DNA from: Candidatus Saccharimonadota bacterium
GTDB taxonomy: Bacteria > Patescibacteriota > Saccharimonadia > Saccharimonadales > Saccharimonadaceae
Direction: 5' to 3'
DNA: 40,202 nucleotides
Assembly (NCBI GenBank): GCA_017431725.1
Contig: JAFRKN010000002.1
Location: forward strand, 1 to 40,202
The position numbers and the translations under genes were made by a program. How positions within the stretch are numbered: the first letter of the stretch is position 1; each line of letters starts with the position of its first letter. Under the pieces are notes generated by a model, which saw only the letters and a list, made by a program, of their open reading frames with translations, searched no databases and had not been told where the DNA came from. Positions 1 through 40,202 of this stretch are shown here, piece after piece.

Positions 1-327
1 GGTTGGACTTTGCCTTATATAACTTATAACGAGAATACAAACCAACCTGAAGGAGATTTCGCAAATTTATGGACTGCATATGGCTGGACTTATAATGATG
101 GCTTTAGTGATATCTCTACACTTTGGTCTGCTCCGCTTTACTCCGCCCCTACCGGCGGCTTCGGCGGTAGCCTCGGGGGTGTCGGGTTCGGCGGCGGCTT
201 CTGGTCGTCTGTTGCGGCGTGTGACCTCGGCGCCAGGTACGCGTACTTCGGCGTGGATGGCGACGCCGGTCCTGCGGACTACCTCAATCGCTACGGCGGT
301 TTCTCAGTTCGTTGTTTACTTCGTTAA
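1..327 (+). CDS. DGR target protein, C-terminal part only (5' end outside window)
   Basis: The frame is open from the first base to a TAA at 325-327 (108 visible residues), with no convincing start or ribosome site, so the gene begins upstream of the window. The last 63 codons lie in the variable repeat. The ending FWSS...YGGFSVRCLLR is typical of C-type-lectin-fold (FGE-sulfatase/Fib_succ-like) ligand-binding domains used by DGR targets. The variable codons are NNY, so mutation of template adenines cannot create a stop. The present variant is rich in Gly, Tyr, Phe and Leu where the template would give Asn. Localisation and binding partner cannot be judged without the N-terminus; surface display is usual for such targets but is inferred. 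Confidence 0.9.
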   Translation, partial: GWTLPYITYNENTNQPEGDFANLWTAYGWTYNDGFSDISTLWSAPLYSAPTGGFGGSLGGVGFGGGFWSSVAACDLGARYAYFGVDGDAGPADYLNRYGGFSVRCLLR

Positions 328-364
328 GCTAAGCGTTTCTAGTTTCTGTCTTTGATCCCTCCAG
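136..364 (+). repeat. DGR variable repeat (VR)
   Basis: This stretch aligns without gaps to the reverse complement of 2434-2662 (VR position p pairs with 2798-p). There are 38 substitutions, all between 157 and 302. Of these, 37 fall on template adenines (24 A to G, 11 A to T, 2 A to C), and one is C to T at 300. The 3' portion, including the stop codon and 37 bases beyond it (325-364), is identical to the template and should contain the mutagenic-homology initiation site. Adenine-specific divergence is the signature of mutagenic retrohoming. Confidence 0.97.
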
Positions 365-411
365 CCTTTCCGAAACTCAAAGAAAAATGCTAAGTTTGCA
401 AAAAGGATATT

Positions 412-1278
412 ATGACGAATAGCAATAATGAAAAATCAATAGTTTCAATTGAAAAAAAGATTGAGGAGATTCGGAAGAGCGATAAGGCGAAGACAAAAGC
501 TAGTCTGGCGGAAATAAAAAGATTACAATCCAGGCTAAATAAAATATATGCTGAGTACAAGCGTAAATTGATGGAGCTAGAAAAAAGCAATAACAATAAA
601 TTGTTGTTTTTGCGTTCGACAAAGGGGTTTTATAAGTTGTTTGGAAACTCGCTCTATTTTTATGCTTTCAACATTGCACCGAAACTAAATATTGATGTAA
701 GGGTGTTTTCTGATGGCGACTATGAGGAAAAATCTGAAGCAGGGGTAGTATCGGTAAAGAATTTGGAGGAAATAGAAAAATTATTCCTTGAACTTAAAAT
801 CAAGCGAGCTAATACTCGTGATAAAACTGGCAATATTGTAGTATATAAATTACCGTGGAGTTATACAGATGAAGAAATTCAAAAATATGTTGAACAAAAT
901 ACCTATGAATTGCATAAGTATAATCATGTAATTGTTGCAGAAAATACGATACCCGTGCTATATCTTAATTTGAACGAACTTTTGAAAATTAGTTATGAAA
1001 ATGTGAGACGATTGGAACCAGTAGCGCGTGAAACGTTGGGGAATATTATTATAGATATAACGGCGGAAATGATTAGAATATATATTGAGATGGCGAATGG
1101 GAGAATTAATGAAGTAAAAGGATTGCAAAATTTAAAAATTAGGCTTAACAAAATAAAATCGCAGGTGAAAATACTGGCGGATTTGAAACTATGGAATGCT
1201 AGGACATATGCTAGAGTTGGGGAAAGCATGATAAAAATTCAGGATATTATAGAATTAAAGCTAAACAGTAGTAAGTAG
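412..1278 (+). CDS. DGR accessory protein: coiled coil, MutS-I-like segment, Avd-like C-terminus
   Basis: The 288-residue protein lies between target and reverse transcriptase. An AAAGGA site sits about six bases before the ATG. Residues 1-60 are highly charged and probably coiled coil. Residues about 63-150 read LLFLRSTKGFYKLFG followed by an alternating alpha/beta stretch. This resembles the mismatch-binding domain I of MutS (LLF..GDFYE.F), except that Lys75 stands where MutS has Glu in its Phe-x-Glu motif. The last 90 residues (from about 198, LEPVARETLG...) form predicted amphipathic helices ending in a pattern like Avd, the four-helix accessory protein that binds DGR reverse transcriptase and template RNA. 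The gene ends one base before the reverse transcriptase start, so the two are probably co-translated. The role is clear from context; the domain assignments are by eye, and the MutS likeness is tentative. Confidence 0.8.
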   Translation: MTNSNNEKSIVSIEKKIEEIRKSDKAKTKASLAEIKRLQSRLNKIYAEYKRKLMELEKSNNNKLLFLRSTKGFYKLFGNSLYFYAFNIAPKLNIDVRVFSDGDYEEKSEAGVVSVKNLEEIEKLFLELKIKRANTRDKTGNIVVYKLPWSYTDEEIQKYVEQNTYELHKYNHVIVAENTIPVLYLNLNELLKISYENVRRLEPVARETLGNIIIDITAEMIRIYIEMANGRINEVKGLQNLKIRLNKIKSQVKILADLKLWNARTYARVGESMIKIQDIIELKLNSSK

Positions 1279-1279
1279 A

Positions 1280-2410
1280 ATGGAGCAGAAATTTGATTTT
1301 AGTGAGTGGCTTTTGGGAGAATTAATTGAGGCTTATTGTGAAGCACGAAAGAATGGTAAAAGAAAAACTAAAAATGAGCATGAGTTAGAATTAAATGAAA
1401 TTGAAAATTTAATAATACTGCGTGATACGATTTTGGCGCGTAGATATCAACCGAGTAGAGGAATCGCTTTTATTATACACGATCCGGTGATAAGAGAAAT
1501 ATTTGCGGCGTCGTTTGTGGATAGAATTGTCCACCATTTTTTATATAAGTATGCAATAATGTGGTGGGAACCGAGATTGTGGAGAGGAGCATATTCTTGC
1601 CGAAAGGGAAAAGGTACTCTAGCGGGTGTAATAGATTTACAAAAAAATATGAGAAGAGTTTCGCAAGATGGACGTGTACCAACGGTAGTAGTGAAGCGAG
1701 ATATTCAAGGTTATTTTATGAGTTTGGAGCGAAAGAAATTATATGAAAGAGTTTGTTGGGGGCTTGAGAGACAATATCCTGAAGGTGGTGAACTATATAG
1801 GACGCTAAAGTATTTATGGAAGCAGATAATATTTGATGATCCAATTATAGGCGTGAAGAAGCGGGGGGATATAAGAGAGTGGCGAGAACTTCCAGCCAGT
1901 AAAAGTTTATTTTATCAGCCGGAGGGGCGAGGAATAGTAATTGGAAATTTAACTTCGCAACTTTTATCTAATATTTTTTTAGATTTATTGGATAGATATA
2001 TTGTGTACGAACTTGGGTATAAGAACTATGGAAGATACGTGGATGATTTTTATATTGTAGTACCAAAAGATGATTTGCCGAAATTGATTGATAACGATAT
2101 GGCGAGTATTGAGACATTTTTGGCGGGGCTTGGGCTGATTATGCATCCAAAAAAGCAGTATAATATTCCGATGTGTAATGGAGTGGATTTTTTAGGGGCG
2201 AAGGTATATTATGATCATATTTTGCCCGGAAAACGGATAATTACAAATTTGGCTAATAAGGTGTATAGGTTCGCTACTACTGGCGAAGGAAAGATAGAGG
2301 GATTTGGATCGTATGATGGGCTGATGGCTTATTATGACAGTGAGAAAATAGTGCGTAAGATTTATGCCGGAGTGGGGTGGGATTATCAAAATAAAGCCAA
2401 TAGAAGTTAG
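1280..2410 (+). CDS. DGR-type reverse transcriptase
   Basis: The 376-residue protein would make mutagenised cDNA from the template-repeat RNA. Recognisable RT blocks occur in order: IREIFAASFVDRIVHH (about 71-86), KRDIQGYFMS with catalytic Asp141, IGNLTSQLLSN (221-231), YGRYVDDFYIV with the YVDD catalytic pair (253-256), and HPKKQ followed by VDFLGAKVY. The (I/V)GxxxSQ form of the fourth block is characteristic of DGR enzymes; group II intron RTs usually have QGxxxSP. There is no maturase or endonuclease domain, as expected for the family. The ATG is one base after the preceding stop, and no good ribosome site is seen, suggesting translational coupling. Confidence 0.96.
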   Translation: MEQKFDFSEWLLGELIEAYCEARKNGKRKTKNEHELELNEIENLIILRDTILARRYQPSRGIAFIIHDPVIREIFAASFVDRIVHHFLYKYAIMWWEPRLWRGAYSCRKGKGTLAGVIDLQKNMRRVSQDGRVPTVVVKRDIQGYFMSLERKKLYERVCWGLERQYPEGGELYRTLKYLWKQIIFDDPIIGVKKRGDIREWRELPASKSLFYQPEGRGIVIGNLTSQLLSNIFLDLLDRYIVYELGYKNYGRYVDDFYIVVPKDDLPKLIDNDMASIETFLAGLGLIMHPKKQYNIPMCNGVDFLGAKVYYDHILPGKRIITNLANKVYRFATTGEGKIEGFGSYDGLMAYYDSEKIVRKIYAGVGWDYQNKANRS

Positions 2411-2433
2411 TGGCAATCGTTTGTTTGGAAAGT

Positions 2434-2662
2434 CTGGAGGGATCAAAGACAGAAACTAGAAACGCTTAGCTTAACGAAGTAAACAACGAACTGAGTTGCC
2501 GTTGTTGCGATTGTTGTTGTTTGCAGGATTGGCGTTGCCATCCACGTTGAAGTTCGCGTTCCTGGCGTTGTTGTCATTCGTCGCAACAGACGACCAGAAG
2601 TTGCCGTTGTTCCCGACATTCCCGAGGTTACCGTTGAAGTTGCCGGTAGGGGCGGAGTAAAG
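2434..2662 (-). repeat. DGR template repeat (TR), inverted relative to VR and RT
   Basis: Read on the minus strand, this repeat would encode the invariant version of the target C-terminus, full of AAC/AAT codons where VR is diversified. It starts 23 bases after the RT stop. Because it reads opposite to the RT gene, the template RNA cannot come from the target-RT transcript and needs its own minus-strand transcription. Homology to VR stops sharply at 2662 and is exact at the other end to 2434. Confidence 0.97.
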
Positions 2663-2832
2663 TCTCTATTCCTTAAAAGAACTCTTTTACCTCAATTTAT
2701 CCCTTAAGATAAATGATGGAACAGTAGGAAACCTGTTTATTTACAGGCGAGTTCTTTGCCTTTCCGTTAAAGATTCTAATTTAGGTGTGAGCATCGTCTC
2801 GGAGCTTAAATTAGAAAGTGCGATTACCGCCG
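2434..2832 (-). ncRNA. predicted TR RNA with structured 5' leader
   Basis: A minus-strand TGCTATAAT box just after the dnaK stop predicts a start near 2832. The roughly 170-base leader before the TR has nested inverted repeats. Arms 2774-2783/2807-2816 pair over 10 bp. Arms 2676-2684/2749-2757 pair over 9 bp and enclose two smaller hairpins (2695-2701/2708-2714 and 2732-2736/2743-2747), a multibranch layout. DGR template RNAs are known to need flanking structured sequence. The 3' end is not visible and could run into the antisense of the RT gene. The transcript boundaries are inferred. Confidence 0.6.
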
Positions 2833-2838
2833 AAAAGT

Positions 2839-2844
2839 ATTATA
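2839..2844 (-). promoter_or_regulatory. extended -10 box for the TR RNA
   Basis: The minus strand reads TGCTATAAT, an extended -10 element, starting six bases downstream of the dnaK stop codon. No good -35 is seen at the right distance, which is tolerated with an extended -10. No intrinsic terminator separates dnaK from it, so read-through from dnaK is also possible. Confidence 0.55.
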
Positions 2845-2849
2845 GCATT

Positions 2850-4742
2850 TTATTTATCGACGACTTCGCCTTCGACGGCATCATCATCTTTTTTATCGTC
2901 GTCAGATTTTTTATCGTCTTTTTTTGGCTCTTCAGAAGCTTGTTGATACATTTTTGCACCAATCGGCATGATTTTGTCGTTTAGCTCCTTCATGGCTTCT
3001 TCGTATTTATCTTTGTCGGCCTTATCGTCGTTTAAGACTTTTTTCGCTTCTTCAACAGCTTTTTTGATGGTTTCTTTATCTTCGTCGCTGATTTTATCCT
3101 TGTATTCATCTGGCATTTTTTCGGCTTGATAAATAGAGTTTTCGAGACGGTTTTTGGCGTCGATAGAATCTTTTTTCTTTTTATCCTCTTCGGCATGCAT
3201 TTCGGCTTCTTTTTGAGCTTTTTCGATGTCTTCTTTACTCATATTGCCGGAGTTTTGAATTGTAATGGATTGTTCTTTGCCGGTCCCTTTGTCTTTTGCA
3301 GTAACATTTAAGATACCGTTTGCGTCGAGATTAAAGGTAACTTCAATTTGTGGAACGCCTCGAGGAGCTGGAGCGATGCCGTCGAGGATGAATCTACCAA
3401 GTGATTTGTTATCAGCAGCGAATTCACGCTCGCCTTGTAAGACATGGATTTCGACTTGGGGTTGGTTGTCGGAAGCGGTAGAGAAGATTTCGGACTTACT
3501 GGTTGGAATAGTAGTATTGCGGTCGATTAAAGGAGTCCTGACACCGCCCATAGTTTCAATACCAAGCGTTAATGGAGTAACGTCAAGAAGAAGAACATCT
3601 TTGACGTCGCCCTGAAGAACGCCGCCCTGAATTGCAGCACCAACGGCAACGACTTCATCAGGGTTGACGCCTTGCATTGGATCTTTGCCGAAAATGGATT
3701 TAACTTTTTCGATGACGGCTGGCATACGGGTCATACCACCAACCATGACGATTTCGTTAATATCTTTAGTTTCGAGTTTAGCGTCTTTTAAGGCTTTTTT
3801 GACTGGACCTTCGAGGCGATCTAGGAGCTCTTTGACGAGCTCTTCGAGTTTGGCACGAGTCAAAGTAGTTTCAAAATGTTTTGGGCCGTCAGCATCAGCG
3901 GATAAGAAGGGAAGGTTGATGTCGGTGGAGGTGCTGGAGCTGAGTTCTTTTTTAGCTTTTTCGGCTTCGTCTTTGACACGTTGCATAGCAGCGGCATCGT
4001 TTTTAATATCAATACCGGACTCTTTTTTAAATTCGTCAACTAAATAATTTACGATGATATTATCGAAATCTTCACCGCCGAGGTGGGTATCGCCGTTAGT
4101 CGACATAACTTCGAAAACGCCATCGCCGAGTTCGAGGATTGAGACGTCGAAGGTTCCACCACCAAGATCGAAGACGACGATTTTTTCATCTTTTTTCGAT
4201 TCGAGGCCATAGGCTAAAGCAGCGGCAGTCGGTTCGTTAATAATACGTTTAACTTCGAGACCAGCGATTTTGCCAGCATCTTTGGTGGCTTGGCGTTGAG
4301 AATCGTCGAAATAGGCTGGAACGGTAATAATAGCTTCGGTGACTTTTTCGCCAAGAAAAGCTTCGGCATCGGCTTTGATTTTTGAGAGAACCATAGCACT
4401 GATTTCTTCCGGTGTGTATTCTTTGCCGTCCATTTCAACCGCTACGCCACTACCTTTTTTAACGATTTTATAAGGACTGATTTCAAGATCGTGTTGGACT
4501 TCTTTATCGGTAAACTTACGACCAATCAGGCGCTTGATGCCATAAATCGTGTTTTTGGGGTTGGTTACCCTTTGTCTTTGGGCGACTTTTCCAACTAAAC
4601 GCTCACCTTTTTTGGTGATGGCAACAACAGAAGGGGTTGTGCGGTCGCCTTCGGCGTTCGTAATTACTTCGGGTTTGCCAGCGACCATATAAGCAAAAGC
4701 GCTGTTCGTAGTTCCGAGATCTATACCAATAATTTTACTCAT
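2850..4742 (-). CDS. dnaK: chaperone DnaK (Hsp70)
   Basis: The 630-residue ATP-dependent chaperone works with GrpE (34369) and a J-protein not in this window. The start [14 protein letters not shown] is placed at 4742, preceded by a GTGAGG ribosome site; an in-frame ATG 33 bases upstream lies inside the operator and is unlikely. The nucleotide-binding domain shows IDLGTTNS near the N-terminus, [12 protein letters not shown] at about 190-201 and a VGGMTRMP motif. The substrate-binding domain has the usual LQGERE segment, and the tail is rich in Asp and Lys. Regulation is by HrcA through two CIRCE elements upstream. Length and motifs are standard. Confidence 0.98.
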
Positions 4743-4768
4743 TTTTTCCTCACTTTCTTTAAATTTTG

Positions 4769-4795
4769 TTGGCACTCGTATATATTGAGTGCTAA
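4769..4795. promoter_or_regulatory. CIRCE operator, proximal to dnaK
   Basis: Arms TTGGCACTC and GAGTGCTAA are separated by exactly nine bases. This matches the HrcA operator TTAGCACTC-N9-GAGTGCTAA with one change. It lies in the predicted dnaK leader just after the transcription start. Confidence 0.93.
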
Positions 4796-4804
4796 TTTAT
4801 ATCT

Positions 4805-4833
4805 ATTGTATATTATTGGCACTATATTGTCAA
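4805..4833 (-). promoter_or_regulatory. dnaK promoter
   Basis: On the minus strand, TTGACA (4828-4833) is followed after 17 bases by TACAAT (4805-4810). The -35 hexamer lies inside the distal CIRCE, so HrcA binding should block RNA polymerase directly. Confidence 0.85.
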
Positions 4834-4842
4834 GAGTGCTAA
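4816..4842. promoter_or_regulatory. second CIRCE operator, overlapping the dnaK -35
   Basis: Arms TTGGCACTA and GAGTGCTAA are nine bases apart. One arm has two differences from consensus and the other is perfect. Tandem CIRCE elements bracket the dnaK promoter. Confidence 0.88.
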
Positions 4843-4852
4843 TTTAGAGATA

Positions 4853-4995
4853 ATAATAAACTTTTCTTCACTTGTTGAGGTGAAAACTTGAAAAAATAAT
4901 TTGATGGAAACCTTCCGGTATTGCAGTACCGGCTTTCCATCACTATTTTCCCAAGTTTTCAGCCTTCTTATAACAAAAGAAGAAAAGTTTATTAT
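4853..4995. repeat. long imperfect hairpin between dnaK and ruvB (possible structured RNA)
   Basis: Nested inverted repeats fold this 143-base stretch into one rod. Arms are 4853-4869/4979-4995 (17 bp), 4881-4890/4952-4961 (10 bp), 4902-4910/4934-4942 (9 bp) and 4915-4920/4927-4932 (6 bp). Unpaired bubbles separate the arms, the most central being 4891-4901 opposite 4943-4951. A rod with a central bubble is reminiscent of 6S RNA. A palindromic mobile element or a transcription insulator is also possible. No T-run follows either side. Confidence 0.6.
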
Positions 4996-5023
4996 AGCCT
5001 CTGTTTGTAGTATAATATATAAT

Positions 5024-6043
5024 ATGGCGATAGAGAGGTTAGTGGAGCCGACATTGGCAGAGGATAATTCGGAAGAGGCGAAAATTGAAATTTCGCTTCG
5101 GCCGACGAGCTTTAAAGAATATATTGGGCAGGAACATCTTAAGAATAATCTTAAACTGGCAATCGATGCGGTAAAAAAGCGAAATGATGGGTCGACTTTA
5201 GACCATATATTATTATATGGTCCACCGGGGTTAGGAAAAACGACACTGGCGGGGGTAGTGGCACATGAATTAGGAGCTTCTATTCGGGTAACTTCGGGGC
5301 CGGCAATTGAAAGAGCAGGAGATTTAGCTTCAATTTTGACGAATCTAAAAGACGGCGACGTTTTATTTATTGATGAAATTCACCGTTTAAAACGGGCAGT
5401 GGAGGAAGTTTTGTATTCGGCGATGGAAGATTACAAATTAGATATTGTGATTGGGAAAGGCCCGGCGGCGCGTTCGATGAGACTAGATTTACCTAAATTT
5501 ACAGTAATTGGAGCAACAACTCGAACTGGATCTCTTGCTGGACCTTTGAGAGATAGATTTGGGATTATTCATAGATTGGAATATTATAAAGAACCAGAAA
5601 TTGAACAAATTATTAATCGAACGGCTAAGATATTAAAAACTAGAATTGAACCGAGAGCGACGGCGCTTTTGGCGGGGAGGTCGAGATTGACGCCGAGGAT
5701 TGCAAACAGATTGTTTAAGAGGGTAAGGGATTATGCTGATGTAAATGGAGACGGGATAATTGATCAAGAAATTGCCAGACAGTCGCTTGAGTTGATGGAA
5801 ATAGACTATTTGGGGCTTGATCCGGCAGACCGAAATATGTTAAGGCTAATGTATGATAATTATGGTGATAAACCAGTGGGACTAACGACGATTGCGGCAT
5901 TAACTGGAGATGAAGCAACAACTATAGAGGATTATTATGAACCTTATTTGTTGCAGCTGGGGCTTTTGGTGAGAACGCCAAGAGGTAGAGTGGTGACGGA
6001 AAAGGGGAGGAAGCATTTACAAAATCCAAAAAATAATGTATAA
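5024..6043 (+). CDS. ruvB: Holliday junction branch-migration helicase RuvB
   Basis: The 339-residue AAA+ motor drives branch migration with RuvA; ruvA and ruvC are not in the window. GPPGLGKT is Walker A, DEIH is Walker B, GATTRTG is the sensor region, and a C-terminal winged helix ends in RTPRGR. The start MAIERLVEP at 5024 is chosen because TATAAT (5011-5016) lies seven bases upstream, giving a leaderless message, and because the family begins here. The longer reading from 4901 would translate the hairpin and is rejected. Confidence 0.97.
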
Positions 6044-6061
6044 TATAAAAAAGGAGTGATA

Positions 6062-6670
6062 ATGGATGAAGCTTTGGTTAAAATTCGTCATGAAAGAAGT
6101 AAAAAAGATTTTCCTGGTCTAAAGCTTGATGATGATGAATATGTTGAATTTGCCTTCAGAAGAGCGCAAATTTGTTTGATGATGATTTGGGGAGGAACGG
6201 CTTTTGGTTTGATTGTGATTTTGCTCGCTTTTTTGTTGGTTTTGATGGGGCAGGGAATGCTTGATGATATGGGGCGACGCTTTTTATTTATTATTTTGTT
6301 TGCCCTTTTGGCAGCTTCAATAATTATTGGAGCTTTGGCTTCGAGGATTTATCATGGAAATAAAATTTTTATCACAAACAAACATGCGATTCAGATGGTA
6401 ATGGATTCGCCAGTTTTAACTTCAATCAATATTATTGATTTGTCTTCGGTAGAAGATGCAAGTTTCAGACAAGATAGTTTGATACAGAAATTATTTCATT
6501 ATGGAACCTTTAGATTGGCAACGGTGGGAGATGAGACAACTTATACTTTTAAGTATTCTGATATTTCGCCAAGTGATTTGAAAGCGGTAACGAAATTGAT
6601 ATCGGCAGCAAAAAAATCGAGTGCTACAAAAGAAAAAGGCAACAAAAATAGAGAGGACGACGGTAAATAA
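6062..6670 (+). CDS. membrane protein with bacterial PH (DUF304-like) domain
   Basis: The 202-residue protein has a cytoplasmic N-terminus, two adjacent membrane helices (about 42-70 and 77-100), and a C-terminal segment with the beta-rich bacterial PH pattern (NKIFITNKHAIQM...TFRLATVGDETTYTF). The tail is Lys-rich. AAGGAG lies five bases before the ATG, and a TATAAT overlaps the ruvB stop codon, so it may have its own promoter as well as read-through. The family is common in bacteria, with membrane-stress or unknown roles; no specific function can be given. Confidence 0.8.
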   Translation: MDEALVKIRHERSKKDFPGLKLDDDEYVEFAFRRAQICLMMIWGGTAFGLIVILLAFLLVLMGQGMLDDMGRRFLFIILFALLAASIIIGALASRIYHGNKIFITNKHAIQMVMDSPVLTSINIIDLSSVEDASFRQDSLIQKLFHYGTFRLATVGDETTYTFKYSDISPSDLKAVTKLISAAKKSSATKEKGNKNREDDGK

Positions 6671-7060
6671 TTAATTACGGTGATATTTGATATAGGTGTC
6701 TTCTTTTTCGAGAATAGCTTTTAGAACATATTCTTTGCATTTGCCATCTTTGCAGTTGGCAGCTTCGTAGGAGTAAGAACCCATAGGATCGCCAAGATTA
6801 TAGCCAAGCGGATCGGTCCAAAGAGCGGGATCAATGACTTTAATATTTTCTTCGGAAATGGTTTCGGGATAAAAGCCATTGTTTTTGTAAAAACTTTCTT
6901 CAAGAGCGTAATACATGGCATTGATAGCGATTTTGCGGTCTTCATCGCGCTCCATAGCATCGATATTGGATTTTTGGATGAAGAAAAGAATAACAAGAAG
7001 AGTAGCAAAGATAGATACAATGATAATTTCTAAAATAGTGAAGCCTTGTTTTTTATTCAT
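6671..7060 (-). CDS. type IV pilin-like protein
   Basis: The 129-residue protein starts MNKKQGFTILEIIIV. It has a short leader, a prepilin cleavage site after Gly6, Phe at mature +1 and Glu at +5, then a hydrophobic helix. The C-terminal part has the Cys pair NCKDGKC and could form a small globular head, so this may be a major-type pilin. A minus-strand TATAAT ends six bases before the ATG (leaderless). It converges with the PH-domain gene, with which it abuts exactly. A prepilin peptidase is not in the window. The PilB-like ATPase (15759) and minor pilins (25739-28669) are likely partners. Confidence 0.85.
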   Translation of the reverse strand: MNKKQGFTILEIIIVSIFATLLVILFFIQKSNIDAMERDEDRKIAINAMYYALEESFYKNNGFYPETISEENIKVIDPALWTDPLGYNLGDPMGSYSYEAANCKDGKCKEYVLKAILEKEDTYIKYHRN

Positions 7061-7127
7061 AACTTAATTATAACACAAAAAATGGTGGTAGGAGCGCTGG
7101 CGCGCTCGGTGCCACTGCGATTGTTCA

Positions 7128-7155
7128 AAAAATCCAAAGCAGGCTTTGGATTTTT
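7128..7155. terminator. palindrome with flanking A/T runs
   Basis: Arms of 13 bases (AAAAATCCAAAGC and its complement) are separated by two bases, with T-rich flanks, so it could act as a terminator in either direction. The interval 7061-7233 otherwise holds no gene I can support. Confidence 0.6.
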
Positions 7156-7233
7156 ATTCACAATCTGGTGGGGGCGAATTGTTCAGGCATTAACAGTCTA
7201 TAAGGAGGATATTCTGGAAAGGCTTGATCGTGC

Positions 7234-7239
7234 TATAAT
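7234..7239 (+). promoter_or_regulatory. -10 box for the 7271 gene
   Basis: TATAAT stands 31 bases before the ATG at 7271, with an AAAGGA ribosome site between them. No clear -35 is seen. Confidence 0.55.
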
Positions 7240-7270
7240 GGAGGCATAAGAATTATAGAAAGGAAATTTA

Positions 7271-7930
7271 ATGGAACAAAATGCCGATGCTGGAGCATCA
7301 ATGACACCAGTAGCAAAAAATAAGCAAAAAGGTGGAAATGGCCTAAAAATTGCGACTGTGATTACGTGTGTTGTGGCGGTTTGTGGTATCGGGTTTGGCG
7401 TCTACAGTATGATGCAAAGCTCACAAAAGGATAACCAAGTCTCAGATTTACAAAATCAAATTAATACCTTAAATGACGAACTATCTTCAAAAAATAATAG
7501 CTCGACAGACGAAACGACAAGTAGCTCATCTGCCACAAATAACAATTCAAAAGATTATCTTTATATTGGAGAATGGGACGTAAAAATCAAAATCCCAGAC
7601 GGACTTTATATCTATGATTACAAAGTAAAATTGGCTGAAACAACTAATCTTACATGGTACGATAACGCACCGCATATTATCGTATCTGGCTTCACCCAAC
7701 AGCTTACATCTTCGCCGTCTATCCCAGAGGAATGCTATAGTCTTATTATTGCAAGAACTAAGGATCAAACGGATGGAAGTTTGGCAAGTTATGATGGATA
7801 TTCATATTCAATAGGAACTGATGTCCCTTGTCTTGTTGAAACTGGTTACTCTAAAGAAGATGTTGATTTAGGCGGAAAACAATTAATAAAAGAAATGTTT
7901 TCAGATATCAACAACTACTCTAGGATTTAG
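7271..7930 (+). CDS. membrane-anchored extracytoplasmic protein, unknown function
   Basis: The 219-residue protein has a Lys-rich cytoplasmic N-terminus, one membrane helix (about 25-47), a short coiled coil (VSDLQNQINTLNDELSS), a low-complexity Ser/Thr/Asn linker, and a folded C-terminal domain beginning YLYIGEWDVKIKIPDG. Two Cys residues in that domain (in EECYS and VPCLV) could pair outside the cell. Similar single-helix, linker and small-domain proteins are numerous in Saccharibacteria. I do not recognise the domain. Followed by a strong terminator. Confidence 0.8.
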   Translation: MEQNADAGASMTPVAKNKQKGGNGLKIATVITCVVAVCGIGFGVYSMMQSSQKDNQVSDLQNQINTLNDELSSKNNSSTDETTSSSSATNNNSKDYLYIGEWDVKIKIPDGLYIYDYKVKLAETTNLTWYDNAPHIIVSGFTQQLTSSPSIPEECYSLIIARTKDQTDGSLASYDGYSYSIGTDVPCLVETGYSKEDVDLGGKQLIKEMFSDINNYSRI

Positions 7931-7947
7931 TTTTGTATTACTAACTA

Positions 7948-7980
7948 AAAAGCACAGCGGATTTGGTCTACTGTGCTTTT
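7948..7980 (+). terminator. intrinsic terminator after 7271 gene
   Basis: Arms AAAAGCACAG (7948-7957) and CTGTGCTTTT (7971-7980) form a 10-bp stem ending in T residues. The following 140 bases to the tRNA terminator hold nothing recognisable. Confidence 0.8.
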
Positions 7981-8123
7981 ATGCTGTGACCAAATTGTTT
8001 AGGGTATTAACAGGCGATTTTATAGGTGTAAAATGGTAATTTTTGCCCCATTTTTCGTGCAAAATCAGTACAAAATTACATACTAGAATTCGCAAGATAC
8101 TTAACAGGAATTTACTACTAAAA

Positions 8124-8143
8124 AATCGGCCAAAATGCCGATT
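8124..8143 (-). terminator. intrinsic terminator of tRNA-Met
   Basis: A 7-bp stem (AATCGGC/GCCGATT) is followed on the minus strand by a T-run, just downstream of the tRNA. Confidence 0.8.
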
Positions 8144-8154
8144 CATATATAACT

Positions 8155-8231
8155 TGGTGGTACCGGGTGGGATTGAACCACCGACCTCGGGCTTATGAGT
8201 CCCACGCTCTAACCAGCTGAGCTACGGTACC
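8155..8231 (-). tRNA. tRNA-Met (CAU), elongator type
   Basis: A 77-base cloverleaf with encoded CCA, acceptor GGTACCG, anticodon loop CTCATAA and a G1-C72 pair, so not the initiator. A CAU anticodon could also be an Ile2 (lysidine) tRNA; this window holds a separate Ile(UAU) gene, which favours Met. The promoter TTGAAA-N17-TATAAT lies upstream at 8242-8270. Confidence 0.9.
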
Positions 8232-8241
8232 AAGTGGTGTA

Positions 8242-8270
8242 ATTATAACTGATTTTATTGATTTTTTCAA
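8242..8270 (-). promoter_or_regulatory. tRNA-Met promoter
   Basis: On the minus strand, TTGAAA (8265-8270), 17 bases, then TATAAT (8242-8247), ending eleven bases before the tRNA. Confidence 0.75.
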
Positions 8271-8281
8271 GGTAAGAAAAA

Positions 8282-8302
8282 AGCCGAGAGTGATTCTCGG
8301 CT
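8282..8302 (-). terminator. terminator overlapping the stop of the AbrB-like gene
   Basis: An 8-bp stem AGCCGAGA/TCTCGGCT with a 5-base loop is followed by a minus-strand T-run. Confidence 0.85.
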
Positions 8303-8612
8303 AGAGAGTTTTGACTTTGACATAATCAGAACTAAATAATCTGGTTTGTCTTTTTTCCGTATCGTAGATTAAACAAATTTCTTTTTTCTGGAAGTGTCTT
8401 CGGAGTTTTGATGGTATACATAATCGATTTCTGTCGTCTATTTTGCGACGGATGGGGCTTGTATTTTCTTCAGTGACGCATAATTCTCCGTTTGATGAGT
8501 CGAATGAGATACTGACCCATTGAGGAATTTTATTATTGAAGAAATCTGTTAACACTACTCGTCTTTGGCTATCAATTGGTAGCCAATTGATGACTTTAAA
8601 TATGGTTATCAC
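8301..8612 (-). CDS. AbrB/MraZ-like DNA-binding protein
   Basis: About 100 residues with two copies of a swapped-hairpin-like pattern: LPIDSQRRVVLTDFF and later RKIDDRNRLCIPSKLRRHF, as in SpoVT/AbrB or MraZ transcription factors (IDxxGRIxIPxxLR). A duplicated module in one chain is like MraZ, but the size and sequence are divergent. The promoter is good (TTGATT 8661-8666, 17 bases, TATAAT 8638-8643). The start is odd: TAGGAGGTGAT, an unusually long match to the 16S 3' end, abuts the GTG at 8612, leaving no spacing. An ATA codon at 8603 is correctly spaced. No mraW or division genes are adjacent. Confidence 0.7.
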   Translation of the reverse strand: MITIFKVINWLPIDSQRRVVLTDFFNNKIPQWVSISFDSSNGELCVTEENTSPIRRKIDDRNRLCIPSKLRRHFQKKEICLIYDTEKRQTRLFSSDYVKVKTL

Positions 8613-8637
8613 CTCCTACAAAGACCATATTGATTTT

Positions 8638-8666
8638 ATTATAGCATACTTTGATGAAAAAATCAA
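8638..8666 (-). promoter_or_regulatory. promoter of AbrB-like gene
   Basis: On the minus strand, TTGATT, 17 bases, then TATAAT, about 30 bases before the coding region. Confidence 0.75.
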
Positions 8667-8678
8667 GCTTTAGCTTAA

Positions 8679-8718
8679 TTTGGTACACCGGGAGGGATTG
8701 ATAATCCCCGTCCGGTAT
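8679..8718 (-). repeat. tRNA-Arg 3'-end remnant / partial duplication
   Basis: The 21 bases at 8680-8700 repeat the 3' end (CCA, acceptor and part of the T arm) of the tRNA-Arg at 8765. Sequence then diverges but still folds into a hairpin (ACCGG...CCGGT outside, GGGATT...AATCCC inside). Either a decayed tandem tRNA or an attachment-site-like duplication. Confidence 0.6.
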
Positions 8719-8733
8719 TTCAAATAACAAAAA

Positions 8734-8753
8734 AATAAGAGTAAACTCTTATT
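8734..8753 (-). terminator. terminator of the tRNA-Arg pair
   Basis: A 9-bp stem (AATAAGAGT/ACTCTTATT) is followed on the minus strand by a T-run. Confidence 0.85.
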
Positions 8754-8764
8754 TTTCCGTTATT

Positions 8765-8841
8765 TGGTACACCGGGAGGGATTCGAACCCACGACCCCTT
8801 GTTCCGAAGACAAGTGCTCTAATCCACTGAGCTACCGGTGC
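8765..8841 (-). tRNA. tRNA-Arg (UCG)
   Basis: A 77-base cloverleaf, anticodon loop CTTCGGA, encoded CCA, and a G1-U72 wobble at the acceptor end. Confidence 0.93.
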
Positions 8842-8849
8842 GTGTCTTT

Positions 8850-8926
8850 TGGTACACCCAGGAGGATTTGAACCTCTAACCTTCAGCTCCGGAAGCTGAC
8901 GCTCTATCCAGTTGAGCTATGGGTGC
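8850..8926 (-). tRNA. tRNA-Arg (CCG)
   Basis: A 77-base cloverleaf, anticodon loop TTCCGGA, encoded CCA. Lies eight bases upstream of tRNA-Arg(UCG), so probably one transcript; a minus-strand TATAAT is seen near 8935. Confidence 0.93.
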
Positions 8927-9002
8927 GTAGGGATATTATACCACTTTCTCTGTTAAAATTAAAGCCTATACGGAATAAAGAGGTTGAAGTTTATAGCGCG
9001 GT

Positions 9003-10466
9003 GTGTTAAAAGAAGGCATGCTGGGATTTTTAGGGAGAGAGATTCATCAATCATGGTTGGTAGTTTTTTTGTGTATAGGAATTTTGGTGGGAACGGTTTT
9101 GGGATTAATTTTTCGGATTAATTTTTTTGGAGCGAGTGGATGGATTTTAGTGATAAGTTTAGGGTTAATTGTGATTTATTTTGAACCGAAGATGATATTT
9201 ATTGGAGTTGTTTTGATGTTGGGGATGATTTTGGCGTTTTTTCGAACGGCTTTGGAACTAAATGGGGAAGATTATATTCGGCAATTTTATGGAAAAACTA
9301 TTTTAGTAACAGGAATAATTAGTGGGGATCCAGAGACGGATGAAAAAGAGACAAAATTTAAGTTGGTGGATTTGGAGTTTGGTGAAGAAAAGGTCAGAAA
9401 TAGAGGGAATTTTTATGTTTCTGAATATAAGAACGAAAAGCTGGCGAGAGGAGATAAAATTGTGTTGTCCGGAAAATTGACAGAAGGGTTTGGAACATAC
9501 GTGGGCTACATGTATAAACCGAAGATTATAGCGTGGGAACGACCGGAGCCAGGTGATTTGGTTTTGAAAATTAGGAATTGGTTTGCGGCAAAAATTTTGC
9601 GTTTGGTTCCAGAGCCGCAAGCGAATTTGGGTTTGTCATACCTTTTGGGTATGAAAGCTGGATTGCCAGAGGATTTGGATGAAAATTTGCGGATGATTGG
9701 ACTAGTACATATTGTAGTGGCAAGCGGAGCACATCTTTCTATATTGGTGGAAATTGCGAGAAAAATTTTTGGGAGATTATCGCGTTTTTCTGGACTTTTA
9801 TTTTCACTTTTATTTGTGATATTTTTTATGGCGATGGTGGGATGGACACCGTCGATTTTAAGAGCGGGGGTAATGTCTATTTTGACTTTGCTGGCTTGGT
9901 ATGTAGGAAGAAAATTTGCCGCATGGCGGATAATTTTGATAGTGGCGGCGTTTACTTTGTTATTAAGTCCAATGTTTATCTTTAATTTGGGATGGTTACT
10001 TTCTTTTGCATCGTTTTCTGGAATTATGATTTTAGGACCGAGATGGACGAGATTTTTCTATGGAGAGAAAAAACCAGGATTTGTTGCGGAAACTGTGATA
10101 ACTACAATTGCGGCGACGATGATGACCTTACCGATAGTTTTATATTTTTATGGGACGATGTCTTTGGTAGCGGTGATTGCGAACTTATTAATTTTGCCAA
10201 CGTTGCCTTACGCGATGGGATTAGTATTTTTGACTGGGGTGTTCGCAGGAATTCCGGGTATTGAAATGGTAATTTCATTTTTGGCGACAAAATTATTGGA
10301 TTTTCATATTATGGTAGTGAATTTTTTTGGTGGAATGAAAAGTTTTATGGTAAAAATAGAACCTAATCAAATTTTGGTATTTTTAATTTATATAATAGTG
10401 TTGGCCCCATTATTGATTGGACTAATAAGAAGAAAAATGCTAAAATCAAGAGAAGTTAGATATTAA
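9003..10466 (+). CDS. comEC: ComEC/Rec2 family DNA-uptake channel, membrane part only
   Basis: The 487-residue polytopic membrane protein has an N-terminal pair of helices, a soluble DUF4131-like beta region (about 95-175), then the competence domain with many helices. LSYLLGMKAGLP, HIVVASGAHLSIL and GWTPSILRAGVMS match conserved ComEC positions. The C-terminal metallo-beta-lactamase-like nuclease domain of longer ComEC proteins is absent. The role would be passage of single-stranded DNA through the cytoplasmic membrane, with the pilus genes as plausible partners. The start is uncertain: GTG 9003 or ATG 9018; neither has an ideal ribosome site. Confidence 0.88.
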   Translation: MLKEGMLGFLGREIHQSWLVVFLCIGILVGTVLGLIFRINFFGASGWILVISLGLIVIYFEPKMIFIGVVLMLGMILAFFRTALELNGEDYIRQFYGKTILVTGIISGDPETDEKETKFKLVDLEFGEEKVRNRGNFYVSEYKNEKLARGDKIVLSGKLTEGFGTYVGYMYKPKIIAWERPEPGDLVLKIRNWFAAKILRLVPEPQANLGLSYLLGMKAGLPEDLDENLRMIGLVHIVVASGAHLSILVEIARKIFGRLSRFSGLLFSLLFVIFFMAMVGWTPSILRAGVMSILTLLAWYVGRKFAAWRIILIVAAFTLLLSPMFIFNLGWLLSFASFSGIMILGPRWTRFFYGEKKPGFVAETVITTIAATMMTLPIVLYFYGTMSLVAVIANLLILPTLPYAMGLVFLTGVFAGIPGIEMVISFLATKLLDFHIMVVNFFGGMKSFMVKIEPNQILVFLIYIIVLAPLLIGLIRRKMLKSREVRY

Positions 10467-10485
10467 ATTTTGATGGGAGAAAAAT

Positions 10486-11187
10486 ATGTCTGGACATAGT
10501 AAATGGGCAACGACGAAAAGACAAAAAGCAGTGGTCGACGCAAAGAGAGGAGCACTTTTTACAAAAATTGGTAATCAGATTGCAATAGCAGCGCGAGCGG
10601 GGACGGATCCAGCAATGAATCCGAGTTTGGCAATGGTGCTAGAGAAAGCACGTTTGGCTAATATGCCGAAAGCGAATATTGAAAGAGCGATTCAACGGGT
10701 AGCGGATAAATCGGCGGCGGTGTTGATAGAGGAAATTTATGAAGCTTATGGACCGGGTGGAGTCGGGATTGTAATTGAAGTGGCGACGGATAATAAAAAT
10801 CGGACGATGCCTGAGGTGAGGCATACTTTGGATAAAAATGGTGGTCGGATGGCAGAACCTGGTTCGGTGATGTTTCAGTTTAAGAGAAAAGGAGTGATTG
10901 AAATTTCTGAGAAAGGTGAAGAGGCCTTGATGGCGGCGCTTGAAGCAGGGGCGGAGGATGCAACTGAGGAGGATGAGGGGATTGTAATTTATACAGAAGC
11001 TGCGGATTTAATGAAAGTCAAAAAGGCATTAGATGAAGCTGGCATGACGGTGACAAGCGCAGAATTGCAATATGTGCCGACGAGTTATGTGCCGGTTGAG
11101 GGGGAGAATGCGGAGAAGTTGGAAAAATTATTAGCGGCAATTGATGATTTAGACGACGTAACGAATGTTCATACGAATGCAGAATAA
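10486..11187 (+). CDS. yebC: YebC/TACO1 family protein
   Basis: The 233-residue protein opens with MSGHSKWATTKRQKAVVDAKR, diagnostic of YebC, and continues with LFTKIGNQI, the GPGGVGI segment, and an acidic middle. The family was annotated as transcriptional regulator (PmpR); more recent work on family members points to relief of ribosome stalling in translation. GGGAG lies before the ATG. It starts 19 bases after comEC and probably shares its transcript; a terminator follows. Confidence 0.95.
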   Translation: MSGHSKWATTKRQKAVVDAKRGALFTKIGNQIAIAARAGTDPAMNPSLAMVLEKARLANMPKANIERAIQRVADKSAAVLIEEIYEAYGPGGVGIVIEVATDNKNRTMPEVRHTLDKNGGRMAEPGSVMFQFKRKGVIEISEKGEEALMAALEAGAEDATEEDEGIVIYTEAADLMKVKKALDEAGMTVTSAELQYVPTSYVPVEGENAEKLEKLLAAIDDLDDVTNVHTNAE

Positions 11188-11189
11188 AA

Positions 11190-11210
11190 AATAAGCCCTT
11201 TGGGCTTATT
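11190..11210. terminator. bidirectional terminator between yebC and the small basic gene
   Basis: AATAAGCCC and GGGCTTATT pair over 9 bp with a 3-base loop, with A-run before and T-run after, so it serves both converging genes. Confidence 0.88.
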
Positions 11211-11211
11211 T

Positions 11212-11316
11212 TTAGCGACCATTTTTGAGACGAGGATGTTTACGCTTGTCGCTGTGCTTGTGATTATTATTGCGATTTTGTTTAGAAACTACTTTCATTT
11301 TACATTTTCTTGCCAT
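11212..11316 (-). CDS. 34-residue very basic protein
   Basis: The minus strand encodes MARKCKMKVVSKQNRNNNHK..., ending LKNGR, rich in Lys, Arg, His and Asn. Support for its being real: TATAAT ends six bases before the ATG (the leaderless pattern of this genome), and a shared terminator touches its stop. MARKC at the start and NNN.H...KR...P.L in the second half loosely recall ribosomal protein bL28, but it is far too short. A ribosome-associated or nucleic-acid-binding micro-protein is a reasonable guess only. Confidence 0.65.
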   Translation of the reverse strand: MARKCKMKVVSKQNRNNNHKHSDKRKHPRLKNGR

Positions 11317-11337
11317 GTGTATATTATATCATAAAAA

Positions 11338-11423
11338 TGGCGGAAAGGACAGGATTCGAACCTGCGGAGCTTTCACTCTCTGGTTTTCAAGACCAGTGCC
11401 ATCAACCACTCGGCCACCTTTCC
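11338..11423 (-). tRNA. tRNA-Ser (UGA)
   Basis: An 86-base class II tRNA with a long variable arm, anticodon loop CTTGAAA, acceptor GGAAAGG/CCTTTCC and encoded CCA. Confidence 0.94.
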
Positions 11424-11446
11424 GTTTTTATATTTTAGCATATTTT

Positions 11447-12910
11447 TTAGGTGATGTCGATTTCGGTGCCACAGGTAGCGTTGATGCCAAGATTGTTTAA
11501 AACAATCATTTCGTCATCGATGATCATGTGGGTAGAATGGAATTCGCACTCTTTTAGTTTGTCAAGATTTTCCAGAGCTTTTTTAGCAACTGGGTTAGTG
11601 GTAGAGCAGATAGAAAGAGCAATTAAGACTTCGCCTAAATTTAAATTTTCTTCTTTAAAATTGGAAGTTTTGTCTTTTATTTTGATAATGGGTTCTAAAA
11701 CAGCAGGAGCGATTAGGTCGACTTCGTCAGGGATTTTGCTAATAGTTTTTAGGGCATTAAGAATAGTACTAGAAATTGGTGAAAGACAGTCAGTCTTACG
11801 ACCGACGATATATTTTTTGCCAATATTGATACAGGCACTGGGGAGATTGCCAGATTTGAGGCGTTTTTCTTCAGCTTTTTCAACGACAAGACGATCTTTT
11901 TCAGAAATATTTAATTCATTCATAAGTAATTTAATACGTTTAGGGACGTCTGGTAAAACGAGACCTTTTTTAAAGTCAGCAAGAGCGCGGTAATAGCGAC
12001 GAACGATTTCGTCTTTAGCAGCTTTTTGAATGGCTTTATCATCTGTGATACATTGGCCGATGACATTGACGCCCATATCAGTAGGAGAATGATAAATAAT
12101 TTTGCTGGTAATACGAAGTAAAATTTCTTTTAAAACTGGAAAAGTTTCGAGATCGCGATTATAATTAACGGCTTTGATGCCATATTTATCGAGATGAAAA
12201 TGATCAATCATGTTGACGTCGCCGAGATCGGCGGTAGCGGCCTCGTAGGCAATATTAACGGGGTGTTTTAGTGGTAATGACCAAACGGGAAAAGTTTCGA
12301 ATTTGGCGTAGCCGGCATTGACTCCGTGTTTGTATTCATGATAAAGCTGAGATAGAGAGGTAGCCAATTTGCCGGAACAGGGTCCAGGGGCGGAAACGAT
12401 GACGAGGGGACGGGAGGTTTTGATATAAGGATTAGCGCCATAACCTTCGTCGGAAACGATAGTTGCAACATCTGTAGGATAACCTTTGGTAAAGGTATGA
12501 AAATAAATTTTGACGTGATAATCTTCGAGTTTGCGAGCAAAATCAAGAGCTTTTTTCTGGCCGTCGAAAAGAGTGATGACTACGGAGCTGACATAAAGAT
12601 TTTTAGCGCGAAGAAATTCGATTAAACGGATGACTTCAGTTTCGTAAGAGATAAGATGATCGGCACGAATTTTAGATTTTTCAATGGCATTAGCGTTGAT
12701 ACATAAAATAATTTCGGCGTCATCTTTGAATTCTTGGAGAAGCTTAATTTTGAGATCAGGAAGGAAGCCAGGTAGGGTGCGAGCAGCGTGCTGATCGTCG
12801 ATTAACTTGCCGCCAAATTCGAGATAAAGTTTATCGAACATTTTGATGCGAGCACTAATTTTCTTTTTTTGAATTTTTAAATATTTTTCGGCATCAAAGC
12901 ACTTTTTCAA
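11447..12910 (-). CDS. DUF1846 / UPF0371 family protein
   Basis: The 487-residue protein matches this family throughout from memory: KLYLEFGGKL, ARTLPGF, DAEIILCINA, KIRADHLISYE, KGYPTDVATIVSDEGYGANP, APGPCSGKLATSLSQLYHEY and PTDMGVN. The family is cytoplasmic and structurally known, but its biochemical role is not established to my knowledge; the glycine-rich GPCSGK segment suggests nucleotide or phosphate binding. The start is TTG at 12910 with GGAG a few bases upstream and TATAAT boxes further up. It stands alone downstream of the Clp-like gene, with a 52-base gap. Confidence 0.93.
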   Translation of the reverse strand: MKKCFDAEKYLKIQKKKISARIKMFDKLYLEFGGKLIDDQHAARTLPGFLPDLKIKLLQEFKDDAEIILCINANAIEKSKIRADHLISYETEVIRLIEFLRAKNLYVSSVVITLFDGQKKALDFARKLEDYHVKIYFHTFTKGYPTDVATIVSDEGYGANPYIKTSRPLVIVSAPGPCSGKLATSLSQLYHEYKHGVNAGYAKFETFPVWSLPLKHPVNIAYEAATADLGDVNMIDHFHLDKYGIKAVNYNRDLETFPVLKEILLRITSKIIYHSPTDMGVNVIGQCITDDKAIQKAAKDEIVRRYYRALADFKKGLVLPDVPKRIKLLMNELNISEKDRLVVEKAEEKRLKSGNLPSACINIGKKYIVGRKTDCLSPISSTILNALKTISKIPDEVDLIAPAVLEPIIKIKDKTSNFKEENLNLGEVLIALSICSTTNPVAKKALENLDKLKECEFHSTHMIIDDEMIVLNNLGINATCGTEIDIT

Positions 12911-12962
12911 AACGATCTCCTTTTATAATGTATATATTATATACCAAAAATATTTGATGGGT

Positions 12963-15347
12963 CTAGTCAATATTAATTTCGGATGGAGTGATAGTAAGAG
13001 TTGAGCCAGGTGTGGCGGCACCAGAAAGAATAGCGGCAGCGACGATATTTTCGACAGTTTTTTGGACCATGCGGCGCATGGGTCGGGCGCCCATTTTAGG
13101 ATCGTAACCTTTGTCAATTAAAATTTGTTTGGCTTCGGGGCTCACGGTGACGGAAATTTTTTGTGGCTCTAAAGTTTTATTAGTGGAAAGGATAATAAGG
13201 TCGAGAATTTTAATTAAATCTTCTTTTGATAAAGGTTTGAATAAACAGATTTCATCGAAACGGTTTAAAAATTCTGGTTTAAATTCGTTGGAGCTAATTA
13301 AATTTTCGATGAGCTCTTCTTTAAAATCTTCGATTTTAGCACCAGAAGCAATTTTTTCGCGGATAGCATTGGCGCCGGCGTTTGAGGTTGCAATAATAAT
13401 GGCATCGCGGAAACTGACTTCACGATTTTTTTCGTCGCGTAAAATACCTTCGTCTAGGACTTGAAGTAGAGTGGTTAGAACGGAAGAATGGGCTTTTTCA
13501 ATTTCATCTAGAAGGACGACGGCAAAAGGTTGTTTCATGACTTGGGCAGTTAAGCTTAAGCTATCAGAAGCACCATCTTTAATAAGACGAGAAACGTCGG
13601 AAGAAGAGACGAACTCATTCATATCGAGGCGAATAATATTTTTTTCGCCGTTAAAATAGACTTCGGAAAGAGTTTTAGCAAGTTCAGTTTTGCCAACACC
13701 AGTTGGGCCTAAGAAGAGAAAAGTACCAATAGGGCGATTTTGATTTTTGACACCGGCGCCAGCGCGACGGAGGGCATTAGAAATAGCAGAGACAGCCTCT
13801 TTTTGATCAACCATGCGTTCGTGAATCAAGGTTTCTAGATTAAGAAGTTTTTCACGTTCTTCGGTGTTTTCGGCGATTTTAACTTTGACGCCGTAAGATT
13901 TTTCGACAGCGGTTTGGACGGAAGTTTCGGTGACTAAGCCTCCATTGGCGTAGGTGGCGGCTGATTCAAGTAGGAGCTTGGCTTTGCCAGGCATTTCGAT
14001 ATCATGAATATATTGTTCACTGAGGCGATAAGCTTCAGTGAGGGATTTATAGGTGTAAATTACATTTTTTTGATATTCGAAATAGGGAACTTGGTCCATT
14101 AAAATTTTAAGAGTTTCTTCGCGATTTGTAGGATTGACAACTATTTTATTAAGAGCATTACTGAGAGCGGGGTTTTTGGCGGAAATTTCAAGGAATTTTT
14201 GATCATCCATGATGAGGATTATGCGGATACGCCCAGCTTCTAAGACAGGAACGAGAAGATTTGCGATGTCAACTGAACCGGGACCCTCTTCAAAGAAGAG
14301 GTGAGCGTTATCGAGACAAAGGATAATATTTTTGGCAGAATAAATTTCGTTAAGAATTTTGATAATATAATATTCAATTTCGCCGGGATTTTTTGCGGCA
14401 GAAATGAGGCTAGGAGCATCTAGAGAATAAATTTGGCGGTATTTTAGACTATTAGGAATTTTTGAATCGCCATTTAATAAAGTTTCGGCAAAGGAATTCA
14501 CAAGCGTCGAACGACCAGAACCGTAGGCGCCGATGAGAGCAACATTTTGGCGACCAGCGTGAGTGAAAGTGTGAATAATTTTTTTGATGATTTCTACATT
14601 TTCGGCTTGTTGGATGCGATTACTTGAACCAAAATAACGATTGGAAAGATTAATGGCGAAACGTTGGAGTGTTGGGGTGAAACCAAAAGCGAAATCACGA
14701 GCGATGCCACCAGAGCGAATAGATTTTTTGTTGTTCTTAACAACTCCATTTAAATAGTTATACCAGATAATGCCTTGATATAAGTCAGAAATGTTTAATT
14801 TGAGTTGGTTTAAAAGCTGTTCGTAGTTAGGAAGATTTTCAATTATGGCAACAACAAGTACGGCGCCAGTAATTTTTTCGGAATTGGTTTTTTCACGAAT
14901 TTTTTTGGCGGAATGATAAATTGGCTCAGTTGAGGAAGGAAGATAATTAGAAATTTGTGTAAAGAAAGAAAGCGATAGTTCGAAACGAGCCATAATAAAT
15001 AAACTACTTTTGGATTTAGAAAGAATTTTAATTAAGTCTTGAGGGGTGAAGTTTTTGTCTAATATGAGAAGGAGATCTTCGGAAAGAAGATCGGTAAAAT
15101 CGCTAGTTTTACCGATAGGAATTTCGGCGAGGGCATTTTTAATCCAAAAGATTAGCATGAGAGGAATGACGGAAAAACCGATGAGGGTCCAACCAATAGG
15201 CTCTTTAAAATATAGAAAGGCGATGCCGCCAACGAGAAGGGCGATAGAAATAATAAAATTGAGGAGAATGACGGGAGGATTGTTGAGGCTTTTCTTCTGA
15301 AAGGCATTTTTAATGCGAGGATTTTTAGGATCGAAAGAATCGTTCAT
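12963..15347 (-). CDS. membrane-anchored ClpC/ClpB-like double AAA+ ATPase
   Basis: The 794-residue protein has two N-terminal membrane helices (about 25-47 and 50-70), a helical region, then two AAA+ modules. The first has GAYGSGRST (272-280), with Arg in place of the Walker A Lys, and LCLDNAHLF as Walker B. The second has GPTGVGKT (about 546-553), DEIEKAH, and ATSNAGA. The C-terminus matches the Clp D2-small domain (KGYDPKMGARPMRRMVQ). Clp unfoldases normally lack membrane helices, so this looks like a lineage-specific membrane unfoldase. No ClpP-binding loop was identified. It overlaps the upstream membrane gene by ATGA, suggesting a two-protein unit. Confidence 0.88.
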   Translation of the reverse strand: MNDSFDPKNPRIKNAFQKKSLNNPPVILLNFIISIALLVGGIAFLYFKEPIGWTLIGFSVIPLMLIFWIKNALAEIPIGKTSDFTDLLSEDLLLILDKNFTPQDLIKILSKSKSSLFIMARFELSLSFFTQISNYLPSSTEPIYHSAKKIREKTNSEKITGAVLVVAIIENLPNYEQLLNQLKLNISDLYQGIIWYNYLNGVVKNNKKSIRSGGIARDFAFGFTPTLQRFAINLSNRYFGSSNRIQQAENVEIIKKIIHTFTHAGRQNVALIGAYGSGRSTLVNSFAETLLNGDSKIPNSLKYRQIYSLDAPSLISAAKNPGEIEYYIIKILNEIYSAKNIILCLDNAHLFFEEGPGSVDIANLLVPVLEAGRIRIILIMDDQKFLEISAKNPALSNALNKIVVNPTNREETLKILMDQVPYFEYQKNVIYTYKSLTEAYRLSEQYIHDIEMPGKAKLLLESAATYANGGLVTETSVQTAVEKSYGVKVKIAENTEEREKLLNLETLIHERMVDQKEAVSAISNALRRAGAGVKNQNRPIGTFLFLGPTGVGKTELAKTLSEVYFNGEKNIIRLDMNEFVSSSDVSRLIKDGASDSLSLTAQVMKQPFAVVLLDEIEKAHSSVLTTLLQVLDEGILRDEKNREVSFRDAIIIATSNAGANAIREKIASGAKIEDFKEELIENLISSNEFKPEFLNRFDEICLFKPLSKEDLIKILDLIILSTNKTLEPQKISVTVSPEAKQILIDKGYDPKMGARPMRRMVQKTVENIVAAAILSGAATPGSTLTITPSEINID

Positions 15348-15724
15348 AGAGTAATACCTATAATAGTTAAAATGATACCAATGATGGGGGTGAAGGGGAT
15401 AAATGGCCAGAGGATAATAAGTACAAAACTAAAGATTCCGCCGAAAATGATAATAATGGTACCAATAAAAAGTAAAATTAAACGTGAGATAAAACCGACT
15501 AGTCTTGAAATAAAACGATCAATAAACATATGAAATTTTAAATCGAGAGAAGCGGAACTGTCGGCAGTGCTAGCTGAGATTTGACGAAAAGGTTTAAAAA
15601 GAGTGCGAACTAATGAGTCCATTGAAAAAAAGTCAGCAATGTTTGCTAGCCAGGAGTGAAGTTTTTTGATAAAAACATTCCAACCGGAAGCATACCACCA
15701 GAAAAACATTTCGGTAATAGCCAT
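15344..15724 (-). CDS. small membrane protein paired with the Clp-like ATPase
   Basis: The 126-residue protein has an aromatic N-terminus (MFFWWYASGW), a polar middle (about 40-65) and two strongly hydrophobic C-terminal segments. A minus-strand TATAAT ends six bases before the ATG (leaderless). Its stop overlaps the start of the Clp-like gene, so they are one operon and probably one membrane complex. It diverges from the PilB-like gene across a 34-base gap containing both -10 boxes. I do not recognise the family. Confidence 0.8.
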   Translation of the reverse strand: MAITEMFFWWYASGWNVFIKKLHSWLANIADFFSMDSLVRTLFKPFRQISASTADSSASLDLKFHMFIDRFISRLVGFISRLILLFIGTIIIIFGGIFSFVLIILWPFIPFTPIIGIILTIIGITL

Positions 15725-15758
15725 GTAAATATTATAACACTTATGCTATAATATTGGT

Positions 15759-17381
15759 ATGGATGAAAGTGAGATTCAACGAAAACGAAGGGAAAATGAG
15801 GAAGAGGCGACTGAGAGTCGAGCGAGAATCTTGGGCTTACCGTATTTAGATACGAGAGATTTTGAAAATGAAATTCCACTTACGCTTAATTTGATTAGTG
15901 TTCCAGAAATGCATCAGGATTTTATTATTCCTTTACAAAAAGGGGGAGGAGAGAAACATTACCAATTTATGGTAACTAGCCAAACACCGAGAACATTGAT
16001 TGAAAAAATGCGGCAGGATTATTTGAATGAAGGAGAAAGAGTTGATTTTTTCTTAATTTCTAATTCGGCTTACAAAGTGTTTATGCTTAGATATGATCCG
16101 CCGAAAGAAATTAAATATGATGATATTAAAATTGCGGGGGAGGGTGATTCAGAAACAATAGCGTCAGTTTCGCAAACTTTATCGACAGTTTCGACAGAGA
16201 AGGTTTTTGATTTTTTGGTTGATCAGGCAGACAAGTTAGGGGCAAGCGATATCCATATCGAAAATTTACGAGATGGCATTCGGATTAGGATGAGGGTGGA
16301 CGGATTGCTCCATCCGGTAGCGAATATTGATAAAGATCGTTATAGAATTTTTATGGGTGAATTATCGTCGAGGGCAAATGTTTCGACGGCTTCGAATAAA
16401 CCACAATCTGGGCATATGCAAAAAGAAATTATGCGTGATGGTTCGACGCACCTTCTAAATATTCGCGTGGAAACAATTCCGACGATGTATGGGCAGGATG
16501 CGGTGCTTCGGTTGTTTAATTTTGATGAAAGTTTGTTGAATTTAGATTTGTTAGGTTTGTCGAAAGAAGAGCGAGAGGAAATTAATGAGATAATTTCGCA
16601 TCCGAGAGGATTGGTTTTAATGGTAGGTCCGACGGGCTCAGGTAAATCAACAACACTTTATTCGATGTTAAATGCATTAAATACGACGGATCGTAAAATT
16701 ATTACACTTGAGGATCCGATTGAATATGGGATTACGGGAATTTCGCAAATTCCAATTAATACAAATGCGGGAGGTTCATTTGCAGAAGGACTTAGATCGG
16801 TGCTTCGTTTAGACCCGGATGTAGTGATGGTTGGTGAGATTCGCGATGCCGATACGGCAAAAACGGCAATCCAAGCTTCAATTACTGGCCATTTAGTATT
16901 AAGTTCTTTTCATGCCAATTCTACGGCAGCGGCATTTTCAAGGATGATTGATCTTATAGGAGTAAATCCAATTTTTTCAAGTTCAATTCGGTTAATTATT
17001 GCACAAAGATTAGTGAGAAAACTTGCTGCTTCGAAAAAGCAGAGAATAGCTACAGAGGCAGAGACGAAATATATCAAAGAAGTTTTAATGGGAGTATCAT
17101 CGGAAATTTTGTCGGATTTTGATTTAGATTCACCTTTGATTTGCGACCCAGTTAAGACTGAAGAAAATCCGTTTGGATATAATGGTAGGACGGTGATAAT
17201 GGAACAATTAGTTGTTTCAGATGATATTCAGGCTTATATACGTGGTGATGTGGTAGATATAAACACCAAAGCAATTGAAAAAACCGCTAAGCAAAACGGG
17301 ATGTTGACGTTGGAGCAAAAAGGAATATTAGCAGTTCTTAGAGGAGAAACCACTTTAGAAGAAATTTCACGAGTAATATGA
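15759..17381 (+). CDS. pilB: PilB/GspE-type secretion or pilus ATPase
   Basis: The 540-residue cytoplasmic hexameric ATPase would power type IV pilus assembly. The N-terminal part (to about 150) is a divergent GspE-N-like region. The core has GASDIHIE, GPTGSGKST (Walker A), the Asp box around LEDPIEY, MVGEIRD (Walker B) and TGHLVLSSFHAN (His box). The tetracysteine zinc motif typical of GspE/PilB is missing. The ATG follows TATAAT by six bases. Partners are probably the pilin genes at 6671 and 25739-28669. Assembly versus retraction (PilT) is inferred from length and the extended N-terminus. Confidence 0.9.
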   Translation: MDESEIQRKRRENEEEATESRARILGLPYLDTRDFENEIPLTLNLISVPEMHQDFIIPLQKGGGEKHYQFMVTSQTPRTLIEKMRQDYLNEGERVDFFLISNSAYKVFMLRYDPPKEIKYDDIKIAGEGDSETIASVSQTLSTVSTEKVFDFLVDQADKLGASDIHIENLRDGIRIRMRVDGLLHPVANIDKDRYRIFMGELSSRANVSTASNKPQSGHMQKEIMRDGSTHLLNIRVETIPTMYGQDAVLRLFNFDESLLNLDLLGLSKEEREEINEIISHPRGLVLMVGPTGSGKSTTLYSMLNALNTTDRKIITLEDPIEYGITGISQIPINTNAGGSFAEGLRSVLRLDPDVVMVGEIRDADTAKTAIQASITGHLVLSSFHANSTAAAFSRMIDLIGVNPIFSSSIRLIIAQRLVRKLAASKKQRIATEAETKYIKEVLMGVSSEILSDFDLDSPLICDPVKTEENPFGYNGRTVIMEQLVVSDDIQAYIRGDVVDINTKAIEKTAKQNGMLTLEQKGILAVLRGETTLEEISRVI

Positions 17382-17401
17382 TATATGATATAATATGTTT
17401 T

Positions 17402-18148
17402 ATGAGTGAAAAAGTTATTTCTGACTATAATGGTTATGATTATAAAAAAGAATTTTGGGAAAATGTTGATCGTGAGTATGAGGATCAAGCAGATCGGATG
17501 GCAATAAGAAAACTATTGCCAAAGCGGATGGAAAAGTTTGCGGATATTGGAGGAGGGTATGGGAGATTGGCAAATGAATATTTGAAGCGAGCACACAAAG
17601 TGGTTATTTTTGATTATTCTAAGTCCGAGTTAAAACAAGCAAAAGAAACCTTTGGAGATAAAATTGAAACTAGAGCAGGTGATATTTATGAATTGCCGTT
17701 TAAGGATGCGGAGCTTGATGGATTAATGATGGTGCGAGTAACACATCATTTGAAAAATATGAATAAGGCGATGGCTGAACTTTATCGAGTTTTGAAGCCA
17801 GGTGGAGTAGCAGTGATTGAGGTAGCGAATAAAAGGACTTTACCGAAAATAGCAAGGTTTATGGTGGGAAAGTCAAAAGTTAATCCATTTGATAAAAAGG
17901 TAGCGAATTACAAAGAAATTTCAAAAGACGGATTTTATAATTATCATCCAAAATATGTGGAGGAAATTTTTGATAAAATTGGATTTAAAATTGAAAAAGT
18001 TTTATCAGTGTCAAATTTTAGAAGTCAGGGATTGAAAAAAATATTAAAAACGAATAATTTAGTAAAGATGGAAAGTAAGGCTCAGTCGGTTTTAGCGCCG
18101 ATTAGATTTGCTCCATCGATTTATTATAAGTTGAGAAAACCGGAATAA
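17402..18148 (+). CDS. class I SAM-dependent methyltransferase
   Basis: The 248-residue protein has FADIGGGYGRLA (SAM-binding motif I, about 50-60), VIFDYSKSEL, AGDIYELPF and HHLKNMNKAMAELYRVLKPGG, as in UbiE/type-11 methyltransferases. The substrate is unknown. The start at 17402 is chosen because TATAAT (17389-17394) stands seven bases upstream; an earlier in-frame ATG at 17378 would precede this promoter. The gene follows the PilB-like gene but has its own promoter. Confidence 0.88.
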   Translation: MSEKVISDYNGYDYKKEFWENVDREYEDQADRMAIRKLLPKRMEKFADIGGGYGRLANEYLKRAHKVVIFDYSKSELKQAKETFGDKIETRAGDIYELPFKDAELDGLMMVRVTHHLKNMNKAMAELYRVLKPGGVAVIEVANKRTLPKIARFMVGKSKVNPFDKKVANYKEISKDGFYNYHPKYVEEIFDKIGFKIEKVLSVSNFRSQGLKKILKTNNLVKMESKAQSVLAPIRFAPSIYYKLRKPE

Positions 18149-18169
18149 TAAGGTATAATATATAGAGGC

Positions 18170-18244
18170 GGGGCCATCGTTCAACGGATAGGACATATCC
18201 CCTCTAAGGATACAATGTAGGTTCAATTCCTACTGGCCCTACCA
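18170..18244 (+). tRNA. tRNA-Arg (UCU), with C at position 33
   Basis: A 75-base cloverleaf, acceptor GGGGCCA/TGGCCCT, encoded CCA. The anticodon stem TATCC/GGATA encloses loop CCTCTAA, so the anticodon is UCU but the normally invariant U33 is C. TATAAT lies at 18154-18159. Confidence 0.85.
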
Positions 18245-18256
18245 TAGATTTGTTTG

Positions 18257-18308
18257 AAATAGCTTATAATTAAATTTTAAATGTTTCAAATTTAATTATA
18301 GGCTATTT
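18257..18308 (+). terminator. long AT-rich hairpin after tRNA-Arg
   Basis: Arms 18257-18277 and 18288-18308 pair over 21 positions with one mismatch. The loop TAAATGTTTC is shared with the big hairpin at 20288-20462. It may terminate the tRNA transcript, though the following T-run is weak. Confidence 0.6.
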
Positions 18309-18353
18309 ATTTTAAACTATTTAAAAATTTTTTTGTTGAGATATAATGAGATT

Positions 18354-19073
18354 ATGAATATTGTTGAGGTGAAGAATTTAAAGATGCGGTTTGGGGATAA
18401 AACTGTGATTTCTGATTTAAATTTTGATGTAAAAAAAGGGGAAATATTTGGGTTACTGGGGGCAAATGGTTGCGGAAAGACAACGACGATTAGAGTTTTA
18501 TTAGGATTTTATGAACCGACGGCAGGAGAACTTTTGATTGATGGGAAAAAATATAATCCAGAAAACTCTAAAATATTGGTTGGATATTTACCAGAAGAAC
18601 GAGGGCTTTATCGTAAGGAAAATGTGATTGATACGATGATTTATTTTGGCGAATTGAAAGGTTTAGAAAATCCGCGCGAATGGAGCATGAAATATTTGGA
18701 GCGAGTAGGGCTTTTGGATAAATTTAATGAAAAGATTGAAAAATTATCCGGTGGGCAACAACAAAAAATTCAGTTGGGAATTACGATTATGGGAAATCCA
18801 AAACTTTTGATTTTGGATGAACCAACGAAGGGATTTGATCCGATGAATCGAAGACTTTTAATGGAAATTATTGAAGAGTTGCATAAAAAAGGAACGGCGA
18901 TAATAATGATTACGCATTATATGGATGAAGTAGAAAAATTATGTGATCGGGCATTACTTTTAAAGGATGGCGTGGCGAGAGCATATGGAAAAATTACGGA
19001 CATAAAAAAAGAATTTGGTGGAAAAAGTTTGGATCAGATTTTTGTAGAAGTGTATGGAGGCGAAAATGAATAA
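18354..19073 (+). CDS. ABC transporter ATP-binding protein (NatA/YhaQ type)
   Basis: The 239-residue protein has GANGCGKTTT (Walker A), LSGGQQQK (signature), LLILDEPTKGFDP (Walker B), and a His switch in MITHYMDE. TATAAT at 18342-18347 stands six bases before the ATG at 18354, giving a leaderless start. It overlaps the permease start by eight bases (ATGAATAA), so the two form one exporter. The closest familiar systems are the Na+ exporter NatAB and related ABC-2 drug/ion exporters; the substrate cannot be read from sequence. Confidence 0.93.
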   Translation: MNIVEVKNLKMRFGDKTVISDLNFDVKKGEIFGLLGANGCGKTTTIRVLLGFYEPTAGELLIDGKKYNPENSKILVGYLPEERGLYRKENVIDTMIYFGELKGLENPREWSMKYLERVGLLDKFNEKIEKLSGGQQQKIQLGITIMGNPKLLILDEPTKGFDPMNRRLLMEIIEELHKKGTAIIMITHYMDEVEKLCDRALLLKDGVARAYGKITDIKKEFGGKSLDQIFVEVYGGENE

Positions 19074-20253
19074 GCATATTTTGAGAGTAGCAAAATTTGA
19101 AATCGTGAGACAACTGAAAAAACCGGCATTTTGGGCGGCAACGTTGCTACTTCCGGCTTTGATCGGCGGGATTTATTTTATTAGTTTTATTTCTACTCAG
19201 GAAGTAGATGAAAATCCGATACTTGATGAAAATACGACCGTGGCGATTACGGATGATGCAGGAATTTTATCGGATGGAGCTCCGTTTGTAATAAATGGCG
19301 ATAAAGAATATGGGAAAGAGATGGTGAAAAATGGGGAAGTAGATTTATATTATTATATTCCGGAAGATTTTTTGGAAAATAAAAAAGTGGAGTTTTATCA
19401 TGTTTCGGAAGGCTTAGAGATATTTAATAATGACGGGAATATTATTAAAGGGTTGTTACTCCAAGATGTAATGAAAAGAGTGGATGGGCAGGATGCATTA
19501 GTGTTGACTGGTGGTTATGAAATCGTGGACAATAAAATGACGAAGGACGGAGGAGAAGCAAATGCATTAGGAAAGGCGATTATCCCATTTTTTATCGGTT
19601 TGGTATTTTTTATGTTTATTGCACTGTGCGGAAACAGATTTTTGATGACGGTAGTGGAGGAAAAAGAAAACCGAATTTCGGAACTTATTTTAACCTCGGT
19701 TTCATCAAAACATTTGATTGTGGGGAAAATTATTGCGATGTTAGTGCTTGGATTAGTGCAAATATTGGTGTTAGTGATACCGATTTTAATCATAGTATTG
19801 ATTAATCGCGATAATCAATTTATAAATATGGTTTTGTCAATGATTGAAATTGATCTGGTGGCAATAGTTTTGAGTCTATTATTATTTATAGTGTCGGCGG
19901 TGTTTTATGCAGGGACTTGTACGTTTGTAGGATCTCTAGTAGCGACAGCAAGAGATGCTTCATCATTTATTGGGCCAGCAATTATTATGATGGTGTTTCC
20001 GCTTTATTTTATGCAGATGTTTATGATGGAACCAAATTTAATTGTGCAGATTATGACTTACTTTCCGTTTTCGGCGCCGGTAGCGTTGATGCTTAGAGAA
20101 GGGTTTGGCACGATTACGACAGCAGAGTATTTAGTTGGTATTTTAGTAGTGGCAATTTCGGCGATAATTATGATTAAACTAGCCGTAAAATCTTTTCAGA
20201 AAAATGCGATTAATTTTAGTATGGTGAAACCGAAATTTTTGAGAAAAAGATGA
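19066..20253 (+). CDS. ABC-2 type permease (NatB/YhaP-like)
   Basis: The 395-residue protein has an N-terminal helix, a large extracytoplasmic domain (about 45-165), then five or six membrane helices. VVEEKENRISELILTSVSS is the typical coupling segment of this family. The start MNKHILRVAKFE at 19066 is preceded by GGAGGCGAAA. It is coupled to the ATPase gene. The TGA stop is used normally. Confidence 0.92.
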   Translation: MNKHILRVAKFEIVRQLKKPAFWAATLLLPALIGGIYFISFISTQEVDENPILDENTTVAITDDAGILSDGAPFVINGDKEYGKEMVKNGEVDLYYYIPEDFLENKKVEFYHVSEGLEIFNNDGNIIKGLLLQDVMKRVDGQDALVLTGGYEIVDNKMTKDGGEANALGKAIIPFFIGLVFFMFIALCGNRFLMTVVEEKENRISELILTSVSSKHLIVGKIIAMLVLGLVQILVLVIPILIIVLINRDNQFINMVLSMIEIDLVAIVLSLLLFIVSAVFYAGTCTFVGSLVATARDASSFIGPAIIMMVFPLYFMQMFMMEPNLIVQIMTYFPFSAPVALMLREGFGTITTAEYLVGILVVAISAIIMIKLAVKSFQKNAINFSMVKPKFLRKR

Positions 20254-20287
20254 TTATTTATAATAATTTTTGACTTCAAATTATAAA

Positions 20288-20462
20288 GAATAAAATATAT
20301 CATAATAAAACTTCTTAACTTAAAATTACGCCAAGATAAAAATTACAACATTAGACAAGTTTTTGCTCGCGTAGCAAGCTCTACTCGCAAAAACTGTAAT
20401 GTTGTAATTTTTATATGGGTAATTTTAAATGTTTCGAAATTTTATTATGATATATTTTATTC
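20288..20462. repeat. 175-base near-perfect palindrome between converging genes
   Basis: Perfect arms 20288-20310/20440-20462 (23 bp), 20320-20329/20419-20428 (10 bp) and 20336-20353/20397-20414 (18 bp), and an apical stem with GTTTTTGC/GCAAAAAC, nest into one hairpin. The right outer arm includes the last codon and stop of aspS. It may end transcription from both sides, but it is far larger than a terminator and resembles a palindromic mobile element or structured RNA. No ORF is supported in 20254-20456. Confidence 0.8.
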
Positions 20463-22349
20463 GTCTTTAATGATCGCAAGATGAGATTCGTCGAGTTGGA
20501 TTTGATCGATTGCGGAAGGGGAATTCATCATGAGATCAACGCCGTTGCCGTTTTTGGGGAAAGCAACGATATCGCGAATATTGCTAGTATTTTCGAGAAC
20601 CATAAAGATGCGGTCGAGACCGGGAGCGCAGCCAGCATGTGGAGGAGCGCCAAATTTAAAAGCGTTTAACATGCCGCCGAAACGGGATTCGACATAGGCG
20701 TTATTATAGCCAAGAATGTTAAAGACTTTATACATGATTTCGGGATTATAATTTCGGACAGCGCCAGAACAAACTTCGTAGCCGTTCATGACCATGTCGT
20801 ATTGGTCGGCCTTTAATTTAAGCAAGCTTTGTAAATGGTTCTTCAGACTCGCTCGCTCGCGCCCGTCGTTACGGGGCTCGCTCGCTTCGCTCGCCTCGTG
20901 AGGCTCGCGGGACACGTCTTCAGAACCATTTACGGAAGCTTGCTTTAGGGCTTGAAGGCCGCCTTTGGGCATACTGAAGGGGTTGTGACCGAAGTCGAGT
21001 TTGTGATTTTTTTCGTCCCATTCGTAGAAAGGAAAATCGATGACCCAGCAATAAGCGACTTCGTCGGGATTTTTGAGTTTAAAATGATCGGCAAAATTGA
21101 TACGGAGTTCGCCCAGAATTTTATTTACTATAGTGCGCTCATCGGCAGCAAAGAAAACGGCATCGCCGATTTTAGCATTGGTTAATTTTTTGACATTTTT
21201 AATTTCGGCTTCGGTCATAAATTTAAGGATTGGAGATTTTTCACCTTCTTCTGTATATAATATATAGGCTAGTCCGCCAGCGCCAAGTTTTTTGGCTTTT
21301 TCAGTAAATTCATCAATCTCGCGGCGAGTTAAATTTGCGCCACCTTTTACGCAAAGGGCTTTAACGCAGGGAGTTTTGAACACTTTAAAATCAGTAGCTT
21401 TAAAAGTTTCGGTAAGGTCAATTAGTTCCATGCCATAACGGAGGTCGGGTTTATCAACACCATAAGTTTCCATTGCAAAATCAAAAGGAAGGCGAGGAAT
21501 GATAGAATTTTTATCGAGATATTTTTTGGCGGGTTCAGAATTTAAGACAAGTTTTTTATGGCCAAAATCGGTAGCGAGAGAAAGGAATAAAGGCTCAATT
21601 TCTGTGCGAACGGTTTCGCCATCTTCTACAAAAGACATTTCCATATCGAGCTGATAAAAATCGCCATAAAGACGGTCTGCCCTTGGGTCTTCGTCACGGA
21701 AACATGGAGCAATTTGAAAATATTTATTAACCCCACCAACCATTAATAATTGTTTGAATTGTTGGGGAGCTTGAGGAAGTGCGTAAAATTTTCCGGGATG
21801 AAGACGTGATGGGACGAGAAAATCACGAGCTCCTTCGGGAGAAGAGTTGGCAAGAATCGGAGTGGTAATTTCGGTGAAATCGTGATTGTACATAAATTCA
21901 CGGATGAAGCGATAATATTCAGAACGACGTTTTAAAATATTTTGCATGGATGGGCGTCGAAGATCCAAGTAGCGATATTTAAGGCGTAATTCTTCAGAAG
22001 ATTTTTCGCCATCGTCGTGAGTATTAACTGGGAGAGGACCGGATTTGTTTAAGAGATTTAGTTCTGATACTACTAGTTCGATTTTACCGGTTTTAATGTT
22101 GGGATTAATTAATTCGGGTTCGCGTTTGCGAATTTTTCCGGTGGCTTTTAAGACAAATTCATCGCGAATAGTTTCGGCGAGTTTAAAAGATTCAGAATTT
22201 TCTGGAGTGATGACTAATTGGATAATGCCGGTATGGTCGCGAAGGTCGATAAAGATGAGGCCGCCATGATCGCGTCTGGAATTGACCCAACCTTCAACGG
22301 TTACTTCTTTGCCTAAAAAATTTTCTAAGTTGTTTGCTAGAATTCTCAT
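20457..22349 (-). CDS. aspS: aspartyl-tRNA synthetase with an in-frame insertion
   Basis: The 630-residue class IIb synthetase charges tRNA-Asp (possibly also tRNA-Asn). Order of parts: OB-fold anticodon-binding domain (1-110, GWVNSRRDHGG), YRYLDLRRPSM, motif 2 (CFRDEDPRADR), a GAD-like insertion, FGHNPFSMPKGG, and motif 3 (GLDRIFMVL). Residues about 468-510 are an extra segment, SVNGSEDVSREP...RERASLKNH, encoded by a GC-rich palindrome, placed between GGLQAL and KADQYDMVMNG where the family is normally short. The reading frame is kept. TATAAT ends seven bases before the ATG. Confidence 0.96.
   Translation of the reverse strand: MRILANNLENFLGKEVTVEGWVNSRRDHGGLIFIDLRDHTGIIQLVITPENSESFKLAETIRDEFVLKATGKIRKREPELINPNIKTGKIELVVSELNLLNKSGPLPVNTHDDGEKSSEELRLKYRYLDLRRPSMQNILKRRSEYYRFIREFMYNHDFTEITTPILANSSPEGARDFLVPSRLHPGKFYALPQAPQQFKQLLMVGGVNKYFQIAPCFRDEDPRADRLYGDFYQLDMEMSFVEDGETVRTEIEPLFLSLATDFGHKKLVLNSEPAKKYLDKNSIIPRLPFDFAMETYGVDKPDLRYGMELIDLTETFKATDFKVFKTPCVKALCVKGGANLTRREIDEFTEKAKKLGAGGLAYILYTEEGEKSPILKFMTEAEIKNVKKLTNAKIGDAVFFAADERTIVNKILGELRINFADHFKLKNPDEVAYCWVIDFPFYEWDEKNHKLDFGHNPFSMPKGGLQALKQASVNGSEDVSREPHEASEASEPRNDGRERASLKNHLQSLLKLKADQYDMVMNGYEVCSGAVRNYNPEIMYKVFNILGYNNAYVESRFGGMLNAFKFGAPPHAGCAPGLDRIFMVLENTSNIRDIVAFPKNGNGVDLMMNSPSAIDQIQLDESHLAIIKDE
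20821..20946. repeat. palindromic element inserted in frame within aspS
   Basis: Outer arms 20821-20830/20937-20946 (10 bp) and 20832-20843/20923-20934 (12 bp) enclose a GC-rich core full of CGCTCG/CGAGCG-like words, unlike the AT-rich surroundings. The layout resembles the in-ORF palindromic elements known from Rickettsia. Confidence 0.75.
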
Positions 22350-22398
22350 ATCTGTTATTATAGCACTTTGCTAGTCTAAAATCAAAATATATAATATT

Positions 22399-22971
22399 TT
22401 AATTTAAAAGATAATCTAGAAGCATTTGGGTGGTAAAGAAGCCGGCGAGGGATTCTTGATTATCTAGCACTAGAAAATAGTAGCTGTTGGTGCGGGCGAT
22501 TTCTTCGACGGCAAAATTTAGAGAGTCGTTGATATGGAGATAATTGACATTACGGTCGAGATATTTTTCGGCACGATCGGTTTTTTTGATTTCAAGCGCA
22601 TTGAGGGCTTCGGTGTGGATGACACCCTTGACTTTGTCTTTGTTGTCGACAACAGGAAAATTAGTAAAACCGGATTTGTATAATTTATCTAAGACGAGTG
22701 GACCTAAAACTTCTTTAGCATTAACAAAAACCATGTCTTTTTTGGGGACCATGAGATCTTTGACGGAGCGGTTGTCAAAATTCATAATGGCAGCAATGCG
22801 ACTACGGTCTTTACTACTAAGAATGTCTTTTGGAGTGCGACGGAGGAGGTCTACAAATTCGTTAAGAGTTTTAGGGGTATATTTTGGTTCTGCTCGATTA
22901 GAGTGAACACGATATTTTTCTAGTTTGGGGTCGATCGCCTGAACGATTTTACTCAAAAACTTGAACCACAT
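22399..22971 (-). CDS. CBS-domain protein (CorC/TlyC-like)
   Basis: The 190-residue protein carries two CBS motifs: VKDLMVPKKDMVFVNA...FTNFPVVDNKDKVKGVIH and NVNYLHINDSLNFAVEE...YYFLVLDNQESLAGFFT. The opening RSVKDLMVP resembles the CorC/HlyC group linked to Mg2+/Co2+ export, but the DUF21 membrane region and the transporter-associated C-terminal domain are absent. It probably senses adenine nucleotides or regulates a partner. It diverges from the DsbA-like gene across a 31-base gap with palindromic TATAATATATTATA. Confidence 0.8.
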   Translation of the reverse strand: MWFKFLSKIVQAIDPKLEKYRVHSNRAEPKYTPKTLNEFVDLLRRTPKDILSSKDRSRIAAIMNFDNRSVKDLMVPKKDMVFVNAKEVLGPLVLDKLYKSGFTNFPVVDNKDKVKGVIHTEALNALEIKKTDRAEKYLDRNVNYLHINDSLNFAVEEIARTNSYYFLVLDNQESLAGFFTTQMLLDYLLN

Positions 22972-23002
22972 GATATAATATATTATATCACAAAGGAGTT
23001 AT

Positions 23003-23761
23003 ATGAAAAAATTAAAAGGTTTTTCAGTTGTTGGGACAATTGTTGGTGTGCTAATAGTAGCTCTGCTCGGTGTGGCTACTTATTATATAATTGACGGTAA
23101 TAATAAAGCAACCGATTATGAGAGCTATGATTTTTATGCGATGATTGAAGGAACAAAAGATAATGGAAATATTGGTGATCATGTGAAAGGTGATAAAAAT
23201 GCGCCAGTTTTGATATTTGAATATGCAGACTTTCAATGTCCAGGTTGTGCGTCGATAAATTTAAAAGTGAATAAAGCCGTAGAAGAATTAGATGGAAAGC
23301 TAGCAGTAATTTATCGTAATTTCTTGTTGTCTTATCATCAAAACGGGACAGCGGCGGCTTCGGCGGCGGAAGCAGCAGGCCTTCAGGGATATTGGAAAGA
23401 GTATGCTGATAAGCTTTTCTTGGAACAATCAGAATGGGAATATGCTTCTACATCGGATAGAACAGAATATTTTAACAAGTATTTTGAAGAAGTGACGGAA
23501 GGGAAAGGAGATTTGGAAAAATTTAATAAAGATATAGCGAGTGAAGGAGTGTCAAAGAAAATTAGTTTTGACATGGGAATAGCTAAGAGGATTGATGTTC
23601 CAGGCACGCCAGCTTTTTATATTGATGGTCAGTTAATTAGTTGGGGAAGTGAAGGAAGCGTGGAAATAAATGGGAAAACTATTAGTTGGGATTCGGCGAG
23701 ATCGGGAGATGAATTTGTTAAACTTCTAAAAGATATTGTGGCGGCAAAATTATCTGAATAA
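23003..23761 (+). CDS. membrane-anchored DsbA-like thioredoxin-fold protein
   Basis: The 252-residue protein has one N-terminal membrane helix (about 9-29), then a DsbA fold outside the membrane. The active site is CPGC in FADFQCPGCASIN-like context (EYADFQCPGCASIN), and the cis-Pro loop is GTPAFYIDGQ. It should oxidise or isomerise disulfides in secreted proteins such as the Cys-containing pilins and surface proteins here. AAAGGAG precedes the ATG. A strong terminator follows immediately. Confidence 0.92.
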   Translation: MKKLKGFSVVGTIVGVLIVALLGVATYYIIDGNNKATDYESYDFYAMIEGTKDNGNIGDHVKGDKNAPVLIFEYADFQCPGCASINLKVNKAVEELDGKLAVIYRNFLLSYHQNGTAAASAAEAAGLQGYWKEYADKLFLEQSEWEYASTSDRTEYFNKYFEEVTEGKGDLEKFNKDIASEGVSKKISFDMGIAKRIDVPGTPAFYIDGQLISWGSEGSVEINGKTISWDSARSGDEFVKLLKDIVAAKLSE

Positions 23762-23786
23762 AAAATCCCCCTTAGGGGGATTTTTT
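23761..23786. terminator. bidirectional terminator after DsbA-like gene
   Basis: A-run, ATCCCCC, TTA, GGGGGAT and T-run: a strong stem at 23766-23780 serving both converging genes. Confidence 0.88.
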
Positions 23787-23793
23787 ACGAGAG

Positions 23794-23880
23794 TTAAATC
23801 TCGATAAACTCTTGCCAAGCGGCAGGAGGGATTTTTGACTTTTTGCGTTCATTAGAACGTTTTAGTCGTTTGATACGCAT
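23794..23880 (-). CDS. 28-residue basic micro-protein
   Basis: The minus strand encodes MRIKRLKRSNERKK...ending WQEFIEI. AAGGAG stands ten bases upstream. A shared terminator follows the stop, and TTGCAT-N17-TAGAAT, a plausible promoter, lies about 120 bases upstream. The codons just upstream could also encode a 16-residue peptide (MARSLARWVGRKSEKH) ending in the ribosome site. No family is recognised. Short length keeps confidence moderate. Confidence 0.5.
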   Translation of the reverse strand: MRIKRLKRSNERKKSKIPPAAWQEFIEI

Positions 23881-24048
23881 GTATCAATTTTCTCCTTAAT
23901 GTTTTTCGCTCTTACGACCGACCCACCTCGCGAGAGACCTAGCCATAAGTCTATTGGGAAAAATGATGAGCGATAAAAAGTATTCTAGCAAAGCTTTGAA
24001 AACAATGCAAGCATAATATAAATAGCTGATTATGTTATAATATTTAGT

Positions 24049-24720
24049 ATGAAAAAGCGTGGGCGGATAAAATTTAAAGTAAAAACTTGGCAATTATTGT
24101 TGGTTTTGGTACCACTACTTTTTTTGGATGCAACGCTTTTGCGATTAGATCATATTAAAATGGCAGAATTAAGGAGCGCGGTTTTAACGGCGGACGAAGA
24201 AGAAGATGATAAAAAGATTTCAGAAACTCTTGAAGAACTAAAAGATTTTGTTTTTTCGAATATTGTGATAAATGTGGTTGATGATAATGGTTTGCAGAAA
24301 GTAACTTTTGGAACGGGTCCATTTTATTTGGAACATCAATATATTAGAACGGCTAATGCGGCTTTGGAAGAAGCAGAAAAAAAATTAAATTCGGATAGTA
24401 ATCCGAATGGAAATATTTATCAATTAGCTTCGAATGTTTGTCGACCACAAGCTATTCAAAATGGTTGGACGTGGAATGACCCAAATTATATAAATTGTAT
24501 GATGACGGAAATTCAAAAATATCCAGCGGCAGATGAAATTCAAGATAAAATAATTGCGAGTTTGCCATCGACGGAGCTTTACCGAAAAAATTATGCTTCA
24601 CCGGTATGGGCACCGACTGTGACAGGATTTATGTTGTTAATCACGGTGGTTATTATTGTTGTAATTTTTATAAGGGTAATTGTTTGGATTATTCTGAGGT
24701 TGTCTCTGTTATTTATTTAA
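24049..24720 (+). CDS. membrane protein, unknown function
   Basis: The 223-residue protein has a basic N-terminus, an N-terminal membrane helix (about 13-32), an extracytoplasmic acidic helical region with two Cys (NVCRPQ and INCMM), and a C-terminal hydrophobic helix (about 190-218). TATAAT ends seven bases before the ATG. The NGWTWNDPNYINCMM segment looks conserved-style but I cannot name a family. It probably belongs to the lineage-specific membrane proteins of Saccharibacteria. Confidence 0.78.
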   Translation: MKKRGRIKFKVKTWQLLLVLVPLLFLDATLLRLDHIKMAELRSAVLTADEEEDDKKISETLEELKDFVFSNIVINVVDDNGLQKVTFGTGPFYLEHQYIRTANAALEEAEKKLNSDSNPNGNIYQLASNVCRPQAIQNGWTWNDPNYINCMMTEIQKYPAADEIQDKIIASLPSTELYRKNYASPVWAPTVTGFMLLITVVIIVVIFIRVIVWIILRLSLLFI

Positions 24721-24746
24721 ATGTAAGAAAAACCTCTAAAATCCTC

Positions 24747-24775
24747 TTGACAATTTTGGCATGTAACCATAAGAT
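24747..24775 (+). promoter_or_regulatory. strong promoter before the 24807 gene
   Basis: Perfect TTGACA (24747-24752), 17 bases, then TAAGAT (24770-24775). Confidence 0.75.
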
Positions 24776-24806
24776 AAGAATATATTAACTTAAGGAGGAA
24801 AGCTAA

Positions 24807-25010
24807 ATGGCTTACGAACATACCAACGGCAAGGGAGTCAAGTACTACCTTCACAAATCTGAAGTTACTCTTCGTGGTGGCAAGCCTCAAACTATTTATT
24901 TCTTTACTAAGGAAGAAAAAGGTGGTAAGGGAACCCCATGTGATCTTCCAGCAGATCGTATGGTTTGTGAGAACCCTCGAAATGGCTTCTTGACTCTAAA
25001 GAAGAAATAA
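24807..25010 (+). CDS. 67-residue conserved-type small protein, probably highly expressed
   Basis: MAYEHTNGKGVKYYLHKSEV... is basic and soluble, with two Cys (TPCDLP and MVCENP) and a Lys tail. It has a consensus -35, a near-ideal AAGGAGG ribosome site and its own terminator. Codons favour CTT, AAG, GGT and GCT rather than the AT-ending codons of neighbours, a sign of high expression. I recognise the style of a CPR-wide small protein but no function. Confidence 0.85.
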   Translation: MAYEHTNGKGVKYYLHKSEVTLRGGKPQTIYFFTKEEKGGKGTPCDLPADRMVCENPRNGFLTLKKK

Positions 25011-25022
25011 TTTTTAGGTGAT

Positions 25023-25055
25023 AAAAAAGTGTTGTAAAATTTACAACACTTTTTT
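25023..25055 (+). terminator. intrinsic terminator after the 24807 gene
   Basis: GTGTTGTAAA (25029-25038) and TTTACAACAC (25040-25049), with flanking A and T runs extending the stem. Confidence 0.88.
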
Positions 25056-25119
25056 GATGGATGAGATTGGTTAAAGAGTTTTTGTTAATATAAAAAATAA
25101 ACCCCTAAAGGGATTTTTT

Positions 25120-25196
25120 TGGTAGGGGTGCCTGGACTCGAACCAGGGACACTGCGTGTATAAGACGCATGCTCTGACCAACTGAGCTACACCCCC
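25120..25196 (-). tRNA. tRNA-Ile (UAU)
   Basis: A 77-base cloverleaf, acceptor GGGGGTG/CACCCCT (G1-U72 wobble), encoded CCA. The anticodon stem TGCGT/ACGCA encloses loop CTTATAC, giving anticodon UAU, which reads AUA directly. Val (UAC) would require a shifted loop and is not supported. Confidence 0.85.
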
Positions 25197-25267
25197 GTTG
25201 TTTCTATATTATATCATGGATATCTCTTGAATGATATAATTTGGGATTTTGATGATATAATATGGTT

Positions 25268-25696
25268 GTGGATAAAATGAAAAATAAGTTTAGGCAAATA
25301 CGATATTGGATGAAACATGATCTTTTTACCGTTTCGAATATTGTTTTGGTTTTGGCGATTTTGCTTTGTCTAGTTTGGACTTATCAATCAATTGTAGCGA
25401 TGTCGAGGAATTGGGAATTATCGGAAAGATTAACGGCGGAAAAGAAAGAGTTGGAACTTTTGAACATTGAGGTGGAGGCGGCGGAGCTTGAAAATGAATA
25501 TTATAGATCGGAAGAATATCAAGAATTAATGGCGAGAAGATATTTAGACAAAAAGCTGGAGGGAGAGAGTATGGTGGTGATGCCGGATAATACAGAAGAG
25601 GCGAAAAATAAATATCAAGAAGTTGAATATGAAATAACAGAAAAAAAATATTCAAATTTTCAAAAATGGATGATGTATCTATTTCCGAGTTATTAA
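25268..25696 (+). CDS. FtsB/DivIC-like septum protein
   Basis: About 142 residues: short cytoplasmic N-terminus, one membrane helix (about 22-41), a coiled coil (SERLTAEKKELELLNIEV), then YYRSEEYQELMARRYLDKKLEGESMVVMP, which matches the FtsB/DivIC pattern of a helix followed by a short conserved arm. The family bridges division proteins FtsL and FtsQ. TATAAT at 25256-25261 is immediately before an ATG at 25262 and six bases before GTG 25268; the leaderless rule favours 25268, but 25262 and 25277 are possible. Confidence 0.75.
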   Translation: MDKMKNKFRQIRYWMKHDLFTVSNIVLVLAILLCLVWTYQSIVAMSRNWELSERLTAEKKELELLNIEVEAAELENEYYRSEEYQELMARRYLDKKLEGESMVVMPDNTEEAKNKYQEVEYEITEKKYSNFQKWMMYLFPSY

Positions 25697-25738
25697 AAAT
25701 ACTTTAAATAAAAAAATGCTTATGTTATAATAAGAGAT

Positions 25739-26488
25739 ATGAAAAGGTTTAAGCGTGGCTTTACTTTGATTGAGGTGTCGCTCTTTTTGGCGTTGACTGC
25801 GCTACTTTTTGTAGGAATTGCGGTGGGGGTACAAAATTCGATTTATCAACAGAGGTTTAATGATGCGGTGCAGAATTTTGCAGAATTTTTGCGAACGGCT
25901 TATTCTCAAGTGCTGAATGTACAAAGTGAGGGGACTGGAAGGTCGGACAAAGCGATTTATGGTAAGTTGATTACTTTTAATGTGGATTCTGATACAGGAA
26001 AAAATGTGATAAATACATATAATGTGATTGGGGATGTGAGTAATAGTATTGGGACGGGGACAGCAATTGGTTTGCTGGAAGAATTGGAGGGGAATGTAGT
26101 AATAGAAGAGGAAGATGCGGGGGGCGGTAAAACATATACTCCGGTAGGGTTTGTAGAGAATTATACGCCGAGGTGGGGGGCGGCAATTCAAAAAAGTGAT
26201 GGCAGTAAAGATCCTTTTGTGGGGGCGTTATTAATCATTCGGCATCCACTTTCGGGGACTGTGTATACTTATGTGACAGATTCAAATGTGGTAAATGAAA
26301 ATAATTTTTCTGATGTCTTAAGTTCAGAAGAGGGAGGATTTAAAATAGATGCGGTAGACTTTTGTGTGAATCCGAATGGACCAGGTGAAGGTGGAGTGAG
26401 GCGAGATGTGCGAGTGGTAAATAATGCTAGAAATGCATCGGGAATAGAAATAGTTTCGGATGCGGAGAGTGCGTGCGAGAGAATATGA
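25739..26488 (+). CDS. type IV pilin-like protein (minor pilin)
   Basis: The 249-residue protein begins MKRFKRGFTLIEVSLFLAL: a seven-residue leader, Gly before the cleavage site, Phe+1 and Glu+5, then a hydrophobic stalk helix. The C-terminal region is extracytoplasmic with two Cys (DFCVNP and SACERI). TATAAT ends seven bases before the ATG. It starts an operon with two more pilin-type genes (26485 and 27338). Such trios resemble minor pseudopilins that prime pilus assembly. Confidence 0.88.
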   Translation: MKRFKRGFTLIEVSLFLALTALLFVGIAVGVQNSIYQQRFNDAVQNFAEFLRTAYSQVLNVQSEGTGRSDKAIYGKLITFNVDSDTGKNVINTYNVIGDVSNSIGTGTAIGLLEELEGNVVIEEEDAGGGKTYTPVGFVENYTPRWGAAIQKSDGSKDPFVGALLIIRHPLSGTVYTYVTDSNVVNENNFSDVLSSEEGGFKIDAVDFCVNPNGPGEGGVRRDVRVVNNARNASGIEIVSDAESACERI

Positions 26489-27336
26489 AAAAAGGGTTTA
26501 CTTTGATTGAACTTTCGTTGTCGATAGTGTTTATATCGATTCTTTCGATTATTATTGTGCTTTTGATTAATAATTCGATAGCTTCGTATCGGCGAGGGTT
26601 GACTCTTAACCAAATAAACACGGTGGGAATGGATTTGGTGGATGACATAAGGACGGTGGTACAGAGTTCGCCTGCAGGGGCAGTGGTAGGAATGTGCGAA
26701 GAATTAGAAAATGAGGATGCAAAAGAGGGTTGTAAAACAGATGGAGGAAGGAAATTTGTGTCGGTAGTGAAAAAGAATAATGGCGTACCGCTGTTTGGAG
26801 CTTTTTGCTCTGGGACGTATTCTTATCTTTGGAATTCGGGCTATTTCTTTAATGACGAGTACCGTGAAATAGTTGGAGATCAAAATTATATCAAAGAAAT
26901 TACGTATAATGACAATAAAACATTACCGCTTGATTATAAATTTAAATTACTAAAAGTGAAAGATCCAAAAAGGGCTGTTTGCCAGAATGCTATAAATGGT
27001 AATGATTATGATAGTAATATTTCTGATTTTGAGAGTGGAAAAATTAATCTTGGGCAAATAAATAATGAAATCACTTCGAATGACCTAGAGGAATTAATAC
27101 CAAGTAGTAATAGCAATTTAGCAATTTATGATTTTTCGGCAATGGCACCGGCGGTTAATGCATCGGGGAACGTGTCGTTTTATTCGATGTCGTTTATTTT
27201 GGGGACGGTGCAAGGAGGAGTAAATGTGATGGCGAGTGGAAATTTTTGTAAAGCTCCAGCAGAGACAAACGAAAACTTCAATTATTGTGCAATAAATAAA
27301 TTTAATTTTGCCGCGCAGGCAATTGGGAAAGGATAA
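26485..27336 (+). CDS. type IV pilin-like protein (minor pilin)
   Basis: The 283-residue protein begins MKKGFTLIELSLSIVF: a short leader, Phe+1, Glu+5 and a hydrophobic helix. The long ectodomain has several Cys (MCEE, GCKT, FCSG, VCQN, FCKA, YCAI), probably disulfide-bonded by the DsbA-like protein. The ATG overlaps the previous TGA (ATGA), the usual coupling here. The in-frame codon at 26473 is too early. Confidence 0.88.
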   Translation: MKKGFTLIELSLSIVFISILSIIIVLLINNSIASYRRGLTLNQINTVGMDLVDDIRTVVQSSPAGAVVGMCEELENEDAKEGCKTDGGRKFVSVVKKNNGVPLFGAFCSGTYSYLWNSGYFFNDEYREIVGDQNYIKEITYNDNKTLPLDYKFKLLKVKDPKRAVCQNAINGNDYDSNISDFESGKINLGQINNEITSNDLEELIPSSNSNLAIYDFSAMAPAVNASGNVSFYSMSFILGTVQGGVNVMASGNFCKAPAETNENFNYCAINKFNFAAQAIGKG

Positions 27337-27337
27337 G

Positions 27338-28669
27338 ATGAAAAGAGGAGACAAAAAATTGAATTTCAAAAAAGGAGCAGCGTCGTTTTATATCGTGGCG
27401 TTTTCGACTTTGATTTTGATTATTGTGGCAGCAAGTTTTATTGGAATTATCGTTTCGGAAATTGCAAGAACTTCGAATGATGATTTGTCGCAATCGGCCT
27501 ATGACTCGGCGTTGGCGGGAGTGGAGGATGCAAAATTAGCATTTTATAATTATCAGAAATGTATTGAAGATAACCCAAGTTTGGCAGATGCAGATGGAGA
27601 AGAACCTGGTGATGAGAGCGAACTTTCTTGTGGAAATATAGTATATCTTATGAAGAATAATGATTGTGATATGGTGGCGAAAATTTTGGGACGAAAAATA
27701 AATAAAGATGAAGGCGTATTAATCCAGGAGGAGTCGGAAGGCGGGAATAATATGCAGCAGATGTATACTTGTGTAACAATGAAGACTGACTTGAGCGATT
27801 ATCGGGCGACTTTGTCGGCTTCGGACCCAGTGAAAGTGATACCAGCGAAATTTGATAAGGTAGCTGCTGATGAAATTCAGAAAGTAACGATTAGTTGGTT
27901 TTCGGGCGCTAATGCCAGTATGACGTTTGGAGGAGAGGATTCATTAAAATATAGTGATTTGAATTCAAATGGGATTTTTCATTCGAATGATGGCTCGAAT
28001 GAAGTTGTGCCTACGATTGCGTTGGGGATGGTGCAGACGGACAGCTCTTTTAATTTAAGTGATTTTGATGTAACAAAGAGCGGACAGACAAACCGAGGGA
28101 TGATTTATTTGGTGCCGACTAATAATAAACCGAATGAGGGTAATGATGATAAATATAAAGTTGCTAATGAGAATAATGTAGTGCCAGTTGATGGGTTTTT
28201 GAAGTCAAATGATAAAACAACAAAAAATTTGCCGTATGTTGTGAGTTGTGGTGGAGATGAAGGACAAGAATTTATCTGTTCGGCAACTGTGGAATTGCCA
28301 AAGCCGATTGGTGGAACGCGTAATGATAATACTTTTATGTTTATTGTATCTTTGCCATACGGTCCAAGTACAGATTTTGCACTAGAGTTTGAGTGTGGGG
28401 AAGGTGAAAATGCTTGTACGGAGACTGTCGTCAATGAAGATGGTACACCAACTGAGCAGCAAACTAAGCCAAAGCTAAAGGGTGTACAAGTGAGTATTGA
28501 TTCAACGGGTAGGGCGAACGATCTTTATCGGAGGGTTGAAGTGAGATTGTCACCGGCGAATGCGGCTAATCCTTATGCGCTTTATGGAATACAGTTACTT
28601 GGTAATGATGATGACAATAGTTTGTTACAAAAAGATTTGCATCCGACGAAGGAACACAATTTCAATTAA
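27338..28669 (+). CDS. PilX-like pilus-associated membrane protein
   Basis: The 443-residue protein opens KKLNFKKGAASFYIVAFSTLILIIVAASFIG, a hydrophobic stretch without the Glu+5 prepilin site. It is followed by SQSAYDSALAGVEDAKLA, the helix typical of PilX/PulK-like proteins encoded with minor pilins. The rest is a large extracytoplasmic domain with four or more Cys (NYQKC, LSCGN, NDCDM, YTCVT, VSCGG). AAAGGA lies before the ATG, one base after the previous stop. It is the last gene of the pilin operon. Confidence 0.82.
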   Translation: MKRGDKKLNFKKGAASFYIVAFSTLILIIVAASFIGIIVSEIARTSNDDLSQSAYDSALAGVEDAKLAFYNYQKCIEDNPSLADADGEEPGDESELSCGNIVYLMKNNDCDMVAKILGRKINKDEGVLIQEESEGGNNMQQMYTCVTMKTDLSDYRATLSASDPVKVIPAKFDKVAADEIQKVTISWFSGANASMTFGGEDSLKYSDLNSNGIFHSNDGSNEVVPTIALGMVQTDSSFNLSDFDVTKSGQTNRGMIYLVPTNNKPNEGNDDKYKVANENNVVPVDGFLKSNDKTTKNLPYVVSCGGDEGQEFICSATVELPKPIGGTRNDNTFMFIVSLPYGPSTDFALEFECGEGENACTETVVNEDGTPTEQQTKPKLKGVQVSIDSTGRANDLYRRVEVRLSPANAANPYALYGIQLLGNDDDNSLLQKDLHPTKEHNFN

Positions 28670-28681
28670 ACGTTTTAGCGC

Positions 28682-28710
28682 TTGACAAAAATTAGCTTTA
28701 GGTGTATAAT
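28682..28710 (+). promoter_or_regulatory. initiator tRNA promoter
   Basis: Consensus TTGACA (28682-28687), 17 bases, and consensus TATAAT (28705-28710). Confidence 0.9.
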
Positions 28711-28743
28711 GAGACTATACCAACTAGTTTGGTATAGGTTTGT

Positions 28744-28820
28744 CGTGGGGTAGAGCAGTCTGGTAGCTCGTTTGGCTCATAACCAAAAGGTCGCTGGTTC
28801 AAATCCAGCCCCCGCAACCA
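28744..28820 (+). tRNA. initiator tRNA-fMet (CAU)
   Basis: A 77-base cloverleaf with encoded CCA. The unpaired C1-A72 acceptor mismatch, the GGGCT-like anticodon stem region with loop CTCATAA, and the AGCAGTCTGGTAGCTC D arm mark it as the initiator. Confidence 0.95.
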
Positions 28821-28825
28821 AGTTT

Positions 28826-28891
28826 AATAATCAGATTGTAGTTCAGGTTGAGTTACCCCCCTAACTCAGCCTGAACTGCGGGCTGATTATT
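28826..28891. terminator. large terminator after tRNA-fMet
   Basis: Outer arms 28826-28834/28883-28891 (9 bp) and inner arms 28840-28855/28862-28877 (16 positions, one mismatch), followed by a T-run on the plus strand. It overlaps the stop of the converging flavoprotein gene. Confidence 0.85.
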
Positions 28892-30257
28892 TTTTCTTGG
28901 AAAGAAGAGCTTTGGCGGCTAGTTTGACGCCATAGTTATAACTGTTGAAAGGATGGGGAGTACTGGCGATTTCGAGGGCGGTAAAATTGTGACGAATAGC
29001 AATGGCAATTTCTTCGGCAATAAGCTCGGCGTTAGGTGCGACGATAGTAGCACCAAGAAGATGATTGTTTTTATCGGCGAGTAGTTTGATAAAGCCATAC
29101 TTAAAATCGTGGATTTTGCTAGCAGGAAGTTCTTCGAGTTTTAAGATGACTTTTTTGTATTTGCGGTCACGCTTAGTTAAATCGTCTTCGTTTAGACCTA
29201 CGGTGGCAATTTCTGGGAAAGTTTTGGTTTGGCGAATGAAACCTTGATAATTAACGGAATTTTTGGTTTTGTTGATGAGATTGGAGGCGAGAATTGAACC
29301 TTCGTAATCGGCGAGTTCGGTGGAAGAGGCTTTACCTAAAGCATCGCCGATGGCATAAATGTTTTTGGCGGAAGTTTGGAAGAATTTGTCGGTGATAATG
29401 CCGGAGTTTTTGTACTTGACACCGGCGTTTTCTAGACCATAATCTAAAATTGGTTGACTGCCAGTAGCAAGCACTACGCAGTCGGCGTGGACGACTTTTT
29501 CGGTGTTGGCATTACGGAAAATAATGCGTTTAACTGAATTGTCTTGTTCGAGGGCGACTACTTTGCAGCCTGGAAGAACCATGATGCCAAGTTCGTGTGT
29601 GAAATATTCGGATAGAGTTTCGGCGACTTCTTTATCTTCGTTTGGTAAGATGCGGCTGGAAGATTCGATGAGAATAACTTTGATACCGAGCTCGGCATAA
29701 TACGAAGCAATTTCGCAGCCGGTGGAGCCAGCGCCGACGACGACGGCTAATTTGGGTAGGCGACGAATTTTGATGGCGGTTTCTGGAGTTAGGTAGCTAA
29801 CGAGGTCGGTACCGGAAATTTCGAGAGTTTTGAGCGAAGAACCGGTAGCGAGAATAAAATTAGCGGCAGTGTATTTTTGGTCTTGAACGGCAATGGTGTT
29901 GTGGTCGAGAAAATTTGCAGGCCCGTTGATGCAAGTGATGCCAGCATCTTCAAAGATTTTTTGATTGTTGCCACCGGATTCGATGATAGTTTTTAGTTGC
30001 CTAGATACAGAAGAAGGGAGGCTAAAAGACAAATCCTGATGATTGAATTCGGGTAGAGCAGATATTTTGAAATAAGTGTGGGCAAAATCTAGAGCTACGG
30101 CATAGGGAACATCGCGAGTGTTGAGATTGGTGCCGCCAAAATAACGTTCTTCAACGATACCAACATGTTTTTTGGCTTTGGCAAGATTAAGTGCGGCGGC
30201 AGTTCCAGCTGGGCCACTGCCAATAACTAAATAATCAAAGTCATACTTTTTTCCCAT
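28887..30257 (-). CDS. FAD/NAD(P) oxidoreductase of the disulfide-reductase fold lacking the redox cysteines
   Basis: The 456-residue protein has the FAD dinucleotide fold (IGSGPAGTAAA, about 12-22), a second NAD(P) fold (VVVGAGSTGCEIASYYAELG), the FAD-contact motif NIYAIGDA, and the C-terminal dimerisation domain. In this family the active site is GGTCxNxGCxPSK; here it is GGTNLNTRDVP (41-51), with Asn44 and Asp49 exactly where the two Cys should be. The C-terminal His-Glu pair is also changed (HPFNSY). It therefore cannot act by dithiol chemistry and may be a simple NAD(P)H oxidase/dehydrogenase. It is the last gene of a three-gene operon. Confidence 0.88.
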   Translation of the reverse strand: MGKKYDFDYLVIGSGPAGTAAALNLAKAKKHVGIVEERYFGGTNLNTRDVPYAVALDFAHTYFKISALPEFNHQDLSFSLPSSVSRQLKTIIESGGNNQKIFEDAGITCINGPANFLDHNTIAVQDQKYTAANFILATGSSLKTLEISGTDLVSYLTPETAIKIRRLPKLAVVVGAGSTGCEIASYYAELGIKVILIESSSRILPNEDKEVAETLSEYFTHELGIMVLPGCKVVALEQDNSVKRIIFRNANTEKVVHADCVVLATGSQPILDYGLENAGVKYKNSGIITDKFFQTSAKNIYAIGDALGKASSTELADYEGSILASNLINKTKNSVNYQGFIRQTKTFPEIATVGLNEDDLTKRDRKYKKVILKLEELPASKIHDFKYGFIKLLADKNNHLLGATIVAPNAELIAEEIAIAIRHNFTALEIASTPHPFNSYNYGVKLAAKALLSKKK

Positions 30258-30259
30258 AT

Positions 30260-30502
30260 CTATATTATTTTATCACGATTTTCGTAAACATAAGCTAAAT
30301 CTTTGTGATATTTTTTTAGCTCTTTCGTGATAATCCTTTCTAAATCCTTTTTAGTAATGATATTTTTGGATTTTAAGATTTTTTTGGTTTGATCGATGGT
30401 TTTATTGATAAACATTTCGGCGGCGCCAGAAGGAATACCGAGTGCACGGGCATCAATTTTTAATTCTTTGATAAGAGATTTTTCGTCGAATTTTTCGTTC
30501 AT
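30260..30502 (-). CDS. 80-residue small helical protein
   Basis: The protein is Lys-rich, probably cytoplasmic and all-helical: ELKIDARALGIPSGAAEMFINKTID followed by LKSKNIITKKDLERIITKELKKY. It starts by ATGA overlap with the upstream membrane gene and ends two bases before the flavoprotein start, so it is tightly co-translated with both. The ARALGIP..AAEMFI and ITKKDLERII pattern resembles ATP-cone-like segments, but this is weak. No function assigned. Confidence 0.75.
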   Translation of the reverse strand: MNEKFDEKSLIKELKIDARALGIPSGAAEMFINKTIDQTKKILKSKNIITKKDLERIITKELKKYHKDLAYVYENRDKII

Positions 30503-31206
30503 GAGGTGACTCCAGGAATAATGATTAAAATAGCGAGTAGAAGGTAGAGAGTGCTAATGAAGACGCGGAAAAAGGTTTTGTTTTTGATACGAGATTTTTC
30601 TAATTCGGCGAGATTATGATTGGTGCTTTCGAGGGTATAAATGATAAAGAGGGGAATGACTGAAATAAAGATAAAGACAAGAATAAGAGCGGAAAAAGAA
30701 AGATAAGGAAAACTAAGTTTAGACATTTCAATGAAAGAGATAGTAAAGAGCGGAAGAGAGAAAAGTAATTCTGGTATGCCAGCGATAAAGCCGAGCAAAA
30801 AGGCGTCGGAACGATTTTTGGCAGTTTTGGCCTTTAGAATGAAGTTGTGGGCAGTTTTTCTGGAAATAAATAATTTGGTGCCAGACTCCTTTTTAAAATA
30901 AAATAAGAAAGTAGCAAAACAGAGAGCAATCATAATCCCAGCGAAAATAAAATTAAAAATAGCATTTTCAAAAATAATTTCGGTAGAAGAGAGCAAGTGA
31001 AAAATAGAATTGATAAAAATAAAAACTAATGCAAACATGATTTCGACGCCAAAAATGAAGAAAATGCTAAGGTCTTCGGCTTTTTTTCTGGAAAATTTTC
31101 CAAGATTGAAATGTGTAAAAAGCATAAAAATGCCAGGTATAAGCTTAAGGGACAACAAAATAAGCATAGCAAGAATAAGAATTCCCAAAGAGGTAAAAAC
31201 ACTCAT
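30499..31206 (-). CDS. polytopic membrane protein, DsbD/LysE-like topology
   Basis: The 235-residue protein has about six membrane helices in two halves of three, separated by a basic cytoplasmic loop (about 108-130, KKESGTKLFISRKTAH...KNRSD). The second half starts with GFIAGIPELLFSLP. This 3+3 arrangement is shared by CcdA/DsbD and LysE-type proteins, but no Cys is present, so electron transfer by thiols is excluded. TATAAT ends six bases before the ATG (leaderless). Co-transcription with the flavoprotein suggests a membrane-linked redox or transport unit; this is inference. Confidence 0.75.
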   Translation of the reverse strand: MSVFTSLGILILAMLILLSLKLIPGIFMLFTHFNLGKFSRKKAEDLSIFFIFGVEIMFALVFIFINSIFHLLSSTEIIFENAIFNFIFAGIMIALCFATFLFYFKKESGTKLFISRKTAHNFILKAKTAKNRSDAFLLGFIAGIPELLFSLPLFTISFIEMSKLSFPYLSFSALILVFIFISVIPLFIIYTLESTNHNLAELEKSRIKNKTFFRVFISTLYLLLAILIIIPGVTS

Positions 31207-31265
31207 GCTTAAATTATAACATAAAAAGGGTTGAAATAAAAAGGGGATGATGATAGTTTTGCGGC

Positions 31266-32633
31266 ATGAAGAAAATTTTAATTATTTTGGGATGGTTATG
31301 TGGAAGCGTATTTGGCGGTTTGATGGTAAATTGTTGTGCGGAAGCGGAAGAATTATATGAACTACCAGAAATATATATCAAGGCCATTAATCCGGGCTAT
31401 ACGGTTGATGGCAAAAGTAACGTCGGAGAAATGATTGAAATTGGCAGGAAAAAATCCGACACACCGATTTTGCTCGCTGGGACTACTGTAAGCTATACAA
31501 ATTCGAGCGGGAATGATTCAATTTTGTTTGAATTTCCCGAGAACAGTTGGATGACTGGCGAGAGTATCCTCCTTCGTTTGGCCAGCTCGCCGGAGAGCGA
31601 GCTGGCTGCTGTGAATTATACGAAGACGTTAGCTTTTAAGGCGGGGTTAACATTAAAAAGGAACGAAGAAATTTTGGATGCGGTTTGTTGGACAGGTAAG
31701 GATGATTGCTATAAAGAGTTTAAATCTGTAAGCCCGACGGTATTAGTACGGAATTTGGAGACGGGAGATTTTGAACATTGGGAAGAATATATGCCGGTGT
31801 ATGATGAAAAAAGTTATATCGTAGAGCAAACTAATGAAGAAGCAGAAAATCCTAGTCAATGTCGGGGTTTGATGTTTTCGGAATTATTAAGTTATTACGA
31901 AACAGCAAAATCAGAGCAATTTATTGAATTATATAATGCGGGGGCAGAACAAATTTTGATGAATGGATGTAAAATTAGATACAAAAACAAAAACTACAAT
32001 TTAAGTGGAATTATTGGGGCGGAAAACTATTTTGTTTATTATCCAAAAGAATTTAGTTTGACGAAAAACCCTACTAATTTTAATAAATTGGAACTGATTG
32101 ACACAAACGGTGAAATAGTTGATACTTTAGAATACCCGAATGGACAGAGGAAAGGAACGGCGTATGCGATGATTGGCTATGATGGAAGCGGAAAAAAGAT
32201 TTGGAAAGTAACTTATGCTCCGACGCCGGGAGAAGCCAATAATTATCAAGAGTTTAAAACTTGTGAAGCGGGAAAACTAATCAATGAAGTAACGGGAAAT
32301 TGTGTAAAAGTAACAAGCGTGGCGGAAAAAATTTGTGCGGAAGGACAATATTTAAATCTTTTGACGGGGAGGTGTAAAAAATATGAGGAAAAAACAGAAA
32401 AAAGTTGTAAAGAGGGATATTATTTAAATCCTGATACGGGGAGATGCCGAAAAATTGTAGAGAATAAGGGAGCGGATTATAATCTAAAACCGGAAAATTA
32501 TGAAGAAAAATCTTCATTTATAGCGCTTTATGCGGTTTTGGGAGTGGTAGGAATAGGGTTAGTATATTTGATATATGAATTTAGACGGGAGATTGTAAAG
32601 CTTTTTGGTAAAGTTTTTCGACGATCTCGTTAA
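31266..32633 (+). CDS. surface protein with lamin-tail-like domains and Cys-rich repeats
   Basis: The 455-residue protein has a signal peptide (1-26), and two lamin-tail-like (LTD) beta domains around 30-170 and 195-340 (IEIGRKKSDTPILLAGTTVSYTN; QFIELYNAGAEQILMNGCKIRY). Three tandem Cys repeats of the form C..G..(L/N)N..TGRCKK span about 338-400. A C-terminal membrane helix (about 417-437) and basic tail follow. The whole would be exported and anchored by its C-terminus. A GC-rich palindrome (31581-31606) lies in frame in the first LTD region. The gene overlaps the converging kinase-like gene by 53 bases at its 3' end. Confidence 0.8.
   Translation: MKKILIILGWLCGSVFGGLMVNCCAEAEELYELPEIYIKAINPGYTVDGKSNVGEMIEIGRKKSDTPILLAGTTVSYTNSSGNDSILFEFPENSWMTGESILLRLASSPESELAAVNYTKTLAFKAGLTLKRNEEILDAVCWTGKDDCYKEFKSVSPTVLVRNLETGDFEHWEEYMPVYDEKSYIVEQTNEEAENPSQCRGLMFSELLSYYETAKSEQFIELYNAGAEQILMNGCKIRYKNKNYNLSGIIGAENYFVYYPKEFSLTKNPTNFNKLELIDTNGEIVDTLEYPNGQRKGTAYAMIGYDGSGKKIWKVTYAPTPGEANNYQEFKTCEAGKLINEVTGNCVKVTSVAEKICAEGQYLNLLTGRCKKYEEKTEKSCKEGYYLNPDTGRCRKIVENKGADYNLKPENYEEKSSFIALYAVLGVVGIGLVYLIYEFRREIVKLFGKVFRRSR
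31581..31606. repeat. GC-rich palindrome inside the lamin-tail gene
   Basis: GCCAGCTCGC and GCGAGCTGGC, separated by six bases, form a perfect 10-bp stem much richer in GC than the gene. It encodes ASSPESELA in frame. Confidence 0.75.
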
Positions 32634-33204
32634 AAACAGCTTCACGGGTTTGGTCACCGTTTACTTCGATGAGTAGGTCGAGTGTTTTGTAATGTTGCAA
32701 GACTGGAACAGTTTTTTCGCGAAATTCTTTGAGGCGATTTTTAAAAACTTCAAGATTTTTGTCGTCTTCGCGTTTGCCACGATCATTTAGGATTTTGGCT
32801 GCCCTGAAGCGATTTTCGACATCAGCTTCGGAAATGTTGAGAATAATGACAGCTTTGATATCATGACCAGCGCCGGCGGCAACGGACATGACTTGATTTT
32901 CTTCGCCAGACCAACGTCCGATTGAAGAGAGAATAAGTGGATATTCGAAAAGATCGCGACGTTCTAAGTAGGGTAAAACCCATTCGTAAAAAAGATCGGT
33001 GGGAATAAGGACGCCGTGTTCTGAAAAATTTTGGTTGGTTTGTTTTTCCATTTCGCGGATAATCATGCCAGAAGACAAAAATTTTGCTCCAAGTGCTTCG
33101 GCTAAACGGATGCCTTGAGTATCTTTGCCAGCCATAGGAAGTCCAAAGATATTGATTGAGCCGGTACCAAGCCATGATTTAATTTTTGTGATTTTTTCTT
33201 CCAT
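32581..33204 (-). CDS. adenylate-kinase-like nucleoside monophosphate kinase
   Basis: The 207-residue P-loop protein has GLPMAGKDTQG (about 20-30) in place of GxPGSGKGTQ, then LSSGMIIREM like the AMP-binding helix of Adk, and a LID-region RGKREDDKNLEVFKNRL like Adk's RxDD. Lys and the Thr of the P-loop are present, so phosphotransfer is plausible. It may phosphorylate AMP or another NMP, or be a divergent paralogue. The message is probably leaderless from TACAAT six bases before the ATG. Its last 53 bases overlap the converging lamin-tail gene. Confidence 0.82.
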   Translation of the reverse strand: MEEKITKIKSWLGTGSINIFGLPMAGKDTQGIRLAEALGAKFLSSGMIIREMEKQTNQNFSEHGVLIPTDLFYEWVLPYLERRDLFEYPLILSSIGRWSGEENQVMSVAAGAGHDIKAVIILNISEADVENRFRAAKILNDRGKREDDKNLEVFKNRLKEFREKTVPVLQHYKTLDLLIEVNGDQTREAVFNEIVEKLYQKALQSPV

Positions 33205-33226
33205 AGTTTTATTGTAACATAAAAAA

Positions 33227-33247
33227 GCCCCGACGAGGGGTCGGGGC
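33227..33247 (-). terminator. terminator of the 33259 gene
   Basis: A GC-rich stem GCCCCGA/TCGGGGC is followed on the minus strand by six T residues. Confidence 0.88.
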
Positions 33248-33258
33248 AGGATTAGAGA

Positions 33259-33489
33259 TTATTTGAAAAGTTTAGCGATAGTATCTTTAACAGATGAGGG
33301 GAGGGGGCCATTGCGTTCTTCACTGCACCAAGTTTTTTCTGTGATGTTGTAAATTCCAGCGATTAAGGTTTGTCCGCGTGCGGTGCGCTGAAAACGAACG
33401 GTGACTTTTCCATCCTGACAATCTGTGGTATAGGTGGTGTTGCCGTAACGAATCTTACGTTGACTTTCTCTTGATTTTGATTTTGGCAT
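33259..33489 (-). CDS. 76-residue small basic protein
   Basis: MPKSKSRESQRKIRYGNTTYTT... is basic, with two Cys (TTDCQDG and KTWCSEE) and beta-rich character, ending in a short helix. An AAGGAGG ribosome site lies eight bases before the ATG, and a strong terminator follows, so it is a real single-gene unit. It resembles the 24807 protein in size and expression signals but not clearly in sequence. No family recognised. Confidence 0.75.
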   Translation of the reverse strand: MPKSKSRESQRKIRYGNTTYTTDCQDGKVTVRFQRTARGQTLIAGIYNITEKTWCSEERNGPLPSSVKDTIAKLFK

Positions 33490-33617
33490 AAACCTAATCC
33501 TCCTTAAATGTAATGTACTGGTTAATGGGGAATTAACCTAGGAGTTTTATTTTAACATTTTTAAAAAAGATTGTAAATAAACTGGATACAGAAATAAATT
33601 AATGACACGTGGGATAA

Positions 33618-33644
33618 TTAGCACTCTTGCGTTTTTAGTGCTAA
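33618..33644. promoter_or_regulatory. CIRCE operator of hrcA-grpE
   Basis: TTAGCACTC, nine bases, TAGTGCTAA: one mismatch to the consensus inverted repeat. It encloses the likely -35 (TTGCGT, 33627-33632), with TATAAT at 33650-33655 after 17 bases. Confidence 0.95.
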
Positions 33645-33661
33645 TTTTATATAATAAGAGT

Positions 33662-34372
33662 ATGAAAATTACGGAGCGTCAAAGAGAGATTCTTTGCCAA
33701 ATCATTGAGGAATATGCCGAAACTGCTTCTCCGGTTGGGAGTGTGACACTAGCGAAGCTTTTTGCAGTTTCGCCAGCGACGATTCGGGCGGAGATGGCTC
33801 GGTTAGAAGCTTTGGGTTTAATTGCACAACCACATACCTCGGCTGGAAGGGTGCCGACGGACGCGGGGTATCGTTTTTATGTAAATAATTTAGGCGAAAC
33901 GGAAGATTTTGAAAAACCGGTAGCAGAACGAGGAGTGCATGCGCTTGAGGTTAGAGTGAATTCACAATCGCGGGCAGATACAGCGATTCGTGGAGCAGTT
34001 GATGCATTGGTAGAGTTAACAGGTAATTTGGGTTTAGCGACGATTGGTAGCCAATTATATCTTTCTGGTATTTCGCGTTTATTTACACAGCCAGAATTTG
34101 TGGATACTGGAAGAGTACAGGCGGTAGCAAAACTTTTAGATAATTTGGAACCGTGGTTAAGAGAAGCGGCGCCAGGGGAGGCTTTGAATATTTTTATTGG
34201 ACAAGAAAATCCAATTGGTAAAAACTCTGGGGTCTCTTTGATTATTTCGAAATTTAGATCGCCATTTTCGGATAGAAGTTATATTGGCGTGCTTGGTCCA
34301 ACAAGACAAAATTATTTGAAAGTGATGTCACTGGTAAAATATGCTGGTAATATGTTAGAGGAGATTTTATGA
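33662..34372 (+). CDS. hrcA: heat-shock repressor HrcA
   Basis: The 236-residue protein starts MKITERQREILCQIIEEY, a winged-helix DNA-binding domain (about 1-70; GLIAQPHTSAGRVPTDAGYRFYV is diagnostic). The HrcA core domain follows, with GEALNIFIGQENP and the C-terminal GPTRQNYLKVMSLVKY. It binds CIRCE sites: its own here and two before dnaK. TATAAT six bases before the ATG makes it leaderless. An upstream in-frame ATG at 33602 lies before the operator and is rejected. It is shorter than many HrcA proteins (about 340 residues), as the central region is reduced. Confidence 0.96.
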   Translation: MKITERQREILCQIIEEYAETASPVGSVTLAKLFAVSPATIRAEMARLEALGLIAQPHTSAGRVPTDAGYRFYVNNLGETEDFEKPVAERGVHALEVRVNSQSRADTAIRGAVDALVELTGNLGLATIGSQLYLSGISRLFTQPEFVDTGRVQAVAKLLDNLEPWLREAAPGEALNIFIGQENPIGKNSGVSLIISKFRSPFSDRSYIGVLGPTRQNYLKVMSLVKYAGNMLEEIL

Positions 34373-34791
34373 AAAAAGAAACCAAAGAACAATTAAAAAT
34401 AGAGGAACTGACGGCGGATTTGCAAAGAACTCGGGCGGATTTTGAGAATTTTAGAAAACAGGTAGATATCCAGAAGGAAAGTGAGCGCAAAAATACGAAA
34501 TTAATAACAATTTATAAAATTTTACCGTTGATGGATGATTTTGAGAGGGCAATAAGGGCTTACCAAGAGTTAAAACCTTTAGAAAAATCGTTTGAAAAGG
34601 TTTTGAAGGAACTTGAATTAAGTAAAATTTCGTCTGAGGTTGGAACGGAGTTTAATCCAGATAGACATGAAGCGGTGACGGTAGAAGGAGAGGGCGAAAA
34701 AGAGATAATCTCTGAAACGCTGAGGCCAGGATATTGCTATGAAAATGAAGTGATTCGTCCAGCGATGGTAAAAGTGAAAAGGACCTCTTGA
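34369..34791 (+). CDS. grpE: nucleotide exchange factor GrpE
   Basis: The 140-residue dimeric co-chaperone releases ADP from DnaK. It has an N-terminal coiled coil (ELTADLQRTRADFENFRKQ), LPLMDDFERAI, then the beta domain with EFNPDRHEAV and the C-terminal YENEVIRPAMVKV. The ATG overlaps the hrcA stop, with AGAGGAG upstream. It is shorter than the usual 180-200 residues because the acidic N-terminal extension is missing. dnaJ does not follow. Confidence 0.96.
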   Translation: MKKETKEQLKIEELTADLQRTRADFENFRKQVDIQKESERKNTKLITIYKILPLMDDFERAIRAYQELKPLEKSFEKVLKELELSKISSEVGTEFNPDRHEAVTVEGEGEKEIISETLRPGYCYENEVIRPAMVKVKRTS

Positions 34792-34839
34792 AAAAAGAGT
34801 GAAAAAATGCTAAAATAAGGGGAAATTAAAGGAAAAAAT

Positions 34840-35535
34840 ATGGCTGAACATAAATTAACGCTAAAAGAGCGTGAGTTAACTGGGAAAAAATTGAAAGGTT
34901 TAAGAGAGATGGGGTTAATCCCGTCAGTAATTTATGGTGGGAAAAAACCAATTTTGGCAGCATCGGAATATGTAGTGACAAAAAAGGTTTTAGAAAAAGC
35001 AGGTTATCATTCACCGATTGATCTTGATTTAGATGGCAAGAAACGGATGGTGATAGTAAAAGATATTCAAATCGATCCAGTTTCAAGAAGAATTTTAAAT
35101 ATTGAATTTCAGGCGATTTCGGCTAATGAGGTGGTGGAAGCGACGACGCCAATAGTGATTTTGAATTACGAAGAGTCTGAAGCTTCAAAAACATATCATT
35201 TTGCTTTGACGCAGGCTATAGAAGAAATTGATGTGAAGGCTAAACCAGCAGATTTACCGAAGGCGTTAGAAATTGATGCTACTTCGCTAAAGGAACTTGA
35301 CGATAAGATTACGATTGCTGACATTAAATTACCTGAGAATGTGGAATTTTCTGATAAAGAAATAGATGTTAGTAGGGTAGTAGCTTCGCTATATGATCCA
35401 GCGGCGGAAGCGGCGGCACGTGAGGCAGAAGAGCAGGCGGCAGCTGAGGCTGAGCCAGTGGAAGCGGCAGATGTCCCAGCTGATAATGGTCAAAAGCCAG
35501 AAGAAGCTGCAGAGACCGAAAAAACTGAAGAATAA
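34840..35535 (+). CDS. rplY: large ribosomal subunit protein bL25 (Ctc/TL5 type)
   Basis: The 231-residue protein binds 5S rRNA. The N-terminal L25 domain (about 1-92) has RELTGKKLKGLREMGLIPSVIYGG and VKDIQIDPVSRRILNIEFQ. The C-terminal TL5-like beta domain (about 95-185) has the usual LPENVEFSDKEIDV. An Ala/Glu-rich tail of about 45 residues follows. The promoter TTGAAA-N17-TAAAAT (34787-34815) and an AAAGGA ribosome site are present. Confidence 0.94.
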   Translation: MAEHKLTLKERELTGKKLKGLREMGLIPSVIYGGKKPILAASEYVVTKKVLEKAGYHSPIDLDLDGKKRMVIVKDIQIDPVSRRILNIEFQAISANEVVEATTPIVILNYEESEASKTYHFALTQAIEEIDVKAKPADLPKALEIDATSLKELDDKITIADIKLPENVEFSDKEIDVSRVVASLYDPAAEAAAREAEEQAAAEAEPVEAADVPADNGQKPEEAAETEKTEE

Positions 35536-35542
35536 TCAAAAA

Positions 35543-37381
35543 TTAGAGAATCTTAGTGTTAGCGATAAGACGGGTTAAAAAGGCTGAACGGGCGGCATCG
35601 GTGTTGGCGTTGTCACCTTTCCAGGCATAGAGAGCAGGATCTTGAAGGGCACGGGCAAAAGAAAAGGTGACCGGCCAGGGGAATGGACCATTTTTCTCGA
35701 TTTCGGCGAGATTTTTGGTGGCTTCTTCAACGGTTTGGCCTCCAGACAAGAAGACTACACCAGCTAGATTGTTGGGAACGTGATTTTTGAGAATTTTGGC
35801 GGTTTCTTGACCGACTTCTTGAGGAGTAGAAGGAGTGACAAATTGTTTACCGGCGAGAATCATGTTGGTTTTGAGGATACAAGCATGTAAGTTGACTTTG
35901 AGTGAATTGAGTTCTTGAAAAAGAGTATCTAAAATATAGGCAGTGACTTCGGCACTTTTTTGGATAGAATAGTTGCCATCATAGACTACTTCTGGTTCGA
36001 CAATAGGGACGAGACCGGCAGATTGACAAGAAAAAGCATATTTGGCAAGAATGCGGCAATTTTCTTTGACAGCTAGTTTGGTTGGTGTAATGAGATTGCC
36101 TTTTTCATCAAGACGAATTTCAAAAGCTGCGCGCCATTTGGCAAAACGAAGACCCATATTATAATATTCTGCAAGACGATTTTCGAGATGGTCGAGGCCT
36201 TTGGTATAGGTTTCGAGGGAATTATCGAAGTTTTCGAGTCCTTCGTCGACTTTGATGCCAGGTATGATACGTCGGCTAATAAGAAAATCGACGACATTTT
36301 GACCATCGTCGGTTTGGCTACGAGCGGTTTCGTCAAATAAAATGACTCCGTTAACATATTTTTCTAAATTAGGAGTAGAAAAGAAAATATTGCGGTAGCT
36401 ACGACGATTTTCGTAAGTGTCAGGGATATTTAGCTTGGCAAATTTTTTCTTGATGGAACCGCCAGATTCATCGGCGGCAAGAATGCCTTTTTTGGGCAGG
36501 ACGAGATTGGCGGCGATAAGCTCTAGTTGATTATTTTCGTCGATATCTTGAGAGAGTTTTTGTAGTTCGGAAATAGATAGAACTGAGTCGAGTTTAGAAT
36601 TTTCAACATTAGTGCGGGCCATTTTTAGGCTGTCTTCGACGGAATAGCCAAGCACAAAACCGCCAAGTATAGTGGCTGAGATGATTGAATAAGCGGATAG
36701 ATGGGTGAGAACATCAATACGCTCGACAAAAAGTTTTTCGTTTATTTTGAGATAGGAAATTTGATTTTCGGAAATTGAAATGATTTTTTGGGGGTCGATG
36801 GTGCTAAATTCAAGCGCGTAAGTTTTTTCCGGTAGGAGGTCAGGATTTTCTAAAAAGATAAGGTTAGCACGAGAAAGAAGACTATTCAAAAATTGATTAT
36901 TGAGGTTTCTGACGTAGACGACCAACTTAGTTTTAGGAGAAATATCTAGATAAGCATTGATTTTTTTAGTGGTGTTTAAATCTAGTTCGGTAGAACGATC
37001 AAGAAAGAGATAGTCTACGGCTTCGGCGGGTGGAATAAAGACGGTTTTTTTGAAATTACTTGGTGATAAATAGCTAACTTCTTCGTTAGAAATTAAAATG
37101 TAACGATAAGTTTCGATGAGATTTTTTGGTGTGAAATTTTCTTCGGAAAAAGTAAGGGTATCATCGGAAATAGAGGGGTTTAGCTCCATTTTTTTGAGAA
37201 CTTCTAAGGTGACGGCGGCGCCACCGAGACTACTGCAGCGGTTAAAAAAATGATGTTCTCTAGCGTTAAAACTAAGATCAAGCCACCTAGTGCCGTATTT
37301 ATCGGTTTCAAAGTTTTCGGTTCGGTCATCGAGATTAAGATAAACGTCTTTTGTGACGTTGCCCACTACCAAGATATTCAT
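35543..37381 (-). CDS. fusion: PfkB-like pseudokinase domain and class I fructose-bisphosphate aldolase
   Basis: The 612-residue protein has an N-terminal ribokinase/PfkB-like fold (about 1-275; MNILVVGNVTKDVYLN, SSLGGAAVTLEVL). The GAGD catalytic motif expected near 225-235 reads LSAYSII, so kinase activity is doubtful. Residues about 285-612 are class I aldolase: KGILAADESGGSIKKKF (about 296-312), CILKTNMILAGK with the Schiff-base Lys (about 503), and GVVFLSGGQTVEEA. It cleaves fructose-1,6-bisphosphate for lower glycolysis; the triosephosphate isomerase gene is nearby. TATAAT ends six bases before the ATG. Confidence 0.9.
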   Translation of the reverse strand: MNILVVGNVTKDVYLNLDDRTENFETDKYGTRWLDLSFNAREHHFFNRCSSLGGAAVTLEVLKKMELNPSISDDTLTFSEENFTPKNLIETYRYILISNEEVSYLSPSNFKKTVFIPPAEAVDYLFLDRSTELDLNTTKKINAYLDISPKTKLVVYVRNLNNQFLNSLLSRANLIFLENPDLLPEKTYALEFSTIDPQKIISISENQISYLKINEKLFVERIDVLTHLSAYSIISATILGGFVLGYSVEDSLKMARTNVENSKLDSVLSISELQKLSQDIDENNQLELIAANLVLPKKGILAADESGGSIKKKFAKLNIPDTYENRRSYRNIFFSTPNLEKYVNGVILFDETARSQTDDGQNVVDFLISRRIIPGIKVDEGLENFDNSLETYTKGLDHLENRLAEYYNMGLRFAKWRAAFEIRLDEKGNLITPTKLAVKENCRILAKYAFSCQSAGLVPIVEPEVVYDGNYSIQKSAEVTAYILDTLFQELNSLKVNLHACILKTNMILAGKQFVTPSTPQEVGQETAKILKNHVPNNLAGVVFLSGGQTVEEATKNLAEIEKNGPFPWPVTFSFARALQDPALYAWKGDNANTDAARSAFLTRLIANTKIL

Positions 37382-37399
37382 AGGCTTATTATAGCATAA

Positions 37400-38167
37400 T
37401 TAATTTATGACGCCTAGAATTCCTCTTAAGGCGTAGGCGGTGTCTTCGTGATTTCTGACGGTGATGGTATCAATCCCCATCTGGACAACCGGATAGTCGT
37501 TGCCACCAGGCTCGGTCATATCGCCAAAATAGAGAATATCAGATTTTTTGACGTTTAATTCTTCTAGAAGGTGAGTCATGCCAAATACCTTGTTCATGCC
37601 AGGAGTAATGGCATTAATAGAAGTGGTACCGCCAATCTCATAATCGAATTCAGGGGCAAGTTCTTTGCAACGTGCAACGATTTTTTGGCGCTTTTTGTGG
37701 TCGGGATCCCAAGCATATTTTTCTTCGGTGCCGGCTTTTTGACCGAGGGCAGAGAAAGTGACTTGAGAAAGGCGATTTTCGATGATTTCGTCGCCAGGCT
37801 TTAATTTATCTTCTTCCCAGAACCCGAGTTCGCGGGCAGCCTTTTCAATAGTGTCGGAAATTTTTTTGACCTGATCATCGGTGAGGGGATAATTATAAAC
37901 TTGTTCCCAATCGTTTTTTGTAGTGTTGAAGCGATAATATTGAGTGCCTTGTGCGACAAAAAGGTGGAGATGAGAAAGTTGTTCAGGGGTAGGATTATGT
38001 AGTTGATCGACGATTTGGATGAGAAATTGATCAAATTTTTGACCAGAAATTGGGCAAATTTCGAAATGATCGAGGCATTTTACCAATAAATCGGCAATTT
38101 CTTTAGTAATGGGTGTTTTGGCAATGTTTAAGGTTTGATCTATATCAAATGCAAGTACTTTTTTCAT
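37400..38167 (-). CDS. HAD-superfamily phosphomannomutase-like protein
   Basis: The 255-residue protein has the HAD nucleophile motif FDIDQTLN (8-15), a cap with ENRLSQVTFSALGQ, and a late GGTTSINAITPGMNKVFGMTHLL then YFGDMTEPGGNDYPV (acidic motif IV). These match the eukaryote-type phosphomannomutase (PMM) branch of the HAD-IIB family, which supplies mannose-1-phosphate for glycans. A simple sugar-phosphate phosphatase is the alternative. TATAAT ends six bases before the ATG. It diverges from tpiA across 47 bases. Confidence 0.82.
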   Translation of the reverse strand: MKKVLAFDIDQTLNIAKTPITKEIADLLVKCLDHFEICPISGQKFDQFLIQIVDQLHNPTPEQLSHLHLFVAQGTQYYRFNTTKNDWEQVYNYPLTDDQVKKISDTIEKAARELGFWEEDKLKPGDEIIENRLSQVTFSALGQKAGTEEKYAWDPDHKKRQKIVARCKELAPEFDYEIGGTTSINAITPGMNKVFGMTHLLEELNVKKSDILYFGDMTEPGGNDYPVVQMGIDTITVRNHEDTAYALRGILGVIN

Positions 38168-38214
38168 AAACTTATTATAACATGGATTAGCATTATATAT
38201 GCTATAATAGGGTT

Positions 38215-38985
38215 ATGAAAACTTATATCGTGGGCAATTGGAAGTTGAATTTTACGGTCGGTGAGGCTTCCATTTATCTTCATAAACTTTTAAAGGCATT
38301 GCCTAATTATCGAGACATTGAGGTTGTGGTAGCTCCTTCGGCAATTGCTTTACAACCGTTGTCGCTTCAGGTTGATCGGCACAAAATGAAATTAGCTGCA
38401 CAGAATGCGTTTTATCGTGATTATGGAGCTTTTACGGGGGAAACATCGTTTTCGCAACTGAGAGGTTTGGCAGATTATGTGATTGTTGGCCATTCGGAGA
38501 GGCGATATATTTTAAAAGAAGATGACAAAATGATTCAGAAGAAAGTGGCGGCGGCGCTAAGGAATAAGATTTCGCCAATTCTTTGTATTGGGGAAACGGA
38601 ATCGGAGCGGGCGTTTGGTGAAACGGCAGATATAATTCGCGACCAATTAGTGGGAGGATTAGCGGAAGTTTCGGATGACGATCTTGATAAGGTGATTATT
38701 GCTTATGAACCAGTGTGGGCGATATCTAGCACTAAGGCAGCAAAAATGGCTTCTCCGGATGAAATTGCTGAAGTGGTAAGATTGATTCAAAAAACCTTAA
38801 AGGAAATTTATGGGGTGAAGACAGCGGAAAAAGTACCAATTTTGTTTGGGGGAAGTGTGAATTCATCTAATGCAGGGGCTTATTTAACTGTGCCTGGGAT
38901 AAACGGACTTTTGGTTGGTGGGGCTAGCTTGATTTTGAATGAATTCGTTGATATAATCGAAATTGCTAAAAGAGTGAGGTCATGA
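38215..38985 (+). CDS. tpiA: triosephosphate isomerase
   Basis: The 256-residue TIM-barrel enzyme interconverts dihydroxyacetone phosphate and glyceraldehyde-3-phosphate. Catalytic residues are visible: Lys in GNWKLN (7-12), His in GHSERR, Glu in AYEPVWAIS. The phosphate loop is FGGSVNSSNA, and GLLVGGASL is near the end. TATAAT (38203-38208) stands six bases before the ATG. It overlaps the next gene by ATGA. Confidence 0.97.
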   Translation: MKTYIVGNWKLNFTVGEASIYLHKLLKALPNYRDIEVVVAPSAIALQPLSLQVDRHKMKLAAQNAFYRDYGAFTGETSFSQLRGLADYVIVGHSERRYILKEDDKMIQKKVAAALRNKISPILCIGETESERAFGETADIIRDQLVGGLAEVSDDDLDKVIIAYEPVWAISSTKAAKMASPDEIAEVVRLIQKTLKEIYGVKTAEKVPILFGGSVNSSNAGAYLTVPGINGLLVGGASLILNEFVDIIEIAKRVRS

Positions 38986-39575
38986 ATAAGAAATATATGG
39001 ATTTTTTGCCACCAAGGCCAATTAAGGATGTGTATCAACAAAAAGTGGCAAGATCAAAAAGCCCTGAAGTCACAAAAAAAGTCAGTGCGACTAAAGTTGA
39101 GAATGTGGGTAGTAGGGTGACATCAAAAGCCCCAAAAACATTAAAAGAGCCGACTTTAGGTATAGTGGAAGATAGGGGTTCGAAATTCGTGAAAACAGAA
39201 GTACCGAAGAGACCTTTGGACAGGGCGCCTCATTTTAGATTGGAAAAAAGTGAATTAACTGAGGCAAAAGCAAAAAAAGTTGGTAATCAAGTAAAAAAGG
39301 TCGAGACTAAAAAAGTAGAAAAAGTTGAAGACAAGAAGACTTATAAGCCGCCAAAAACACCATTTATAAACCAAGAAAAGGTGGTAAAACGACCACTTTC
39401 GAAGAATGTTTACCAAAAGAAAATCGAGGTACCAAAAGAAGAGCCGAAGGGGCCGGTAACAATTATTACAAAGCCAGAAAAAGATGCGCATGTAAGTTTG
39501 ATTGTGACAATTATTTTGACGATAATTTTAGGGGCGGCAGCAGGAACGGTGGCGTTTTTATTATTACCTAAATGA
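38982..39575 (+). CDS. Lys/Pro-rich membrane-anchored protein, unknown function
   Basis: The 197-residue protein has a long, basic, probably disordered cytoplasmic region rich in Lys, Val and Pro (including EKVEDKKTYKPPKTPF) and one C-terminal membrane helix (about 172-194), so it is tail-anchored. PPRPIKDVYQQKVARS near the start and RPLSKNVYQKKIEV later look like a repeated short linear motif (xVYQxK). It begins at the tpiA stop codon and is followed nine bases later by the next gene. No family recognised. Confidence 0.75.
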   Translation: MNKKYMDFLPPRPIKDVYQQKVARSKSPEVTKKVSATKVENVGSRVTSKAPKTLKEPTLGIVEDRGSKFVKTEVPKRPLDRAPHFRLEKSELTEAKAKKVGNQVKKVETKKVEKVEDKKTYKPPKTPFINQEKVVKRPLSKNVYQKKIEVPKEEPKGPVTIITKPEKDAHVSLIVTIILTIILGAAAGTVAFLLLPK

Positions 39576-39584
39576 GATTAATAG

Positions 39585-39941
39585 ATGAATAACCCTTTTT
39601 TAAAGCGCTTGATTAAAGAAAAAAAAGAGGACGTGGTGCATTCTTCGGCTTATGCGCAGGCACAAAATGAAGGAAAAATAGGTTCGGCTTCGGTAGAAAG
39701 TTTTACTAAGCGTTTGTCGATTGATAAAAATCGACAGGTAATTAGAAGATATGGAGATTCTCAAATTGTGAATGAGGCATGGGGAAATGCAGGTATGAGG
39801 GCAAAAAAATATGAGGCACCGCAAAAAAATTTGGAAAATCAGCCGATTCCGTCGCTAGGTAGTCGAGGTAATAATGGATTGGGGAATGTGAGAGAAGGAA
39901 TGGTACCACCAGCGCGGAAAAATCCTGGTATTTCGAGATAA
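39585..39941 (+). CDS. 118-residue hypothetical protein
   Basis: The protein is basic, with a helical N-terminus (MNNPFLKRLIKEKKEDVVHSS) and a Gly/Asn/Pro-rich, likely disordered C-terminus. It is the third gene of the tpiA transcript. No strong ribosome site is visible, so the start is not certain. A short soluble partner of the preceding tail-anchored protein is a guess only. Confidence 0.65.
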   Translation: MNNPFLKRLIKEKKEDVVHSSAYAQAQNEGKIGSASVESFTKRLSIDKNRQVIRRYGDSQIVNEAWGNAGMRAKKYEAPQKNLENQPIPSLGSRGNNGLGNVREGMVPPARKNPGISR

Positions 39942-39962
39942 ATATGATATAATTAGGGGGCT

Positions 39963-40040
39963 GGTGGGATTAGCTCAGATGGTTAGAGCGTCTGATTGTG
40001 GTCCAGAAGGTCGTCGGTTCGATCCCGATATCCCACCCCA
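39963..40040 (+). tRNA. tRNA-His (GUG)
   Basis: A cloverleaf with an extra 5' G (G-1) opposite discriminator C73, diagnostic for His. Anticodon loop TTGTGGT, encoded CCA. The last anticodon-stem pair is an A-C mismatch. TATAAT at 39948-39953 is the likely -10. Confidence 0.93.
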
Positions 40041-40050
40041 TTAACAGTTT

Positions 40051-40125
40051 GCGGGTATAGTACAGCGGTTAGTATATCAGTTTTCCAAACTGAGGATGGC
40101 GGTTCGATTCCGCCTACCCGCACCA
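40051..40125 (+). tRNA. tRNA-Gly (UCC)
   Basis: A 75-base cloverleaf, acceptor GCGGGTA/TACCCGC, anticodon loop TTTCCAA, encoded CCA. Ten bases after tRNA-His, so probably one transcript. Confidence 0.94.
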
Positions 40126-40139
40126 TTCGAGTTGAAAGG

Positions 40140-40158
40140 CGCCATCTCGGCGTTTTTT
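40140..40158 (+). terminator. weak terminator after tRNA-Gly
   Basis: CGCC/GGCG is a short stem with a five-base loop, followed by six T residues. Confidence 0.5.
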
Positions 40159-40202
40159 CGTGTTCGCTCTATCAATAATAGCGCTTCACAAGAATAAAAC
40201 AC

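Follow-up and report, generated by a model that had tools for sequence, protein, structure and literature searches.

What kind of protein is encoded directly ahead of the DGR reverse transcriptase (RT) at this locus, and what might the part of it that resembles MutS do there? The priming of mutated DGR cDNA and its writing into the target gene are an open question in the field, and most DGR work rests on one system with a stand-alone Avd. The window analysed here, a stretch of 40,202 nt from a Candidatus Saccharimonadota contig (JAFRKN010000002.1), holds a gene whose product joins two known DGR accessory modules in one polypeptide, a MutS-domain-I-like (MSL) domain and an Avd. The protein unites two accessory kinds that are already known and contains no new module, and we hold this identification of its two domains with high confidence. 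MSL has been listed as a DGR accessory type beside Avd and HRDC and assigned to PF01624 (PMC10053308, citing an earlier survey). No earlier description of an MSL-Avd fusion was found in the literature searched, the survey that named MSL lying outside that search.

Table 1. Features of the DGR locus and of the accessory protein, in window coordinates
Feature	Position	Strand	Basis
DGR target gene, truncated at the contig edge to its C-terminal part, which ends in ...YGGFSVRCLLR	1..327	+	Frame open from position 1; holds most of the VR
VR (variable repeat)	136..374	+	Aligns with the TR over 239 nt; 39 of the 40 mismatches at TR adenines
MSL-Avd fusion accessory protein, 288 aa	412..1278	+	ORF
Residues 1-35, helical extension at the N-terminus that varies among family members	412..516	+	Predicted secondary structure
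Residues 36-152, MSL domain, net charge +9	517..867	+	pLDDT 93; 24 best VIA-align rows are MutS/MSH domain I
Codons F73-Y74-K75, corresponding to MutS Phe36-Tyr37-Glu38	628..636	+	Family residue counts
Residues 153-175, connecting helix	868..936	+	Predicted structure
Residues 176-288, Avd four-helix bundle	937..1275	+	Foldseek, VIA-align and HMM matches to stand-alone Avds
DGR RT, 376 aa, with IGNLTSQ and YVDD	1280..2410	+	phrog_1423 reverse transcriptase, 2.8e-65
TR (template repeat), inverted relative to the RT	2424..2662	-	239-nt repeat pair with the VR

The accessory ORF lies at the coordinates given in the initial annotation: the ATG at 412 is preceded by an AGGA-type ribosome site, the stop codon TAG occupies 1276-1278 and the RT starts after a gap of 1 nt. 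The RT is of the DGR kind, as indicated by its phrog_1423 match, its two motifs and the 80 relatives that have the same neighbour, and its mean column identity is 49% among 20 relatives. The accessory gene and the RT are flanked by the VR and the TR, and the VR runs 47 nt past the stop codon of the target gene. All but one of the TR/VR differences fall on template adenines, and such an adenine-biased pair is the ordinary sign of a working DGR. Being inverted relative to the RT, the TR cannot belong to the accessory-RT transcript, unlike in BPP-1, whose transcript orientation is different. The same opposite placement of the TR is seen in 64 of the 66 loci with a detectable pair (among loci L038-L117).

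Residues 176-288 are an Avd. AlphaFold2 modelling of the whole protein with 80 sequences gave a mean pLDDT of 95, with values mostly of 96-98 over a four-helix bundle of the Avd type. As the initial annotation had expected of the C-terminus, this helical bundle superposes on the Avd of BPP-1, with a VIA-align Z of 14.8 (rmsd 1.8 over 107 residues) to 8ub7_E from the BPP-1 DGR RNP and of 14.7 to free Avd (4dwl_D); the corresponding Foldseek values are 8.4e-4 and 4.1e-3, and the list of structural matches is headed by Avd and its IVP relatives. Helical bundles easily match one another, and the assignment is also backed by the gene neighbourhood and by sequence matches. The family HMM matches 21 short viral DGR ORFs (114-141 aa; best E 8.9e-9), always within model positions 168-278, and the viral Avd HMM in turn matches 31 members of the Saccharibacteria family. 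NCBIfam DivGenRetAVD matches the single sequence weakly (E 0.0036, or 2.9e-4 in the whole-genome search, where the fusion protein is the sole Avd match), scoring 17.6 bits against an equivalog cut-off of 80 bits; the Avd encoded as a separate gene in the viral locus L118 also falls below this cut-off, at 48.6.

The domain thus resembles the Avd of BPP-1 (PDB 4dwl; RNP structures 8ub7, 8ub8, 8ube and 8ubb) in being a four-helix bundle of about 110 residues encoded beside a DGR RT. It differs in that the BPP-1 Avd stands alone, whereas here it forms the C-terminal third of a longer protein, and identity over the bundle is only 8-9%. The BPP-1 Avd associates with the RT, and retrohoming depends on it (PMC12875486).

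Residues 36-152 are predicted to fold like MutS domain I. Modelled alone, they form a helix-strand-strand-helix-strand-helix-strand arrangement. When this model was compared with known structures by VIA-align, all 24 best entries were MutS/MSH domain I, with Z from 6.1 to 4.8; they include the E. coli, Neisseria and Taq proteins and human MSH3, and 67-95 MutS residues are covered. The first other fold in the list of about 1000 chains is GFRP (Z 4.8). A Z of about 6 lies below the level that would rule out a common arrangement and does not settle the fold alone, but MutS domain I had been named beforehand from the motif GFYKLFG and a single family fills the top of the list. This motif spans residues 72-78, and its Lys75 falls at E. 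coli MutS Glu38, just as the initial annotation had read it. The predicted structure backs the name ‘MutS-like’ for MSL, and it gives a DGR accessory protein a fold of the MSL kind.

At the level of sequence the resemblance is remote. The pattern of MutS domain I that had been read by eye is sustained by the predicted fold and by a profile link through MSL, but it is not visible to single-sequence searches: residues 36-152 gave no usable match in Pfam, NCBIfam, PHROGs or PDB sequences, and PF01624 gave none to the protein at E<=10. Among relatives, PF01624 matches 1 of 29 (at 0.035), and the best family member reaches 12.9 bits against a curated cut-off of 20.6. A Foldseek search with residues 36-152 returned nothing under 0.001, its best hits (E 0.62) being to unrelated chains. 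The profile of the middle domain matches MutS_I weakly, in the expected register (P 0.013, with 1 of 100 column-permuted decoys scoring as high), and matches MSL alone at P 0.007 (0 of 200 permuted decoys). A similarity of residues 122-185 to phage_Sak-like/DUF1071 (E 0.014 and 0.1) did not carry over to the family profile, and we set it aside.

Viral DGRs supply the intermediate. Using the RT profile, we fetched 80 viral DGR loci from IMG/VR, many of which encode upstream of the RT a protein of 160-220 aa with the pattern GxFYRAYEWSAWL ... VGFPxxSLxKYIP. Pfam MutS_I matches 11 of the 61 scanned viral neighbours, weakly (best 0.016), and the profile of these proteins matches MutS_I at P 1.5e-4 with both motifs in register (1 of 200 decoys as high); they fit the DGR accessory type MSL. 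MSL and Avd share one ORF in 11 loci (L124, L127, L128, L130-L134, L136, L158 and L188), MSL occurs without a recognised Avd in 33, which could hide an unrecognised one, Avd occurs without MSL in 29, and 3 loci have neither. In L118 the two are encoded by adjacent genes with 18 nt between them, ordered MSL-Avd-RT.

The Saccharibacteria family matches the viral MSL-Avd fusions with a probability of 90 (P 1.5e-6) over 223 columns that take in both domains; none of 80 decoys scores as high, the best permuted score being 21.0 against 50.5. Since this match is collinear over both domains, the accessory protein is an MSL-Avd fusion, and the IMG/VR fusions are its closest relatives. The initial annotation had proposed just such a joining of a MutS-domain-I-like and an Avd-like part, and both halves hold. 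The relationship to MSL is seen by profile-profile comparison only, a plain MSL HMM giving no matches to the Saccharibacteria domain. With the viral fusions (258-280 aa) the protein shares its domain order and its place upstream of the RT; they differ in a shorter N-terminus and another linker, and their MSL half goes undetected by a plain HMM. With MSL proteins in general it shares the domain I-like fold, an aromatic-x-basic/polar element, an invariant Ser and the position upstream of a DGR RT, whereas most of them, at about 160-220 aa, have a short C-terminal helical tail and no Avd. Searches of phage and plasmid record collections gave no match to MSL or MSL-Avd proteins, and the accessory protein of this locus had no match in phages.

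Within the Saccharibacteria, a search of 100 relatives found homologs in 36, which all belong to one genus. A scan of a second collection with the RT profile yielded 80 loci, every one of them with a family member, which lies just upstream of the RT (in L078 the member is on the other strand); the contigs come from Candidatus Saccharibacteria of animal guts and rumen. This presence and linkage to the RT across relatives is more than chance. Over the 80 loci, MSL domain, Avd domain and RT show mutually correlated distances (Spearman 0.26-0.33; 0 of 500 permutations as high). The fusion suggests that the MSL and Avd modules act in the same enzyme complex. In other Patescibacteria the full profile finds the C-terminal part only, as a stand-alone ORF of mostly 115-160 aa, and a search of 287 genomes of the phylum with the middle-domain profile gave nothing convincing outside the genus. 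The best match outside, at 0.0046 (L245), proved on inspection to be a region of a membrane protein and not MutS.

What the MSL domain can do depends in part on the loss of the MutS mismatch-contact pair. Residue 73, at the MutS Phe36 position, is aromatic in 79 of 80 family members, whereas residue 75, at the Glu38 position, is Lys in 60/80 and Glu in 5/80, and residue 80, an invariant Asp in MutS, is Ser in all 80. With Lys for Glu and Ser for Asp, the mismatch-reading Phe-x-Glu pair of MutS is not kept as such. MSL proteins have at these positions an aromatic residue, then Arg, His or Gln, and then an invariant Ser, in counts that include one target-gene ORF row (L124:1858-2769) which the profile comparison leaves out. 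The domain thus shares with MutS domain I (PF01624; E. coli, Neisseria and Taq MutS, human MSH3) its predicted fold, its strand order and the aromatic residue, but it has neither Glu38 nor the invariant Asp, and it scores far under the family cut-off. The clamp, connector and ATPase domains of the MutS mismatch-repair protein are absent, the rest of the chain being Avd. Its net charge averages +5.3 in the family. At a median identity of 25%, it is better conserved than the Avd domain (17%), and K50, E57, N60, S80 and D101 are invariant.

As a whole, the locus is best explained by an MSL-Avd accessory protein that serves the RT as a gripping cofactor, a reading to which we give a probability of roughly 55%. 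By analogy with Avd in the BPP-1 RNP, the Avd bundle would assemble, dock on the RT and hold the template RNA. The positively charged MSL domain may, through its aromatic-x-Lys element, grip a distorted duplex near the RT, either the RNA:cDNA hybrid or, where priming occurs, structured TR-RNA; that this element is a nucleic-acid contact is suggested by analogy, and we give about even odds that the MSL domain is the nucleic-acid-gripping part of the RT complex. The fused chain would then do the work for which other DGRs rely on MSL alone or on Avd alone. As MSL often occurs with no recognised Avd beside the RT, we read it as an RT cofactor domain; the viral loci with MSL only suggest a core role of this kind and not only the late handling of a heteroduplex. 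The fusion indicates that the two best-known alternative accessory modules belong to one complex and fixes how they are placed in it, which makes the role of MSL accessible by dividing a single chain.

The MSL domain could instead act after cDNA synthesis, holding the heteroduplex of mutated cDNA and target at integration by a MutS-like aromatic wedge. The fold and the conserved aromatic residue at the Phe36 position suit such a role, the cDNA left by adenine-biased mutagenesis differs from the VR at many positions, and an HTH in a few relatives is consistent with contact with DNA. The replacement of Glu38 by Lys and of the MutS-invariant Asp by Ser speaks against it, as does the fact that MSL often replaces Avd instead of adding to it, which suits an RT cofactor better, and we regard this alternative as unlikely. 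Its more specific form, in which a MutS-kind domain I with an aromatic-x-Lys element, in the DGR RNP of bacteria where no MutS was found, holds the mutated cDNA on its mismatched target, is somewhat more doubtful still; if it were true, mismatch tolerance would be built into the retroelement itself.

In a second alternative, which we likewise consider improbable, the MSL domain makes no contact with nucleic acid and serves as a protein-protein adaptor, docking on the RT or giving the Avd oligomer its shape. The invariant residues include acidic ones, MutS domain I is itself part of a large multidomain protein, and the correlation between MSL-domain and RT distances fits such an adaptor; the positive charge of the domain, here and on average in the family, and the conserved aromatic-x-Lys element argue the other way. 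It is quite unlikely that the likeness to MutS is a chance arrangement or convergence, the middle domain being an alpha/beta domain that is unrelated to MutS and joined to Avd. PF01624 exceeds its cut-off in no member and Foldseek finds only unrelated chains, but MutS/MSH entries from several subfamilies fill the top VIA-align rows in a register proposed beforehand, and both the profile connection by way of MSL and the collinearity with the MSL-Avd fusions point the same way.

The initial annotation had also raised the possibility that the protein guards the heteroduplex from repair. Among 60 congeners, of which 39 are nearly complete, none had PF01624 over its cut-off, against 11 of 14 control genomes, and PF00488 (MutS_V) is absent from the organism's own genome. 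As no MutS was found, the host would lack the canonical MutS repair from which the heteroduplex might need guarding. A shielding of the mismatched product from MutS-dependent repair by the host, for which the fold analogy alone speaks, is very hard to credit. No MutS was found in the organism's own genome or in the sampled genus and order, which contrasts with a review according to which CPR genomes carry mismatch-repair genes (PMC10221324).

Several loci depart from the common arrangement. Five of the 80 Saccharibacteria members carry an N-terminal XRE-type HTH (best HTH_3 E 1.9e-8), giving the order HTH-MSL-Avd; these are L107:2934-3944, L110:2907-3929, L116:2924-3940 and two more. One viral contig, L141, has tandem DGR units, Avd-RT followed by MSL-RT (3221-3613, 3971-5203, 5206-5745 and 5806-7602). 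Two other viral loci (L135:2971-3159 and L138:245-433) have directly before Avd a 62-aa ORF that matches only the C-terminal tail of MSL and is possibly the remnant of an MSL gene. Finally, in one Saccharibacteria genome the accessory gene is split into two overlapping ORFs (L064:3141-3563 and 3481-3933), the cause being either an internal frameshift or an assembly error.
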